Shown: positions 1 to 64,000 of the stretch, piece after piece | Position numbering within the stretch: the stretch's first letter is position 1 | Layout: each line of letters begins with the position of its first letter | Source of the DNA: Stagnihabitans tardus | Lineage (GTDB): Bacteria; Pseudomonadota; Alphaproteobacteria; Rhodobacterales; Rhodobacteraceae | Assembly (NCBI RefSeq): GCF_009925085.1 | Contig: NZ_JAABNR010000004.1 | Location: forward strand, 186,001-250,000 | Reading direction: 5' to 3' | DNA: 64,000 nucleotides | Program-made: the position numbers and the translations under genes | The notes under the pieces: generated by a model | Database searches by the model: none | The model's input: only the letters and a program-made list of their open reading frames with translations | What the model was told of the DNA's origin: nothing

Positions 1-1193
1 ACCTTGGGGTCTCCCAGACTGTCTCCCCCGAAGTCACCATCGAGGGCCCCGGAACCCTGCTCATCTCCTATGCCGAGAAGCTGGCCGGCGACCTTCCCCT
101 GATTTCTGACCCTCAGACCTATTGCCGGATGCGTGTCACCGACCGTTACGCGCTGTCCCCCGGCCGGAACGAGGTCCAGCCCTTCACCCCCCGCGGCGCC
201 CGCTATCTGCTTTTGCTCTCGAAAGCCCCGCCACAGGTGCAGGTCCGCACCGCGCATTACCCCTTCGACCCAATCTCCTATCCCGACCAGGGCGCGCTGA
301 ACCCCATCGCGCAGACCTGCCGCCGCACCATCCTGACCTGTCTTCAGGACGGTTTCGTCGACAGCATCTGGCGGGAAAGCTCGCAATGGCTGGGCGATGT
401 GGTCCCCGAGGCCCTGGCCTTCTCCGCGATCAGCGACGACCCGCGCCCGATGAAATTCGCCTTGGACATGGCGGCGGCGGGGGCGGCAGAGGACGGCATC
501 CTGCCCTCGATCCTGCCCGGCGACGTTCCAGCCTATGTCGTCACCGATTACAATTTCTCATGGGTCGAGCTTCTGGACCTCTACCTCAGCCATCCCAAGG
601 CCGAGCCCGATACGCTCACCCGCCTGGCCCCGGTGCTGCACAAGATGCTGGGTCGCTTCCAACAAGACCTGAAAGATGGCCTGATCCATTCCCAACCCGG
701 GCGGAGGCTTTTCCTCGACTGGTCGTCCATGAGCCGGGCCGAGCCCAACCTGACCTACAACCTGCGCTACCTTTACGCGCTGCAAATCGCCCATCGCCTG
801 ACCGGGGCCTGGGGGGCGGAGGCCGAGGCCCTGCAACAAGCGATCCGCACCCTTGGCCCAGACTGGCGCGAAAGCCCCGGCGGAGCCCCCGCCAGCCAGC
901 TCGCCCTCGCCTTCCTGTCGCTGACCGACACGCACCACGACCCCGGTGCGATCATCGCGGCGAGCCTCGGGGAAGCCGCCACCCGCGCCTCGCCCTTCAT
1001 GCACCACTATGTCTTTGCCGCCCTGCAAAAGGCCGGGCGCAATGACGCCATCCGCCAGATCATCGCCAAGCTCTGGGCGCCCTGGGGAGGCCTGCCCACG
1101 ACCCAGGAGAATTGGGACATCTCCTTCCCCGACGGCTCCGCCTGCCACGGGTTCTCTGCCCATCCGCTTTACTGGCTGAAGGCGGCCAGCTGA
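1..1193 (+). CDS. Alpha-L-rhamnosidase-like glycoside hydrolase, 3' part (5' end outside window)
   Basis: The reading frame is open from base 3 and ends at a TGA, so the N-terminal part lies before the window. The visible ~396 residues resemble the catalytic (alpha/alpha)6 barrel and C-terminus of bacterial alpha-L-rhamnosidases (GH78-type): an FLDW motif near the middle, and a C-terminal LPTTQENWD followed by CHGFSAHPLYWL, matching the family's 'tt.EnWd ... cHgwsa.P..wL' pattern. It would release L-rhamnose from glycosides or polysaccharides. Its position next to a complete rhamnose uptake and catabolism cluster supports the substrate. It converges on rhaI. Whether it is secreted cannot be judged because the N-terminus is missing. 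The family call is from remembered motifs, not from an alignment. Confidence 0.8.
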   Translation, partial: LGVSQTVSPEVTIEGPGTLLISYAEKLAGDLPLISDPQTYCRMRVTDRYALSPGRNEVQPFTPRGARYLLLLSKAPPQVQVRTAHYPFDPISYPDQGALNPIAQTCRRTILTCLQDGFVDSIWRESSQWLGDVVPEALAFSAISDDPRPMKFALDMAAAGAAEDGILPSILPGDVPAYVVTDYNFSWVELLDLYLSHPKAEPDTLTRLAPVLHKMLGRFQQDLKDGLIHSQPGRRLFLDWSSMSRAEPNLTYNLRYLYALQIAHRLTGAWGAEAEALQQAIRTLGPDWRESPGGAPASQLALAFLSLTDTHHDPGAIIAASLGEAATRASPFMHHYVFAALQKAGRNDAIRQIIAKLWAPWGGLPTTQENWDISFPDGSACHGFSAHPLYWLKAAS

Positions 1194-1282
1194 AGCAAAG
1201 CGCTGATATCGCAGAACAAAACGAGCGGAGGCCGCGCCCCCGCCCGTAAACTCCGCCCGGACGATCTCCTCAGACGATGCCC

Positions 1283-2560
1283 TCAGACGATGCCCGAGGA
1301 GGCGCCCTTCACCATAGGCCGCTCCTCGGCCTTTTCGGCCCGGTATCCGCTGGCGCGATAGGTCGCAATCGGGTCATGCGCGCCGCCCTGCCGCACCCGC
1401 GCCTCGGCCAGGATCGGCGAGACATCGGTGAGGTAAGCCGCCTTCAGGATCCGATGCGCGCCCAGGACGTCATTGGCCGCTTGCGCCTCGGCCAGGGCCT
1501 TGCGATCCACGAGCGAGGCCTGGACATAGGCCCGCGCGATCTCGATGGCGCTGCCCATCAGGCTCTCGATCGGGTCGGTCACATTGTGGCTCTGGTCGAT
1601 CATATAGGCCGGATCGAAGCCCTTCGCCCCCTCGGCCTCGACCAGTTCATTGAAGACCAGGAAGAGCCGGAAAGGATCGACCGAGCCCGCATCGAGGTCA
1701 TCATCGCCGTATTTCGAATCGTTGAAATGGAAGCCCGCGAGGCGGCCGACATGGATCAACCGCGCCACGATCTGCTCGATATTGGTGTTGGGCGCGTGGT
1801 GGCCGAGGTCGACCAGGCACTTGGCCTGCGGCCCCAAGGCCTGCGCCGCCATGAGGCTGGAGCCCCAATCGCTGATCACCGTCGAGTAGAAAGCCGGCTC
1901 ATACATCTTGTGTTCGATGAACATCGACATCTGCGGGGGCAGGGCGGCATAGATCTCGCCCATGGCCTCGAGGTAATTGCGGAACATCCCGCCCAGCGAC
2001 TGCTGCCCCGGAAAGTTCGTGCCGTCGCCGACCCAGACCGTCAGGGCCCCCGACCCGAGCGCTTTCCCGATCTCGATGCATTCGATGTTATGCGCAACCG
2101 CCAGCGCCCGCGCCTTGGGATCAGCCGCCGCGAGCGAGCCGAATTTATACGTCGCCTCCTGGTCCAGCTGGTCCTGGAAGGTGTTGGAGTTGATCGCATC
2201 GAACCCCAGGTCGTAAGAGGCCGCCTCCTGGCGCAAAGCGTTGTAATCGCTCACCTTGTCCCAGGGGATATGGGGCGAGACGGTCCGCGTCCCCTTGGTC
2301 AGAGCCTGGATCACCCCGCAATCGGCCAGCTTGTCATGGATGTTGCGCGGCTCGCCCAGACCCGGAAAGCGGGCAAAGCGCGTGCCGCCGGTCCCTACGC
2401 CCCAGGTCGGGATCGCCACCGACCAGGCCATGGCGCGCGCGGTAAGGGTCTCGATCTCCACCCCGCGCCGCGCCAATTGGCGGCCAAGGCTGCCGTAATC
2501 ATCCTCATGCGCCACCCGCGCCGCTTCGTTCTTCGTCCCGATCAGGTCCTTGGAAATCAT
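1283..2560 (-). CDS. rhaI: L-rhamnose isomerase (Rhizobium/Pseudomonas stutzeri type)
   Basis: This 425-aa TIM-barrel isomerase converts L-rhamnose to L-rhamnulose in the cytoplasm. It is the RhaI subtype (about 430 aa, relatives of P. stutzeri L-RhI), not E. coli RhaA. Visible motifs include IPTWGVGTGGTRFARFPG near residue 50, FIEHKMYEPAFYST and VDLGHHAPNTNIEQIVA (metal- and substrate-binding Glu, Asp and His), and FHFNDSKYGDDDLDAG. The ATG has an upstream GAGG at good spacing. The start lies 3 nt after the rhaD stop, so the two genes are almost certainly co-transcribed as rhaD-rhaI. The 3' end carries a short tandem duplication of the codons around the stop (1268-1293). Confidence 0.95.
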   Translation of the reverse strand: MISKDLIGTKNEAARVAHEDDYGSLGRQLARRGVEIETLTARAMAWSVAIPTWGVGTGGTRFARFPGLGEPRNIHDKLADCGVIQALTKGTRTVSPHIPWDKVSDYNALRQEAASYDLGFDAINSNTFQDQLDQEATYKFGSLAAADPKARALAVAHNIECIEIGKALGSGALTVWVGDGTNFPGQQSLGGMFRNYLEAMGEIYAALPPQMSMFIEHKMYEPAFYSTVISDWGSSLMAAQALGPQAKCLVDLGHHAPNTNIEQIVARLIHVGRLAGFHFNDSKYGDDDLDAGSVDPFRLFLVFNELVEAEGAKGFDPAYMIDQSHNVTDPIESLMGSAIEIARAYVQASLVDRKALAEAQAANDVLGAHRILKAAYLTDVSPILAEARVRQGGAHDPIATYRASGYRAEKAEERPMVKGASSGIV

Positions 2561-2563
2561 GAC

Positions 2564-4639
2564 TTACCTCGTGAAGGACACGGCATTGCCCGCGTCCACG
2601 TTCAGGAAATTGCCGGTCGACTTGTTCGAGAGGTCGGAGGCAAAGAAATAGACCCCCTCCGCGATGTCCTCGGGGAAGACCGACCGCTGCAACAGGCTGC
2701 GCTTGCGGTAATGGTCCTCCAGCTGATCGACGCTGATCTTGTTGCTGGCCGCGCGCTGCTGGCTCCACTCCCCCGCCCAGATCTTGGAGCCCCTCAGCAC
2801 GGCGTCCGGGTTGACCACGTTGACGCGGATCCCCATGGGCGCGCCCTCCAGCGCCATGCAGCGCGCAAGGTGGATCTCCGCCGCCTTGGCCGTGCAATAG
2901 GCGCTGGCCCCAGGGCTCGCCGCCACGCCGTTCTTGGAGGAGATAAAGACCATCGACCCGCCGATCCCTTGGGTCTTCATGATCCGATACCCTTCGCGGC
3001 CGACCAGGAAATAGCCGGTCGACAGGATGTCCATGGTCTTGTTCCACATGGCCAAAGTCGTATCCTCGACCGGTGCCGCCGTGGTGATCCCCGCGTTGTT
3101 CACCACGATATCGACGCCGCCATAGGCCTGAACCGTGGCCTCGAAGGCTTGGGTCACCGCCGCCTCGGAGGTCACGTTCATCAAGACCCCGCGCACCGAA
3201 TCGCGCCCGTATTTCTTGCCGAACCCGGCCACGACCTCATCCAAGCTGGCCTGGTCGATATCGGCCAGGACGACATTGCAGCCCTCGCGCAAGAGCCTGT
3301 CCGCCGTGGCCGAGCCGATCCCGCCCGCCCCGCCCGTGATGAAAGCCACCCGCCCCGCAAGGCTCTTGGGCTTGGGCATGCGCTGCAGCTTGGCCTCCTC
3401 CAGAAGCCAGTATTCGATGTCGAAGGCCTCCTGCTCGGGCAGGCCCTGGTAGACCGAGACGCCAGAAGCCCCCCGCATCACATTGATCGCGTTCAGATAA
3501 AACTCCGCCGATATCCGCGCCGTCGCCTTGTCCTTGGCGAAAGAGATCATGCCCACGCCCGGCACCAGGTAGATCACCGCATTGGGATCGCGCATGGCGG
3601 GGGAATTGGCGTGCTTGCAGCGCTCGTAATAGGCCGCGTAGTCCGCCCGATAGCCCTCAAGCAGCGCATCCAGACCCGCCTCATCCACATCATGCGGCAC
3701 GACCAGGGGCTTGATCTTGGTGCGCAGGAAGTGGTCGGGGCAAGAGGTCCCCATCGGCGCCAGGTCCGCCAAGGCCGCCGAGTTCACAAACTCCAGCACC
3801 GGCGCCGCATCGGTGAAATGCCCCGCCTTCATCTCGCCCTTGGAAATGCGCCCCCGGATCAAGGGCATCAACCGCCGGGCGACGGACGCGCGTTCCGCCG
3901 GCGCCAAAGCTTCGACTATGGCACCGCCGAAGGCGGGGGTCTTCCCATGCTCGCGAAGCCAGACGGCGGCCTTGTTGATGATTTCCAAGGTCAGCGCATA
4001 GCAGTCTTCCGCCGTATCCGCCCAGGTAAACAGCCCATGCTGCCCCAGCACGACCCCCTTCAGATCGGGCCGCGAGACCGCAAGCTCCCCCAGCTTGATG
4101 CCGAGGTCGATCCCCGGCCGCTGCCAGGGCAAATACCCGATCTCGCCGCCGAAAATCTCTTCCGTCAGCCGCACCTGTTCCGCGCAAGCCGCAATCGCGA
4201 TCACCGCATCCGAATGCACATGGTCCACATGGGCCTTGGGCACGAAACCATGCAGCCAGGTGTCGATCGAAGGCGCGCGAGGGTTCAGGTTGAAGATGCA
4301 ATGCCCCAGCGCATCGACCATCGCATCCTCTTGGTCGAGTGAGCGATATTGCGCGCGCAACTGCGCGAGCTTGTCCATGTAAAGCGTCGCAAAGCCATCC
4401 AGCTTCATCGACCCGATATCCCCGCCCGAGCCCTTGACCCAAAGCACCGTCACCTCTTCCCCGGTCAGCGGGTCGCGCGCCTTGACCTTGGCCGAGGTAT
4501 TCCCGCCGCCGAAATTGGTGATCCGCAAATCCGAGCCCAGGAGGTTCGAGCGATACAGAAGCTTGCCGGGCTCATCCATCGTCGCGGCTTTGCTGGCATC
4601 CCAAAGGTTGGGCAGGGTGATGTCGGTCATGGCATCCAT
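2564..4639 (-). CDS. rhaD: Bifunctional rhamnulose-1-phosphate aldolase / short-chain alcohol dehydrogenase
   Basis: This 691-aa fusion has an N-terminal class II aldolase/adducin domain (about residues 15-400), with zinc-site histidines in HVDHVHSDA near residue 140 and a downstream GQHGLFTW. A C-terminal SDR domain (about 425-690) has the Rossmann motif TGGAGGIG and the catalytic YCTAK. The aldolase half cleaves L-rhamnulose-1-phosphate to DHAP and L-lactaldehyde. The SDR half is thought to oxidise or reduce the lactaldehyde. The fused architecture is typical of Rhizobium-type RhaD. Two in-frame ATGs (4639, 4630) are possible; neither has a strong Shine-Dalgarno. It is the first gene of the leftward rhaD-rhaI operon and is divergent from rhaR. 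Confidence 0.95.
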   Translation of the reverse strand: MDAMTDITLPNLWDASKAATMDEPGKLLYRSNLLGSDLRITNFGGGNTSAKVKARDPLTGEEVTVLWVKGSGGDIGSMKLDGFATLYMDKLAQLRAQYRSLDQEDAMVDALGHCIFNLNPRAPSIDTWLHGFVPKAHVDHVHSDAVIAIAACAEQVRLTEEIFGGEIGYLPWQRPGIDLGIKLGELAVSRPDLKGVVLGQHGLFTWADTAEDCYALTLEIINKAAVWLREHGKTPAFGGAIVEALAPAERASVARRLMPLIRGRISKGEMKAGHFTDAAPVLEFVNSAALADLAPMGTSCPDHFLRTKIKPLVVPHDVDEAGLDALLEGYRADYAAYYERCKHANSPAMRDPNAVIYLVPGVGMISFAKDKATARISAEFYLNAINVMRGASGVSVYQGLPEQEAFDIEYWLLEEAKLQRMPKPKSLAGRVAFITGGAGGIGSATADRLLREGCNVVLADIDQASLDEVVAGFGKKYGRDSVRGVLMNVTSEAAVTQAFEATVQAYGGVDIVVNNAGITTAAPVEDTTLAMWNKTMDILSTGYFLVGREGYRIMKTQGIGGSMVFISSKNGVAASPGASAYCTAKAAEIHLARCMALEGAPMGIRVNVVNPDAVLRGSKIWAGEWSQQRAASNKISVDQLEDHYRKRSLLQRSVFPEDIAEGVYFFASDLSNKSTGNFLNVDAGNAVSFTR

Positions 4640-4785
4640 CGTGTGAAGGGGTTTGGCGCAGCCTTGCCCGTAAAACGATCAACGTCAATCACAAAGCGCC
4701 ATTCTGCATCGCGGAAAATCTTCCGCAGTGCAGCATTGCGATTGTTTCTTGACGTATATGAGCGATTCTGACTAGCCTCACTGGC
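4640..4785. promoter_or_regulatory. rhaD / rhaR divergent control region with large dyad
   Basis: The 146-bp gap holds a dyad at 4705-4732: TGCA-N2-GCGGAA-AATC-TTCCGC-N2-TGCA. Outward-facing TTGACG hexamers flank it: CGTCAA at 4682-4687 for the leftward rhaD promoter and TTGACG at 4749-4754 for the rightward rhaR promoter. The layout suits one DeoR-type repressor (RhaR) controlling both transcripts. The -10 elements are poor matches, so the promoters are inferred; the symmetry is directly visible. Confidence 0.6.
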
Positions 4786-5580
4786 ATGTTAGAACGTGAA
4801 CGCCAGCAACTCATCCTGAACCGCCTCAAGGAGCGCGGCATCGTCCGGGTCACCGACCTGGTGGCGGTGACCGGTGCTTCCGTGGCCACGCTGCGCCGTG
4901 ACCTCGCGAAACTTGAGGACACCGGCCAGCTGCGCCGTGTCCATGGTGGGGCGGAATCGGTGGCCTCGGGCCAGACCGAGCTGACCGCGCCGACCTTTGG
5001 CGCGAGCCAGACCACCAATGCCGACCTGAAACAGGCCATCGCCGCCCGGGCCGCCCTGCTCTGCGAGGACGGCGCCTCGATCATCCTGAACGCCGGCTCC
5101 ACCACCTGGTTCATGGCGCAGCGTCTGCGGTCGCACCGGATGCAGGTCCTGACCAACTCCTTCCCCATCGCGCAAGAGCTGGTCGCCCATTCCGCCAACC
5201 GCGTCGTGGTCCCGGGCGGCGAGGTCTACCGCGAGGCGGGGATCATCCTCTCCCCCTTCGACGAGGACGCGATCCAGCATTTCGCGGCCTCGATGATGTT
5301 CATGTCCTGTTACGCGATGACGCCCATGGGGGTGATCGAAAGCGATCCCCTGGTGGCGCGGGCCGAGGCCAAGCTCCTGTCCCGCGCCGAAAAGCTGATC
5401 ATCCTTCTGGATTCCACGAAATTCGAAGCGCGGGGCAATATGGTCGTCTGCCCGCTCTCGCGCGTTCACACGGTCATCACCGATCCGGGCATCCCCCGGG
5501 CGATGAGGGAACAGCTTCGGTCTCAGGGCGTGGAGGTCCTGATCGCCGATCCTGCGGAGGCTAAACTGTCAGCGGCATGA
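4786..5580 (+). CDS. rhaR: DeoR-family transcriptional regulator of rhamnose genes
   Basis: This 264-aa protein begins with a DeoR winged HTH ([20 protein letters not shown] ... [24 protein letters not shown]). A DeoRC sugar-phosphate sensor domain follows, roughly residues 75-235, with the typical '[16 protein letters not shown]' and '[10 protein letters not shown]' segments and the C-terminal ILLDSTKF motif. Family members respond to phosphorylated sugars; in Rhizobium leguminosarum the gene at this place (RhaR) controls rhamnose catabolism. It is the first gene of the rightward rha operon, 26 bp before the binding-protein start. The ATG has no clear Shine-Dalgarno, and the likely promoter is close, so the leader is short. 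Confidence 0.9.
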
Positions 5581-5606
5581 AAGCCGCGCTCATAGGGAGG
5601 AAGACT

Positions 5607-6644
5607 ATGACGAAACTTGGTATCGCTTTGGGGCTGGTGGCCAGCCTCATGTCTTCGGCCGTCATGGCCGAAGCCGTCAAGGCCACGCCGGGCCAGGCCG
5701 TGAACATGGTGCTTCTGCCCAAGTTCCTCGGCATCCTGCCCTTCGACCAGGCGGATCGCGGCGCCCAGGAAGCCGCCAAGGAGCTCGGCAGCACCGGCAC
5801 CTATCAGTATATCGGGCCGACCCCCGAGAATTCGGCTGCCGGTCAGATCGAGATGCTGACCACCGCCACGACGCAAAAGCAGAACGTGGTCATGCTGTCC
5901 AACAACGCCGGTGACCAGATCGCCGCCGTGGCCGAGGCCGCCCAGGCCGCTGGCACCAAGGTCGTGACCTGGGACTCGCCGATTCCGAGCGGCAAGGGCG
6001 AATCGCTCTTCGTGGCGCAGGTGGACTTCGGCTCGATCGGCACGGTCATGGCCGATATGGTCATGTCGATGACCGGCGGCGCGGGTGAATTCGCGGTCCT
6101 CTCGGCCTCGCCGGATGCCGCCAACCAGAACGCCTGGATCGAGGCGATGAAGAAGGTCCTGGCCGAGGATGCCAAGTACAAGGATCTGAAGCTGGTCGAT
6201 GTCGTCTATGGCAATGACCAGTCCGAGGAATCCTACAACAAGGCGCTTGGCCTCGTGGACAAGTATCCCGACCTGAAGGTCATCATGGCCCCCACCACGG
6301 TTGGCATCGTCGCCGCCGCCAAGGCCATGCAGGACGAGGGCCTCTGCGAGAAGGTCAAGGTCTCGGGCCTCGGTCTGCCGGCCGAGATGGTCTCCTACAC
6401 GATGAACGGCTGCGCGCCGGAGTTTGCGCTCTGGTCCTTCGTCGACCTGGGGTATCTGACCACCTATACCTCCTACCTCCTGGCCACCGGCGCGATCAAG
6501 GGCGAGGTCGGCGAGACCTTCACCGCGGGCCGCATGGGTGACTTCACCATCGAGGCCGATCCGGGCCGCGAAGGCGCCAAGCGAGTCTTGATGGGGCCCT
6601 TCACGGTCTACAACAAGGACAACGTCGAAGCCGCCTCGAAGTAA
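5607..6644 (+). CDS. rhaS: Rhamnose ABC transporter substrate-binding protein
   Basis: This 345-aa periplasmic binding protein (Peripla_BP_4/ribose-binding-like) has an obvious signal peptide ending near VMA-EAV. The chosen ATG follows AGGGAGGAAG. An upstream in-frame ATG that overlaps the rhaR stop is rejected because it would hide this ribosome site and displace the signal peptide. The mature part shows the usual family stretch with a VTWDSP motif, and segments such as [19 protein letters not shown]. In R. leguminosarum the orthologous RhaS delivers rhamnose to the RhaTPQ transporter. It is followed by a strong hairpin and then the ATPase gene. Confidence 0.93.
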
Positions 6645-6651
6645 GGCATCT

Positions 6652-6673
6652 GGCGGGGCCCCCGGGCCCCGCC
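6652..6673 (+). terminator. Intercistronic hairpin after rhaS
   Basis: GGCGGGGCC-CCCG-GGCCCCGCC is a perfect 9-bp stem with a 4-nt loop and no T-tract, 8 nt after the rhaS stop and inside the operon. Such hairpins behind binding-protein genes usually stabilise the upstream mRNA or cause partial termination, so that binding protein exceeds transporter. That role is inferred. Confidence 0.7.
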
Positions 6674-6706
6674 TCTCCCGGCGCGCCTGCGCCATTTTCC
6701 CTGACA

Positions 6707-8218
6707 TTGGTGGCCGCCGTGACCGTTCTGGAGCTTCAGCACGTCTCTAAATCCTTTGCCGCGACGCAGGCGCTGAAGGACATGTCCCTGGCCATCGAGC
6801 CCGGGGAAATCCACGCCATCGTGGGCGAGAACGGCGCGGGGAAATCCACGCTGATCAAGATCATGACCGGGGTCCATCAGCCCGACCGGGGCGAGATCCG
6901 CGTTGGCGGGGTCGCGGTCACCCTGCGCGGCACGCAAGACGCCCAAGGCGCCGGGATCGCGGCCATCTATCAAGAGCCCATGGTCTTTCCAGACCTCGAT
7001 GTGGCCGAGAACATCTTCATCTCGAACCGGGCCGAGAGCGCCGTGATGAACTGGCGCCGCCTCTATGCCGAGGCCGATCTCCTGGTGGCCAAGCTTGGCG
7101 TGAAGCTCGACGTGCGCCGCGCGGCCAGCGGCCTGACCCTGGCCGAGCAGCAAACCGTTGAAATCGCCCGCGCGCTGAGCTTGAACGTCAAGGTCCTGAT
7201 CATGGACGAGCCCACCGCGAGCCTTTCGGCCCATGAGGTGGCCCGCCTCCTCGACATCGCCCGGGCGCTGCGGGCGCAAGGCGTCTCGGTCATCTATATC
7301 TCCCACCGCCTGGACGAGATCTTTCAGATCGCCGACCGCGTGACCGTGATCCGCGACGGCAGCCATATCTCCACCAAGCCCATCGCCGAGGTCACGCCCG
7401 AGGGCCTGGTCCATGACATGGTGGGCCGCGCAATTGACAGCTTCGCCGTCAAGACCGAGGCGAGCCCCCATGGCGCGCCCGTGCTTCAGATGCAGGGCCT
7501 CGGCCGGGCAGGGGTCTTTCGCGGCATCAACGCCACCGTCCATGCCGGAGAGGTCCTGTGTTTCGCTGGCCTCGTTGGCGCGCGGCGCACCGATGTGGCG
7601 CTCGCGCTCTTCGGCATCGCCCCTGCCACCGAGGGCGAGATCAAGATCGACGGCGCGCCCGTCACGATCCGCACCCCCGCCGAGGCCATGGCCCACCAGA
7701 TCGCCTATGTCTCCGAGGACCGCCGCAAGATGGGCCTGGCCATGACGCTGCCGATCTTCGCCAATATCTCCTTGGCGAGCCTTGGAAAACTGATGGGCCT
7801 CTTCGGCCTGATCAACGCCAAGGCAGAGACCGCCATGGCCGAGACCTACCGCAAGCAGCTTGCGATCAAATCCGCCGATACGCGGGTCGAGGTCGGCAAG
7901 CTTTCGGGCGGCAATCAGCAAAAGGTCATGCTGGCCAAGTGGCTGGAAACCAAGCCGCGCATCCTGATCTTCGACGAGCCCACGCGCGGCATCGACGTCG
8001 GCGCCAAGGCCGAGGTCCATAACATCATCCGCACGCTGGCCGGGCAGGGCGTCGCGGTCATCGTGATCTCCTCCGACCTGCCCGAGGTCCTGGCCTTGGC
8101 CGACCGCGTGCTGGTCATGCGCGAGGGCACCCAGGCCGGGCTTTTGCCCATCGAGGAGGCCTCACAGGAACGCGTCATCGGCCTGGCCGCCGGACATGAC
8201 ATGAAGGGAGCCGCCTGA
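6707..8218 (+). CDS. rhaT: Rhamnose ABC transporter ATP-binding protein (two ATPase domains)
   Basis: This ~503-aa tandem ATPase belongs to the sugar/ribose type (RbsA-like). Domain 1 has Walker A GENGAGKST, a Walker B ending LIMDEPTASLS, and an atypical signature LTLAEQQTVEIARAL. Domain 2 (from about residue 255) has a degenerate Walker A (GLVGARRTD), as is usual in this family, a proper signature LSGGNQQKVMLAKW and Walker B ILIFDEPTRGID. It energises rhamnose import with RhaP and RhaQ. There is no ATG: TTG 6707, GTG 6710 and GTG 6719 are all possible starts, and none has a strong ribosome site. The stop overlaps the rhaP ATG (TGATG), which indicates translational coupling. Confidence 0.93.
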   Translation: MVAAVTVLELQHVSKSFAATQALKDMSLAIEPGEIHAIVGENGAGKSTLIKIMTGVHQPDRGEIRVGGVAVTLRGTQDAQGAGIAAIYQEPMVFPDLDVAENIFISNRAESAVMNWRRLYAEADLLVAKLGVKLDVRRAASGLTLAEQQTVEIARALSLNVKVLIMDEPTASLSAHEVARLLDIARALRAQGVSVIYISHRLDEIFQIADRVTVIRDGSHISTKPIAEVTPEGLVHDMVGRAIDSFAVKTEASPHGAPVLQMQGLGRAGVFRGINATVHAGEVLCFAGLVGARRTDVALALFGIAPATEGEIKIDGAPVTIRTPAEAMAHQIAYVSEDRRKMGLAMTLPIFANISLASLGKLMGLFGLINAKAETAMAETYRKQLAIKSADTRVEVGKLSGGNQQKVMLAKWLETKPRILIFDEPTRGIDVGAKAEVHNIIRTLAGQGVAVIVISSDLPEVLALADRVLVMREGTQAGLLPIEEASQERVIGLAAGHDMKGAA

Positions 8219-9201
8219 TGCATCCTCAGACCCTGCGCATCCTGGCCCTGGCAGCGGCGCTTTTGGCGACGGTGCTGTTTTTCTCCACCCAGATCGACGG
8301 CTATCTGTCGGAACGGATGTTCACGCGGATTTCGACTTCGGCCGCCGTGATCCTGCCCATCGCGGTGGGACAGGCCATCGTGGTCATCACGCGCAACATC
8401 GACCTCTCCATCGGGTCCACCATGGGGGTCGTGGCCTATCTGACGGGGGATTACCTCTCCGGCCACCCAGAGCTGCATCCGGTGCTGGTTCTTTGCCTCG
8501 CCATGGGGATCGGCGCGGGGATCGGGGCGATCAATGGCATCCTGGTGGCCTGGGGCCGCGTGCCCTCGATCATCGTGACGCTCGGGACGCTGGCGCTCTT
8601 GCGCTCCTTCCTGGTCGAGTATTCCGACGCACGGACCATCACGACGGCAAGCCTGCCGCAATGGCTGGTCGATCTGCCGCAAGCCAATGCCTTCTCGATC
8701 TTCGGCATTGATGTGCGGGTGACGGTGGTCCTGGCCCTGGCCTCTGCGGTGGTGATGGGGCTTTGCCTCAGCCGCCTGAGGGCCGCGCGGCGCTTCTTTG
8801 CCGTGGGGTCGAACCCCGACGCGGCGGTCATGGCGGGGATCAATCTGCCCATGGTCACGCTTCTGGCCTTTGTCCTTTCGGGTGCCTTGGCGGGGCTCTC
8901 GGGGTTCCTGTTCCTCGCCAAGTTCGGGAACATCACGGTCGTCGCCGGCATGGGCTTCGAGCTGAAATCGGTGGCCGCCGTCGTGGTCGGCGGGGTCTCG
9001 ATCCTGGGCGGTTCGGGCTCCATGGTCGGCGTCGTGATCGGCACGGTCCTCGTGGACACGATCGACAATTCGCTCACAAGGTGGGAGCTGGTGAGCGAAT
9101 TCTGGCGTGATGCGCTTTTAGGCTTCCTGATCATGGCGGCGGTGACGGTCGACACCTTCATGTCGCGCCAACTGAGCCGCCTGTCGCGGAAGGAGAGCTG
9201 A
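8218..9201 (+). CDS. rhaP: Rhamnose ABC transporter permease
   Basis: This 327-aa integral membrane protein of the BPD_transp_2 (ribose/xylose permease) family has about 8-10 hydrophobic segments. It carries the conserved IDLSIGS motif after the third segment and the C-terminal GG-rich loop [17 protein letters not shown] typical of these permeases. The start overlaps the rhaT stop by one base. With RhaQ it probably forms a heterodimeric channel. Assignment as RhaP rather than RhaQ rests on gene order only. Confidence 0.9.
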
Positions 9202-9202
9202 G

Positions 9203-10138
9203 ATGAAGCTGAAATCCTGGGAGGGCATGCTGGCCTTCCTCTTCCTCCTGACGCTCGTCGCCAATGCCATGCTCGCGCCCGAGTTCCTGACGTTGCAGAA
9301 CCAGATCAACCTCTTCCAGCTGTCGATCGAGAAGATCATCATCGCGCTGGTCATGGCCCTGGTGATCATCAATGCCGAGATCGACCTTTCGGTCAGCTCG
9401 GTCCTGGGGCTGGCGGCCTGTGTCTTCGGCTACCTGGTCCATATCGGCGTCGCGGCGCCCCTGGCGATCCTGGCGGCGCTGGCCGTGGGTCCGGTGGCGG
9501 GGCTGATCAACGCGGTCCTGATCGCGCGGGTGGGGATACCCTCGCTGGTCGTGACTCTCGCCATGCTGATCGGCTTTCGCGGCGTGGCGCGGATCCTGGT
9601 CAAGGATCAGAGCATGGGGGATTTCCCCCAGTGGGTCACCGACCTTGGCCAAAAGGGCTTCCTCGGGCCGATCCCCTTGAGCCTCTGGCTCTTCGTGATC
9701 TTCGCCGTGGGCTTGGGGGTGCTGCTGCACCGCACGGGCTTTGGGCGGCAGGTCGTGGTGATCGGCACCAATGCCGAGGTGGCGCGGTTCTCGGGCCTGG
9801 ATGTCGCGCGGGTGAAGACAACGCTTTTCCTCATGGCCTCCAGCATGGCGGCCCTGGGCGGGGTGCTTTATGCGGCAAGGCTCGGCTCGGTGCGGGGCGA
9901 TGCCGGGGTGGGCTTCGAGCTCGACATCATCACCATGGTTCTCTTGGGCGGGGTGAGCATCTTTGGCGGCAAGGGTTCGATGGCGGGGGTAATCCTGTCG
10001 ATCCTGATCATCCTGAACCTGAGGAACGGCATGGCTTTGACCAATATCACCGGGCATATCCAGACCGGGGTCATCGGGATCCTGTTGATCGTCTCGGTCC
10101 TGGGGCCGAACCTGTGGGAAAGGCTGCGGAGGGGATGA
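9203..10138 (+). CDS. rhaQ: Rhamnose ABC transporter permease, second subunit
   Basis: This 311-aa BPD_transp_2 permease is paralogous to the preceding gene. It shows the equivalent [11 protein letters not shown] motif near residue 65 and the C-terminal [18 protein letters not shown] loop, with about 8-10 membrane segments. It starts one base after the rhaP stop, with GGAGAG just upstream. Its stop overlaps the rhaM start. It pairs with RhaP as the membrane part of the rhamnose importer. Confidence 0.9.
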
Positions 10139-10449
10139 TGCGCCACGCTTTCAAGATGTATCTGAACGCGGGGATGGAGGCGGAATACATTCGCCGCCAC
10201 GACGCGATCTGGCCGGAGCTGGTGGAGCTTCTGCAGGCGGTGGGGGTGTCGAATTACTCGATCCACCTCGACCGCGAGACCGGCGTGCTCTTCGGCTACC
10301 TGGAGCGGCCCGAAGGGCACCGGATGGAGGATCTGCCCTCCCATCCCGTGATGAAGAAGTGGTGGGCCCATATGGGCGACATCATGCGCACCAACCCGGA
10401 TGGCTCACCCATGGCGGTGCCGCTGGTCGAGACATTCTACATGGAGTGA
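10135..10449 (+). CDS. rhaM: L-rhamnose mutarotase
   Basis: The protein is 104 aa if the ATG at 10135 is used ([11 protein letters not shown], aligning in register with the start I remember for E. coli RhaM, which is also 104 aa). The ATG at 10138 gives 103 aa. It interconverts alpha and beta anomers of L-rhamnose so the isomerase and kinase are not limited by spontaneous mutarotation. Family marks are [10 protein letters not shown] near residue 20, NYSIHLD, KKWWAHM and a C-terminal VETFYME. It overlaps the rhaQ stop and ends the rightward operon. The R. leguminosarum counterpart is called rhaU. Confidence 0.93.
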
Positions 10450-10456
10450 GCGGGGT

Positions 10457-10499
10457 CCCGGAGAAAACCCCGGCCTGAAAGGCCGTGGTTTTCTCCGGG
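10457..10499 (+). terminator. Long hairpin at the end of the rha transport operon
   Basis: Arms CCCGGAGAAAACC (10457-10469) and GGTTTTCTCCGGG (10487-10499) pair perfectly and enclose an inner CGGCC-TGAAA-GGCCG stem. It sits 7 nt after the rhaM stop, between the convergent rhaM and rhaB genes. No T-tract follows, so it may act as a bidirectional barrier or RNA-stabilising end. Confidence 0.7.
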
Positions 10500-10505
10500 A
10501 GGAGG

Positions 10506-10596
10506 CCGGGGGGCTGCCGCCCCCCGGACCCCCCGCCTGGAGGGACCCGCGGGGCCCCTCCAGACCTCCCCCGGGATATTTGGGGACCCGTGAAAG
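10506..10596 (+). repeat. 3'-end composite repeat, copy a
   Basis: A GC hairpin (CCGGGGGG...CCCCCCGG, 10506-10527) is followed by a second GC-rich dyad and the tail CCGGGATATTTGGGGACC...GTGAAAG (10571-10596). It has the same organisation and orientation relative to the preceding gene as the copies near 14.5, 29.4 and 46.5 kb. The rest of the gap up to rhaB shows nothing further. Confidence 0.75.
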
Positions 10597-10689
10597 TCGA
10601 GCACAAAAAAACGGCGCGTCAGCGCCGCTCCCTCCGGCAAGACGGAGAGGGCGCTTGCGCCCTTGACGGATTGCCGGACAGCCCTCCTG

Positions 10690-12021
10690 TCAGGTTTGGG
10701 ACCAGAGCTCTGCCACTTGTGCGCGCCAGTCCTCGACCACCGGCACAAGCGCCGGATCGGGCAGGATCTGTGCGCGCTCGGAGCGGGCGGCGAGGATCGG
10801 ACCCGCCAGCAGCGCCGCGCCAAGACCCGTGCCCGCGCTTTGGCCCGCCGCGATCACCGGGCGGCCTGTCGCCGTGGCCAGCATGCGGGCGAAGTCGAGG
10901 TTCGCCCCGAAGGGCCCCTCGACATGGATCGGCCCCTCGGCCCCGATCAGCCCCAGGCATTCCGCCGTCATCAGACCGGCATACCAGCTGGCAGACCTTG
11001 TGCGGTCCTCCGGGCTTTGCGAGGGCAGCGCGCCCTGCAACAGACCGGGGAAGGGCCCGCATTCCGGATGGCGCGAGGGCAGGGGCACCGGCACCGCCCC
11101 CTTGGCGCCCGCCACGACCTGGCCCCCGGTCATCTCCTCGAACTCCCGCCCGCCCATGTAGCGCGCGGTGGGGGTGGGCTCTCCCTTGGCATTCACGTTG
11201 ATCAGCACATCGCGCCTTTGGTCCAAGGCCACCCTTTGCCCTCCCAGCGCCATGCAGATCATCCAGGTCCCCGAGGAGACCACCGCACAGGGCCCCGCCT
11301 CGGCCAGATAGGGCAGAAGCGAGGCGTTGGAATCATGCAGGCCGAAATGCACCGGAAGACCGGGGCGCAGGCCCCAGGCTGCCGCCAGGTCATCGCGGAG
11401 CGCCGCATGGTCCGAGGCTGGGCGCAGTTCGGGGAAAAGCCCCTCCCAGCGTCCGCGCACCAGGGAGGAGAAACGTCCCTCCCAGGGGCTCCAAAGGTCA
11501 GTGTGACAGCCCAGGGATGTGGCCTCGGACGCCGCGACACCGGTCAGGCGCATGGCCCAGTATTGGGGATACATCAGGCAATGCACGGCGCGGGCGAAGG
11601 CCTGCGGATGGTGCCGTTCCAGCCAGTGAATCTGCGCGCCAAGGTTCAGGCCCAGGGGCAGGCGCGGCGAGCCCGTCTCGGCGAAACCGGGGCGGAGCGC
11701 AGCGTAATCGGCGTCCTCGCCGGGGTCCGGGAATTCGTAGTCGAGCACCGGCAGCACCAGCGCTCCGGCGCCATCGACCAGCGCCGCCGCCGCGCCATGG
11801 GTGGTGATGGAAATGGCATCGACCGGGCCCTCTGCGGCCAGGGCCTTGAGGCTGGCCGCGAAAAAGCCCCAGAGCGCCTCGGTGTCGTAATGCGGATAGG
11901 GGGGCGCGGGGCGCACGAGGTTCGGGGTCTTGAAGACCCGGGTTTCCTCGCCGGTGGCGAGGTCGACCCGCAGCACCTTGGCATTCGTCTTGCCGATGTC
12001 CAGAACCGCGATATGGCGCAT
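10690..12021 (-). CDS. rhaB: L-rhamnulokinase / FGGY-family carbohydrate kinase
   Basis: This 443-aa FGGY kinase has the ATP-binding start AVLDIGKTNAK and a central FGLHDSNASLLPYL ... VVSSGTWMI motif, where the Asp is the likely catalytic base. A C-terminal VEGPFGANLDFARMLATATG resembles the family's second signature. It phosphorylates L-rhamnulose to rhamnulose-1-phosphate for RhaD. In R. leguminosarum the equivalent kinase (RhaK) is also required for transporter activity and lies in the transport operon. Here it is convergent to that operon and has its own promoter, so its control may differ. The start ATG is preceded by a GGGGGGAAAG ribosome site. Confidence 0.9.
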   Translation of the reverse strand: MRHIAVLDIGKTNAKVLRVDLATGEETRVFKTPNLVRPAPPYPHYDTEALWGFFAASLKALAAEGPVDAISITTHGAAAALVDGAGALVLPVLDYEFPDPGEDADYAALRPGFAETGSPRLPLGLNLGAQIHWLERHHPQAFARAVHCLMYPQYWAMRLTGVAASEATSLGCHTDLWSPWEGRFSSLVRGRWEGLFPELRPASDHAALRDDLAAAWGLRPGLPVHFGLHDSNASLLPYLAEAGPCAVVSSGTWMICMALGGQRVALDQRRDVLINVNAKGEPTPTARYMGGREFEEMTGGQVVAGAKGAVPVPLPSRHPECGPFPGLLQGALPSQSPEDRTRSASWYAGLMTAECLGLIGAEGPIHVEGPFGANLDFARMLATATGRPVIAAGQSAGTGLGAALLAGPILAARSERAQILPDPALVPVVEDWRAQVAELWSQT

Positions 12022-12046
12022 CTTTCCCCCCGTTTTCCCTTGCCCG

Positions 12047-12074
12047 AGAATAGCGGAAGCTGCTGGAGTCCCAA
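12047..12074 (-). promoter_or_regulatory. Candidate rhaB promoter
   Basis: Read on the minus strand: TTGGGA (-35), 16 bp, TATTCT (-10), about 25 bp before the rhaB start. It is a reasonable but not perfect sigma-70 match. No dyad like the rhaD/rhaR one is visible here. Confidence 0.45.
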
Positions 12075-12305
12075 GGGAAAAGCGATGGGGTGGCCGAGAA
12101 TCCGGTGGGTGTGGGCGGGCCTTGGCCCCATGGAGGATGCGGCGGGATCGGCCCGCGCCGCCGATTGCCCGAAAGCGCTGATCCAGCGGAGCGCCTTGGC
12201 AGGCGCAAGACTCTTGCGAAGACGAAAATGGGCGCGTGGCCCAGCGAAAGGGCCCGTGGCAAAGCGAAAGGGCGCACGCAAAGCGAAACGGCGCGCGGCA
12301 AAGCG

Positions 12306-12331
12306 AAAGGGCGCCCTGGGGGCGTCCTTTT
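12306..12331. terminator. Hairpin at the 3' end of tRNA-Gly copy 1
   Basis: AAAGGGCGCC-CTGGG-GGCGTCCTTT, with one mismatch in a 10-bp stem, lies directly downstream of the minus-strand tRNA. The minus-strand T run is only three bases, so it may work in both directions. Confidence 0.65.
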
Positions 12332-12334
12332 CAC

Positions 12335-12409
12335 TGGAGCGGGCGAAGGGATTCGAACCCTCGACCCTAACCTTGGCAAGGTTATGCTCTACCCCTGAGC
12401 TACGCCCGC
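12335..12409 (-). tRNA. tRNA-Gly (anticodon GCC), copy 1
   Basis: Read on the minus strand, the acceptor stem GCGGGCG pairs with CGCCCGC, the anticodon loop is TTGCCAA with stem TAACC/GGTTA (anticodon GCC), and the T-arm contains GGTTCGAATCC. Discriminator T and CCA are encoded. It is identical to the second copy about 1.5 kb to the right. Confidence 0.96.
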
Positions 12410-12423
12410 ACTCCGTGGGGCGT

Positions 12424-12452
12424 CTAATAGTCCGGGCTTTGGGGGCGCGCAA
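12424..12452 (-). promoter_or_regulatory. Promoter of tRNA-Gly copy 1
   Basis: On the minus strand: TTGCGC - 17 bp - TATTAG, with the -10 about 15 bp before the tRNA 5' end. It lies inside the 3' end of the TetR gene, whose stop overlaps the -10. It differs from the promoter of copy 2, because the duplicated segment ends between promoter and tRNA. Confidence 0.65.
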
Positions 12453-13023
12453 GGGGGTCTTTGCGATTTTCTGCAATCAGGTGGTCGAGGCAGGCGGAAA
12501 AGCCCGGAACCCGAAGCTGGCCCCGGGTCTGCCCGACCTGGGCGCCAAAGCCCAGAAGCGCATAGCCATGGACCAGAGACCAGACGGCGGTCTCGAAAGT
12601 CTCGTCGCGCTGGGGCGCGAAGGGGGCGCAGGCCAGGCGCAAGAGGTCATAGGCCCGGGCCGAGGAGGCCAGGAGGTCGGGGTCCTCGCGGCAGACCTGG
12701 GGGTTCTGGAACATGACATGGAAGAGCCCGGCATGGCTTGCGGCGAAGTCGAGATAGCCCGCGCAGGTCGCCCGCAACCGGCTCACCGGATCGCCCGGGG
12801 CTGCGGCGATCGCACGCTCCATCGCGGTGACGAAGCGCCCGAAGGCGGCGGCGGCGATGGCGGTCAGGAGGCCGGGGAGGCCGTCGAAGTGATGCGCCGG
12901 GGCGGCATGGCTGACCCCGGCCAGGGCAGCCGTCTTGCGCAGGCTCATGCCTGCCATGCCGTCTTGTTCCAAAAGCACGATCCCGGCCTCGATCAGCCTT
13001 TCGCGCAGCGAGAGTTCATCCAT
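12424..13023 (-). CDS. TetR/AcrR-family transcriptional regulator
   Basis: This ~199-aa protein (204 aa if an upstream ATG at 13038 is used) has an N-terminal TetR HTH: LIEAGIVLLEQDGMAGMSLR, then KTAALAGVSHAAPAHHFDG. The C-terminal ligand domain contains SHAGLFHVMFQNP and WSLVHGYALLGFG, resembling the TetR 'WHG' C-terminal class. It is divergent from a DUF2306 membrane protein, with two matching palindromes between them, so autoregulation and control of the neighbour are likely. The ligand is unknown. The gene pair is bracketed by the tRNA-Gly direct repeats. Confidence 0.88.
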   Translation of the reverse strand: MDELSLRERLIEAGIVLLEQDGMAGMSLRKTAALAGVSHAAPAHHFDGLPGLLTAIAAAAFGRFVTAMERAIAAAPGDPVSRLRATCAGYLDFAASHAGLFHVMFQNPQVCREDPDLLASSARAYDLLRLACAPFAPQRDETFETAVWSLVHGYALLGFGAQVGQTRGQLRVPGFSACLDHLIAENRKDPLARPQSPDY

Positions 13024-13043
13024 GACCTTTCTTCGCAAAGCCG

Positions 13044-13058
13044 CTTGACAGTGTCAAG
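13044..13058. promoter_or_regulatory. TetR operator 1
   Basis: CTTGACAGTGTCAAG is a perfect 7-1-7 palindrome 20 bp upstream of the TetR start. It contains TTGACA and may overlap a -35 element. Confidence 0.75.
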
Positions 13059-13080
13059 CGAGTGCCGCAGAAAGGGCTGG

Positions 13081-13095
13081 CTTTACACTGTCAAG
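13081..13095. promoter_or_regulatory. TetR operator 2
   Basis: CTTTACACTGTCAAG differs from operator 1 at two of 15 positions. It lies 37 bp further on (centre to centre) and immediately upstream of the DUF2306 ribosome site (AAGGAG). Confidence 0.75.
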
Positions 13096-13104
13096 GAGTC
13101 TTCC

Positions 13105-13674
13105 ATGTCTCGTCCGGTTTTCTGGGCGCTCTCTTTGCCTGCGCTTTTGGTGGCGCTGGTCTCGTGGCGCGTCTTCTTTCTGCCCATGGATTTGGTGATG
13201 CCGGAGATGGGCGCATATCTTCGCGATGTGCCTTTGGGGGTCTGGGGCCATGTGATCTTTGCGCCCATCGCCTTGGCCCTGGTGCCCCTGCAACTGCGGC
13301 GGGCGAAGGGCGCGCTGCACCGCTGGGCCGGGCGGGCCTATGGGGTCTCGGTTCTGGTGGCGGGGATCGCCGCGCTGAGCCTTCTGCCGGTCTCGGTGGC
13401 CTCGGACCTTGCGCGGTGGGGCTTTGGGGTGCTCGCCGTGCTGTGGATCGCGACGACGGCGCTTGGGATCGCGGCGGCGCGGCGGGGGGATTTCGCGGCG
13501 CACCGGGTCTGGATGCTGCGCTCCGTCGCGCTGACCTTTGCCGCGGTCAGCCTGCGGGTCATCATGGCGCCGCTGATGGCCCTGGGCTGGACTGTGGCGG
13601 AGACCTACCAGGTCACGGCCTGGGGGTCATGGCTCTTGACCCTGGCGGTGGTGGAGATCGCCCGGAAGCGCTGA
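13105..13674 (+). CDS. DUF2306-type integral membrane protein
   Basis: This 189-aa protein has about five membrane segments (near residues 5-22, 45-62, 76-98, 103-123 and 140-185). The central HRWAGRAYGVSVL and FAAHRVWMLRSVALTFAAVSLRV stretches carry the conserved His/Arg residues of DUF2306 (PF10067-like) proteins, which have no established function. The ATG follows AAGGAG. It is probably repressed by the divergent TetR protein through two operators. The last codons and stop lie inside the direct repeat that also surrounds the tRNA, so the repeat boundary cuts into the coding end. Confidence 0.8.
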   Translation: MSRPVFWALSLPALLVALVSWRVFFLPMDLVMPEMGAYLRDVPLGVWGHVIFAPIALALVPLQLRRAKGALHRWAGRAYGVSVLVAGIAALSLLPVSVASDLARWGFGVLAVLWIATTALGIAAARRGDFAAHRVWMLRSVALTFAAVSLRVIMAPLMALGWTVAETYQVTAWGSWLLTLAVVEIARKR

Positions 13675-13796
13675 TCCAGCGGAGCGCCTTACGGCGCAAG
13701 ACTCTTGCGAAGAGGAAAAGGGCGCCCGGCACTGCGAAGGGGCGCGTGGCAAAGCGAAAGGGCGCACGAGAACGCGAAAGGGCGCACAAGAATGCG

Positions 13797-13822
13797 AAAG
13801 GGCGCCCTGGGGCGCCCTTTTT
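13797..13822. terminator. Terminator between DUF2306 gene and tRNA-Gly copy 2
   Basis: AAAGGGCGCC-CTGG-GGCGCCCTTTTT is a perfect 10-bp stem with five Ts on the plus strand and three on the minus strand. It is a canonical intrinsic terminator for the DUF2306 gene, and it also abuts the tRNA 3' end. Confidence 0.85.
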
Positions 13823-13825
13823 CAC

Positions 13826-13900
13826 TGGAGCGGGCGAAGGGATTCGAACCCTCGACCCTAACCTTGGCAAGGTTATGCTCTACCCCTGAGCTACGCCCGC
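13826..13900 (-). tRNA. tRNA-Gly (anticodon GCC), copy 2
   Basis: Its sequence is identical to copy 1: 7-bp acceptor stem, anticodon GCC in loop TTGCCAA, T-loop GGTTCGAATCC, and encoded CCA. Confidence 0.96.
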
Positions 13901-13914
13901 ACTCCGTGGAGGGG

Positions 13915-13943
13915 GATTTACGGAATGGGTCGCGTGGCTGCAA
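13915..13943 (-). promoter_or_regulatory. Promoter of tRNA-Gly copy 2
   Basis: On the minus strand: TTGCAG - 17 bp - TAAATC, about 15 bp before the tRNA. The sequence is unrelated to the copy 1 promoter. The rest of the gap to the EF-hand gene (13944-14200) holds a small GAAGG-TCAAGT-CCTTC dyad near 14144-14159 and no gene that I can support. Confidence 0.6.
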
Positions 13944-14200
13944 GGGGGAAAACGAAGTTTCTGCGAAAATTTGGCTGTGCGCCTGGGCTTGGGGGCCGCG
14001 CGGTTTCGACCATCGAGGGGCAAACCGTCCTTCCAACGCCTTTCGCTGCGCTGCGTCAATGGCCTTTGCAGGTGCAGTAAAATCGCTGTGAGCCAAAGCG
14101 TTATCATCTGGATTTCCGTATCGCAGTCAGTAGGTTGCGCGGCGAAGGTCAAGTCCTTCGACAGAGGCCGATCCGGCCCTGGAATATCTGGAGAATAAAG

Positions 14201-14434
14201 ATGAAGCACACCGTTCTTGCCGCCGCTCTCGTGGCTCTGACCTCGGTCGCCTCCCTGGCCGCCACCGAAATCAAGGATGCCGATGGCAATGGCACCTTCT
14301 CGATGGAAGAGCTGAAAGCCGCTTTCCCGGACCTGACGGAAGAGGCCTTCAAGGGCGCTGACACCAATGCCGATGGCCAGATCTCGGCCGACGAGCTGAA
14401 GGCTGCGCAAGAAGCCGGCACCATTCCGGCATGA
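14201..14434 (+). CDS. Small secreted EF-hand calcium-binding protein
   Basis: This 77-aa protein has a signal peptide (MKHTVLAAALVALTSVASLA, cleavage near LAA-TE). Two EF-hand loops follow: DADGNGTFSMEE (about residues 25-36) and DTNADGQISADE (about 52-63), each with the Asp/Asn ligands and the final Glu. It probably binds Ca2+ in the periplasm; the partner is unknown. The ATG follows CTGGAGAATAAAG, which is why longer upstream starts are rejected. It stands alone between a tRNA and a strong terminator. Confidence 0.9.
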   Translation: MKHTVLAAALVALTSVASLAATEIKDADGNGTFSMEELKAAFPDLTEEAFKGADTNADGQISADELKAAQEAGTIPA

Positions 14435-14482
14435 TCGGGCCCCGCCTGATCCAGGTTCGCCCGTTCGGGCAGCCATGATGGG

Positions 14483-14514
14483 AAGGCCGCCAGGAGCGAT
14501 CCTGGCGGCCTTTT
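14483..14514 (+). terminator. Intrinsic terminator of the EF-hand gene
   Basis: AAGGCCGCCAGGA-GCGA-TCCTGGCGGCCTT followed by TT is a perfect 13-bp stem 49 nt after the stop. Confidence 0.88.
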
Positions 14515-14527
14515 CCATGCGGAACCC

Positions 14528-14580
14528 CCGGAGGGCACTGCCCTCCGGACCTCCCGGGATATTTGGGCCAGTGTGAAAGG
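14528..14580 (+). repeat. 3'-end composite repeat, copy b
   Basis: Hairpin CCGGAGGGC-ACT-GCCCTCCGG (14528-14548), then ACCT and the tail CCCGGGATATTTGGGCCA...GTGTGAAAGG (14553-14580). It lies downstream of the EF-hand gene in the same orientation and ends just before the stop of the converging minus-strand gene. Confidence 0.78.
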
Positions 14581-14590
14581 GAAGGGGCGC

Positions 14591-15094
14591 TTACTTCCAC
14601 TCGGGCGGCAGGGGCGTCTCGGAGAAGGGCAGGCCGAGGAGCGCCTCGGCATCGGCGCCCTGGGCTTCGAAGATCACCCGGGTCGTGTATTCGCCCCAGG
14701 CCTTGCCGTCGCCCGGCCGCCAGCCCCAGTCGATCACCTGCTCGCGGCCGAAGGCGAAGGGCGCATCGGCCTTGACCTTGTCGGTATAGACGCCCTCGTT
14801 CAGCGACATGCCCGCAATTTTGCCATCGGGCAGAAGCAGGAAGGGCGAGAACCAGAAGCACTCGGACGGGTGCTCGGCATCGCCGGTCTCGACGCAGGCC
14901 TTGAGGACAGCACCCTCCTTGGCGATGCCGCGCGGGCCGATGACATGGTCCATGAAGACCGGAAGCGTCGCGAGCGCCTCCTCGGTCGCGGCCATCATGG
15001 CCGGGTCATCCGAGGCCATGGCGAAGATCTTCTCTTCGGCCTGGGCCGCAGAGGTCCAAGCCAGCAGGCTCAGCGCAATCGCAAAACGTTTCAT
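14591..15094 (-). CDS. Secreted YegJ/DUF2314-like protein
   Basis: This 167-aa protein has a clear signal peptide (MKRFAIALSLLAWTSAAQA). The mature part has FWFSPFLLLPDGKIAGMSLN followed by an FGREQVIDWGW segment, which resembles the DUF2314 (YegJ) fold; function unknown. Four cysteines do not form a known motif. The ATG overlaps the pyc stop by 4 nt (ATGA), so it is translationally coupled to pyruvate carboxylase. Whether that reflects a functional link is unclear. The family call is from memory of the motif and is moderate. Confidence 0.65.
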   Translation of the reverse strand: MKRFAIALSLLAWTSAAQAEEKIFAMASDDPAMMAATEEALATLPVFMDHVIGPRGIAKEGAVLKACVETGDAEHPSECFWFSPFLLLPDGKIAGMSLNEGVYTDKVKADAPFAFGREQVIDWGWRPGDGKAWGEYTTRVIFEAQGADAEALLGLPFSETPLPPEWK

Positions 15095-18000
15095 TCCAGC
15101 TCCACCAAGAGATCCTTTGCCTCGACCTGGGCGCCGGGGTGGATGTGAACCGCCTTGATCACCCCGGCCCGGTCGGCATGGATCCCGGTTTCCATCTTCA
15201 TCGCCTCGATCGTCAAGAGCAGATCGCCCGCATTCACCTTCATCCCCACCTTGGCCGCAACGCTGGCGATGGAGCCCGGCATCGGCGCGCCGAGGTGGTT
15301 GGGGTTGCCCTCTTGCGCCTTGGGCTTGGCCGCGGTCTTGGCCTTGATCGCGCGGTTGGGGACGCGAATCACGCGGGGCTGGCCGTTCAGTTCGAAGAAG
15401 ACCTTGACCTCGCCTTCCTCGGTGGTTTCCCCCACGGCTTGCAGGCGGATTTCCAGGGTCTTGCCGGGGTCGATTTCCGCGCTGATCTCTTCGCCCGCAT
15501 CCATGCCATAGAAGAAGGTCTTGGTCGGCAGGACACGCACCGGGCCATAGGCCTCGTGCCGCGCCATGTAGTCGGTGAAGACTTTGGGATACATGAGATA
15601 TCCGTTCAGATCCTCGTCATCGACCTTGCGGCCGAGTTCTTTCTCCAGCTTGGCGCGGGTGGCTTCCAGGTCCACCGGGGGCAGGCTCGCGCCCGGACGC
15701 GTGGTCATCGGCGCCTCGCCCTTGAGGACCTTTTTCTGGATGCCCTGCGGCCAGCCGCCATGGGGTTGGCCGAGGTTGCCCTTCATCATGTCCACGACCG
15801 ATTCGGGGAAGGAGACCTCGACGGCGGGGTCCTCGACCTGGGCGCGGGAGAGGTCTTGCGCCACCATCATCAGGGCCATGTCGCCCACGACCTTGGAGGA
15901 GGGCGTGACCTTGACGATATCGCCGAACATCTGGTTGGCATCGGCATAGGCCTGGGCCACTTCGTGCCAGCGGTCCTCCAGGCCCAAAGACCTGGCCTGC
16001 GCCTTGAGATTGGTGAACTGGCCGCCGGGCATTTCGTGCAGGTAAACTTCCGAGGCCGGGGCCTGAAGGCTGGACTCGAAGGCCGCATACTGGCCGCGCA
16101 CCGCCTCCCAGTAGTTGGAGATCTCGCGGATGGCGGCGATATCGAGGCCGGTGTCGCGGTCGGTGTGGCGGAGCGCCTCGACGATGGAACCCAGGCAGGG
16201 CTGGGACGTGCCGCCCGAGAAGGCGTCCATCGCCGCATCCACCGCATCGACGCCTGCGTCACAGGCGGCGAGGATCGTGGCCGCCGCAGCACCCGAGGTG
16301 TCATGGGTGTGGAAGTGGATCGGCAGGCCGACTTCCTGTTTCAGGGTCTTCACCAACTGCCGGGCAGCGGCGGGCTTCAAGAGGCCCGCCATGTCCTTCA
16401 GACCCAGCACATGGGCGCCGGCGTCGCGGAGTTCCTTGGCGCGATCCACATAGTATTTCAGGTTATACTTGGCCCGGTTCGGGTCCAGCATATCGCCGGT
16501 ATAGCAGATCGTGCCTTCGCAGAGCTTGTTGGCCTCCAACACGGCATCCATGGCGACGCGCATGTTCTCGACCCAGTTCAACGAGTCGAACACCCGGAAG
16601 ACATCGACGCCCGAGGTCGCCGCTTGCTTCACGAAGGCCTGAACCACGTTGTCGGGGTAGTTCGTATAGCCCACGCCGTTCGAGGCCCGCAGCAGCATCT
16701 GCGTCATCAGGTTGGGCATGGCGGCGCGCAGGTCGCGCAGGCGCTGCCAGGGGCATTCCTGCAGGAAACGGTAGGCCACGTCGAAGGTCGCGCCCCCCCA
16801 GCATTCAACGCTGAAAAGCTGGGAAAGGTTGCCCGCATAGGCCGGCGCAACCTTGATCATGTCGATCGACCGCATCCGGGTCGCCAGAAGCGACTGGTGG
16901 CCGTCGCGCATCGTCGTATCGGTGATCAGGACCTTTTGCTGTTTCAGCATCCAGTCGGCGACGGCCTGCGGGCCCTTTTGCTCCAGGAGGTTGCGGGTGC
17001 CCATCGGAGGTTCGGACTTCGCCTTCGGCGCGCGGGCTTTCCGGGCCTCGGCATGGGGCTTGGGGCGGCCTGCGGTCTCGGGGTGACCGTTCACCGTGAT
17101 ATCGGCGATATAGGTCAGGATCTTGGTCGCGCGGTCCTTGCGCTTGACGAACTGGAAGAGCTCGGGCGTCGTGTCGATGAACTTGGTGGTGTAGGAATAA
17201 TCCAGGAAAGTCGGGTGTTTCAGCAGGTTGATGACGAATTCGATATTCGTGGAAACCCCCCGGATCCGGAATTCGCGCAAAGCCCGGTCCATGCGGTGAA
17301 TGGCGGCCTCGGGCGTCTGGGCCCAGGCGGTGACCTTCACGAGGAGCGAGTCGTAATAGCGCGTGATGACCGACCCCGCATAGGCCGTGCCGCCATCGAG
17401 GCGAATGCCGTTGCCGGTCGCCGAGCGGTAAGCGGTCAGGCGGCCATAATCCGGGATGAAGTTGTTCTGCGGGTCTTCGGTCGTGACGCGGCACTGCACG
17501 GCATGGCCGTTCAACCGCACTTCGGATTGCGAAGCGACGCCGGTCGCCTCGGGGAGCGTCTTGCCCTCTTCGATCAGGATCTGGGCCTGGACGATGTCGA
17601 TGCCGGTGACCTGTTCGGTGACGGTATGTTCGACCTGGACGCGGGGGTTGACCTCGATGAAATAGAACTTCTGGGAGTCCATATCCATCAGGAACTCGAC
17701 CGTGCCCGCGCATTCATAGCCCACATGGGCGCAGATGCGCCGCGCCATCTCGCAGACATCGGCGCGCTGTTCGGGGGTCAGATAGGGGGCAGGGGCGCGC
17801 TCGACCACCTTCTGGTTGCGGCGCTGGACGGTGCAGTCCCGCTCCCAGAGGTGCCAGACATTGCCCTGCTTGTCGCCCAGGATCTGCACCTCGACATGGC
17901 GGGCGCGGAGAATCATCTTCTCCAGATAGCCCTCGCCATTGCCGAAGGCGGCCTCGGCCTCGCGGCGACCCTCCAGCACCTTGGCTTCCAGCTCGTCGGG

Positions 18001-18528
18001 GCCGTTCACCGGGCGCATCCCGCGCCCGCCGCCACCCCAGGAGGCCTTGAGCATCAGGGGATAGCCGATCTTGGCCGCCTCTTCCTTGATCTGGGTGAAG
18101 TCATTGCCCAGGACCTCGGTGGCGGGAATGACCGGCACGCCCGCCTCGATCGCCACGCGCCGCGCGGAAGCCTTGTCGCCCAAGGCCCGCATGGTTTCCG
18201 CCCGGGGCCCGATGAAGGTGATGCCGTTCTGGTCGCAAGCCTCGACCAGGTCAGGGTTTTCCGACAAGAGCCCATAGCCCGGATGGATCGCATCGGCGCC
18301 CGATTCCTTGGCCACCCGGATGATCTCGGGGATCGAGAGATAGGCGCCCACGGGCGAGAGCCCCTCGCCGATCAGATAGGCCTCGTCGGCCTTGAAGCGG
18401 TGCAAGGACAGCTTGTCTTCCTCGGCATAGACGGCGACCGTCTTCTTGCCCATCTCATTGGCGGCGCGCATGACGCGGATGGCGATTTCGCCCCGATTGG
18501 CGACGAGAATTTTCTTGAAGACGGTCAT
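15091..18528 (-). CDS. pyc: Pyruvate carboxylase
   Basis: This ~1145-aa single-chain (alpha4-type) biotin enzyme carboxylates pyruvate to oxaloacetate, an anaplerotic step. The N-terminal biotin carboxylase domain (about 1-455) has an ANRGEIAIRVMRAA start, the ATP-grasp glycine loop KASWGGGGRGMR and FIEVNPRVQVEHT. The carboxyltransferase domain (about 535-830) begins DTTMRDGHQSLLATRMR. The C-terminal biotinyl domain has IEAMKMETG near the end, where Lys is the biotin site. ATG 18528 is preferred over 18534 because an AAAGGGG lies 6 nt before it. A PhaR-like palindrome sits about 60 bp upstream. Confidence 0.97.
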   Translation of the reverse strand: MTVFKKILVANRGEIAIRVMRAANEMGKKTVAVYAEEDKLSLHRFKADEAYLIGEGLSPVGAYLSIPEIIRVAKESGADAIHPGYGLLSENPDLVEACDQNGITFIGPRAETMRALGDKASARRVAIEAGVPVIPATEVLGNDFTQIKEEAAKIGYPLMLKASWGGGGRGMRPVNGPDELEAKVLEGRREAEAAFGNGEGYLEKMILRARHVEVQILGDKQGNVWHLWERDCTVQRRNQKVVERAPAPYLTPEQRADVCEMARRICAHVGYECAGTVEFLMDMDSQKFYFIEVNPRVQVEHTVTEQVTGIDIVQAQILIEEGKTLPEATGVASQSEVRLNGHAVQCRVTTEDPQNNFIPDYGRLTAYRSATGNGIRLDGGTAYAGSVITRYYDSLLVKVTAWAQTPEAAIHRMDRALREFRIRGVSTNIEFVINLLKHPTFLDYSYTTKFIDTTPELFQFVKRKDRATKILTYIADITVNGHPETAGRPKPHAEARKARAPKAKSEPPMGTRNLLEQKGPQAVADWMLKQQKVLITDTTMRDGHQSLLATRMRSIDMIKVAPAYAGNLSQLFSVECWGGATFDVAYRFLQECPWQRLRDLRAAMPNLMTQMLLRASNGVGYTNYPDNVVQAFVKQAATSGVDVFRVFDSLNWVENMRVAMDAVLEANKLCEGTICYTGDMLDPNRAKYNLKYYVDRAKELRDAGAHVLGLKDMAGLLKPAAARQLVKTLKQEVGLPIHFHTHDTSGAAAATILAACDAGVDAVDAAMDAFSGGTSQPCLGSIVEALRHTDRDTGLDIAAIREISNYWEAVRGQYAAFESSLQAPASEVYLHEMPGGQFTNLKAQARSLGLEDRWHEVAQAYADANQMFGDIVKVTPSSKVVGDMALMMVAQDLSRAQVEDPAVEVSFPESVVDMMKGNLGQPHGGWPQGIQKKVLKGEAPMTTRPGASLPPVDLEATRAKLEKELGRKVDDEDLNGYLMYPKVFTDYMARHEAYGPVRVLPTKTFFYGMDAGEEISAEIDPGKTLEIRLQAVGETTEEGEVKVFFELNGQPRVIRVPNRAIKAKTAAKPKAQEGNPNHLGAPMPGSIASVAAKVGMKVNAGDLLLTIEAMKMETGIHADRAGVIKAVHIHPGAQVEAKDLLVELE

Positions 18529-18587
18529 CGGCATCCCCTTTGGCCCTGCGCGTGTTTGTCGCAGCTTTTGGCCTGCACTTTATGGGT

Positions 18588-18600
18588 GCTGCACCGCAGC
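18588..18600. promoter_or_regulatory. Candidate PhaR-type operator upstream of pyc
   Basis: GCTGC-ACC-GCAGC contains CTGCN3GCAG, the sequence reported for PhaR in Paracoccus and Rhodobacter. It is the only clear dyad in the 314-bp gap between pyc and the MFS gene; no gene or other structure could be supported there. Confidence 0.5.
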
Positions 18601-18842
18601 GCAAGGGGGGAGAGCGACGCTTCGCGCAAGATTTCCGCAGTCAGCGTCCCCACTGCCCGGGAAAGCAGCAGGACATGGGTCGCCTCGGGCTGGATCTTGC
18701 TGAACCAGGTGGGGCGAGAAACCGGGAGCCCGCGCTTCCGACCGATCCCTTTCGCGGCGCGGGCAGTGGCGATCGGGCCCTGAAACACGCCGCCGGTCAA
18801 ACGAAGCGACAGGCGGCGGCCTTGTTTTCCGGGGGGGCTGCC

Positions 18843-20342
18843 TCACTCGCCCTTGGGCACCACGCGGTTGATCAGCGGGATCTCCTCCAGCACGAAGGCG
18901 AAGGCCAGGCCGAACAGCGCCGCAAGCCCTGCAATCCAGAAGATCGGGTGGACCGACAGGACGACCGCATCCGCCATCGCCGCGGCCTTGGCCGGGTCGA
19001 GGCTGCTCGCGCCCTCGCCCACGGTGATCTGGCTGGCCGCTTCGCCCAGGCGGGCGAAGAGCCCGGCCGAGAAGATGGCGCCGAAAGCCGCGACGCCAAG
19101 CGCCCCGCCCAGCTGCCGCAAGAGGATCCCCGCCGCCGTCGCCGTGCCCAGGGTGTGGCGGGGGACGGCGTTCTGCACGGCCGTTGTGACGACCGGGAAG
19201 ATGCAGCCCATGCCCAGCCCCAGGACCAGGAGCAGCCCTGCAAACACCGGATAAGGCGTCTCAACCCCGATCTGCGACAGGCCCAGAAGCCCGATGGCCA
19301 GACCGCTCATCCCGAGCTTGGGCAGGATCAGGTAACGCCCGGTCCGCCCCATGTAGCGCCCCGCCAGCGTCGAGGCCGCCAGGATGCCAGCCGTCAGGGG
19401 GATCATCTCCAGCCCCGAGGCGGTCGGCGTCGAGCCCTTGGCGAATTGCAGGTAGATCGGCAGGAAGGTCACCGCGCCGAACATGGCCGCCCCCACGACG
19501 AAGCCCAGGACCGAGGTCACCCAGAAGACATTCATCTTGAAGAGCCAGAGCGGCAGGATGGGCTCGGCCGCCCTGGTCTCGATCCGCAGGAAGGCCGCCA
19601 GCGCCACCAGGCTGACCAGCCCCATGCCAAGCCCGGTCGCAGAGGTCCAGCCGAAGCTCCGCCCCCCCAGCGAGGTCAAAAGCGTCAGCCCGCCGATGCC
19701 GATGGTCAGGGCCAGCGCGCCCCACCAGTCGATCTTGTGGGAGACCCTGGTCCCGCGCGGTTTGAACGAGGCGGCAAAGCCCACCAGCGCAAGCCCGCCA
19801 AGCGGAAGGTTGATGAAGAAGATCCAGTGCCAGTCGGCATATTCGGTCAGCCAGCCTCCCGCCAGGGGCCCGATGACCGACGAGGTCGCGAAGACCGCCG
19901 CGAAGACGCCCTGGATCTTGCCCCGGTCCTGCGGCGGCACGGCATCGCCCACGACCGAAAGGGCCAGGACGAAGAGCCCGCCGCCGCCCAGGCCCTGCAG
20001 CGCGCGGGCGAGGATCAGTTCGGTCATCGTCCCCGCCAGCCCGCAGGCGAGCGACCCCAAAAGGAAGATCCCCACCGAGGCGAAGATCGTGTTCCGCCGC
20101 CCGTAAAGGTCACCGAGCTTGCCGTAAAGCGGCGCCACGACGGTCGAGGTCAGGATATAGGCCGTGACGACCCAGCTCAGATGCTCGATCCCGCCGAGGT
20201 CCTTGACGATCCGGGGCAGGGCGGTCGAGACGATGGATTGGTCCAGCGCCGCCAGAAGCAGCAAGAGCCCGACCGAAAGGATCACCATGCGCAGCGACTT
20301 GGCCTCGCCGCCATGCGTGATGCGGGGATTGGGTTCGGACAT
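18843..20342 (-). CDS. MFS drug-resistance transporter, DHA2 (EmrB/QacA) family
   Basis: This 499-aa protein has about 14 membrane segments, as expected for DHA2 exporters. Typical motifs are LLAALDQSIVSTALPRI (first segment), the cytoplasmic motif A GKLGDLYGRR, and motif C-like GPLAGGWLTEYADWHW with FFINLPLG. It probably exports hydrophobic drugs or dyes by proton antiport. It is divergent from a MarR regulator with a palindrome between them, which suggests repression relieved by the substrate. A specific substrate cannot be read from the sequence. Confidence 0.93.
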   Translation of the reverse strand: MSEPNPRITHGGEAKSLRMVILSVGLLLLLAALDQSIVSTALPRIVKDLGGIEHLSWVVTAYILTSTVVAPLYGKLGDLYGRRNTIFASVGIFLLGSLACGLAGTMTELILARALQGLGGGGLFVLALSVVGDAVPPQDRGKIQGVFAAVFATSSVIGPLAGGWLTEYADWHWIFFINLPLGGLALVGFAASFKPRGTRVSHKIDWWGALALTIGIGGLTLLTSLGGRSFGWTSATGLGMGLVSLVALAAFLRIETRAAEPILPLWLFKMNVFWVTSVLGFVVGAAMFGAVTFLPIYLQFAKGSTPTASGLEMIPLTAGILAASTLAGRYMGRTGRYLILPKLGMSGLAIGLLGLSQIGVETPYPVFAGLLLVLGLGMGCIFPVVTTAVQNAVPRHTLGTATAAGILLRQLGGALGVAAFGAIFSAGLFARLGEAASQITVGEGASSLDPAKAAAMADAVVLSVHPIFWIAGLAALFGLAFAFVLEEIPLINRVVPKGE

Positions 20343-20393
20343 GGGGGGCTCCTTGGCGCTGTTTCGCCCTCCGGGTCATAGGTGGGGCGCAGA

Positions 20394-20412
20394 TATATGT
20401 CAATGGCATATA
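20394..20412. promoter_or_regulatory. MarR-type operator between exporter and regulator
   Basis: TATATG-TCAATGG-CATATA is a 6-7-6 dyad in an AT-rich patch 52 bp from the exporter start and 53 bp from marR. It is the obvious candidate site for the divergent MarR protein. Confidence 0.65.
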
Positions 20413-20464
20413 ATTGCGCCCATCACGCACTTGACAGGCGCAGGCAATCGCGTCAGATGGGGCC

Positions 20465-21019
20465 ATGAGCGACAAGACCCTTCCCCCGCCTTCCGAGCGC
20501 ATCCGCTCCGTCCTGACCGAGGCGGGCTATGGCGAGGCTGCCGTCCAGGCGCTCCTGGCGCTGGATGCCGACCATTTCCACTATGTCCGCCGGGTGATGA
20601 AGGGCGATGTGCCGCAAAGCTTGATGGACGAGTTGGGCGCGGGGCTCGAGGCCACGCAGTTCCACGCGCTGTCGGCCATCCTGCGCATCCGTTTCGGCTA
20701 TGGCCGCGAGGCGGCCGAGGCCACCGTGGGCCTTCTGGCCGAGGAAATGTCGCTCGACCCTTCCCGCGCCAGCCGCATCGCCTCGGACCTGGTGGAGCGC
20801 GGGCTTCTCCTGCGCGCCGTCTCCCAGGCCGATGGGCGCAGGTCGGTGCTGGAGCCGACCGAAGCGGCCTTTGCCCTGCTGGACGGGTTCCTGAAGGCCA
20901 AGTGGCGCCGCACGATGCGGCTGTTTTCCACCTGGTCGGAGGAGGATATCCTGACCTTCTCCCGTCTCTTCGGCCGCTATACCGAGGGGATGCGGGCGGA
21001 ATATCCCGGCACGAAATGA
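20465..21019 (+). CDS. MarR-family transcriptional regulator
   Basis: This 184-aa winged-helix protein has a central HTH: GREAAEATVGLLAEEMSLDPS, then RASRIASDLVERGLLLRA, and a wing SQADGRRSVLEPTEAA. The C-terminal helix region contains FSTWSEEDILTFSRLFGRYTE, matching the dimerisation part of MarR proteins. It is divergently transcribed from the DHA2 exporter and is presumably its repressor. Confidence 0.9.
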   Translation: MSDKTLPPPSERIRSVLTEAGYGEAAVQALLALDADHFHYVRRVMKGDVPQSLMDELGAGLEATQFHALSAILRIRFGYGREAAEATVGLLAEEMSLDPSRASRIASDLVERGLLLRAVSQADGRRSVLEPTEAAFALLDGFLKAKWRRTMRLFSTWSEEDILTFSRLFGRYTEGMRAEYPGTK

Positions 21020-21046
21020 CGCCTGCGGCGCCGGGTCGCCTGTAGT

Positions 21047-21094
21047 GTGCGTGATCTCACGCACCGTTGGCGGCGCGGTGCGTGTAATCACGCA
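21047..21094. promoter_or_regulatory. Pair of TGCGTGA..TCACGCA palindromes, binding protein unknown
   Basis: Site 1 is GTGCGTGA-TC-TCACGCAC (21047-21064), a perfect 8-2-8 palindrome. Site 2 is TGCGTG-TAAT-CACGCA (21079-21094). They are spaced 31 bp apart (about three helical turns) between marR and uvrD. I do not recognise the motif. Confidence 0.7.
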
Positions 21095-21181
21095 GCCTGC
21101 GTTTACCCACCGCATCGCCTGTGCCTGGATGGCCTGGGTCGGGGGTCACCTCGTCGCTGCCGAGGGGCGGTATCCGGGGAT

Positions 21182-21199
21182 GGCGGGTTGAAACCCGCC
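21182..21199. repeat. Small REP-like palindrome
   Basis: GGCGGGTT-GA-AACCCGCC followed by CTACG is an 8-2-8 dyad of the widely dispersed 'gtagggcgggtt..aacccgcc' class seen in many proteobacteria. A single copy was noticed in this window. Confidence 0.65.
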
Positions 21200-21250
21200 C
21201 TACGGAAAGTGGCCACGGGCGACCCTTGCACAATTTCTGGGGAGCGGCTG

Positions 21251-21265
21251 GAACATAAAGAGAAC
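21251..21265. promoter_or_regulatory. LexA (SOS) box upstream of the UvrD-type helicase gene
   Basis: GAAC-ATAAAGA-GAAC matches the alphaproteobacterial LexA direct repeat GAACN7GAAC (GTTCN7GTTC on the other strand) exactly. It lies 42 bp before the start codon. Confidence 0.85.
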
Positions 21266-21306
21266 ACCGCTTCCCAAGCCGCGCGCATTGCTTTAGGCTC
21301 TCGGGA

Positions 21307-23787
21307 ATGTCCGAGTCCCTCTCCCTCTCCGCCCGCGCTCTCGCCGCCCGTGCCCCGGTCGCGGCCGAGGCCGATTACCTGAACGACCTGAACCCCGCGC
21401 AACGCGAGGCGGTCGAGGCCCTGGACGGCCCGGTCCTGATGCTGGCGGGCGCGGGCACCGGCAAGACCAAGGCCCTGGTGGCTCGGATCATCCACCTTGT
21501 GCGGCAGTCCAAGGCCTATCCCAACCAGATCCTCGCCGTGACCTTCACCAACAAGGCCGCGCGGGAGATGAAGACCCGCATCCTCGGCCAGCTTGGCGAG
21601 GCGGCGGAGGGCATGGCCTGGATGGGCACCTTCCACTCGCTGAGCGTCAAGATCCTGCGCCGCCATGCGGAGCTCGTGGGGCTGAAGTCCTCCTTCACCA
21701 TACTCGACACCGACGACCAGCTGCGGCTTTTGAAACAGCTCATCGCGGCGGCCAATATCGACGAAAAGCGCTGGCCCGCGCGGCTTCTGGCGGGCCTCAT
21801 CGACGGCTGGAAGAACCGCGCCTGGACGCCAGACCGGGTGCCGGCCTCCGAAGCCTCCGCCTATAACAACCGCGGGACGGAGCTTTACGAGGCATATCAG
21901 GACCGCCTGAAGACCCTCAACGCCGTCGATTTCGGCGATATCCTTCTCCATTGCGTGACGATCTTCCAGCGCCACCGCGACGTGCTGGAGGACTGGCAGC
22001 GCCGCTTCCGCTATATCCTGGTGGACGAATACCAGGACACCAACGTCGCCCAATATCTCTGGCTGCGGCTCCTGGCCCAGGCCCATCACAACATCTGCTG
22101 CGTGGGCGATGACGACCAGTCGATCTATGGCTGGAGGGGCGCCGAGGTCGGCAATATCCTGCGCTTTGAGGCCGATTTCCCCGGCGCGGTCGTCGTCCGG
22201 CTGGAGCAGAACTACCGCTCCACCCCCCATATCCTCGCCGCCGCCTCGGGGGTGATCAAGGGCAATGCCAACCGCCTGGGCAAGACGCTCTGGACCGAAG
22301 AGACCAAGGGCGAGAAGGTGCGACTCATCGGCCATTGGGACGGCGAGGAAGAGGCGCGTTGGGTCGGCGAGCAGATCGAGGACCTGCAACGCGGCCGCCT
22401 CGGCCATGACCTGAGCCTCGAGGATATGGCCATCCTCGTCCGCGCCTCCCACCAGATGCGCGCCTTCGAGGACCGTTTCCTGACCATCGGCCTGCCCTAC
22501 CGCGTCATCGGCGGACCCCGCTTCTACGAACGCCAGGAAATCCGCGACGCCATGGCCTATTTCCGGCTCGCGGTCTCGCCGGGCGATGATCTGGCTTTCG
22601 AGAGGGTCTATAATCTTCCAAAGCGCGGATTGGGTGAAAAGGCCTTTGCGACGATCAATCAAGTTGCCCGCGCTGCCGAGGTTTCGCTTCTGGATGGTGC
22701 CCGAGAGTGTCTCGCCCATGGTCAAGTCAGTGGCAAGGGAGGCGCTGCCCTTCGGACCTTCGTGGAAAGCATAGATCGGTGGAACTGGTTTGTGCTCAAC
22801 AGGGACAATCCAGAGCTTGTCGCGCCGCTTGAGGCGGAAATCGCGTCCTTGAAAGACCTGAATTTCTCGCATCTCGAAGAAGACGACAGGGCCGAGGCGG
22901 AACGGGAGCGCGCCCGCCGCCTTTCTCCGCTGCAGTTTCGGCTCGGGCTTCTCACCAGCCATATTGCCTTGGCCGAGGCGATCCTGGAAGAATCCGGCTA
23001 TACCGACATGTGGGTCCAGGACAAGACGCCGGAGGCTCCGGGGCGGCTCGAGAACCTCAAGGAACTCGTCAAAGCGCTCGAGCAGTTCGAAAACCTGACC
23101 GGCTTCCTGGAACACGTCTCGCTCATCATGGAGAACGAGAGCGAAGAGCAGACCGAGAAGGTCTCGATCATGACGCTTCACGCCGCCAAGGGGCTGGAGT
23201 TTCCCGCCGTCTTCCTGCCGGGCTGGGAGGAGGGGCTGTTTCCCTCTCAGCGCTCGATGGATGAAAGCGGGCAAAAGGGGCTCGAGGAGGAGCGGCGGCT
23301 GGCCTATGTCGGCATCACAAGGGCAGAGGAGCTGTGCACCATCTCTTTCGCCAGCAACCGCCGGGTTTACGGTCAGTGGCAAAGTCAGCTCCCCAGCCGT
23401 TTCATCGATGAATTGCCGGCGGACCATGTCGATGTCCTCTCGGCGCCCTCCTTGCACAACAGCTATGGCATGGGCGGGGGCAACAGCTTCGATGCACGGG
23501 TGGCCAAGGCCGATGTCTACAACTCCCCCGGCTGGCGGCGGTTGCAGAACAGCCAGCAGACGCGCGGCGTTTCGGCCCCGCGCGAGGCCTCTCACCTGAC
23601 GATCGACGCCCAGGCGGTGACCGGCTATGGCATCGGCGAGCGGGTGTTCCACCAGAAATTCGGTTACGGGAATATCGTGGCGATGGAGGGCGACAAGCTG
23701 GAGATCGACTTCGAACACTCCGGGCTGAAGAACATCGTCGCGCGCTGGGTGATCCCGGCGCACCAGGTCACGGATGTGCCGTTTTGA
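21307..23787 (+). CDS. uvrD: ATP-dependent DNA helicase, UvrD/PcrA type
   Basis: This 826-aa SF1A helicase unwinds DNA 3' to 5' in mismatch and nucleotide-excision repair. All motifs are present: Walker A AGAGTGKT (47-54), Ia TFTNKAA, II LVDEYQDTN, III GDDDQSIYGWRGA, IV LEQNYRS, V TLHAAKGLEF, VI YVGITRAEE. The C-terminal VFHQKFGYGNIVAMEGDKLEIDFEHSG is the Tudor-like domain that contacts RNA polymerase in UvrD/PcrA. A LexA box precedes the gene. The segment from about 22590 to 22960 (2A/2B region, including FSHLEEDDRAEAERERA) has visibly more A/T at third positions than the rest. The stop overlaps the amidase start. Confidence 0.95.
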   Translation: MSESLSLSARALAARAPVAAEADYLNDLNPAQREAVEALDGPVLMLAGAGTGKTKALVARIIHLVRQSKAYPNQILAVTFTNKAAREMKTRILGQLGEAAEGMAWMGTFHSLSVKILRRHAELVGLKSSFTILDTDDQLRLLKQLIAAANIDEKRWPARLLAGLIDGWKNRAWTPDRVPASEASAYNNRGTELYEAYQDRLKTLNAVDFGDILLHCVTIFQRHRDVLEDWQRRFRYILVDEYQDTNVAQYLWLRLLAQAHHNICCVGDDDQSIYGWRGAEVGNILRFEADFPGAVVVRLEQNYRSTPHILAAASGVIKGNANRLGKTLWTEETKGEKVRLIGHWDGEEEARWVGEQIEDLQRGRLGHDLSLEDMAILVRASHQMRAFEDRFLTIGLPYRVIGGPRFYERQEIRDAMAYFRLAVSPGDDLAFERVYNLPKRGLGEKAFATINQVARAAEVSLLDGARECLAHGQVSGKGGAALRTFVESIDRWNWFVLNRDNPELVAPLEAEIASLKDLNFSHLEEDDRAEAERERARRLSPLQFRLGLLTSHIALAEAILEESGYTDMWVQDKTPEAPGRLENLKELVKALEQFENLTGFLEHVSLIMENESEEQTEKVSIMTLHAAKGLEFPAVFLPGWEEGLFPSQRSMDESGQKGLEEERRLAYVGITRAEELCTISFASNRRVYGQWQSQLPSRFIDELPADHVDVLSAPSLHNSYGMGGGNSFDARVAKADVYNSPGWRRLQNSQQTRGVSAPREASHLTIDAQAVTGYGIGERVFHQKFGYGNIVAMEGDKLEIDFEHSGLKNIVARWVIPAHQVTDVPF

Positions 23788-24977
23788 GGGTGCTGTGGGG
23801 CAGGGTGCTCGCCTTGGTCCTGGCGGTCCTGTGCGGGCCCGCAGCGGCGCAGGAGCTTTCGGCCCTGGCCCGGCTTGATCCGGCGGCGAGTGAGCTCCGC
23901 GATGATGGCGCTTGGGTGGAGCTGCGGCTTGCGATCAGCCAGCCGGTGCCCTGGCGCGTGCGGGTGCTGGACCAGCCGCCGCGCCTGGTCGTTGATTTCC
24001 GCGAGGTCGACTGGACGGGGCTCGAAGAGATGCCCCAGGCCTCGGCACGGGTCGCGGGCCTGCGTGCCGGGGTCTTCCGCCCGGGTTGGTCGCGGCTGGT
24101 CCTGGACCTGAAGGGGCCCCTGGCCGTGGAGGAGGCGGGGATGGCCACCGGGGCAGAGGCCCAGGTGACGATCCGCCTGGGCCCCACGACGGCGGAGGCT
24201 TTCGCCAAGGCCGCGGCCCTGCCAGAGCCTCCGGGCTGGGCCCTGCCTAAGGCCGCGGCTCTGGCTCCGGTGGCGCCTCGGGGCGAGGGCCCCTTGGTCG
24301 TCGTGCTGGACCCAGGGCATGGCGGGCTCGACCCCGGGGCCGAGCGCGATGGCTTCTCCGAGGCGGCGCTGATGCTGACCTTCGCGCGCGAGCTGAAGGA
24401 GCTGCTTCTGCGCGATGGTGGTTTTGCCGTGACCATGACGCGGGAAGAGGATGTCTTCGTGCCCCTGGAGACGCGAATTTCCCTGGCCCACCAGGCCGGG
24501 GCGCAGGTCTTCCTGTCGCTGCATGCCGATGCGATCCCCGAAGGCGAGGCCGTGGGTGCCACCGTCTATACCCTCTCCGAGGAGGCCAGCGACAAGGCCA
24601 GCCAGACCCTGGCCGAAAGGCACAACCGCGACGACCTTTTGGCGGGGGTGGACCTGTCGGGGCAGGATGACCAGGTGGCCAAGGTGCTGATGGAGATGGC
24701 GCGGGCCGAGACCACGCCGCGCACCGAGCGCCTGGCGGCCTCGCTGGTCGCGGCGATCAAGGGGGCGGGGCTGAAGATGCACCGCCACCCGCACCAGGAG
24801 GCCTCTTTCGCGGTGCTGAAATCTGCCGATATCCCTTCGGTGCTTCTGGAGGTGGGGTTCATGTCCAGCCAGTCCGACCTGGACCGCCTGTCCGACCCGG
24901 AGTGGCGGGCGCGGCTTCAGGCGGCGATCCTGGACGGGCTGAAGACCTGGGCCGAGGTGGAAGCGGCGGCGCCCTGA
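23784..24977 (+). CDS. amiC: N-acetylmuramoyl-L-alanine amidase, AmiC type
   Basis: This 397-aa periplasmic zinc amidase cleaves septal peptidoglycan. A signal peptide ends near AAA-QEL. The AMIN domain (about residues 25-125) carries PPRLVVDFREVDW. The Amidase_3 domain (about 170-395) has VVVLDPGHGGLDPGAER (zinc His), the Glu in SEAALML, FLSLHADAI (zinc His) and the catalytic Glu near LLEVGFMS. The start is a TTG (23784) overlapping the uvrD stop; a GTG at 23790 is the alternative. It precedes PBP1A, another wall enzyme, across a repeat-filled gap. Confidence 0.93.
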   Translation: MRVLWGRVLALVLAVLCGPAAAQELSALARLDPAASELRDDGAWVELRLAISQPVPWRVRVLDQPPRLVVDFREVDWTGLEEMPQASARVAGLRAGVFRPGWSRLVLDLKGPLAVEEAGMATGAEAQVTIRLGPTTAEAFAKAAALPEPPGWALPKAAALAPVAPRGEGPLVVVLDPGHGGLDPGAERDGFSEAALMLTFARELKELLLRDGGFAVTMTREEDVFVPLETRISLAHQAGAQVFLSLHADAIPEGEAVGATVYTLSEEASDKASQTLAERHNRDDLLAGVDLSGQDDQVAKVLMEMARAETTPRTERLAASLVAAIKGAGLKMHRHPHQEASFAVLKSADIPSVLLEVGFMSSQSDLDRLSDPEWRARLQAAILDGLKTWAEVEAAAP

Positions 24978-24986
24978 GCGCCGGGG

Positions 24987-25305
24987 GCCCTGCCGAATGA
25001 CCCCGCCCACTGGTCCCCGCCGGCGCCCCGCCGACTGCGGCCTGGGCTCTGCCGACTGCGCCCGCCGGTCGGTCCTGCCACAGCCTCGCCCCGCCGACTG
25101 CGGCGGCAGCTTTGCTGAACGGTCTCGCCCCCCTCGCGCCGATTCCGCCTTCCCCTCCCCGGCAGGGCACCCCGCGCCCCGACCGCCTGCCTGCCCAGTC
25201 GGCAGGGCCACCCCCGGGCCAGACCCCGCGCGGGTGCAGTCGGCAGGCCCCCCCCGGCAGTCGGCAGGGCCACGTCCGGCGCCGGGCCCCGCCCCCACAG
25301 TCGGC
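24987..25305. repeat. GCCGACTG repeat array 1
   Basis: The octamer GCCGACTG occurs at 25030-25037, 25051-25058 and 25093-25100. Its complement CAGTCGGC occurs at 25196-25203, 25237-25244, 25258-25265 and 25298-25305. Most copies sit in a longer GCCC(C/T)GCCGACTG context. A degenerate copy (GCCGAATG) occurs near 24991. Forward copies cluster left and inverted copies right, so the array is a large inverted arrangement. It fills the 425-bp gap between amiC and the PBP1A gene; no gene is supported. Confidence 0.85.
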
Positions 25306-25347
25306 AGCGCCCCATCGGCAAGATCACGCGGTCTTGTGCGACCGCTT

Positions 25348-25376
25348 TTGACCTTGCCCCGTCTTCGCCCTATAAG
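25348..25376 (+). promoter_or_regulatory. Sigma-70 promoter of the PBP1A gene
   Basis: TTGACC - 17 bp - TATAAG is one of the best matches in the window. The -10 ends 26 bp before the start codon. Confidence 0.8.
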
Positions 25377-25402
25377 CAGCCCATCCACGCGAGGGTCAGG
25401 GC

Positions 25403-27952
25403 TTGCTGCGTTTCATCGTTTCTGTCGTCGGGGCCATTTTCTCCATGGCCACGCTGGGTTTGGCCTTTCTCGTCCTCACCGTGGGCGGGATCTTCTACAT
25501 GTATGGCCGCGAGGTCCCCTCGCCCGAAAGCCTGAAAACCTATGCGCCGCCGACCATCAGCCGAATCTATTCGGCCGAGGGTCAGCTCATGGACGAATTC
25601 GCCACCGAGCGCCGCCTCTTCACGCCCATCGGCGATATCCCGCCCCTGGTGCAACAGGCCTTCGTCTCGGCCGAGGACAAGAACTTCTTCACCCACCCGG
25701 GCTATGACCTGCGCGGCATCGCCGCCGCCGCCTGGGAGGCCTTCAAGTCGCGCGGCAAGGATGCGCGGGGCGCCTCGACCATCACCCAGCAGGTGGCCAA
25801 GAACTTCCTCCTTTCGGGCGACCGCACCGCCGAACGCAAGATCAAGGAGCTGATCCTCGCGCCGCGCCTGGAAGAGGCGCTGTCCAAGGACCGCATCCTG
25901 GAGCTTTACCTGAACGAGATCTTCCTCGGTCAGAACTCTTACGGCGTGGCCGCCGCCGCCCAGACCTATTTCAACAAGACCCTCTCCGAACTGACCCCGG
26001 CCGAGGCCGCGACGCTGGCCGCCATGCCCAAGGCGCCCTCCGACTATCACCCCGTCCGCAACCGCGAGAAGCTCCTTGACCGGCGCAACTATGTGCTGAA
26101 CGAGATGGAGCAGAACGGCTACCTGGACGAGCCTGTCGGAGAGGCCGCCAAGGCCGAACCCCTGCGCACCGTCCAGGGCGGCGAGATCCCGCCCTATCGC
26201 GCAGCCCTGCCGCCGCGCGACTATTTCACCGACGAGATTCGCCGCCAGCTCTCGGGCACCTTCGGCGAGGAAGAGTTCTTCTCGGGCGGCCTTGCGATCC
26301 GCGCCACCGAAGACCCCGAGCTGCAAAAGCTCGCCGCCAAGGCCTTGCGCACGGGCCTTGAGAAATACGACCGCGACCAGGGCGTCTGGCGCGGAACGGG
26401 CAAAAGGCTGACGGCGGCAGAGCTCTCCGACTGGCGCAAGGCGCTCTCCGATGTCGCGGGGCTTGCCCGCGATGTCGAGGGCTGGAAGGCCGCTGTCGTC
26501 CTGTCGCTGGGCGAAGACACGGCCGAGGTCGGCATCGAGGGCGAAGAGGCGACCGGCACGATCCCGGCCAAGGATGTGACCTGGGCGCGCAAGCGCAACG
26601 CCGATGGCTCTTTGGGGCGCAAGGCGCGCGTGCCCGCCGACCTGGTCGAGGTCGGCGATATCGTCATGGTCCGCGCCATCACCAGCGACGAGGACGGCTC
26701 TTTCGTCCGCTGGAGCCTGCGGCAGGTGCCCGAAATCCAGGGCGGCTTCATGGCCATGGACGTGAACACCGGCCGCGTCATCGCCATGCAGGGCGGGTTC
26801 AGCTACATGGACTCGGTCTTCAACCGCGCGACCCAGGCCCTGCGCCAGCCGGGTTCCAGCTTCAAACCCTTTGTCTATGCGGCGGCGCTGGACTCTGGCT
26901 TTACCCCCGCCACCATGGTCGTCGACGCGCCCATCGTGGTCGATACGCCCCAGGGCCTCTGGACGCCGAAGAACTCCTCGAACAAGTTCTACGGCCCCGC
27001 CCCCCTGCGCATCGGGATCGAGCAAAGCCGCAACCTGATGACCATCCGCCTGGCGCAGGATGTGACGATGGAGACCGTTGCGGGCTATGCCGAGAGCTTC
27101 GGCGTCTATGACCACCTGCAACCGCTTCTGGCGAACTCTTTGGGCGCGCAGGAGACCACGCTGTTCAAGATGGTGGCCGCCTATGCCATGTTTGCCAATG
27201 GCGGCGAGCGGGTGGAACCGACCCTCGTCGACCGCGTCCAGGACCGCTATGGCAAGACGATCTATCGCCACGATGCGCGCAGCTGCGAGGATTGCGCCGC
27301 CGAGAGCCTTCCGCCCGGGGCGGGCCTTGCCATCACCTCGAACCGCGAGCGGGTGATGAATGCCATCACCGCCTATCAGCTGACCTCGATGATGCAGGGC
27401 GTGGTGGATCATGGCACGGCCACCGGCGCCCGCCTGGACGTGCCCACGGCCGGCAAGACCGGGACCACGAACGACGCCAAGGACGTCTGGTTCATCGGCT
27501 TTACCTCGAACACCGTGGCGGGCTGCTATCTTGGCTACGACAATCCCCGGACCCTGGGTCCAGGCGCCTTTGGCGGCACGCTCTGCGTTCCGATCTTCAA
27601 GGAATTCATGGACGAGGTCGTGAAGAAATACGGCGGGACCGAGTTCAAGGTGCCTCCGGGCGGGCATTTCATCAAGATCGACCGCTATTCCGGCGCGCAA
27701 CTGCCCGACGACGCCTCGGGCCCCAATGTGGTGGCCGAATATTTCCGCGACGGCGAGGTTCCGGTCTTTGGCCTGGGCGCGCTGGTCGATGGCGGCTTCG
27801 GCATGGGCCAGGACCTGCCGCTTTTTGCACCCGGCGAAAGCGATATCGGCGTCTCGGTCGAGACCGAGACGGTGACCACCGGCGATGGCCAGGTCAAGGA
27901 AGTGCCCAAGAAGGCCACTTTCGGCTCTGCCAGCTCGGGCGGGCTTTACTGA
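25403..27952 (+). CDS. mrcA: Penicillin-binding protein 1A (bifunctional transglycosylase/transpeptidase)
   Basis: This 849-aa class A PBP builds and crosslinks peptidoglycan. It has one N-terminal membrane anchor (about 5-33). The GT51 domain carries EDKNFFTHPG (catalytic Glu near 91) and GASTITQQVAKNF. An OB-like insertion (about 310-440) typical of PBP1A follows. The transpeptidase domain has the SxxK motif in GSSFKPF (nucleophile Ser near 485), SRN in IEQSRNLMT and KTGTTNDAKD. The start is TTG with GAGGG upstream. It lies downstream of amiC but has its own strong promoter. Confidence 0.95.
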   Translation: MLRFIVSVVGAIFSMATLGLAFLVLTVGGIFYMYGREVPSPESLKTYAPPTISRIYSAEGQLMDEFATERRLFTPIGDIPPLVQQAFVSAEDKNFFTHPGYDLRGIAAAAWEAFKSRGKDARGASTITQQVAKNFLLSGDRTAERKIKELILAPRLEEALSKDRILELYLNEIFLGQNSYGVAAAAQTYFNKTLSELTPAEAATLAAMPKAPSDYHPVRNREKLLDRRNYVLNEMEQNGYLDEPVGEAAKAEPLRTVQGGEIPPYRAALPPRDYFTDEIRRQLSGTFGEEEFFSGGLAIRATEDPELQKLAAKALRTGLEKYDRDQGVWRGTGKRLTAAELSDWRKALSDVAGLARDVEGWKAAVVLSLGEDTAEVGIEGEEATGTIPAKDVTWARKRNADGSLGRKARVPADLVEVGDIVMVRAITSDEDGSFVRWSLRQVPEIQGGFMAMDVNTGRVIAMQGGFSYMDSVFNRATQALRQPGSSFKPFVYAAALDSGFTPATMVVDAPIVVDTPQGLWTPKNSSNKFYGPAPLRIGIEQSRNLMTIRLAQDVTMETVAGYAESFGVYDHLQPLLANSLGAQETTLFKMVAAYAMFANGGERVEPTLVDRVQDRYGKTIYRHDARSCEDCAAESLPPGAGLAITSNRERVMNAITAYQLTSMMQGVVDHGTATGARLDVPTAGKTGTTNDAKDVWFIGFTSNTVAGCYLGYDNPRTLGPGAFGGTLCVPIFKEFMDEVVKKYGGTEFKVPPGGHFIKIDRYSGAQLPDDASGPNVVAEYFRDGEVPVFGLGALVDGGFGMGQDLPLFAPGESDIGVSVETETVTTGDGQVKEVPKKATFGSASSGGLY

Positions 27953-28043
27953 CCGGCGTATCGGGCTTGCCCCAGAGGCGATCAGCCGCTATTTCCCCCG
28001 CCTGCGGGCTTCCCCGCGTGCCGTCAGTCTTCCGAGGTCTCAA

Positions 28044-29168
28044 ATGCGCGCCGAAATCCAGAACCATGTCGATGCGATCCAGAAGTCGCTGGTCCTGCTG
28101 GGGCAGCGTCTGAACCTGGAAACGGTCGGCCACCGGCTGGAAGAGTTCAACGCCATGATCGAGGCGCCGGACCTGTGGAACGACCCAGGCAAAGCGCAGA
28201 AGCTGATGCGCGAGCGCCAGGGGCTGATCGACGCCAAGGGGTCTTACGACCTTTTGGCCAATGGCTTGCGCGACAATATCGAGCTGATCGAGATGGGCGA
28301 GGCCGAGGGCGATGCCGAGATCGTCGCCGAGGCCGAGGGCGCCATCGCGGGCCTGGTGGAGGTCGCGCGGCAGAAAGAGCTGGAAGCGCTCTTGAACGGC
28401 GAGGCCGATGGCAATGACACTTTCCTCGAAATCAACGCGGGCGCTGGGGGCACGGAAAGCTGCGACTGGGCGCTGATGCTCGCGCGGATGTATACCCGCT
28501 GGGCCGAGCGCAAGGGCTACCAGGTCGAATTGCTGTCCGAAGTCGATGGCGACGAGGCCGGGATCAAGTCGGCCTCTTACAAGATCACCGGCAAGAATGC
28601 CTATGGCTGGCTGAAGACGGAATCGGGCGTGCATCGCCTGGTGCGGATCTCGCCCTTTGGCTCGGGCGACAAGCGGCAGACGTCGTTTGCGAGCGTTTGG
28701 GTCTATCCGGTGGTGGACGACAGCATCGAGATCGAGGTCCATGACAAGGACATCCGGATCGACACCTATCGCTCCTCCGGTGCCGGTGGTCAGCACGTCA
28801 ACAAGACCGACTCGGCCGTGCGGATCACGCACTTCCCCTCTGGCATCGTCGTGACCTCGAGCTTGAAGTCGCAGCACCAGAACCGCGACATCGCCATGAC
28901 GGCGCTGAAGGCGCGGCTTTACCAGATGGAGCTGGACAAAAGGAACGCCGCCATCAACGAGGCCCACGAGAACAAGGGCGATGCGGGCTGGGGCAACCAG
29001 ATCCGGTCTTATGTTCTGCAGCCCTACCAGATGGTGAAGGACCTGCGGACGAATTACGAGACCTCGGACACGCAAGGCACGCTGGACGGCGATCTCGATG
29101 GCTTCATGGCGGCGACGCTCGCCATGGATGTGGCGGGCAAGAGCCGGGCTGACGCCCAGGGCGAGTGA
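28044..29168 (+). CDS. prfB: Peptide chain release factor 2
   Basis: This 374-aa class I release factor recognises UGA/UAA. The SPF-type anticodon tripeptide (ISPFGSGDKRQTSF) and the GGQ motif (SSGAGGQHVNKTDSAV) are intact. The reading frame is continuous from the ATG, so the programmed +1 frameshift that controls E. coli prfB is absent, as is usual in alphaproteobacteria. It follows mrcA by 91 bp with no terminator seen between them. Longer in-frame extensions upstream are rejected because homology starts at MRAEIQNHVDAI. Confidence 0.96.
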   Translation: MRAEIQNHVDAIQKSLVLLGQRLNLETVGHRLEEFNAMIEAPDLWNDPGKAQKLMRERQGLIDAKGSYDLLANGLRDNIELIEMGEAEGDAEIVAEAEGAIAGLVEVARQKELEALLNGEADGNDTFLEINAGAGGTESCDWALMLARMYTRWAERKGYQVELLSEVDGDEAGIKSASYKITGKNAYGWLKTESGVHRLVRISPFGSGDKRQTSFASVWVYPVVDDSIEIEVHDKDIRIDTYRSSGAGGQHVNKTDSAVRITHFPSGIVVTSSLKSQHQNRDIAMTALKARLYQMELDKRNAAINEAHENKGDAGWGNQIRSYVLQPYQMVKDLRTNYETSDTQGTLDGDLDGFMAATLAMDVAGKSRADAQGE

Positions 29169-29174
29169 AAGCGG

Positions 29175-29228
29175 GGGGCTCATGCCACTTGTTTCTCGAA
29201 CCAGTGGCGAACCAAGTGGCATACCCCC
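29175..29228. repeat. Long-armed inverted repeat after prfB
   Basis: ATGCCACTTG (29182-29191) and CAAGTGGCAT (29213-29222) pair perfectly. Outer GGGGGG and CCCCCC runs extend the stem through a small bulge. A second hairpin (TCAAGGGGG/CCCCCTTGA, about 29241-29264) follows directly. There is no T-tract. Probably RNA 3'-end structures; function unknown. Confidence 0.65.
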
Positions 29229-29393
29229 CGCACCCCCTGCCTCAAGGGGGATTCATCCCCCTTGAGAAACCCCGTGCGTGTTTGGGGCAGTCTGAATGGG
29301 ACCTCTTCGCTGGACGGGGAGGTTTTTTTGTTTGGGGTTCGGAGGGGGCGGGGTTAGCCTGAGGTCTACCTGATGCCCTGCGGCGGCGGCAGC

Positions 29394-29443
29394 GGGGGGC
29401 CAGCCCCCCGGACCCCCCGGAGATATTTGAGCCAAGTTGAAAG
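29394..29443 (+). repeat. 3'-end composite repeat, copy c
   Basis: Hairpin GGGGGGC-CA-GCCCCCC (29394-29409) plus GGACC and the tail CCCCGGAGATATTTGAGCCA...AGTTGAAAGG. It lies downstream of prfB, same orientation, and ends 30 bp before the next gene. Confidence 0.78.
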
Positions 29444-29473
29444 GCATCGGGCGGGGTTGGGAGGCCCTGGGCG

Positions 29474-30244
29474 ATGGAGGATGTGGTGGCGGGCCCGGCG
29501 CGGGTCACGGTCATGCAGGCCGATCTCAGCGATCTGCGGGCGGCCTTGGCGGCGGGTTGGGCGGATTTCCTGGCGGCGCCGACCTATGGGGCGTTTTTCT
29601 CGGTCGTCTATGTGCTGGGCGGCTGGGGGATCCTGGCGGCGCTGACCGCGCATGGGCAGATCTGGTGGACCATCCCGGCCATGGCGGGCTTCCCGATCCT
29701 GGGGCCCTTCATCGCCTGCGGGTTCTACGAGGTCTCGCGGCGCCTGGAACTGGGGGAGAAGCTGGTCGCGCGGGAAGTGGTGGGGATGATCTGGCGCCAG
29801 AAGGACCGCCAGATTCCTTCGATGGCGGCGGTGGTCGTGGTCTTCTTCCTGTTCTGGAACTTCCTGTCGCATATCGTCTTTGCGCTCTTCCTCGGGACGG
29901 CCACGCTGACGAATGTCTCTTCCTCGATGGCGATTTTTGCCACGCCCGCAGGCCTGGGGATGCTGGCCTTCGGCACGGTGCTGGGGGCGGCAATCGCGGT
30001 CTTGCTGTTCAGCCTGACCGTGGTGAGCCTGCCGCTCTTGATGGAGCGCGAGGTGGATTTCATCACCGCGATGCTGACCTCGCTGCGTTGCGTGACGGCT
30101 TCTCCGGTTGTCATGCTGGGCTGGGGCGGGCTGATCGGGCTGGGGCTGATCCTTGGGATGCTGACGGGGTTCCTGGGGCTCTTCATCGTGCTGCCGCTTT
30201 TCGGCCATGCCTCCTGGCATCTTTACCGGCGGCTGGTCGTCTGA
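29474..30244 (+). CDS. DUF2189-type integral membrane protein
   Basis: This 256-aa protein has about six membrane segments. Recognisable features of DUF2189 (PF09955-like) proteins are GWADFLAAPTYGAFFSVVYV near residue 30, AGFPILGPFIACGFYEVSRR, and the C-terminal GLFIVLPLFGHASWHLYRR. It has no known function. GGGAGG lies 10 nt before the ATG. It is monocistronic and followed by a remarkable run of hairpins. Confidence 0.8.
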   Translation: MEDVVAGPARVTVMQADLSDLRAALAAGWADFLAAPTYGAFFSVVYVLGGWGILAALTAHGQIWWTIPAMAGFPILGPFIACGFYEVSRRLELGEKLVAREVVGMIWRQKDRQIPSMAAVVVVFFLFWNFLSHIVFALFLGTATLTNVSSSMAIFATPAGLGMLAFGTVLGAAIAVLLFSLTVVSLPLLMEREVDFITAMLTSLRCVTASPVVMLGWGGLIGLGLILGMLTGFLGLFIVLPLFGHASWHLYRRLVV

Positions 30245-30306
30245 CAGGGCCTTGGCGGGGCCCCCCTGGCGCAGCGCGTCTTCGGTCCCGCCAGGGACCG
30301 CGCCCT

Positions 30307-30477
30307 CCCGGAGGTGGCGCAGCGGGCTTTGCCCGCAGTGCCACCTCCGGGACCCGGGCGGCGCGCGCAAGCGCGCGCCGCCCCCCTCCTTCGGATTTCC
30401 AGTCGGGCTTTGCCCGATTGGAAACCCGAAGGACCGCGCCCCTTCGGGGAAAGGAAAGGGCCCCCGTCGGGGGGCCC
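30307..30477. repeat. Run of four strong GC hairpins
   Basis: (1) 30307-30351, outer stem CCCGGAGGTGGC/GCCACCTCCGGG with inner GCGGGC-TTT-GCCCGC. (2) 30356-30383, GGGCGGCGCGCGC-AA-GCGCGCGCCGCCC. (3) 30388-30432, outer CCTTCGG/CCGAAGG with inner CGGGC-TTT-GCCCG. (4) 30458-30477, GGGCCCCCG/GGGGGGCCC. They fill the 309-bp gap between convergent genes (DUF2189 and bactofilin). No coding sequence is supported here. Confidence 0.85.
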
Positions 30478-30553
30478 TGGATTGGCAAATCTGTTTCTTG
30501 CTCTCGCAATGCATTCCGGTCCGGACAAATGCCGCGGACCGCTGGCCTGGCGC

Positions 30554-31042
30554 TCAGACGCCTTCGCCGGCCACCGGCGGGGGCAGGGCCCCGCGCGAGG
30601 TCGCGAGCGGGTCTTCCTGGCGCTGGACCGAACCCTCGAAATGCGCTCCCGATTCGATGGCGATGGTCTTGTGGATGATGTCGCCTTCGACGCGGGCCGT
30701 CGAGGTCAGGCGGACCTTCAGGCCCCGCACCCTTCCGATCACACGCCCGTTCACCACGATGTCATCCGCCACGATCTCGCCGCGGATCGTCGCCGATTCG
30801 CCCACGGTCAAGAGATGCGCCCGGATGTCGCCCTCGACCGTGCCCTCGACCTGGATGTCGCCAGAGGTCTTCAGATTGCCCACCACCGTCAGGTCAGCCG
30901 ACAGGATCGAGGCGCCGACCTTGCCGCGCGGGGCGGCCGGGGTGTAGTCGGTCGTGGGTTTCGTCATCGGAGCCTCCGGTGCCTTGGGTTTGTCTCCCTC
31001 GCCCTTGGGTCCGGGTTCATTGATGCGACTCTTAGAAAACAT
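30554..31042 (-). CDS. Bactofilin (polymer-forming cytoskeletal protein)
   Basis: This 162-aa protein has a disordered, Pro/Lys-rich N-terminus (about 1-40) followed by the bactofilin beta-helix core. The core is built of short repeats such as ADLTVVGNLKTSGDIQVEG, VEGDIRAHLLTVGESATIRG and SGAHFEGSVQ. Bactofilins polymerise at the inner membrane without nucleotides and position wall enzymes. It overlaps the upstream M23 peptidase gene by 11 nt on the same strand. This is a known pairing in which the peptidase and bactofilin act together in cell-shape control. Confidence 0.93.
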   Translation of the reverse strand: MFSKSRINEPGPKGEGDKPKAPEAPMTKPTTDYTPAAPRGKVGASILSADLTVVGNLKTSGDIQVEGTVEGDIRAHLLTVGESATIRGEIVADDIVVNGRVIGRVRGLKVRLTSTARVEGDIIHKTIAIESGAHFEGSVQRQEDPLATSRGALPPPVAGEGV

Positions 31043-32366
31043 CTCTCGCAGCCCTTATGAAGGTCATCGGATTGACGGCGGTTCCGCTGAGGCGGACCTC
31101 GTAGTGAAGGTGAGTGCCGGTGGACCGGCCAGAATTGCCCATATCACCGATCTTTTCCCCGCGCGATACCTTTTGACCGACCTTCACGCCGATGTCGGAC
31201 AGGTGGCCATAGCGGGTCTCGATGCCGAAGGCATGGCTGATCTTCACAAGCCGGCCATAGCCGTTCTCCCAGCCCGCATAGGTCACGGTTCCATCGGCCG
31301 TGGCATAGATCGGATCGCCGTAATCACCCGCCAGGTCCTGGCCCTCATGCATCTTGTGGCGCCCGTTGATCGGGTCGTTTCGGCCGCCGAAGCCCGAGGT
31401 CAGGCGGAAAGAGGTCTTCAGCGGCAGGCCAAGCGGCACCTTGAAGGCGGCCATGCGATAGGTGTTCAGCGTGTCCAGCGTGGCCAGGATCGCATTGGCC
31501 CGCGTCTCGTCCGGGCTGCCCGAAAGGCCCATGGTGGACAGCTTGATCGGCACGAGGGGCCCGCCCTGGCCCGAATAGCCCGAACGGACGGCCGAGATCA
31601 GGTCATCGGGGTTCAGCCCGGCAGCGGTGAACATCTTCTCCAGCGGTTCGACCGAGACGGTCAGGGCCTCTTCGAGCTTGGCGAAGATGATGGCGTTGCG
31701 CGCCTCGACCTCGGCCTTGGCCTTGGCGACTTCGGCGGTCTTGGCCTCGGCCTCGGCCACTTCGGTCAGCATCGTGTCGCGGTCGCGGGCGGCGCTGGTC
31801 AGGGCCTCGGACATCAGGTCCAGCGTCCTGGCCAGGTCTTCGGCCTGGGTGACCGGGCTGCCCGACCCGCCCGCCGCGAGGGCGGCCTGGGCGGTTTGCG
31901 CCTCGGCGCGGGCGGTGTCGCGTTCGCGGATGGTGCGGCGCAGCGTGTTCTGGATGACGTCGATGCCGGTCTGCAATTCGCGCAGGCGGGTCTCGGCGGC
32001 CAAAAGGCGCTCCTGCATGGCCGAGACCTGGTCCAGGGCGAGGTTGAAGCGCGACTGGGCGCCGGCGGCTTCGGCCACGCGCAGGTCGCGGTCGGCCGAA
32101 AGCGCCTCGAGCCGCTGTGCAAAGACCTCGGTCTGGCTGGCCACCTGGTCGCGGCTGTTGGCCTGGCCCAGCATGTCGACGATCAAAAGCGCCGAGGCCA
32201 CCATCATCCAGCCCATGGCCAGCGTGCCCAGCATGAGCCCCATGGCCTGGGTGAGCGGGCGCAGGCGGACGAATCGGGTGGCGGTGTCGGATTTCAGGAA
32301 CAGCCTTTGCTCCGGGAACCAGGGTTCCAGCGCAAGGTTGAGGCGATAGGCAAAACGTTGCAGCAC
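31032..32366 (-). CDS. M23-family (LytM) murein endopeptidase with coiled coil
   Basis: This 444-aa protein has a cytoplasmic ~40-residue N-terminus, one membrane segment (about 41-66), and a long coiled coil (about 75-235). The C-terminal LytM domain (about 318-435) has zinc ligands in HEGQD (His340, Asp344) and HLHYEV (His421), plus YGHLS. With all ligands present it should be an active D,D-endopeptidase. The following bactofilin gene overlaps its end. The architecture matches the bactofilin-associated peptidases that shape the cell in Caulobacter and Helicobacter relatives. Confidence 0.92.
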   Translation of the reverse strand: MLQRFAYRLNLALEPWFPEQRLFLKSDTATRFVRLRPLTQAMGLMLGTLAMGWMMVASALLIVDMLGQANSRDQVASQTEVFAQRLEALSADRDLRVAEAAGAQSRFNLALDQVSAMQERLLAAETRLRELQTGIDVIQNTLRRTIRERDTARAEAQTAQAALAAGGSGSPVTQAEDLARTLDLMSEALTSAARDRDTMLTEVAEAEAKTAEVAKAKAEVEARNAIIFAKLEEALTVSVEPLEKMFTAAGLNPDDLISAVRSGYSGQGGPLVPIKLSTMGLSGSPDETRANAILATLDTLNTYRMAAFKVPLGLPLKTSFRLTSGFGGRNDPINGRHKMHEGQDLAGDYGDPIYATADGTVTYAGWENGYGRLVKISHAFGIETRYGHLSDIGVKVGQKVSRGEKIGDMGNSGRSTGTHLHYEVRLSGTAVNPMTFIRAARDVF

Positions 32367-32503
32367 GTCGTCCGGTTCCTTGAGTTCCGCCCCAGAGACG
32401 GGCTTTCCCTTGGCTAGCCGCCCGGCGCTCGGGTTTCAACCGCCCCGACCCCGGGCTTGCGGGAATCCGCTGAAAGGGGGGCGCCCTTGGGGGAGGGGGC
32501 CCT

Positions 32504-32618
32504 GCCGACTGGAGCCTTGGTGCGAACGTTGAAGGGAGGACCCGCCGACTGTGAAGTGGCAGGTCGCCCTGCCGACTGGAAGCCTGCGTTGGCTCATGCT
32601 CGGTCGCCCCGCCGACTG
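32504..32618 (+). repeat. GCCGACTG repeat array 2
   Basis: Four direct copies of GCCGACTG occur at 32504-32511, 32544-32551, 32571-32578 and 32611-32618, each preceded by CCCT, CCC or CCCC. They lie in the 282-bp gap between the M23 gene and the DUF455 gene. It is the same octamer and context as the array 7 kb to the left. Confidence 0.85.
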
Positions 32619-32648
32619 TGCCGGGGAGACATGGGGCGAGTGCCGCGT

Positions 32649-33458
32649 TTATTCCCGCTCCTCGACCAGGGGCCAATAGAAATCCGGCGGCAGCCCGGCA
32701 TCGGCGCGCTTCTCCTCGTTGAAGGGCGGTTTCAGCGACCCGTGGAAATAGCGCCGCACCAGGTCGTGGAAGACCTCCTTCGGATCGCTGCCCTCGCGGC
32801 CGCAGAGCCAGTTGAACCACTTGGACCCATAGGCGACATGGGAGACCTCTTCGGCATAGATCACGTTCAGCGCCTCCACCGCCCCTGTCTCTCCGGCCTT
32901 TTCGAAGAGCGCGATCATCCCAGGGGTCACATCCAGCCCCCGGGCTTCCAGCACCATGGGCACCACCGCGAGCCGGGCCTGGAGGTCGCCCACCGTGTCC
33001 TCGGCCGCCCGCCACATCCCGGCATGGGCGGGCAGGGCGCCGTAATGGCTGCCCATGGCGTGCAGACAATCGCAGACCATCAGGAAATGCCGGCACTCGT
33101 CATCTGCTGCCCGCACCCAGTCGTCATAGAAGCCCAGGGGCATCGGCTGATCGCAGAACCTTGCGATGATGTCCCAGTGCAGATCGACCGCGTTGAGCTC
33201 GATATGGGCGACCGCATGGAGCATCGCCTGCCGCCCCGCCAGCGACCCCGGCTTGCGCTTGGGAACATCGCGGGGGTCGAGGAGCACCGGCTCGGAGGGC
33301 CGGGCGGGCTGCAAGGGCGGATCGGCCCGCCCGATCTCCAAGGGAGCTCCCGCTGCCCGAGAGGCCAACCAGGCCGCCGCATGGGTCCGCCCCAGCTCGA
33401 CCTTGGCCCGTGCCTCGCCGCAGCTCAGGACCTGAACCGCCATCTCAGCCAGTGTCAC
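32649..33458 (-). CDS. DUF455 ferritin-like protein
   Basis: This 269-aa helical protein of the DUF455 ferritin-like superfamily has possible di-metal residues in MLHAVAHIELNAVDLHWD, AADDECRHFLMVCDCL and IYAEEVSHVAYGSKWF (repeated E...H/ExxH patterns). Homologues include MiaE-like hydroxylase relatives, but no function is established for this group. The start is GTG 33458, with GGGAGGA 8 nt upstream; a much longer open frame extends beyond it but has no homology. It is probably monocistronic. Confidence 0.88.
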   Translation of the reverse strand: MTLAEMAVQVLSCGEARAKVELGRTHAAAWLASRAAGAPLEIGRADPPLQPARPSEPVLLDPRDVPKRKPGSLAGRQAMLHAVAHIELNAVDLHWDIIARFCDQPMPLGFYDDWVRAADDECRHFLMVCDCLHAMGSHYGALPAHAGMWRAAEDTVGDLQARLAVVPMVLEARGLDVTPGMIALFEKAGETGAVEALNVIYAEEVSHVAYGSKWFNWLCGREGSDPKEVFHDLVRRYFHGSLKPPFNEEKRADAGLPPDFYWPLVEERE

Positions 33459-33491
33459 GATACGATCCTCCCTTGGCGCCTGGCCCCGTCT

Positions 33492-33639
33492 ATCCAAAGG
33501 AGCGGCTTGCGCCGCAAGTCTTTTTTCTCGCCTCTGTCCCCAAGGGGGGCCAACCGGCTCGGGATGGGGTGGGTCCGGGAGGGGGCTTGCCCCCTCCCGG
33601 TCTGGGGAGGGTGCGGGAGGGGCGGAACGCCCCTCCCGC
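33492..33639. repeat. Degenerate tRNA-repeat core and two strong hairpins
   Basis: 33492-33526 resembles the core of the tRNA-Gly direct repeats (AGGAGCGGCTTGCG then CCGCAAG, followed by TCTTTTTT). Two near-perfect 12-bp hairpins follow: CCGGGAGGGGGC-TT-GCCCCCTCCCGG (33575-33600) and GCGGGAGGGGCG-GAA-CGCCCCTCCCGC (33613-33639). These occupy the gap downstream of the peroxiredoxin gene. Confidence 0.7.
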
Positions 33640-33691
33640 CTGGCCCGGAAAGACCATCCGTCAGGCCTGCCACAGATGCGGCTTGCGGGGT

Positions 33692-34174
33692 CTAGCCCTT
33701 GACCGCCGTCAGGACCTCGGCCGCATGGCCCTTGACCTTCTCGACCCGCCAGGTCTTTTCCAGCACCCCATCCGCGCCGATCAGGAAGGTCGAGCGCAGA
33801 ACCCCCACGACCTCCTTGCCGAAGAAGATCTTGGCGCCGTAAGAGCCCCAGTCTTCCATCACATGGCCCTCCTTGTCGGAGAGAAGCGCCATGCCAAGCC
33901 CCTGCTTGGCCGCGAATTTGCGGTGCTTTTCCACCCCGTCCTTGGACAGGCCCAGGACCGTCACCCCCGCCGCCTGGAACTCGGGCAAGAGCGCCTGGAA
34001 CTCCATGATCTCGTTGGTGCAAGAGGGCGTGCCATCGGCGCCATAGGTAAACAGCACCACCCGGCTGCCCCGCAGGGCGGAAAGCGTGACCGCGCTGCCA
34101 TCCTCACGCATCAGGGTGAAATCGGGGGCCATCTGCCCGATCGGAGGGTGATCTGCGGGTTTCACATCGGCCAT
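33692..34174 (-). CDS. bcp: Peroxiredoxin of the PrxQ/Bcp family
   Basis: This 160-aa thiol peroxidase has the PrxQ layout. APDFTLMREDGSAVTLSALRG is near the start, then the peroxidatic cysteine in GTPSCTNE (typical TPxCTxE), then GLSKDGVEKHRKFAAKQGL and RSTFLIGADG. The position five residues after the peroxidatic Cys, where many PrxQ proteins carry the resolving Cys, is not Cys here (EIMEFQ). It is therefore probably a 1-Cys form or uses another partner thiol. The ATG has AAGGAG upstream, which rules out the longer frame. It is divergent from the AsmA-like gene. Confidence 0.92.
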   Translation of the reverse strand: MADVKPADHPPIGQMAPDFTLMREDGSAVTLSALRGSRVVLFTYGADGTPSCTNEIMEFQALLPEFQAAGVTVLGLSKDGVEKHRKFAAKQGLGMALLSDKEGHVMEDWGSYGAKIFFGKEVVGVLRSTFLIGADGVLEKTWRVEKVKGHAAEVLTAVKG

Positions 34175-34254
34175 GGGCGGCTCCTTGCCTTGTTTTCTGC
34201 GGGATTGCCCCCGCTTCCTTGGCGTTTTAGTTGCCTTGCGGCAAAGATAAAGGC

Positions 34255-37200
34255 ATGGCCGGGACAAGGGGCGGAAAAAACCCCAACCCGGGGCGCGGGC
34301 AGAGCGAAACGAACAAGTCAGGCGGCAGGTCAGGCGGAATGACGGCAACAGGCAAGACGCAGACGGCTGGCCAGACTGCTGGCCCGTCCGGCGGAGCGAG
34401 CCCGGCGGGCGAAGCGCCGCTGGTGCTGGAGCCTGCTGCGCGCGTCAGCCCCGGTCGAGACCTGTCCCGGGCCGAAGTCCCCGACACAGCGCCCCCCGAC
34501 ACAGCGCAGCCCGACACAGCGCTCCCCGATGCCGCGCTCCCCGACCGCCGCAAGGCTGACCTCGGCCCCCCCGGCGGGCGCGAAAGGCGTCGGCGTCGGC
34601 GCTCTTCGGGCCTTGGCGGGCGGCTGGTCTTTCTCTTCCTCGTCGCGGCGCTTGGCCTTGGGCTTCTGGCGCTGAACGGGCGGACCATCCCCCTGCCGGT
34701 CTGGGCCGTGGCCGAGATCGAATCCCGCCTGAATGACGCCATCGACCGCGTCTTGCCGCAGCATGCCGCCTCGGTCGGCGGCATCACCCTGACCGTGGGC
34801 AGCGACTGGACGCCAACGCTGGATATCGAGGACCTGCGGCTGCTTCAGCCCTCGGGCCAGACGCTCCTGACCCTGCCCGAGAGCCATCTGCAACTGGACC
34901 CCGGCAGCCTCTTGCACGGCGCCATCCAGCCGCAAAGCCTGCGGATCGTGGGGGCGCGGCTGGCGGTGCGGCGCGATGCGGATGGGCGCTTCGACCTTGA
35001 CCTCGGCAGCGCCGGTTCCGCCCCCGCCCCCCGTCTGGAAAGCCCGGCCCAGGCCTTTGCGCTTCTGGAGGCCGCCTTTGCCCAACCCGCCTTCGCCCAT
35101 CTGACCCGCATCGATGTCGAGGCCCTGAGCCTGACCCTCACCGACCGCGCCACGAACCGCACCTGGGAGGTGGGCGACGGGCGGCTTTCCATCGACAACC
35201 GGCCCGAGGAACTGGCGGCCCAGCTCGCCATGACCCTGGTGGCCGGTGGCGAGACCCCGGCCCAGGCCGTGCTGACGGCGGTGCTGGGCAAGGGCAAGGC
35301 CGAGGCGCGGCTTTCCGCCGAGGTCACCCAGGTCTCGGCCCCGGACCTCGCCTCGGGGGCTCCGGCCCTGGCCTGGCTTGGGGTGCTGGACGCGCCGATC
35401 TCGGGGCGGCTGGCGGCCACGATCGGGACCGAGGGCGTCTCGGCGCTGGAAGGGCGGCTCGAGATCGGGGCGGGTGCCTTGCAGCCCACGCCCGGCACCA
35501 CGCCCATCGCCTTCGACCGGGCGAGCCTGGGGCTGGGCTTCGACCCGCAGGCCGGGCGGCTCCTCTTGACGGACCTGTCCTTGCAAAGCCAGACCCTGCG
35601 GCTGAAGGCCAAGGGGCAGGCCTATATGGTCGACGCCCAGGGCCAGAGGGAGACGGGCCCCCTGTCGGCGCGCATTCCTGCGGCCTTCCTCGGGCAGTTG
35701 ACGATTTCCGACCTTTCCGTCGATCCGGACGGGCTCTTTGCCGCGCCCGTGCAGTTCAGCGAGGGCGCCTTTGACGCCCGCCTGCGGCTTGATCCCTTCA
35801 CGCTGGACATCGGCCAGTTCACCCTGGCCGAGGCGGGCGACACGCTGAGCCTGAAGGGCCGCATCTCGGCCTCGCCCAAGGGTTGGACGACGGCCATCGA
35901 CCTGAACCTGAACCGCATCTCGCGCGACCGGCTTCTGGCGATCTGGCCCCTGCGGCTGGTGACCGGCACGCGCAACTGGGTGCGCGACAATATCCGCAAT
36001 GCGCAGCTGAAGGACCTGACCGCCGCCCTACGCCTCGCGCCGGGGCAGGAGCCGCGCGCCGAACTGTCCTATTCCTTCGCCGATGCCGAGCTGCGCTTCA
36101 TGCCCAAGATGCCCCAGGTCACGGGGGCGGATGGCTATTCGACGATCCAGGGGCGGCGCTATACGCTGGTGGTCTCCAAGGGTCAGATCCGGCCGCCCGA
36201 GGGCGGGCTTCTGGATGTCTCGGGCACCGTCTTTGCCGTGCCCGATATCACGCTGAAACCTGCCGTGGCCGAGATCGGGCTGCGCCTGCGCGGGCCCCTG
36301 ACCGCGACGCTGTCGCTTCTGGACCAGCCGCCCCTGTCCTATATGCGCAAGGCGGGGCAGCCGGTGGACCTCGGGACGGGCAATGTCGACCTGACCGCCC
36401 GCATCTCCTTCCCGCTGATCGCCCGCGTCCTGCAAGAGCATGTGACCCTGGATGTGCGCGCCGTGGTGCGGGATTTCCTGTCCGACAAGCTGATCAAGGA
36501 TCACCGCGTGACGGCCCCCGCGCTGGATGTGCATGTGACCTCGACCCAGCTCACCATCGCGGGCAAGGGCGCGGTGGGCCAGGTGCCCTTCGACATGACC
36601 CTGTCCCAGGTCATCCCCATCTCCCGCCTGACCCCGCGCCAGGCGTCGCTGCAAGCCAACCTCCCCCAGGGCGTCCTGATCTTCCCCGAGGCCATCCCCG
36701 CCCCGCCGACCCTGGTTGCGGGCACCGTCACGCTTTCTCCGGCCGCCGTCGAAGAGTTCCGCCTGGGGCTCCCCAAGACCGCCGTCCAGGGCGAGGGCCC
36801 GGCCGAGGTCGTCCTGACCCTGGCCAAGGGCCAGCCCGGCCGCATGGAGCTCACCTCGACGCTGGAGGGCCTGGTGCTGGCCATCCCCGAGCTTGGCTGG
36901 CGCAAGGGGGCAGGGACGGCGGGCACGCTCAAGGCCGAGGTCACGCTGGGCACCGTCCCCCGGGTGGACCGCCTCGCGCTGTCGGCCCCGGGCCTGTCGG
37001 CCGAGGGCACGGTCACCCTGCGTTCGGACGGGCTTTTGGACCTCGCACGGTTCTCCCGCGTCAAGATGGGCGGCTGGCTGGACGGCGGGCTTGATATCAA
37101 GGGCAACGGCTCCAAGCTGGTGGAATTCGCCGTGACCTCGGGCAGCATCGACATGCGGCGCTTCCCCGAGAACCGGGGCGGCGGCGGCTCGGGCGGCAAC

Positions 37201-37941
37201 CGCATCCGCGCCGACCTGGCCTCGCTCCGGGTGACCGAGGGCATCCGCATCGCCCCCTTCAGCGGCGATTTCACCCTGAGGGGCGGCTTCAACGGCACTT
37301 TCCGCGGCCGCGTCAACGGCGAGGCGCCGATCACCGGCACCGTCGTGCCCACCCGCAACGGATCGGCCGTGCGGATCGAGGCCGATGACGCCGGCGCCGT
37401 CGCCCGCTCGGCCGGGCTCTTCGCCTCGGCCCAGGGCGGCAAGCTGACCCTGTCGCTTGTCCCCCTCGCGGGATCGGGCATCTATGACGGCACGGCGCGG
37501 ATCGAGCGGGTTCGGGTCAAATACGGCTCCTTCATGGCCGATCTCCTCTCGGCCATCTCGGTCGTGGGGCTCCTGGACCAATTGAACGGCGACGGCATCG
37601 TCTTTGACCGCGCCGAGGCGGAATTCCTTCTGACCCCCTCGGTCATCGAGATCCGGCGCGGTTCGGCCATCGGCCTGTCGATGGGCGTCTCGCTGGAGGG
37701 GCGCTATGACACGGGCTCCACCCGGTTCGACATGCAGGGCGTCGTCTCGCCGCTTTACCTGTTGAACGGCATCGGCGCGATCCTGACCCGCAAGGGCGAA
37801 GGGCTCTTCGGTTTTGCCTATAAACTGCGCGGCACGGCGGCGGTGCCCGATGTCAGCGTCAACCCGCTGTCGATCCTGACGCCGGGCATGTTCCGCGAAT
37901 TGTTCCGCGCCCCGGCCCCCAACCTAGGAAATGGCGGATGA
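34255..37941 (+). CDS. Very large AsmA/YhdP-like protein (DUF3971 and AsmA-like C-terminal regions)
   Basis: This ~1228-aa protein has a cytoplasmic, low-complexity N-terminus of about 118 residues (Gly/Pro-rich, with a PDTA-type mini-repeat near residues 76-97 and an Arg cluster). One membrane anchor (about 121-141) is followed by a long periplasmic body of beta-repeats typical of AsmA/TamB/YhdP proteins, now thought to bridge the membranes and carry phospholipids. The C-terminal [19 protein letters not shown] ... [11 protein letters not shown] is the AsmA-like C region. Starts are uncertain (ATG 34255 or 34339). The stop overlaps queA (ATGA), giving tight coupling. Confidence 0.85.
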
Positions 37942-39002
37942 ACCTGTCCGATTTCGACTTCGACCTGCCCGAGCACCTGATTGCGACCCGCCCCATGGTG
38001 CCCCGTTCGGCCGCCAAGCTTCTGGTGGTCGAGGGCGACAGGATGCAGGACAGGACGGTGGCCGACCTGCTGGAGGTGTTTCAGCCCGGCGACCGGCTGA
38101 TCCTGAACAACACCAAGGTCATCCCGGCGCGTCTGACGGGCACCCGCCAGCGCGGCGAGGCCGTGGCGAAGGTCGAAATCACCCTCTTGGAGCCCCGTGC
38201 CACGGGCTGGCGGGCGCTGGCCAAGCCGCTGCGCAAGGTGAATGTCGGAGAGGTCATCCGGTTTTCGGATGCCCTTTCGGCCACGGTGGCGGAAAAGTCC
38301 GAGACCGACCTGACCCTCTCTTTCAACCTCACGGGCGATGATTTCGACGCGGCCCTGGCTGAGGCGGGCCAGATGCCCCTGCCGCCCTATATCGCCGCCA
38401 AAAGGGCGCCCGATGCCCAGGACATGACCGACTACCAGACGATCTTCGCCCGCCATTCCGGCGCCGTGGCGGCCCCCACGGCCTCCCTTCATTTCGAACC
38501 CTGGCTGCTGGAGGCGCTGGCGAAAAAGGGCGTGCAGTTCACCGAGGTCACGCTGCATGTCGGCGCGGGCACTTTCCTGCCCGTGAAGGTCGAGGATGTG
38601 ACGACCCACAAGATGCATGCCGAATGGGGCGAAGTGACGCCCGAGGCGGCGGCCGAGATCAACGCGACGCGCGCTTCGGGCCACCGCGTGATCCCCGTGG
38701 GCACCACGGCGCTGCGGCTGATCGAAACGGCGGCGGCCTCGGGCCAGGTCGAGCCCTGGCGGGGTCCCACCGACATCTTCATCTACCCGGGCTACCGGTT
38801 CCGGGTGACCGATGCGCTGATGACCAACTTTCACCTGCCGAAATCGACGCTCCTGATGCTGGTCTCGGCCCTCATGGGCAAAGACCGCATGGACCGCGTC
38901 TATGCCCATGCCCTGGCCAAGGGTTACCGATTCTTTTCCTACGGGGATAGTTCCTTGCTTATTCCATTCACTCCCGGTGAACAGAGTTTACAAACTGCCT
39001 AA
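37938..39002 (+). CDS. queA: S-adenosylmethionine:tRNA ribosyltransferase-isomerase
   Basis: This 354-aa enzyme transfers and rearranges the ribosyl part of SAM onto preQ1 in tRNA to make epoxyqueuosine, the penultimate step of queuosine synthesis. Family motifs are [14 protein letters not shown] at the start, [20 protein letters not shown], and the C-terminal [16 protein letters not shown] with [11 protein letters not shown]. Length is normal. The ATG overlaps the preceding stop by 4 nt. No tgt is visible nearby in the window. Confidence 0.96.
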
Positions 39003-39084
39003 AATTGTTGCAGTTTTCCGTTTTTTGGACTGCCTTCGTTAACCAAGCCCCTGTATGGTCTGCCCATCTTTCAGGGAGGACGAG

Positions 39085-40509
<1,425 letters not shown>

Positions 40510-40572
40510 CCCGCGAATCCTTTTGGGCCGAATCTCCTCTTGGGTTACCCTTTCGCAAAAGGGAGGGCCAAG

Positions 40573-40788
40573 ATGGGCAAGGAAGAGGATCTGAAGAAGC
40601 GCCAGGAAGCCTTGGTCAAGATGGCCAAGGCGATCTCCAGCCTGACCAAGGTGCCGCTGCCCCAGGTGGCGGCGGTCCTGCAGAAATATCCGCCCGAGGG
40701 CGCATCGGGTCAGAAATGCCTTGAAGAATGCAAGAAGCTGGCGGCGATCCAGATGGAAAAGCTGCTCAAGGCCGAATTGCACCTGTGA
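40573..40788 (+). CDS. Small Lys-rich protein of unknown function
   Basis: This 71-aa protein starts MGKEEDLKKRQEALVKMAKA, has a short KVPLPQVAAVLQKYPPEG centre and a CLEECKKLAAIQMEKLL helix with two cysteines three residues apart. It has no membrane segment or signal. The ribosome site GGGAGGG is well placed and codon use follows the neighbours, so it is probably real. I recognise no family. It lies 63 bp after gdhA and could share its transcript. A perfect dyad follows the stop directly. Confidence 0.7.
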   Translation: MGKEEDLKKRQEALVKMAKAISSLTKVPLPQVAAVLQKYPPEGASGQKCLEECKKLAAIQMEKLLKAELHL

Positions 40789-40813
40789 CCTGCTGACAGG
40801 TTCTGTCAGCAGG
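40789..40813 (+). terminator. Perfect 11-bp hairpin after the small gene
   Basis: CCTGCTGACAG-GTT-CTGTCAGCAGG starts one base after the stop codon. No T-tract follows, so it could also be an operator for the EVE gene 33 bp downstream. Confidence 0.6.
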
Positions 40814-40845
40814 GTCCTGCCACTCTCCCCCAAAAGGAGAGACCC

Positions 40846-41343
40846 ATGACCCTGCTGTTCCCCTCCCCCGTCGCCGCCCCCCGCCACTGGATCGCGGTGG
40901 CCTCGGCCGACCATGTCGCGCGCGGCCTTGCGGGCGGCTTCGCCCAGGCCTGCCACGGCAAGCGCGGCCCCCTCGCCCGCGCCAGGCCCGGCGACAGGGT
41001 GATCTACTATGCGCCCACCGAGACCTTCGGGCAGCGCGACAAGCTCCAGGCCTTTGTCGCCTATGGCCATTTCACCTCAGAGGTCTACCAGGCCCAGATG
41101 GGCGACTTCCGCCCCCATCGCCGCGATGTCACCTGGGCCGAGGCCCACCGCGCCGCCATCGCCCCCCTTCTTCCTCACCTCAGCTTCACCGCCGGCAAGG
41201 CCAACTGGGGCGCCCCCTTCCGCTGGGGCTTCTTCGAAATCCCCGCTCACGACAGCGCGATCATCGCCCGGGCCATGGGCGTCCTGTCCCATCCGCGACA
41301 TGACCTGTCGCAAGCTTGGCAGGAAACCGAAGCCAAAGCTTGA
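40846..41343 (+). CDS. EVE-domain protein
   Basis: This 165-aa single EVE (PUA-like) domain has WIAVASADHVARGLAGGFAQ, a following HGKRGPLARARPGD, then VIYYAP, FVAYGHF and a terminal FRWGFFEI. EVE domains bind modified bases in DNA or RNA and appear in tRNA- and restriction-related contexts. This free-standing form is common in Rhodobacteraceae but has no assigned partner. AAAAGGAGAG precedes the ATG. No restriction or modification gene is nearby. Confidence 0.88.
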   Translation: MTLLFPSPVAAPRHWIAVASADHVARGLAGGFAQACHGKRGPLARARPGDRVIYYAPTETFGQRDKLQAFVAYGHFTSEVYQAQMGDFRPHRRDVTWAEAHRAAIAPLLPHLSFTAGKANWGAPFRWGFFEIPAHDSAIIARAMGVLSHPRHDLSQAWQETEAKA

Positions 41344-41388
41344 ATAAGGGGCCAAAGGCTGCATCATGTGCAGAAAACGAGGTCCGAC

Positions 41389-42639
41389 ATGCGTTATTCC
41401 GGCTGGAAGGTCATCACCGAAGGGCTGAGGGGCAACCTCGGCTGGACCCGCGCCTGGCGCGACCCGGCGCCCAAGGCGGAATATGACGCCATCATCATCG
41501 GCGGCGGCGGCCATGGGCTGGCCACGGCCTATTACCTGGCGAAAAACCACGGGATGACCAATATCGCCGTCCTGGAGAAGGGTTACCTCGGCGGCGGCAA
41601 TGTCGGGCGCAACACGACGATCGTGCGGGCCAATTACTTCCTGCCGGGCAACAGCGAGTTCTATTCCCATTCGCTGAAGCTCTGGGAAGGCCTCGAGCCC
41701 GAGCTGAACTACAACGTCATGCATTCGCAGCGCGGCCATATCATCCTCTTCCACTCGGACGGGCAAAGGGACGCCGCCGCCCGGCGGGGCAATGCCATCG
41801 TGAACCAGGGCGACGACGCCGAGCTCCTCTCGGTCTCCCAGTTGAAAGAGATGCTGCCCTATCTCGACTACAACCAGACCCGCTTCCCGATCTATGGCGG
41901 CCTGATCCAGCGCCGCGCCGGCACGGCGCGCCATGACGCCGTCGCCTGGGGCTTCGCCCGCGCCGCCGATCAGCGCGGCGTCGACCTGATCCAGAACTGC
42001 GAGGTCACCGGGATCGACATCGAAAACGGCCGCGTCACCGGCGTGCAAACCACCCGTGGCCCGATCCGCGCGAAGAAGGTTGGTATGGCGGTCGCAGGCC
42101 GCTCTTCCCAGGTCGCGGCCAAGGCGGGGATGCGCCTGCCCATCGAGAGCCATATCCTGCAAGCCTTCGTCACCGAGGGCCTGAAGCCCGTCATCGACCA
42201 TGTGGTCAGCTATGGCATGGGGCACTTCTACATCAGCCAGTCCGACAAGGGCGGCCTGGTCTTCGGCGGCGACATCGACATGTATGCCTCCTATGCCGCG
42301 CGCGGCAACCTGCCCATGGTCGAGCATGTCATGGAGGCGGGGATGACCCTCATGCCGATGCTCGCCCGAGCCAAGGTCCTGCGCTCTTGGGGCGGCATAA
42401 TGGACATGACCCCCGACGGCTCCCCCATCATCGACAAGACCCATATCGAGGGGCTTTTCGTCGATGCCGGCTGGAACTACGGCGGCTTCAAGGCCACCCC
42501 CGCCTCGGGCTGGTGCTTTGCCCACCTGATGGCCACCGGACAATCCCACGACGTCGCCCGCCGCTTCCGCCTGGACCGCTTCCGCACCGGCCATGTGATC
42601 GACGAAGAAGGCACCGGCAGCCAGCACAATTTGCACTGA
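41389..42639 (+). CDS. soxB: Sarcosine oxidase subunit beta
   Basis: This 416-aa flavoprotein subunit of heterotetrameric sarcosine oxidase demethylates sarcosine to glycine, passing the methyl group to tetrahydrofolate in the complex. Its FAD dinucleotide site is AIIIGGGGHGLATAYYL (about 35-50). The histidine in RRAGTARHDAVAWGF (near 182) corresponds to the residue that covalently binds FMN in characterised enzymes. The C-terminal DMTPDGSPIIDKT and GWNYGGFKATPASG are typical. Start ATG 41389 is chosen by the conserved MRYS beginning and fits the usual length. First gene of soxBDAG. Confidence 0.95.
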   Translation: MRYSGWKVITEGLRGNLGWTRAWRDPAPKAEYDAIIIGGGGHGLATAYYLAKNHGMTNIAVLEKGYLGGGNVGRNTTIVRANYFLPGNSEFYSHSLKLWEGLEPELNYNVMHSQRGHIILFHSDGQRDAAARRGNAIVNQGDDAELLSVSQLKEMLPYLDYNQTRFPIYGGLIQRRAGTARHDAVAWGFARAADQRGVDLIQNCEVTGIDIENGRVTGVQTTRGPIRAKKVGMAVAGRSSQVAAKAGMRLPIESHILQAFVTEGLKPVIDHVVSYGMGHFYISQSDKGGLVFGGDIDMYASYAARGNLPMVEHVMEAGMTLMPMLARAKVLRSWGGIMDMTPDGSPIIDKTHIEGLFVDAGWNYGGFKATPASGWCFAHLMATGQSHDVARRFRLDRFRTGHVIDEEGTGSQHNLH

Positions 42640-42687
42640 AGGGAGACCCGGATGCGTCCCCCTTTCCATACCGTCGCAGCCTCCGGC

Positions 42688-42755
42688 GGGGATATTTATG
42701 AAAAGATGAACCTGGGCCGCGTGCCTGATTTCATCTTTTCGAAAATATCCCGGGG
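42688..42755. repeat. Imperfect inverted repeat between soxB and soxD
   Basis: The left arm starts GGGGATATTTATG and ends AAAAGATGAA (42688-42710). The right arm starts TTCATCTTTTCG and ends AAAATATCCCGG (42730-42753). They pair over about 23 bp with two mismatches and a 19-bp loop. The left arm resembles the GATATTT tail of the 3'-end composite repeats. A short frame from ATG 42651 runs through it and overlaps the soxD start, but nothing supports it as a gene. Confidence 0.75.
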
Positions 42756-42768
42756 TGAGGCGAAGCCG

Positions 42769-42790
42769 AGGGGCAGAGCCCCTTTCTTTT
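42769..42790 (+). terminator. Terminator-like hairpin inside the sox operon
   Basis: AGGGGC-AGA-GCCCCT followed by TTCTTTT lies 14 nt before the soxD start. The stem is short (6 bp) but has a T-rich tail, so it may reduce readthrough from soxB to soxDAG. Confidence 0.6.
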
Positions 42791-42803
42791 CGGAGGCCGA
42801 ACC

Positions 42804-43076
42804 ATGCGCCTGACTTGTCCCCTCTGCGGTGACCGCGACCGCCGCGAGTTCTATTACTCCGGCTCCGAGGATACCCTGACCCGCCCCGCCCCCGATGCGG
42901 GCGATGCGGCTTGGGACGACATGCTTTACCTGCGCACCAACCCGGCCGGGGTGACGAAGGATCTTTGGTATCACGAGTCAGGCTGCGGCTCTTGGCTCGT
43001 CGTCACCCGCAACACGGTGACCCATGAGATCCTCGCCACCGAACGGGTGGCCGACCGGAAAGGAGCCCCGAAATGA
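42804..43076 (+). CDS. soxD: Sarcosine oxidase subunit delta
   Basis: This 90-aa small subunit has an N-terminal CPLCGDRDRREF zinc knuckle and the conserved LYLRTNPAGVTKDLWYHESG, then CGSWLVVTRNT. It structurally supports the alpha subunit of the complex. The ribosome site is GGAGG before the ATG. Its last 4 nt overlap soxA. Confidence 0.95.
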   Translation: MRLTCPLCGDRDRREFYYSGSEDTLTRPAPDAGDAAWDDMLYLRTNPAGVTKDLWYHESGCGSWLVVTRNTVTHEILATERVADRKGAPK

Positions 43077-45982
43077 GGCTCGCTGGCAAAGGTCTGATCG
43101 ACCGCAGCAAACCGCTGAACTTCACCTTCGATGGCCGCAAGTTCAGCGGCTTCCAGGGCGACACTTTGGCCTCGGCGCTTCTGGCCAATGGGGTCAAGCT
43201 GGTGGGGCGATCCTTCAAGTACCACCGCCCGCGCGGCATCCTGACGGCGGGGCCGGAGGAGCCCAATGCCCTGGTCGAGGTCCTGGACCCCGGCAGCGCT
43301 TTGCAGACCCCGAACACCCGCGCCACGGTGCAAGAGCTGTATGACGGCCTCGCCGCCAAGTCGCAGAACCGGCTGGGCAGCCTGCGTTTCGACCTTTTGT
43401 CGGTGAACGACTACCTCTCGCCCTTCCTGAGCGCCGGTTTCTACTACAAGACCTTCATGTGGCCGCGCCCCTTCTGGGAGGCGATCTACGAACCCATCAT
43501 CCGCCGCGCCGCAGGTCTTGGCACGCTCAAGCGCCTGCATGAGACGGCGGATTACGAAAAGGCCTTTGCCTTCTGTGACCTCTTGGTGATCGGCTCGGGG
43601 CCTGCCGGGCTCATGGCGGCCCTGACCGCCGCCAGGTCGGGCGCCGATGTGATCCTGACCGAGCAGGATACGGCCCCGGGCGGGCGTCTTTTGTCGCAGG
43701 ACGGGCAGGTGGACGGCGCCTGGGTCAAGGCGACCTTGGCGGAACTCGCCTCCCTGAATGTGCGGATCATGACCCGCACCACGGTCATCGGCGCCTATGA
43801 CCAGGGCACCTATGGCGCGGTGGAGCGTGTGGGCCTGCACCTTGCCCCGCAAAGGCACCTGCCGCGCGAGTGCTTCTGGCGGATCGTGGCCAAGCAGACC
43901 GTCATGGCAACCGGCGCCTTGGAGCGTCCGGTGGCCTTCGCCAACAACGACCGGCCGGGCATCATGCTGGCCTCGGCCGGGCAGAGCTACCTGCACCGCC
44001 ATGGCGTCTCGCCGGGCGCGAAGGTCACGCTTTTCGCCACCAATGACCACGCCCGCACCGTCGCCCGCCAGCTGAAGGCCGAGGGCGTGAACATCGTGGC
44101 GCTTCTGGACAGCCGCCCCGATGCCTCGACGCTGGAGGACTTCCCCGTCCACCTGAATGCAAAGATCACCGATACGGCGGGCCGCCACGCGCTGAAGGCA
44201 ATCTCCGGCACCCATCACGGCGGCGATTTCCAGCTGGACACCGATTGCCTCCTGGTCTCGGGCGGCTGGAACCCGACCCTGGCGCTCGCCTGCCATCAGA
44301 ACGCCAGGCCCACCTGGCGCGAGGATATCGCGGCCTTCGTGCCGCGTCCCGGCATGGTCCCGGGGCTCCATGCGGCGGGGGCGGCCAATGGCACCTTCTC
44401 GACCCATGGCGCGCTCTCCGAAGGCCGCGCCGCCGCCGAGGCCGCGCTCTCTGCCCTCAGCCTGACGCCCAAGAGCCCCGACCTCCCCCAGGCCGAGGAT
44501 GCGCCCATCCGGATCACCCCCCTCTGGCAGATCAAGGGCAAGGGCCGCGCCTGGCTCGACTTCGCCAATGACGTGACTACCAAGGATGTGAAGCTCTCGG
44601 CGCAGGAGGGCTATACCTCCGTCGAGCATATGAAGCGCTACACGACCCAGGGCATGGCGCCCGACCAGGGCAAGAATTCCAACGTCGGCGCCCTGGCCGT
44701 TCTGGCCGATGCCACCGGCCGTTCCATCCCCGAGACCGGGACCACCACCTTCCGCGCCCCCTTCGCCCCGGTCTCGATCGGCGCCCTCGGTGCGGGCGGG
44801 CAGGGCAGGGGTTTTGCGCCGCAACGCTTCCTGACCTCGGACCAGGCCTCCCGCGACCGCGGCGCGCCGATGATAGAGGCGGGGCTCTGGTATCGGCCCT
44901 CGTATTTCCCCAAGCCCGGCGAAACCGACTGGCGGACCTCCTGCAACCGCGAGGTGCTGATGGTCCGCTCCTCGGTCGGCGTGGCCGATGTCTCGACGCT
45001 CGGCAAGATCGACATCCAGGGCAAGGATGCGGGGCGCTTCCTCGACCTCGTCTATACCAACACCTTCTCGACCCTGCCGGTCGGAAAGGTCCGCTATGGC
45101 TTGATGCTGCGCGAAGACGGTTTCGTCATGGACGACGGCACGACCGCGCGGCTGGGAGAGCACCACTTCCTGATGACCACGACCACCGCCGCCGCGGGCC
45201 AGGTCATGCGCCACCTCGACTTCGTCCACCAGGCCTATTGCGCCGATTGGGACGTCCGCTTCATCTCGGTCACTGAATCCTGGGCGCAATTCGCCGTGGC
45301 GGGGCCCATGGCCAAGATGCTCCTGAACGCGCTTCTCGATGAAAAGCTTGGCGATTTCCCCTTCATGTCCTGTGGCGAAGTCGCCATCGAGGGCGTCAAG
45401 GCCCGGCTCTTCCGCATCTCCTTCTCCGGCGAAGAGGGCTACGAGATCGCCGTGCCGACGCCCTATGGCGAGGCGCTCTTCCGCGACCTGACCGCCAAGG
45501 CCGAAACGCTCGGCGGGGGGCTTTACGGGATGGAGGCCTTGAACGTCCTGCGAATCGAGAAGGGCTTCATCACCCATGCCGAGATCCATGGCCGCGTCAC
45601 GGCCTATGACATCGGCATGGAAAAGATGGTGGGCAAGAAGGACTGCATCGGCAAGGCCCAGGCCGCGCGCCCCGGTCTGATCGGGCCAGAGCGCGAGCAA
45701 CTCGTGGGCCTGCGCCCCCTGGTGCAGACCGAGATCGCCTCGGGCGCCCATCTCTTCACCCCCGGGGACCGCGTCGAGCGCATCAACGACCAGGGCTATG
45801 TCACCTCGGTCTGCTGGTCGCCCACCTTGGGCTCCTGGCTGGGCCTGGCCTTCCTGAAGAACGGCCGCGCGCGGCACGGTCAACAGATCCGCCTCGTCGA
45901 TCACATGCGCAAGCTGGACGTGCTTTGCGAGGTCACCGACCCGGTCTTCCTCGATCCGAAAGGGGAGAAACTCCGTGCCTGA
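43073..45982 (+). CDS. soxA: Sarcosine oxidase subunit alpha
   Basis: This 969-aa subunit has an N-terminal Fer2-like region (about 15-100, SGFQ... SFKYHRPRG) and an NAD-binding/pyridine-nucleotide oxidoreductase part (LLVIGSGPAGLMAALTAARSG near 173-190, MATGALERPVAF). The C-terminal half (about 580-965) is homologous to GcvT and binds tetrahydrofolate (GMEALNVLRIEKGFITH, YDIGMEKMV). It accepts the methyl group as 5,10-methylene-THF. It overlaps soxD by 4 nt and soxG by 8 nt. No folate genes (glyA, purU, folD) follow here, unlike in some soil bacteria. Confidence 0.96.
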   Translation: MRLAGKGLIDRSKPLNFTFDGRKFSGFQGDTLASALLANGVKLVGRSFKYHRPRGILTAGPEEPNALVEVLDPGSALQTPNTRATVQELYDGLAAKSQNRLGSLRFDLLSVNDYLSPFLSAGFYYKTFMWPRPFWEAIYEPIIRRAAGLGTLKRLHETADYEKAFAFCDLLVIGSGPAGLMAALTAARSGADVILTEQDTAPGGRLLSQDGQVDGAWVKATLAELASLNVRIMTRTTVIGAYDQGTYGAVERVGLHLAPQRHLPRECFWRIVAKQTVMATGALERPVAFANNDRPGIMLASAGQSYLHRHGVSPGAKVTLFATNDHARTVARQLKAEGVNIVALLDSRPDASTLEDFPVHLNAKITDTAGRHALKAISGTHHGGDFQLDTDCLLVSGGWNPTLALACHQNARPTWREDIAAFVPRPGMVPGLHAAGAANGTFSTHGALSEGRAAAEAALSALSLTPKSPDLPQAEDAPIRITPLWQIKGKGRAWLDFANDVTTKDVKLSAQEGYTSVEHMKRYTTQGMAPDQGKNSNVGALAVLADATGRSIPETGTTTFRAPFAPVSIGALGAGGQGRGFAPQRFLTSDQASRDRGAPMIEAGLWYRPSYFPKPGETDWRTSCNREVLMVRSSVGVADVSTLGKIDIQGKDAGRFLDLVYTNTFSTLPVGKVRYGLMLREDGFVMDDGTTARLGEHHFLMTTTTAAAGQVMRHLDFVHQAYCADWDVRFISVTESWAQFAVAGPMAKMLLNALLDEKLGDFPFMSCGEVAIEGVKARLFRISFSGEEGYEIAVPTPYGEALFRDLTAKAETLGGGLYGMEALNVLRIEKGFITHAEIHGRVTAYDIGMEKMVGKKDCIGKAQAARPGLIGPEREQLVGLRPLVQTEIASGAHLFTPGDRVERINDQGYVTSVCWSPTLGSWLGLAFLKNGRARHGQQIRLVDHMRKLDVLCEVTDPVFLDPKGEKLRA

Positions 45983-46487
45983 GCTCTTCGCCAAATCCGC
46001 CCTGCATGGGCAAAAGCCGCTGACAAGGGCGGGGGTGACCCTCTCGGAAGAGGTCCTTGGCCCCATCACCTCGGTCGCCTGTTTCCCCGGCAAACGCGCC
46101 CTGGTGGCGGCCCAGCTGGGCGGCTTCCCGGCGCCGAACCGCCGTGAGGGCAACCTCCTCTGGACCGGGCCGGAGCAGGCTTTCCTGCTGGGCCAAGCCC
46201 CCGACCTGTCGGGCCTGGCCGCCACGACCGACCAGAGCGGCGGCTGGGCCGCCCTGCGCCTGAACGGCGAGACGAACAAGCTCCTCGCCCGTCTCTTCCC
46301 CATCGACCCGCGCAGCCTCACCGAAGGCACCTGCCTGCGCACGCCCCTGTTCCATATGAGCGCCGTCCTGACCCGCGATGACAAAGGCGTCCTGATCCTC
46401 GTCTTCCGGTCGATGGCGCGCACCGCCTGGGATGAGATCGCCCATGCCATGGAGATGCTGCAAGCCCGCGAGGCCATCGCCGGTTGA
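45975..46487 (+). CDS. soxG: Sarcosine oxidase subunit gamma
   Basis: This 170-aa gamma subunit has features seen in other SoxG proteins: a short N-terminal tail, GWAALRLNGETNKLLARLFPIDPR in the middle (written here only as a landmark around residues 95-118), and the terminal TRDDKGVLILVFRSMARTAW. It starts at GTG 45975 inside the soxA end, with AAGGGGAG upstream. It ends the operon. Confidence 0.9.
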   Translation: MPELFAKSALHGQKPLTRAGVTLSEEVLGPITSVACFPGKRALVAAQLGGFPAPNRREGNLLWTGPEQAFLLGQAPDLSGLAATTDQSGGWAALRLNGETNKLLARLFPIDPRSLTEGTCLRTPLFHMSAVLTRDDKGVLILVFRSMARTAWDEIAHAMEMLQAREAIAG

Positions 46488-46491
46488 ACCC

Positions 46492-46697
46492 CCGGGGGAC
46501 GCTGTCCCCCGGACCCCCTGGAGATATTTGAGCCAAGTTGAAAGCCAAGGCGGTTGCTTTCAATTTGGCCCAAATACTCCCTTCCTGCGTGTCGCTCGGG
46601 CTCTTGGACCGGCGGGGTTGCGCCGCCCCGCCCCGGCGCCCGCTTCCCCTTTCACACTGGCCCAAATATCCCGGGGGGCTTGGGGGGCTGGCCCCCC
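46492..46697. repeat. 3'-end composite repeats, copies d, e and f
   Basis: Copy d (plus): hairpin CCGGGGGAC/GTCCCCCGG (46492-46512), then tail CCCTGGAGATATTTGAGCCA (from 46516) ending in AGTTGAAAG. Copy e (minus, tail only): 46558-46582. Copy f (minus): tail 46648-46678 and hairpin GGGGGGC-TG-GCCCCCC (46682-46697). Copies d and e face each other. The cluster fills the gap between soxG and dnaG; no gene is supported. Confidence 0.8.
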
Positions 46698-46742
46698 ATT
46701 CCACCGCTGGACATGGCGGCCGCGCCCCCCGATACTGCGCCC

Positions 46743-48647
46743 ATGTCATTGCCCCCCGGATTCCTCGATGAACTGCGCACCCGCGTGACGCTTTCGGCCG
46801 TGGTTGGCCGCAAGGTCACCTGGGACATGCGCAAGTCGAACCAGGGGCGCGGCGATTTCTGGGCGCCTTGCCCCTTCCACCAGGAAAAATCCGCCTCTTT
46901 CCATGTCGATGACCGCAAGGGCTTCTATTACTGCTTCGGCTGCCATGCGAAGGGCGATGCGCTGACCTTCGTGAAGGAAAGCGAGAACCTGTCCTTCATG
47001 GAGGCCGTCGAGACCCTGGCGCGCGAGGCGGGCATGCCGATGCCCGCCCGCGACCCGGTCCAGGCGCAGAAGGCCGACCGCCGCACGCAGCTCTCCGAGG
47101 TCATGGAAGAGGCGGTGAAGTGGTTCCGCCTGCAGCTGAAGACCTCCGCCGCCTCGGACGCGCGGGCCTATCTCGCCAAGCGCGGCCTCTCTCCCGAGGC
47201 GCAGGACCGCTGGCATATCGGCTTCGCGCCCGATCAGTGGGAGGCGCTGCATGGCGCCCTGACCGCCAAGGGCATCTCGAGTGACCTGGTGATCGAGGCG
47301 GGGCTCGCCATCCGCCCCGAAGAGGGCAAGGCGCGCAAGACCCCCTATGACCGCTTCCGCAACCGGATCATCTTTCCCATACGCGATGGCCGGGGCAGGG
47401 CGATCTCCTTGGGCGGGCGGGCGATGGACCCGAACGACCGGGCGAAATACCTGAACGGGCCCGAGACGCCTTTGTTCGACAAGGGGCGCAACCTCTACAA
47501 CCTTGCCCCCGCGCGGGAGGCGGTGGGCAAGGGGCAGCCCCTGGTCGTCTCCGAAGGCTATATGGATGTCATTGCCCTGTCCGAGGCGGGGTTTGGCGGG
47601 GCCGTGGCGCCCTTGGGGACGGCCATCACCGAGGAACAGCTGCGCCTGATGTGGCGCATCTCCGACGAGCCGATCATCGCCCTGGACGGCGACAAGGCAG
47701 GCATAAGGGCCGCTTTGCGCCTGATCGACCTCGCCCTGCCGCTCCTCGAGGCCGGCAAGGGCCTGCGCTTTGCCATCATGCCGGGCGGCCAGGACCCGGA
47801 CGAGCTGATCAAGGCCCATGGCGCCCCCGCCATGAAGGCGGTCCTGGACCAGGCCCAGCCCATGGTCTCGCTCCTCTGGAACCGCGAGATCGAGGGCCGC
47901 GATTTCGACAGCCCCGAGCGCAAGGCCGCCCTGGACAAGACCCTGCGGGCCTTGATGAACCGCATCGCCGACCCCTCGATCCGGGCGCATTACACGGAAG
48001 AAATCCGCCGCCTCCGCGCCGAGCTCTTCGGCCCCAAGGCCCGGCCCTTCCAGCCCAAGGGGCCCCGCGGCACCCCGTGGAAGCGCCTCCCCGACCCGGT
48101 GCCGCTCGCCGCCACCCGGGCATCCTTGCTGGCCGGCGCCACCGACCGCGACACCGAGGAACTGCGCGAGGCGGTGATCCTGGCCGTCCTGGCCACCCAT
48201 CCCCGCCTGGTGGACCGCTTCGAATCCGACCTCGAACGCATGGACCTCTCGAACCCCGCCCATGAGATCATCCGCGACGCGCTGCTCCTGCGCCAGTCGC
48301 CGCAGGGTCCGGCCCTTGACGCCGTGCTGAGCCGTCCCCATGTCCTGATCGCGCCCCCGGTCCGCAACAGGGAGGACACCGAACTTGCCACCCTTTGCCT
48401 CGCCGAGGAATTCGCCAAGCTTTCGGCCCGTCGCGGCGCGCGCCGCGAGATCGAAGAGGCGATGGAGGACATGGAGCGCCTTCCCGACGAGGGGCTCACC
48501 TGGCGCCTGACCCAGGCCGCCCAGGCCCGCCACCGCGCCGAGAACCCGCACCGGAACGACACGGCCGACCTGGGCGAAGACCGGACGGCGATGTCGAACC
48601 ACCTGCAAGCCCTGATCGACGGCAAGATCTGGGAAAAGAAGCGCTAA
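46743..48647 (+). CDS. dnaG: DNA primase
   Basis: This 634-aa primase lays RNA primers for replication. The N-terminal zinc-binding domain has the Cys/His/Cys/Cys pattern in CPFHQEKSASF and YYCFGCHAKGD (about 40-67). The catalytic core has RNRIIFPIRD, the TOPRIM motif VVSEGYMDVIALSEAG and ALDGDKAG. A helicase-binding C-terminal region follows. ATG 46743 gives the conserved MSLPPGFLDELR start. It precedes rpoD as in the classic macromolecular-synthesis arrangement (rpsU is not present). Confidence 0.96.
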   Translation: MSLPPGFLDELRTRVTLSAVVGRKVTWDMRKSNQGRGDFWAPCPFHQEKSASFHVDDRKGFYYCFGCHAKGDALTFVKESENLSFMEAVETLAREAGMPMPARDPVQAQKADRRTQLSEVMEEAVKWFRLQLKTSAASDARAYLAKRGLSPEAQDRWHIGFAPDQWEALHGALTAKGISSDLVIEAGLAIRPEEGKARKTPYDRFRNRIIFPIRDGRGRAISLGGRAMDPNDRAKYLNGPETPLFDKGRNLYNLAPAREAVGKGQPLVVSEGYMDVIALSEAGFGGAVAPLGTAITEEQLRLMWRISDEPIIALDGDKAGIRAALRLIDLALPLLEAGKGLRFAIMPGGQDPDELIKAHGAPAMKAVLDQAQPMVSLLWNREIEGRDFDSPERKAALDKTLRALMNRIADPSIRAHYTEEIRRLRAELFGPKARPFQPKGPRGTPWKRLPDPVPLAATRASLLAGATDRDTEELREAVILAVLATHPRLVDRFESDLERMDLSNPAHEIIRDALLLRQSPQGPALDAVLSRPHVLIAPPVRNREDTELATLCLAEEFAKLSARRGARREIEEAMEDMERLPDEGLTWRLTQAAQARHRAENPHRNDTADLGEDRTAMSNHLQALIDGKIWEKKR

Positions 48648-48670
48648 AACGACCCCTGCAACCCGGGTTT

Positions 48671-48730
48671 GATTCGCGATATGACAAGGAGTCGCTGGCA
48701 TGATTCGCCAGTGATTCGACCACCCGATTC
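48671..48730. promoter_or_regulatory. Cluster of four GATTC (GANTC) sites upstream of rpoD
   Basis: GATTC occurs at 48671, 48702, 48713 and 48726, each continuing to GATTCG. GANTC is the target of the cell-cycle methyltransferase CcrM in alphaproteobacteria. Four sites in 60 bp of GC-rich DNA directly upstream of the sigma factor gene is far above expectation. Confidence 0.7.
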
Positions 48731-48752
48731 GCCCCACCTCGACGGAGCCCCC

Positions 48753-50753
<2,001 letters not shown>

Positions 50754-50759
50754 GAATTG

Positions 50760-50786
50760 CAGGCGCCGTATAGGCGCCTGTTTTTT
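50760..50786 (+). terminator. Intrinsic terminator of rpoD
   Basis: CAGGCGCC-GTATA-GGCGCCTG followed by TTTTTT, 6 nt after the stop codon, is a textbook rho-independent terminator. Confidence 0.95.
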
Positions 50787-50799
50787 CGGGAGTCGTTTG

Positions 50800-51384
50800 A
50801 TGCGTTGGGAAGTTGCTTGTTCTGATTTTGGGATAGATGCTCTTTGTGAAGAGGGGCCTCGCATCTCGTCAAAAGCTCTATGGCATCTACCTGAGGCTTA
50901 CCAAGTTCAGCAAAATCCAGAATTTGAACTCTTCGAAGAAGAAGAGTTGTTGGGTTTTACGGCGTCTCTGGATTTTCGATGCGGTGGACCGGAAGAGCCT
51001 AAACGGATTTTGACTGAAAGCTGGACTTACTGCGGTATCAAGTCCTCGGGTGATTGGGACTTCAGTGGAACTCTTTTCTTGAATAGTGGGCACTTGTCAT
51101 TCTGCTTTTTCCTTCCAGAACGCCAAATGGCTTCCCTTCATGCTAATCTATTGGCTGCGGTCGCGTCACCAAAGGCAATGAATTTTGTTATGCGCTTCAA
51201 TGGACCGCTTATCATCGGAGATCGTAGCATCGCGGTCCAGCCGGAACTAAAGGAAAAGTGGTGGAACGGAGATTGTGAAATTGGACTGGTTGGTCATCCA
51301 AAGGTAAGCCTTGTCTTTGGTGATCTCGTTCCTCCGCACCCAACGTGGTCGGATTTGATTGCCCGCCATTCCCGAGAGATCTGA
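50800..51384 (+). CDS. Orphan protein of unknown function, AT-richer than its surroundings
   Basis: This 194-aa, probably cytoplasmic protein has no signal or membrane segment and seven cysteines with no metal motif. It has an acidic patch (ELFEEEELLGF) and a GDWDFSGTLFLNSGHLSFC beta-rich centre. I recognise no family. Its layout is loosely like small immunity or cyclophane-type proteins, but that is a guess. The base composition and codon use (TTT, AAA, GAA, ATT) differ sharply from the neighbours, which suggests recent acquisition. GGGAG precedes the ATG. It begins 13 nt after the rpoD terminator. Confidence 0.75.
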   Translation: MRWEVACSDFGIDALCEEGPRISSKALWHLPEAYQVQQNPEFELFEEEELLGFTASLDFRCGGPEEPKRILTESWTYCGIKSSGDWDFSGTLFLNSGHLSFCFFLPERQMASLHANLLAAVASPKAMNFVMRFNGPLIIGDRSIAVQPELKEKWWNGDCEIGLVGHPKVSLVFGDLVPPHPTWSDLIARHSREI

Positions 51385-51574
51385 TTTCCTCTGTAAGCCG
51401 GGACTCTCCGCATGCGTGGGCTGCATGCTTGCACGCACCACCCCGCCGCAAAGCAACGTGACATCACCCCCCCTACCGCCACCTTGAGCCCCTGACTCCG
51501 CCGACCAGCCCCAAATCCCTAACAAATCCTGAACGACATCCGCGAAATCCAAGGATTTCAACACCTTGCCCCCT

Positions 51575-51590
51575 CTTGCACGCGTGCAAG
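51575..51590. promoter_or_regulatory. Perfect 16-bp palindrome upstream of the HlyU-like gene
   Basis: CTTGCACGCGTGCAAG is a perfect palindrome 73 bp before the start. A partial match (GCTTGCACGCAC) lies at about 51427-51438. The rest of the 279-bp gap shows no other structure that I can support. Confidence 0.65.
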
Positions 51591-51663
51591 CCCGCTGATT
51601 TCGCGCGCCCCCTTTTCCCCGCCCCCAAAATCCCCCATCCTGGGCCGCAAAACGGAGCCCCAA

Positions 51664-51933
51664 ATGTCCCTCCTCGCCCGCCTCTTCGGCAAAGCCCCCG
51701 CGAAAACCCAAGACCCCATCCTCCACAAGGACTGCCGCATCTTCCCCGAGCCGCAGAAGGCCCCCGGCGGCTTCCGCGTCGCTGCCCGGATCGAGAAGGA
51801 CTTCGACGGGCAAACCCGGACCCACAACCTGATCCGCTCCGACATCCACGCCTCGCTCGATGACGCGACCGAGGCCTCCCTGGCCAAGGCCAGGCTCGCC
51901 ATCGACCAGCTGGGCGACACGATCTTCTCCTGA
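51664..51933 (+). CDS. HlyU-family small protein
   Basis: This 89-aa protein has the HlyU family layout: MSLLARLFGK start, IFPEPQKAPGGFRVAARIEK, then THNLIRSDIHASLDDATEAS and an AIDQLGDTIF end. HlyU proteins are winged-helix activators in Vibrio. This shorter alphaproteobacterial group is of unknown role and lacks an obvious HTH. GGAG precedes the ATG at good spacing. Confidence 0.85.
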   Translation: MSLLARLFGKAPAKTQDPILHKDCRIFPEPQKAPGGFRVAARIEKDFDGQTRTHNLIRSDIHASLDDATEASLAKARLAIDQLGDTIFS

Positions 51934-51997
51934 CCCCCACCTTGGTCGCCCTTGACCCGGGGCCGCCATCCCCTAGCCTCCGCCCAGGGAGGCCCAT

Positions 51998-52906
51998 ATG
52001 ACCGACATCTCTTCCATCGACGCCGTCGAGACCCTGCTTGCATCCCAAGGCTATGTCCCGGGCCGGGCGCTTTCGACCGTCACCTTCCTCGCCCTGAAGC
52101 TCGGCCGGCCGCTCTTCCTCGAGGGCGAGGCCGGGACCGGCAAGACCGAGATCGCCAAGACCATCGCCCAGGCGCTCGGCCGCCGCCTGATCCGCCTGCA
52201 ATGCTACGAGGGGCTGGATGCCACGACCGCCGTGGCCGATTGGAACTTCGCGGCCCAGATGGTCGCCCTTCGCACCGCCGAGGCCACCGGAGACCAGGAC
52301 CGCGCCAGGCTGGAATCCGACCTCTTCTCCGACCGCTTCCTGATCGAACGGCCCCTCCTCGCCGCCATGCGCCCGCAACCCGGCGGCCCGCCCGTCCTCT
52401 TGATCGACGAGATCGACCGCACCGATGCGCCCTTCGAGGCCTTCCTCCTCGAGGCGCTTTCCGACTTCCAGGTCACCATCCCCGAGCTTGGCACGATCCG
52501 CGCCGAGACCCCGCCCATCGTCATCCTGACCTCGAACCGCACGCGCGAGGTCCATGACGCGCTCAAACGCCGCTGCCTTTACCACTGGGTCGATTACCCG
52601 GGCTTCGAACGCGAGATGCAGATCCTGCAGTCGCGCATCCCGGGGCTCAGCCAGACCCTCTCCGCCCAGGCCGTGGCCTTCGTCCAGCGCCTGCGCCGTG
52701 AGGATCTCTTCAAGCGGCCGGGGGTAGCCGAGACCATCGACTGGGCCAAGTGCCTCCTGGCTTTGGACGCCCTGACCCTCTCGCCCGAGGTCATCGGCGA
52801 TACGCTCGGGGCCATCCTGAAATACCAGGACGACATCCAGCGCATCGAGGGCGCGCCCGCGAAGAAGATGCTGGACGAGATCCGCAGCCAGCTGGAAATG
52901 GCGTGA
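51998..52906 (+). CDS. coxD: MoxR-family AAA ATPase (CoxD-like)
   Basis: This 302-aa AAA+ ATPase has Walker A EGEAGTGKTEIAKT (about 44-57), Walker B VLLIDEIDRTD, sensor-1 IVILTSNRTREVHDALKRR, and a C-terminal helical lid. CoxD in Oligotropha is a membrane-associated chaperone for assembly of the CO dehydrogenase active site. Pairing with a CoxE-type VWA protein directly downstream (TGATG overlap) and with xdhC/coxF fits maturation of a molybdenum hydroxylase. Confidence 0.88.
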   Translation: MTDISSIDAVETLLASQGYVPGRALSTVTFLALKLGRPLFLEGEAGTGKTEIAKTIAQALGRRLIRLQCYEGLDATTAVADWNFAAQMVALRTAEATGDQDRARLESDLFSDRFLIERPLLAAMRPQPGGPPVLLIDEIDRTDAPFEAFLLEALSDFQVTIPELGTIRAETPPIVILTSNRTREVHDALKRRCLYHWVDYPGFEREMQILQSRIPGLSQTLSAQAVAFVQRLRREDLFKRPGVAETIDWAKCLLALDALTLSPEVIGDTLGAILKYQDDIQRIEGAPAKKMLDEIRSQLEMA

Positions 52907-54144
52907 TGGAGCTCCCGGAGCTGACCGTTCAGGACGACGGCAGGCTCGCCCAGAACATCACCCATTTCGCCCGGGCGCTGCGCAAGGCGGGCTTCCGGCT
53001 TGGCCCCGGCCGCATCCTTCAGGCGCTGGAGGCGGTCCAGGCCGCCCCTTTCACCTCCCGCGCCGATTTCTTCTGGACGCTGCATGCCTGCTTCGTCTCC
53101 AAGCCCGAAGAGCGCCTGGTCTTCGAACAGGTCTTCCGGCTTTACTGGCGCGATCCGCGTTACCTTGACCATATGATGAGCCTGATGCTGCCCCAGGTGA
53201 AGGGCTCTTACAACGAGCGCAAGGCTGCCCCCGGGGAAAAGCGCGCGGCCCAGTCGCTTCTGGACCTGCCCCCGCCTCCGCCCCAGGAAGAGGGCGAGGA
53301 GGAGATCGAGATCGATGCCTCGGCCACGGCGGCGGCGACCGAACGCCTGAGGACGCTCGATTTCGAACAGATGTCGGTGGAGGAAATCGCCGAGGCCAAA
53401 AGGATGCTCGCGCGGCTCACGCTGCCGGTGCAGCCGCTGGTGTCCCGCCGGATGACCCCCGGCGGCCAGGCGAGGGTCGACCGCGCCGCCACGATGCGCG
53501 CGGCCCTGCGGCGCGGCGACCTCGGGCGCTTGGCCTTTCAGAACCCCCGGCTGAAGTGGCCGAACCTGGTGGCGCTTTGCGATATCTCGGGCTCGATGAG
53601 CCAGTATTCCCGCATGGTGCTGCATTTCCTCCATGCCGTGATGAATGCGAGGGGGCAGGGCTGGGCCCAGGTCCATGCCTTCACCTTCGGCACCAGGCTG
53701 ACCAACATCACCCGCCATCTGCATCAGCGCGACGTGGATGCCGCGCTGGCCGCTGCGGGGGCCGAGGCGCAGGACTGGCAGGGCGGCACGCGGATCGGCC
53801 AGTGCCTGCATGCCTTCAACCAGGACTGGAGCCGCCGCGTCCTGGGGCAGGGGGCGGTGGTCCTCCTGATCTCGGACGGGCTCGACCGCGACCCGCCCGA
53901 GGCGCTTTCCTTCGAGATGAAGCGCCTGAGCCTTTCGGCCCGCCGCCTGATCTGGGTGAACCCCCTCTTGCGCTGGGACGGCTTTCTGCCGAAAGCCCAA
54001 GGCATCCGCGCCATGCTGCCCCATTGCGACGCCTTCCGCGCGGGCCATTCCATCGCCACGCTCGAGGGCCTCGCCCGCGCCATCTCCGACCCCCAGGACC
54101 GGGGCGAGCGCGACCGGCTCCTCTCCCACTTGCGCGACGGCTGA
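52906..54144 (+). CDS. coxE: VWA-domain protein, CoxE type
   Basis: This 412-aa protein has an N-terminal helical region (about 1-110), an acidic Pro/Glu linker (PPPPPQEEGEEEIEIDAS) and a C-terminal von Willebrand A fold. The fold carries the MIDAS motif CDISGSMSQYSR (near 225) and later GGTRIG and LISDGLDRD. CoxE works with CoxD as the MoxR-VWA pair in maturation of the [CuSMoO2] or Mo centre of cox-type enzymes. The ATG overlaps the coxD stop. Confidence 0.88.
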   Translation: MELPELTVQDDGRLAQNITHFARALRKAGFRLGPGRILQALEAVQAAPFTSRADFFWTLHACFVSKPEERLVFEQVFRLYWRDPRYLDHMMSLMLPQVKGSYNERKAAPGEKRAAQSLLDLPPPPPQEEGEEEIEIDASATAAATERLRTLDFEQMSVEEIAEAKRMLARLTLPVQPLVSRRMTPGGQARVDRAATMRAALRRGDLGRLAFQNPRLKWPNLVALCDISGSMSQYSRMVLHFLHAVMNARGQGWAQVHAFTFGTRLTNITRHLHQRDVDAALAAAGAEAQDWQGGTRIGQCLHAFNQDWSRRVLGQGAVVLLISDGLDRDPPEALSFEMKRLSLSARRLIWVNPLLRWDGFLPKAQGIRAMLPHCDAFRAGHSIATLEGLARAISDPQDRGERDRLLSHLRDG

Positions 54145-54163
54145 AAAGAGGCACACTCCGCCC

Positions 54164-55098
<935 letters not shown>

Positions 55099-55102
<4 letters not shown>

Positions 55103-56082
55103 AATTCGGCCCCGTCCCCCGTGAAAGCGCCTTGGGCCATATCCTCGCCCATTCCGAACAGGGCGCCCAGGGCAAGATCCCCAAGGGCAAGGTCCTGACG
55201 GCGGAGGACCTGGCGGCGCTGTCGCACCTGGCCGAACTGACCACCGCCGAACTCGCCCCCGGCGATATCCCCGAGAACGAGGCCGCAGCCCTCTTGGCCA
55301 AGGCGCTCTTGCCCGATGACCCGGGCCTCGCCCTGACCCCCCCCCATGCGGGAAGGGTGAACCTGACCGCGACACGGCCCGGGATCCTGGCGCTGGACCC
55401 TGCCGAGGTCCTCGCCCTGAACCGCCTCGACCCGGCCTTGACGCTGGCCACCCTGCCGCTCCATGCCCGCGTCTCGCCCGGCACCCTGGTCGGCACGGTC
55501 AAGGTGATCACCTATGCCGTGGCGGGGGATAGCCTGGCCGAGGCGCTCCTCCGCGCCCCGAAGCTGCGCATCCTGCCCGTGACAAGGCCAAGCGCCTGCC
55601 TGATCCTGACCTCCACCGTCACCCCCGACAAGCTCTTGCAGAAGGGCCGCGACGCCATCGCGCGGCGCCTGGCGCGCCTCGGTATGACCCTCACCGAGAC
55701 CCACCGCCTGCCCCATGACGAGCAAGCCATCGCCGAGGCCATCGCCGGCTCCTCCGCCGACCTGATCCTGATCCTGACCGGCGCCGCCACTTCCGACCTC
55801 TACGACACCGCCCCCCAGGCGCTCCGCCGTGCGGGCGGCCATGTCCAGCGCTTCGGCATGCCCGTCGACCCCGGCAACCTGCTCTTCCTGGGGAGCCTTG
55901 GCGCCACCCCTGTCATCGGCCTCCCCGGCTGCACCCGCTCCCCGGCGCTCAACGGCGCGGATTGGGTGCTGGAGCGCGTGGCCTGCGGCCTGCAAGTCAC
56001 CGACGACGACATCGCCGCCATGGGAGTCGGCGGCCTGTTGAAGGAAATCCCGATCAGGGGCCAGCTCCGCGAAAAGCCCTGA
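55099..56082 (+). CDS. Molybdopterin-binding domain protein
   Basis: This 327-aa protein has an N-terminal ~160 residues with MoeA-like segments and a C-terminal MoCF/MogA-type molybdopterin-binding fold (about 170-310: GAATSDLYDTAPQALRRAGG, then GMPVDPGNLLFLGSLG and IGLPGCTRSPALNGADWVLE). Similar proteins follow xdhC in many molybdenum hydroxylase clusters and are thought to process or hold Moco. The role is inferred from this context. Last gene of the rightward coxDE-xdhC group. Confidence 0.85.
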
Positions 56083-56087
56083 CCCCC

Positions 56088-56240
56088 CTTTCAACTTGGC
56101 CCAAATACTCTCTTGCCGCCAGTAAGGCTGCGGCCCCCCTTTCAATTTGGCCCAAATACTCCCTTGCGACCGATCCGCCGCGCCCCCGCCCCTTTCATAC
56201 TTGCCCAAATATCCCGGGGGTTTGGGGGCAGCGCCCCCCT
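56088..56240 (-). repeat. 3'-end composite repeats, copies g, h and i
   Basis: Copies g (56088-56112) and h (56139-56163) are tails only. Copy i (56191-56240) is complete, with tail CCTTTCATACTTGCCCAAAT...ATCCCGGGGG and hairpin GGGGGCA/CGCCCCC ending at the stop of the histidine-kinase gene. All three point away from that gene on the minus strand. Confidence 0.8.
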
Positions 56241-58403
56241 TCAGCCGTCCCGCAGAAACGCCGCCAGGGCCCCGGGCGCAATCGGCTTGGGCAGAACCCC
56301 CACCCGCCCGCCACGCAAGGCCTCCGACCGATCCGCCGTGATGAGCCTGACCGCCATGCCCGCCGCCCGCAAGCGCTCCGCCACCGCCAGCCCATCCATC
56401 CCCGCGCCCAAGCGGTAATCGATCAGCCCCCGGTCGGGCAGGATGCCGATCTCGTCCAAGAGCGCCAGCGCCTCCTCGCCCGAGGCGGCCTCGATGACCT
56501 GCACCCCCCAGCCCTCCAGCAAAAGCGCCAGCGCCCGGCGGAGTTCCGCGTCGTTTTCCACCAAGAGGACGATCAGGTCGCCCAGGCCCTGCGGAGCCCC
56601 CTCGGGCACCGCCACGGCCCGAAGCTCTCCCTCCGCCAGCGGCAGGGTCACCGCAAAGCGCGAGCCCCGCCCCAGCTCGGTGTCCAGCGCCAGGGGATGG
56701 CCCAGCAAAGCGCAGGCCCGCTCGACGATGGCAAGGCCAAGCCCCATCCCCTCGCTGGCCGAGGCCCGGGCGCCAAGCCGGTGGAACTCGCGGAAGATCG
56801 CCTGGCGCTCGGCCTGGGGTATCCCGGGCCCGGTGTCGATCACCTCGACCCGGACCGCGCCCGAGAGATGCCGCACCCCCACCAGGACCCGGCCCGACGC
56901 CGTATAGCGGATCGCATTGCCGATCAGGTTCTGCAGGATGCGCCGCAGATAGGTCGCATCCGAATCCACCACCGCGCCCGAGGCCAGGACCTTGAAGTCC
57001 AGCCCCTTGCGCGCCGCCATGGGTCCGAATTCATCCCGCAGCCGTGCAAGCAGGGGCCCCAGGGCCACTGCCCCCACATCCAGCGCCGCCCGCCCGCTCT
57101 CCAGCTTGGATATGTCCAAGAGCGCTGCCAGGATCTCCTCGACCGACGAGAGCGCATTGCGCGCTTTGATCACCGTCTCGCCCGCGCGCCAGGGCAGGGC
57201 CTCATCGGCGAGACTGGCCAGGAAGAGCTTCGCCGCCGACAAGGGCTGCAAGAGGTCATGGCTTGCGGCGGCGACGAACCGCGCGCGGGCGGCATTGGCC
57301 TGTTCGGCGCGGGCCAGGGCCTCGGCCAGCTCTTCGGTCCGCGCCGCCACCCGTCGCTCCAGCGTCTCGTTGGCCTCGGCCAGGGCGCGCTGGGCCACCC
57401 TTTCGGCGGTGATGTCCGAGAAGGAGACCACGAAGCCCCGATCCGGCATGTCCTGGCCCTGGACCGAGACGACATGGCCATTGGCTCGCATCAGCTCGAA
57501 GGCCAGGGCCGGGCGCGGCTCGCGCAGGGCGGCCCAGGCGGCAACCTGGGACAGCGTCGCCCCCCGCACCTCCATCCCCGCGACCTGGGCCAGAAGGGCT
57601 GCGAACTCCAGCCCCACGGGCAGGCGGGCCAGGGGCAAAGACAGAACCTCCGCCAGCCGCCGGTTGAAGCCCACGAGCCTTTCGCCCGCGTCAAAGACCC
57701 CCACCCCTTGCGTCAGGTGATCCAGCGTCGCCTTGACCCGGATCGCCTGGTCGTCCAGGAGCTTGCCGCGCTCCAGCCGCTCCGTGCGGATCACCTGGGT
57801 CAGGTCGGTGTGCAGGATCACCGTGCCGCCCTCGCCCGTCCGATGTTCGCTGACCTGGAGCCAGCGGTCCCCCGTCAGCGCCACGATGAAGGTGACGGCC
57901 CGGTCGGCGTGACGCTCCATCCGACGCCGCGCCCAGTCCTCGGGCGCCTCACCGGCCTGGCGCAAGAGGTCCTCCGAGAGCGAGACCGCGCGGACATAAT
58001 CGGCAAAGGCCATGCCGGGTTTCAGCTGGCCATGGACATTGCGCAGGGGCCGGCCAAAGCGCGCATTGGCCAGGACCAGCCGGTCGGCGCCGTCAAACAG
58101 CGCAAAGCCGTCCTCGACCGTCTCGATGGCAGAGGCGAGGTTCCCGCGCGCGGCCTCGGCCTCGGCCATGGCCTCGCCCAGCCGGGCGTTCGAGCGGTTC
58201 AGCATGTCGAGCGCGCGTTCCAGGTCGGCAGTGCGGGCGCGGACCTGGTCTTCCAGAAGAACCGCGCGCTGAAACTGCGCATAGGCCGCGCCCTGGTCGT
58301 CACTGGCCTCCTCCACCCGGCGCATCAGGGCCTCGGCGATGGTGACAAGCTTGTCGCGGGAGACTTCCGGAGTATCGGAGGGGTTGATCAGCGGATGCAT
58401 CAT
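56241..58403 (-). CDS. Hybrid histidine kinase / response regulator (NahK-like)
   Basis: This ~720-aa cytoplasmic sensor kinase has no membrane segment. It has an N-terminal coiled coil (about 10-90), two PAS-7-type domains (about 92-205 and 220-335), and a coiled coil. HisKA carries the phosphoacceptor His382 (AAASHDLLQPLSAAKL), then HATPase with N-box LIGNAIRYTASG and G-box VIDTGPGIPQ. A receiver domain follows (VLLVENDAE, Asp662 in LIDYRLG, LPKP). This layout matches NahK/ErcS' type kinases. Its ATG overlaps the FIST gene stop by 4 nt, so FIST is the likely signal input. Confidence 0.92.
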   Translation of the reverse strand: MMHPLINPSDTPEVSRDKLVTIAEALMRRVEEASDDQGAAYAQFQRAVLLEDQVRARTADLERALDMLNRSNARLGEAMAEAEAARGNLASAIETVEDGFALFDGADRLVLANARFGRPLRNVHGQLKPGMAFADYVRAVSLSEDLLRQAGEAPEDWARRRMERHADRAVTFIVALTGDRWLQVSEHRTGEGGTVILHTDLTQVIRTERLERGKLLDDQAIRVKATLDHLTQGVGVFDAGERLVGFNRRLAEVLSLPLARLPVGLEFAALLAQVAGMEVRGATLSQVAAWAALREPRPALAFELMRANGHVVSVQGQDMPDRGFVVSFSDITAERVAQRALAEANETLERRVAARTEELAEALARAEQANAARARFVAAASHDLLQPLSAAKLFLASLADEALPWRAGETVIKARNALSSVEEILAALLDISKLESGRAALDVGAVALGPLLARLRDEFGPMAARKGLDFKVLASGAVVDSDATYLRRILQNLIGNAIRYTASGRVLVGVRHLSGAVRVEVIDTGPGIPQAERQAIFREFHRLGARASASEGMGLGLAIVERACALLGHPLALDTELGRGSRFAVTLPLAEGELRAVAVPEGAPQGLGDLIVLLVENDAELRRALALLLEGWGVQVIEAASGEEALALLDEIGILPDRGLIDYRLGAGMDGLAVAERLRAAGMAVRLITADRSEALRGGRVGVLPKPIAPGALAAFLRDG

Positions 58404-59545
58404 GCCTCCGGCGCGCAAGGCGCCCCCTCTGAGCCCGGCGCGTAAAGCGCCACGCCGGTCATCGTCTGGTTGACATGCAGCGCGCCGAACTGCTCGCCAT
58501 AGGTCGAGAATCCCGTGACCCGATGGCGCTGCAAGATGCGCGAAAGCTCTCCGGCCACCTGTTTCTCCTCGGCCTCGATCCGGCGCAGGATGCAGTCGCA
58601 GGCCAGGATCGCCCCGGGCTGGCCCAGGCGGTCGAGCTCGTCTTCCAGGTGGCGGGCCATGTTCATCGGCTCGGCCAGGCGCAGCACCAGGCCCTCGTCG
58701 ATGGCCGAGAAGAAGACCAGGTCGCCATTGGGCAGCATCCGCTGGATCGACCGCACATGATGCCGCCCCCCCAGGCGCACGACAACCGGATGGGCGGCAA
58801 AGGTAAAGGTCGTCAGCTGGCCAGGGTCCTTGCCCAGAAGCCGCGCATAGGCCAGCGCCGCGGGCTCGGCATTGATCTGGCGCACCACCCGGGCCGAGGG
58901 GTCCGCCTCGGTCACCACCATCCGCACCTCGGAAGGCACCAGGTGATCGAGCGAAAAGACCCTGACCCCGCAGGCGGTCCGCACGAAGGAGACCACCGCC
59001 GCATCGCGCCAGACCCTCCCCCCCGCGATGACGAAGGTCGCTCGGAAATCCAGCCCGTCGCCGGCCGATCCGCCGAACAAGGGCACCGGCCCAAGCCCCA
59101 TGGCCAGCGCGGCGGCCAGCTCGTCCTCGCGCATGGACAGGCCATCGACCATGACGAAGGCGAACTCACCCGGCCAAAGCGGGCGCGCCTGGGCCAGCCT
59201 TTCGCGGGCCCGGATCAGCTCGGCCACCAGTCCCTCGCGCGAGATGCCGCCGAGGTCCGGCAGAAACACCGTCTCGACCGCGAAATGACTGGTGGGCAGG
59301 CCCAGGGCCACGACCGTCTCTTCGGTATAGCCCCCCGCCCCGATCTCTCCCGCCGTGGTGCAGCCCACGACCCTTGCCCCCGGCCAGGCCAGGGCCGCGC
59401 CCTGAGCGATTCGTCCGATCTCGGCCTTGGGCGAGCAAAAGAGCAGGACCTCGGCAAAGGGCCCCGGCCCCAGGCCCCGGGCCAAAGTCCCCGCCACATC
59501 CCCCGACCAGGCCGAGACCTCCGCCCGCCGCACCAGCTCTTCCAT
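58400..59545 (-). CDS. FIST-domain sensor protein (NosP-like)
   Basis: This 381-aa cytoplasmic protein consists of FIST_N (about 30-220: VVGCTTAGEIGAGGYTEETV, LFGGSAGDG) and FIST_C (about 225-370: AYARLLGKDPG, GDLVFFSAIDEG, GAILACDCILRR, GFSTYGEQFG). FIST domains bind small ligands; in Pseudomonas the FIST protein NosP is a haem-based nitric oxide sensor that controls the adjacent kinase NahK. The same neighbourhood is present here. Haem binding cannot be read from the sequence. ATG 59545 follows GGGAGGCGGG; longer frames upstream are repeat DNA. Confidence 0.9.
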   Translation of the reverse strand: MEELVRRAEVSAWSGDVAGTLARGLGPGPFAEVLLFCSPKAEIGRIAQGAALAWPGARVVGCTTAGEIGAGGYTEETVVALGLPTSHFAVETVFLPDLGGISREGLVAELIRARERLAQARPLWPGEFAFVMVDGLSMREDELAAALAMGLGPVPLFGGSAGDGLDFRATFVIAGGRVWRDAAVVSFVRTACGVRVFSLDHLVPSEVRMVVTEADPSARVVRQINAEPAALAYARLLGKDPGQLTTFTFAAHPVVVRLGGRHHVRSIQRMLPNGDLVFFSAIDEGLVLRLAEPMNMARHLEDELDRLGQPGAILACDCILRRIEAEEKQVAGELSRILQRHRVTGFSTYGEQFGALHVNQTMTGVALYAPGSEGAPCAPEA

Positions 59546-59590
59546 CCCGCCTCCCTCTCCCCTGGCATGCGCTGCCCCCGCCGCCACTTT

Positions 59591-59702
59591 CTCTTTCACA
59601 CTGCTCAAATATCCCACGGGGGTCCGGGTGTGTGAAACCCCCGGCTTTGCCACGGGTCCGGGGGTGTGAAACCCCCGGCTTTGCCACGGGTCCGAGGGTG
59701 TG
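59591..59702 (-). repeat. 3'-end composite repeat copy j and tandem 34/35-bp repeats
   Basis: The tail TCTTTCACACTGCTCAAATA...TCCCACGGG lies at 59591-59619. Two head-to-tail units of 35 and 34 bp follow (59619-59653, 59654-59687; each GGGTCCGGG...GTGTGAAA...CCCCGGCTTTGCCAC) and a partial third (to 59702). They lie downstream of the response-regulator gene, in its orientation, and upstream of the FIST gene. Confidence 0.82.
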
Positions 59703-59724
59703 CCCCCCCAAGGCCCGCCCCCGC

Positions 59725-60393
59725 TCACCCCTCCAGGAGCTGCGTGAAATTGACCCCTCCCGCCATCAGGACCGCCTGGGTCCGGCTCGTCACCCCCAGC
59801 TTGCGCATGATCGCCGTGACATGGGCCTTGACCGTGGTCTCGGCCACCGACAGCTCCCAGGCGATGACCTTGTTGGGCTTGCCCGCGCAAATGCGTTGCA
59901 GGATCAAGGCCTGTTGCCGCGTCAGGGTCTTGAGCCGGGCGATGGTCTCGCCCTCGCCGGGGCCTTCAAGTCCGAGGCCCGGCTCATAGCCCTCGGGCGT
60001 GAAGACGCGTCCCGCGCCCAGGGCTTCGAAAGCCGCCGCAAAGGTCTCGCGCCCGGCGTGTTTCGGGATGAAGCCCTGCGCCCCCGCCGCCAGGGCCGCC
60101 GCGATGACCCTTGGCTCGGCCAGGGAGGAGACCACGACCAGCGGCACGTCGGGCGCCTCTTGCCGCAGGCGGATCAGACCCTCGAGCCCCGTCACGTCGG
60201 GCAGATGCAGGTCCAGGCAAATGACATCGGGTTTGACCGTCTTCAGCCGCTCCAGCGCATCGGCCAGCCGGTCTGCTATGGCGATCTCTTCGATGCCGAT
60301 GAAATTCCTCAGGGTCAGCCCGAGCGCCTCGCCGAAGAGCGGATGATCCTCGACGATCAGGGCCGAGCGGAAGGGGGCGCGCGAAGGGTCCAT
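59725..60393 (-). CDS. LuxR/NarL-family response regulator
   Basis: This 222-aa protein has a receiver domain (about 10-125) with acidic pocket VEDHP, phosphoacceptor Asp61 in VICLDLHLPD and the conserved Lys in FIPKHAG. A C-terminal LuxR HTH follows (about 155-215: LTRQQALILQRICAGKPNKV, then ETTVKAHVTAIMRKLGV). It is first in the minus-strand operon with FIST and the hybrid kinase and is divergent from coxG. It is therefore the likely transcription factor for the cox-type genes or for itself. Confidence 0.92.
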   Translation of the reverse strand: MDPSRAPFRSALIVEDHPLFGEALGLTLRNFIGIEEIAIADRLADALERLKTVKPDVICLDLHLPDVTGLEGLIRLRQEAPDVPLVVVSSLAEPRVIAAALAAGAQGFIPKHAGRETFAAAFEALGAGRVFTPEGYEPGLGLEGPGEGETIARLKTLTRQQALILQRICAGKPNKVIAWELSVAETTVKAHVTAIMRKLGVTSRTQAVLMAGGVNFTQLLEG

Positions 60394-60503
60394 GGGGCTA
60401 TCCTATCACCCTGCGGCCCCGGGCCAAGCCCCCCCTTCTACGACTGAGGTCTAATGGCGCGGGCCTCGCGCAGGGGCTAGCCTGACCCAAAGGGAGGAAC
60501 TTC
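60394..60503. promoter_or_regulatory. Divergent promoter region between response regulator and coxG
   Basis: This 110-bp gap must hold the promoters of both transcription units. A CTACGACTGAGGTCTAATGG stretch near 60439-60458 is the only AT-containing patch; AAAGGGAGGAAC serves coxG. No clear dyad or -35/-10 pair can be named. Confidence 0.45.
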
Positions 60504-61058
60504 ATGGAACTGTCAGACAGCCGCCACATCGCGGCGCGTCCCGACGTGGTGTGGCCCGCGATCCTCGATCCCGAGGTCCTGGCCGCGTGCATCCCGGGCT
60601 GCGAGAGCCTGACCGGCTCGGTCGAGGCGGGATACGAGGCCGTCGTGGTGCAAAAGGTCGGGCCCGTGTCCGCCCGCTTTACCGGTGTCGTGACGCTTTC
60701 GGACATCGTGGCCGGGCAAAGCCTGACCATCACCGGAGAGGGCAAGGGCGGGGCTGCGGGCTTTGCCAAGGGTGGCGCGAAAGTGTCGCTGGCCCCGGAT
60801 GGCGAGGGCACGCTTCTGACCTATGAGGTCAAGGCCAATGTCGGCGGCAAGCTCGCGCAACTGGGCTCGCGCATCATCGACGGGTTTACCAAGAAGCTCG
60901 CCGACCAGTTCTTCGAGAATTTCGCGGCCAAGGTCGGCGGGCCGCCCGACGCGAAAACGACGGAGCCGGAGCCCGAGGAGAAGAAGCAGGGCTGGCTCGG
61001 CCGGCTTTGGGGGAAAAAGGACACCGCCGCAGAGACGGCAGAGGGAGGAGACGCATGA
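60504..61058 (+). CDS. coxG: CoxG-family SRPBCC protein
   Basis: This 184-aa protein has an SRPBCC lipid/hydrophobic-ligand fold (about 1-145: [63 protein letters not shown]). A charged tail follows ([19 protein letters not shown]). In Oligotropha CoxG anchors CO dehydrogenase to the membrane; in mycobacteria it has been linked to quinone delivery for atmospheric gas oxidation. First gene of coxG-coxS-coxL-coxM. Overlaps coxS by 4 nt. Confidence 0.9.
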
Positions 61059-61534
61059 AAGTATCACTGACCGTCAACGGGAAGCCCATGAGCGGAGAGG
61101 TCGAGGGCCGCACGCTCCTGTCGACCTTCCTGCGCGAGACCCTGAGCCTCACCGGCACCCATATCGGCTGCGACACCAGCCAATGCGGCGCCTGCACCGT
61201 GCATGTCGATGGCAAGCAGGTGAAATCCTGCACGATCTTTGCCGCTGACGTGGCAGGGGCGCAGGTCACCACGATCGAGGGCATGGCCAATGCCGATGGC
61301 ACCCTGGGCCGCGTCCAGCAGGCATTCCAGGACCACCACGGGTTGCAATGCGGCTTCTGCACGCCGGGCATGGTGATGGCCTCGGCGGCCCTTCTGGCGG
61401 TCAACCCCAAGCCGACCGAGGCCGAGGTCCGCCACCACCTGGAGGGCAACATCTGCCGCTGCACCGGGTATCACAACATCGTCAAAGCAGTCATGGCCGC
61501 TTCCGGCCAGGACGTTTCCATGGCCGCGGAGTAA
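61055..61534 (+). CDS. coxS: Molybdenum hydroxylase small [2Fe-2S] subunit, CoxS type
   Basis: This 159-aa protein has an N-terminal plant-type ferredoxin domain with [13 protein letters not shown] plus a later Cys (VKSCTIF). A C-terminal [2Fe-2S]-binding helical domain follows, with [11 protein letters not shown] and CRCTGYHNI. It carries electrons from the Mo site of CoxL to the FAD of CoxM. The ATG overlaps the coxG stop and GGGAGGAG lies just upstream, excluding a longer start. Confidence 0.94.
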
Positions 61535-61538
61535 GCTC

Positions 61539-63932
61539 ATGCCCAAGGATTTCGAAGCCAAGACCAGCGGGATCGGCGCCCCCATGAAGCGCCGCGAGGA
61601 TATCCGCTTCCTGACCGGGCGGGGCGTCTATACCGATGACCTGAAGATCGCGGGCCAGACCTATGCGGTCTTCGTCCGCTCCCAGGTCGCCCATGGTCGC
61701 ATCAAGGCGATCAACACCGAGGCGGCTGCGGCCATGCCCGGCGTGCTGGCGATCTTCACCGGCGAGGATTTCAAGGACGTCGGCGGCAATCCCGCGGGCT
61801 GGCTGATCAAGTCGCGCAATGGGGAACCCATGCGTGAGCCCAAGCGCCCGGTGCTGGCCCATGGCAAGGTCCGCCATGTCGGCGACGCCTATGCCGCCAT
61901 CGTGGCCGAGACCTATGAGCAGGGGCGGGCGGCGGCTCAACAGCTGGCCGATGACACCGATATCGAGGAACTCCCCGCCATCATCGACATGAAGGCTGCG
62001 GCGGCGGATGCGTCAAACCGCGTCCATGACGAGATCCCGGACAATCTCTGCTATGACTGGGGCTGGATCGAGGACAACCGCGCCAAGGTCGAAGAGGTCT
62101 TCGCCAAGGCCCCCCATGTGACCACGCTGGAGCTGGTGAACAACCGCCTGGTGCCGAACGCCATGGAGCCGCGCGCAAGCATCGGCGAATATTTCCCCGG
62201 CACCGGGGATTACAAGCTGACCACGACCTCGCAGAACCCCCACCTGACGCGGCTTCTGGTGGCGGCCTTCGTCCTGGGCATCCCCGAGAACAAGCTGACC
62301 GTGGTGGCCCCCGATGTCGGCGGCGGCTTCGGCTCCAAGATCTACCACTACGGCGAAGAGGCCCTGGTGCTGGCGGCGGCCAAGAAACTCGGTCGCCCGG
62401 TGCGCTGGACGGCGGAACGCTCGGAAAGCTTCCTGTCTGACGCCCATGGCCGCGACCATGTCACCAAGATCGAACTGGCCTGCGAGAAGGACGGCACTTT
62501 CCTCGCCTTCCGGACCGAGACCTATGCGAATGTCGGCGCCTACCTGTCCAATTTCGCGACCGTCACGCCGACCTTCCTGCACGGCACGCTGATGGCTGGC
62601 CCCTACAAGGTCCCCCATGTCTATGTGAACGTGAAGACGGTCTTCACCAACACCGCCCCGGTCGACGCCTATCGCGGCGCGGGCCGCCCCGAGGCGACCT
62701 TCAGCCTCGAACGCGTGGTCGATCAGATGTGCCGCGAGCTGGGCCTCGACCCCTTCGAGGTCCGCCGCAAGAACTTCATCACCCCCGACATGTTCCCCTA
62801 CACGACCCCGGTGGGCCTCGCCTATGACACGGGCAACTACCAGGCCACGCTGGATAAAGTCATCGAGATCGCCGATGTCGCGGGCTTCGAGGCGCGCCGT
62901 CAGGCCAGTGCCAAGAAGGGCAAGCTGAGGGGCCTTGGCCTCTCCACCTGGATCGAGGCCTGCGGCATCGCGCCCTCTCACCTCGTGGGCATCCTCGGCG
63001 CCCGTGTCGGCCTTTACGACGCGGCGACCGTGCGGGTGAATGCGACCGGCAATATCTCGATCATGGTCGGCGCCCACAGCCATGGGCAGGGGCATGAGAC
63101 GGTCTTCGCCCAGATCGCGGCGGAGAAGCTCGGGGTTCCCGAGTCTTCTATCGAGATCGTCCATGGCGACACCTCCAAAATCCCCTTCGGCATGGGCTCC
63201 TATGGCTCGCGGTCGCTCGCGGTTTGCGGCGTCGCCATGACCAAGGCCATCGACAAGATCGTCGCCAAGGGCAAGAAGATCGCGGCCCATATGCTCGAGG
63301 CCTCGGAAGCCGATATCACCTTCGAGGCCGGCAAGTTCCAGGTGGCTGGCACCGACAAGGCGAAAACCTTCGGCGAGATCGCCTTCTCGGCCTACGTCCC
63401 CCACAACTACCCCTTGGAGACCCTGGAACCGGGCCTCGAGGAGACCGCCTTCTACGACCCCGCCAACTTCACCTATCCCGCAGGTGCTTACCTGTGTGAA
63501 GCCGAGGTCGACCCCGACACCGGCAAGGTGACGATCGAGGCCTTCCACTGCGCCGACGACTTCGGCAACGTGATGAACCCGATGATCGTCGAGGGCCAGG
63601 TCCATGGCGGCGTCGGTCAGGGCATCGGCCAGGCGCTCTTGGAGAGCACGACCTATGACGAGACCGGCCAGCTCCTGACCGGCTCCTACATGGATTACGC
63701 CATGCCAAGGGCCAGCGACGTTCCCTTCTACAACGTCGACTATTCCTGCCAGACGCCCTGCACGCACAATCCTCTGGGCGTGAAGGGCTGCGGCGAGGCG
63801 GGGGCCATCGGCTCGCCCCCCGCCGTCGTCAACGCCGTGATCGACGCCCTGCACCGGGGCGGGATCACCCACGTCAAACATATCGACATGCCCGTCAGCC
63901 CCCAGCGGGTCTGGGCGGCGATCCAGGGCTGA
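61539..63932 (+). CDS. coxL: Molybdenum hydroxylase large subunit, form II CoxL type
   Basis: This 797-aa xanthine oxidase-family Mo subunit has an active-site loop AYRGAGR (residues 377-383). This is the form II (BMS) signature; true CO dehydrogenases (form I) have AYxCSFR with the copper-binding Cys. Other marks are [27 protein letters not shown] and the catalytic Glu753 in [13 protein letters not shown]. Form II enzymes sit in cox-like operons, but their substrate is unsettled: CO oxidation has been claimed for some and not shown for most. Length is normal. Starts 4 nt after coxS. Confidence 0.93.
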
Positions 63933-63942
63933 GGAGGGTCAA

Positions 63943-64000
63943 ATGCAAAACTTCGACTTCGTGAAACCCGCCTCGGTGGCGGAAGCGGTTGCGGCGCTGG
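63943..64000 (+). CDS. coxM: Start of FAD-binding medium subunit, CoxM type (cut by window end)
   Basis: Only the first 19 codons are present: MQNFDFVKPASVAEAVAAL. This matches the usual beginning of CoxM/FAD_binding_5 subunits (F-x-Y/V-x-x-P-x-S-x-x-E-A). GAGGAGGG precedes the ATG. The order S-L-M is one of the arrangements found for form II enzymes. Confidence 0.8.
   Translation, partial: MQNFDFVKPASVAEAVAAL

Follow-up and report, generated by a model that had tools for sequence, protein, structure and literature searches.

In the window (the whole stretch of Stagnihabitans tardus DNA analysed here, 64,000 nt), the response regulator (RR) encoded in a FIST-hybrid kinase operon probably activates the form II coxGSLM genes through a predicted operator, within a regulon for alcohol/aldehyde oxidation. 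This reading is drawn from sequence comparison. A wider and more tentative proposal is that the Rhodobacterales form II 'CO dehydrogenase' may be an aldehyde oxidoreductase that carries out step two in a ped/exa-type regulon for alcohol oxidation; a FIST-gated two-component system would switch this regulon on via a shared palindrome, and here the system would be reduced to the regulator and the Mo enzyme. If true, an enzyme whose activity has been called unresolved would gain a physiological role, and a conserved regulator and predicted operator common to alcohol oxidation would lead to a concrete role assignment and candidate inducers. The locus also places a NosP-like sensor next to a DNA-binding regulator and a probable metabolic target instead of biofilm control, and the predicted site is exactly located.

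The sensor operon and its closest known relatives

An earlier note had described a leftward operon of RR, FIST protein and hybrid kinase that separates coxDE-xdhC-MPT from form II coxGSLM, and open reading frames and domain profiles confirmed all of the named genes. The features are as follows, with start codons judged by sequence:

51998..52906, + strand, coxD-type AAA ATPase, maturation
52906..54144, + strand, coxE, VWA protein, maturation
54164..55102, + strand, xdhC-type Mo-cofactor maturation factor
55099..56082, + strand, molybdopterin-binding (MoCF_biosynth) protein
56241..58403, - strand, hybrid histidine kinase, NahK/ErcS'-like (two PAS_7, HisKA, HATPase_c, REC)
58400..59545, - strand, FIST sensor resembling NosP but scoring under its curated cut-off (FIST and FIST_C)
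59725..60393, - strand, LuxR/NarL-type RR (REC and GerE HTH)
60438..60455, no strand, predicted operator CTACGACTGAGGTCTAAT, palindrome family TACGACCnnGGTCGTA
60478..60483, + strand, predicted coxG -10 element, TAGCCT (consensus TAnnnT, fixed distance to the operator)
60491..60497, + strand, ribosome-binding-like AGGGAGG 5' of coxG, from sequence
60504..61058, + strand, coxG (PF06240)
61055..61534, + strand, coxS, 2Fe-2S subunit
61539..63932, + strand, coxL, molybdopterin subunit with form II motif AYRGAGR
63943..64000, + strand, start of coxM, FAD subunit, which runs past the window end (coxM read from L062:3905-4690)

The kinase start and the FIST stop share bases 58400-58403, the 4-nt overlap noted before, and the RR gene is divergent from coxG across a 110-bp gap. 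The tight overlap is limited to FIST and kinase; RR and FIST are spaced by ~180 bp containing a 34-bp tandem repeat. The longest FIST open reading frame would start at 59890 and overlap the RR gene, and this was taken as not the real start. In the kinase (numbering of the 725-aa open reading frame), HisKA His387 and REC Asp662 are conserved in 100% and 98% of 110 aligned rows, respectively. A REC domain with the conserved Asp, together with a GerE HTH, makes the RR a NarL/LuxR-type regulator, and Asp61 is its likely phospho-acceptor.

The closest known systems are the regulators of Pseudomonas ped/exa PQQ alcohol oxidation, PP_2663 (nosP/gfdT)-pedS1 (nahK/ercS')-agmR (erbR), described in PMC12997753. 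As there, a FIST-type protein, a hybrid kinase and a LuxR-type regulator adjoin alcohol-oxidation genes in relatives, and the trio is probably the Rhodobacterales form of this nosP-nahK/pedS1 plus LuxR-regulator module of the ped/exa clusters. In contrast to Pseudomonas, the linked enzyme here and in many relatives is form II CoxGSLM, and the genome itself encodes no PQQ alcohol dehydrogenase over the TIGR03075 cut-off (best score 31.7 bits). A search of the same genome for pqqC found no match, and its control likewise matched nowhere.

NosP-NahK of P. aeruginosa and NosP-NosK-NosR of Burkholderia also have a FIST sensor and a kinase encoded together. However, their output is HptB or HD-GYP, whereas here it is a LuxR-type DNA-binding RR, and the proteins here score under the curated cut-offs for the NosP-NahK families (kinase, 362.6 and 327.5 bits with NF041831 and NF041832, the NahK and near-NosP kinase models; cut-offs, 1500 and 400). 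The CrbS/CrbR (MxtR/ErdR) acetate regulators likewise combine a LuxR-type RR with an inverted repeat, an imperfect ACTU repeat that spans -52 to -36 in the acs promoter (PMC5715377); the operator geometry here matches, the likeness being one of position. They differ in their target genes and in their kinase, as Pfam found no SLC5 part in the kinase here, and the best model of the RR, ErdR/CrbR NF041830, gives 130.9 bits, below its curated cut-off of 390. Because P. aeruginosa NosP-NahK signals via HptB (PMC12997753) and ErdR is reported as a repressor of most tested targets (PMC9927353), activation by the RR is not a given. In the open-access literature, we found no link between form II CO dehydrogenase and a FIST sensor operon.

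We infer a mechanism in which FIST, by analogy with NosP-NahK/NosK, would bind a small ligand and tune the PAS hybrid kinase. The operon arrangement and the conserved His and Asp suggest that the kinase would pass its phosphate to the RR, which in phosphorylated form would bind the palindrome TACGACCnnGGTCGTA and activate transcription by class II recruitment of RNA polymerase, the site and spacing being computed. In many relatives, one RR may turn on the PQQ alcohol dehydrogenase, its transport and cytochrome genes, plus coxGSLM; in the genome of the window, coxGSLM is the sole target that can be pointed to, and its substrate would be an aldehyde.

The molybdenum enzyme and its substrate

The motif AYRGAGR, present in CoxL of the window and in 46 of 47 CoxL rows (window counted), and the S-L-M gene order assign the enzyme to form II (BMS-type) CO dehydrogenases. 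CoxL relatives are widespread: within the order to which the window belongs, 326 of 390 genomes have one (E ≤ 1e-100, all kinds pooled). In the alignment, CoxL is without the AYxCSFR motif of form I Mo-Cu CO dehydrogenase, whose Cys we take to be the copper-binding residue of the aligned enzymes. As this cysteine is absent, CO is unlikely to be the substrate.

A different reading is that FIST senses NO or CO, that the enzyme is a CO dehydrogenase and that the operon responds to the gas by adjusting either the use of CO or protection from it. The FIST protein aligns with the NosP model NF041558 nearly end to end (profile 11-367 of 368; 355.9 bits), and NosP proteins are described as haem- and NO-binding and as controlling the adjacent kinase (PMC12570481). 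Nonetheless, this score lies below the curated cut-off of 450, which none of the FIST proteins reached in a search of 390 genomes, and the idea that FIST senses NO, one option raised before, gains no support here. A sequence search for solved-structure relatives of the FIST protein found none. Besides the missing cysteine, CoxL scores 634.5 bits with the CO dehydrogenase model TIGR02416 (cut-off 991), and CO activity of form II enzymes has been described as unresolved, or CO as a non-physiological substrate (PMC13240472, PMC6794299). Moreover, the operon and operator also accompany the PQQ alcohol-dehydrogenase cluster, and alcohol/aldehyde oxidation therefore fits better than CO. We thus consider gas sensing for a CO dehydrogenase unlikely; the presence of cox and PQQ dehydrogenase with a common predicted operator suggests that the enzyme serves alcohol/aldehyde use instead.

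Aldehyde dehydrogenase genes, sought by sequence motifs, were detected in none of the 16 loci where cox and PQQ dehydrogenase occur together and in only 2 of 120 loci overall. The Cox enzyme could therefore fill the aldehyde-oxidation step, although this is suggestive only. The product of a c-type cytochrome gene 3' of coxM (L062:4694-5206) was a candidate electron acceptor, rejected because the gene is rarely kept there (1 of 89 loci with room).

A predicted operator at coxG and PQQ dehydrogenase promoters

The palindrome TACGACC-NN-GGTCGTA was recovered de novo upstream of coxG in 50 of 52 cases, and a separate run on PQQ dehydrogenase promoters returned the same palindrome. Log-likelihood scores (LL) were 322 for coxG (29-35 in five shuffles) and 280 for PQQ dehydrogenase (30-35 shuffled), although the sequences are related and shuffles overstate the significance. 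As block shuffles were judged too weak a control, 988 real upstream regions were used instead: a PWM trained solely on PQQ promoters exceeded its threshold in 36 of 52 and 42 of 55 coxG upstreams, but in only 9 of the 988 others. The distance from operator to -10-like element is equal in coxG and PQQ dehydrogenase promoters and corresponds to class II activator spacing, with the palindrome centre ~43 bp 5' of the point where coxG transcription is predicted to begin.

The operator in the window differs from the consensus at three specified positions; an identical site (L223) scores 17.0 with the cox PWM and 10.5 with the PQQ-trained PWM (threshold 11.0). A pattern search of the genome gave seven matches compared with none for the reversed control, and as the pattern was fitted to the window's site, its rank as the sole perfect match is by construction. 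The other near sites (L187-L192) score below it; three of them, L187, L188 and L191, were read for genes and revealed no obvious alcohol/aldehyde genes.

In genomes with FIST, the palindrome was found at 5 of 8 coxG-coxS operons unlinked to it (G149 and G325 are without a site and G337 scores just 3.9), whereas in FIST-minus genomes it was found at 0 of 7 such operons and at 0 of 30 over all coxG read. No kinase was found in the 30 FIST-minus genomes sampled. One linked coxG (G065) is without the palindrome.

The palindrome might instead be genuine but serve a different transcription factor present alongside FIST, with the trio acting elsewhere, for example via an Hpt protein and c-di-GMP, as in Pseudomonas and Burkholderia; known NosP systems indeed output to HptB or HD-GYP (PMC12997753, PMC12570481). 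This appears improbable, as the operon's own RR is a DNA-binding LuxR-type protein, the inverted repeat is positioned like that described for the related CrbR (PMC5715377), site occurrence tracks that of FIST and kinase, and no other regulator is as frequent among the recurrent neighbour families listed.

Linkage of the operon across relatives

The trio is near-invariant in Rhodobacterales: an RR accompanies 117 and a kinase 116 of 120 FIST loci, and among 65 new named loci the counts are 63 and 65. In near relatives, cox adjoins 57 of these 65 loci, which argues against an operon found mostly away from cox-type genes, the outcome that would have counted against the earlier proposal. In the wider sample the linkage is weaker: cox (coxG or coxL) neighbours 51 of the 120 loci, PQQ dehydrogenase 48, both 16 and neither 37 (with 15 of the frames moved in the direction of a known CoxL). 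FIST and CoxL lie <25 kb apart in 48 of 70 genomes with both, among the matches listed. Overall, linkage and the predicted operator uphold the suggested coupling of sensor operon and form II cox, but the same operon and operator at the PQQ cluster indicate that it is not cox-specific.

Among 246 alphaproteobacteria sampled from other families than that of the window, 10 have a strong FIST relative, and in none of these 10 genomes was FIST near a CoxL, among CoxL with listed places. A chance layout is ruled out by recurrence across other genomes. The cox geometries vary (divergent, co-directional downstream, or past a ped cluster), and on a FastTree phylogeny, in which 53 of 171 inner branches are weak, parsimony requires a minimum of 25 changes in cox linkage, with starred branches forcing at least 8 and at least 4 changes for the two commonest geometries. 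Passive synteny, in which shared ancestry without control keeps the operon beside cox, would suit loci almost all from a single bacterial family and the loci with neither neighbour, but its simple form is ruled out by this variety and by the operators of the unlinked cox operons, and given also the fixed -10 spacing we regard it as very improbable.

Neighbours of the trio in relatives include representatives of TIGR03075, TIGR03861, TIGR03863, TIGR03864, TIGR03866 and TIGR04494. LacI-like and sensor-kinase-like genes, as read from sequence, also recur near the trio, at nine loci each.

The sensor operon and its cox neighbours

The earlier note had placed a leftward operon of response regulator (RR), FIST protein and hybrid kinase between coxDE-xdhC-MPT and coxGSL(M), and gene and domain searches confirmed this layout.

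5' of the sensor operon, + strand: coxD, coxE, xdhC and MPT-binding gene (domain search)
56241-58403, - strand: hybrid kinase (two PAS_7, HisKA, HATPase_c, REC)
58400-59545, - strand: FIST protein (domain search)
59725-60393, - strand: RR (REC and GerE)
60438-60455: predicted operator CTACGACTGAGGTCTAAT
60478-60483: predicted -10-like TAGCCT
start 60504, + strand: coxG, with coxS and coxL next
just beyond the window edge, 3' of coxL, + strand: coxM (own-genome sequence)

The claimed 4-nt overlap is present, the FIST stop and kinase start sharing four bases, and the RR is divergent from coxG, as claimed, across 110 bp. Among NCBIfam models, the FIST protein best matched NosP (355.9 bits, cut-off 450), the kinase NahK (362.6, cut-off 1500) and near-NosP (327.5, cut-off 400), and the RR ErdR (130.9, cut-off 390). 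Judged by these scores, NosP, NahK/near-NosP and ErdR are relatives of the FIST protein, kinase and RR, none of which passes a cut-off. Alignment showed that the phospho-sites of the trio are conserved.

The gap between RR and FIST holds a 34-bp tandem repeat (59620-59702; 2.4 copies, 95% match; unit GGGTCCGGGGGTGTGAAACCCCCGGCTTTGCCAC). Another short interspersed sequence, TGGCCCAAATAYTC, and its near variants recur at 14557 (- strand), 46566, 46658, 56097 and 56148, the last two between the MPT gene and the 3' end of the kinase gene, and at position 2391 of another own-genome locus (L187). A related pattern with at most two mismatches gave 7 window matches versus 0.21 expected, 5 of them of TGGCCCAAATAYTC type; an exact longer form of TGGCCCAAATAYTC occurs in 3/332 loci.

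Distribution and genomic linkage

To follow the operon in relatives, we sampled 390 genomes from the window's order, all belonging to its own family. A protein search found a FIST relative in 189 of them; the NosP model matched in 196, over cut-off in none. CoxL relatives (E<=1e-100, two candidates scored per genome) were present in 326, and among the matches listed FIST and CoxL lay at most 25 kb apart in 48 of the 70 genomes with both. Conservation of the arrangement, the check proposed in the earlier note, held for the trio itself, as RR and kinase accompany FIST in 117 and 116 of 120 neighbourhoods (up to 20 kb each, some ended by contig ends), but did not extend to all surroundings: 35 contained coxG or coxL without a PQQ dehydrogenase, 32 the dehydrogenase without cox, 16 both and 37 neither, the cox count being inflated because 15 of the 120 frames had been moved towards a known CoxL. 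In some of the PQQ-only loci, cox may lie just beyond the frame. Named relatives are nearly all Rhodobacterales, the nearest among the best 80 of 498 being Rhodobacter sp. KR11 at 88%, followed by a Pseudorhodobacter MAG at 84%. The same 80 yielded 65 newly seen loci (cox in 57, PQQ dehydrogenase in 10, of which 5 with both, neither in 3), an uneven sample of those closest to the window's FIST.

The recurring neighbour families, PQQ dehydrogenase among them, were identified from one representative each.

PQQ methanol/ethanol-type dehydrogenase: TIGR03075, 776 bits (cut-off 480)
PedC permease: TIGR03861, over cut-off
PQQ ABC ATPase: TIGR03864, over cut-off
Substrate-binding protein: TIGR03863, over cut-off
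Beta-propeller: TIGR03866, over cut-off
Cytochrome c550 PedF: TIGR04494, over cut-off

A typical long cluster runs from leftward coxM-L-S-G through pedF, transport genes and PQQ dehydrogenase to RR, FIST and kinase, sometimes with pqq genes. These trio-PQQ loci resemble the Pseudomonas ped cluster, in which, according to the available text of PMC12997753, agmR (encoding a LuxR-type activator), pedS1/nahK and a homologue of nosP adjoin alcohol-oxidation genes. In the window's own genome TIGR03075 matches nothing over cut-off, its best score there being 31.7 bits.

A FastTree phylogeny of 174 FIST proteins has 171 inner branches, of which 70 are starred and 53 weak. On this tree the cox-linked state requires at least 25 changes; divergent geometry requires 12, 8 of them forced by starred branches, and downstream geometry 8, 4 of them forced. 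These changes include losses and near-copies. Outside the family, 10 of 246 genomes (class sample of 250) have a strong FIST relative (at least 39% identity), and none has FIST near CoxL among the CoxL matches listed, which do not take in the CoxL place of genomes G595 and G533 or some matches of G411 and G429; on this evidence the linkage seems peculiar to this group.

A palindrome shared by coxG and PQQ dehydrogenase promoters

A purpose-written search for palindromic motifs, run separately on 52 coxG upstreams (window included) and 48 PQQ-dehydrogenase upstreams, returned aTaCGACCtaGGTCGtAt and aTa.gACcATgGTc.tAt, respectively, with likelihood gains of 322 and 280 versus 29-35 in five block-shuffled sets each. 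Whatever the geometry, the site lies mostly 66-75 bp from the coxG ATG.

Upstreams over threshold with the cox PWM (10) and the PQQ PWM (11); both thresholds were set at the 99% level of the shuffles made for coxG. Scores of a matrix on the upstreams that trained it are circular; the cross-trained counts are the test.
coxG: 50/52; 36/52
Newly seen named coxG: 52/55; 42/55
PQQ dehydrogenase: 35/48; 38/48
PQQ_bind: 39/44; 26/44
PedF cytochrome: 20/25; 11/25
Other upstreams: 28/988; 9/988

None of 25 upstreams of another neighbour, SBP302, was over threshold. At their own shuffle levels, 37% (cox PWM) and 31% (PQQ PWM) of 118 RR upstreams passed, and 40% and 20% of 10 pqqB upstreams. When up to one mismatch is allowed, a relaxed pattern made to fit the window's site occurs at 7 places in the window's genome, and its reversed control at none.

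The conserved palindrome precedes a -10-like element, TAnnnT, 31.5-36.5 bp from the site centre in coxG (101 distinct rows; distances taken off printed columns), with a corresponding ATAnT in 29 PQQ-dehydrogenase promoter rows anchored on the site. This spacing puts the site centre near -43, which is class II activator geometry as predicted from sequence, and fits the position of the inverted repeat of CrbR, which spans -52 to -36 in the available text of PMC5715377.

Presence of the palindrome is associated with presence of the module. We read coxG upstreams in 30 FIST-minus genomes, drawn from 77 CoxL-listed genomes outside the FIST list mostly by CoxL score order with FIST-match genomes skipped (G306 was kept despite a marginal match, E 7.5e-4), and in 30 FIST-plus genomes first judged to lack cox beside FIST. 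None of the 30 FIST-minus upstreams exceeded threshold (top score 8.3), including 0/7 where coxS follows coxG. No kinase was found in these genomes at E<=1e-60, in a search that had no positive control; the same query, run by tblastn against the 120 FIST loci, picks up the kinase in 116. Among FIST-plus genomes, 7 of 10 coxG-coxS pairs were over threshold, and as 2 of the 10 turned out linked, the unlinked count is 5/8 (5/8 versus 0/7, one-sided Fisher 0.019, worked by hand); G337 scored weakly (3.9), and G149 and G325 have no site before this coxG. Of the other coxG, 3/20 passed; 2 of the 20 are linked, and the linked coxG of G065 was not over threshold. Linkage in G066 and G131 might run across contig ends.

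Some trio loci without cox or PQQ dehydrogenase (L098, L099, L100, L107 and similar) have other recurring neighbours, for example a glucose-6-phosphate dehydrogenase-like gene, named from sequence only. Weak site-like sequences, mostly under threshold, lie 77-87 bp 5' of some unlinked solo coxG in such genomes. In another genome (G187), FIST and kinase adjoin coxD-coxE-xdhC-MPT without an RR match (L101), and an operator-like site scoring 14.1 precedes an unlinked coxG (L324).

Predicted control and substrate of the enzyme

These data suggest a model where a ligand would bind the FIST protein, which would control the hybrid kinase; the kinase would pass phosphate to the adjacent RR, and the RR would bind the palindrome and probably activate rather than repress. 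For ErdR, the RR's relative, the available text of PMC9927353 reports repression of most targets tested.

AYRGAGR, the form II motif, was found in 46/47 CoxL rows (one lacks the pattern in the stretch searched) and aligns opposite the Cys-containing motif of solved CO dehydrogenases, whose Cys carries copper. CoxL scored nearly equally with CO-dehydrogenase (634.5) and glyceraldehyde-dehydrogenase (632.4) profiles, and CoxS and CoxM scored highest with glyceraldehyde-dehydrogenase subunits, all under cut-off. The available text of PMC13240472 and PMC6794299 treats form II activity as unresolved, or CO as not the physiological substrate. Given the predicted operator shared with the PQQ alcohol dehydrogenase, an aldehyde would be the most economical substrate.

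Searches of an open-access library, which lacks most subscription papers, found no paper on FIST with coxL, on the FIST domain with carbon monoxide dehydrogenase, or on both carbon monoxide dehydrogenase and PQQ-dependent alcohol dehydrogenase in Rhodobacteraceae. We therefore class the system with the ped/NosP-type modules already known, its predicted new target being a molybdenum hydroxylase.

In the window's genome, a c-type cytochrome gene follows coxM after a 3-bp gap (4694-5206 of L062, the stretch past the window edge); among 89 other coxM loci with room, this gene recurs only in Rhodobacter sp. KR11 (L223).
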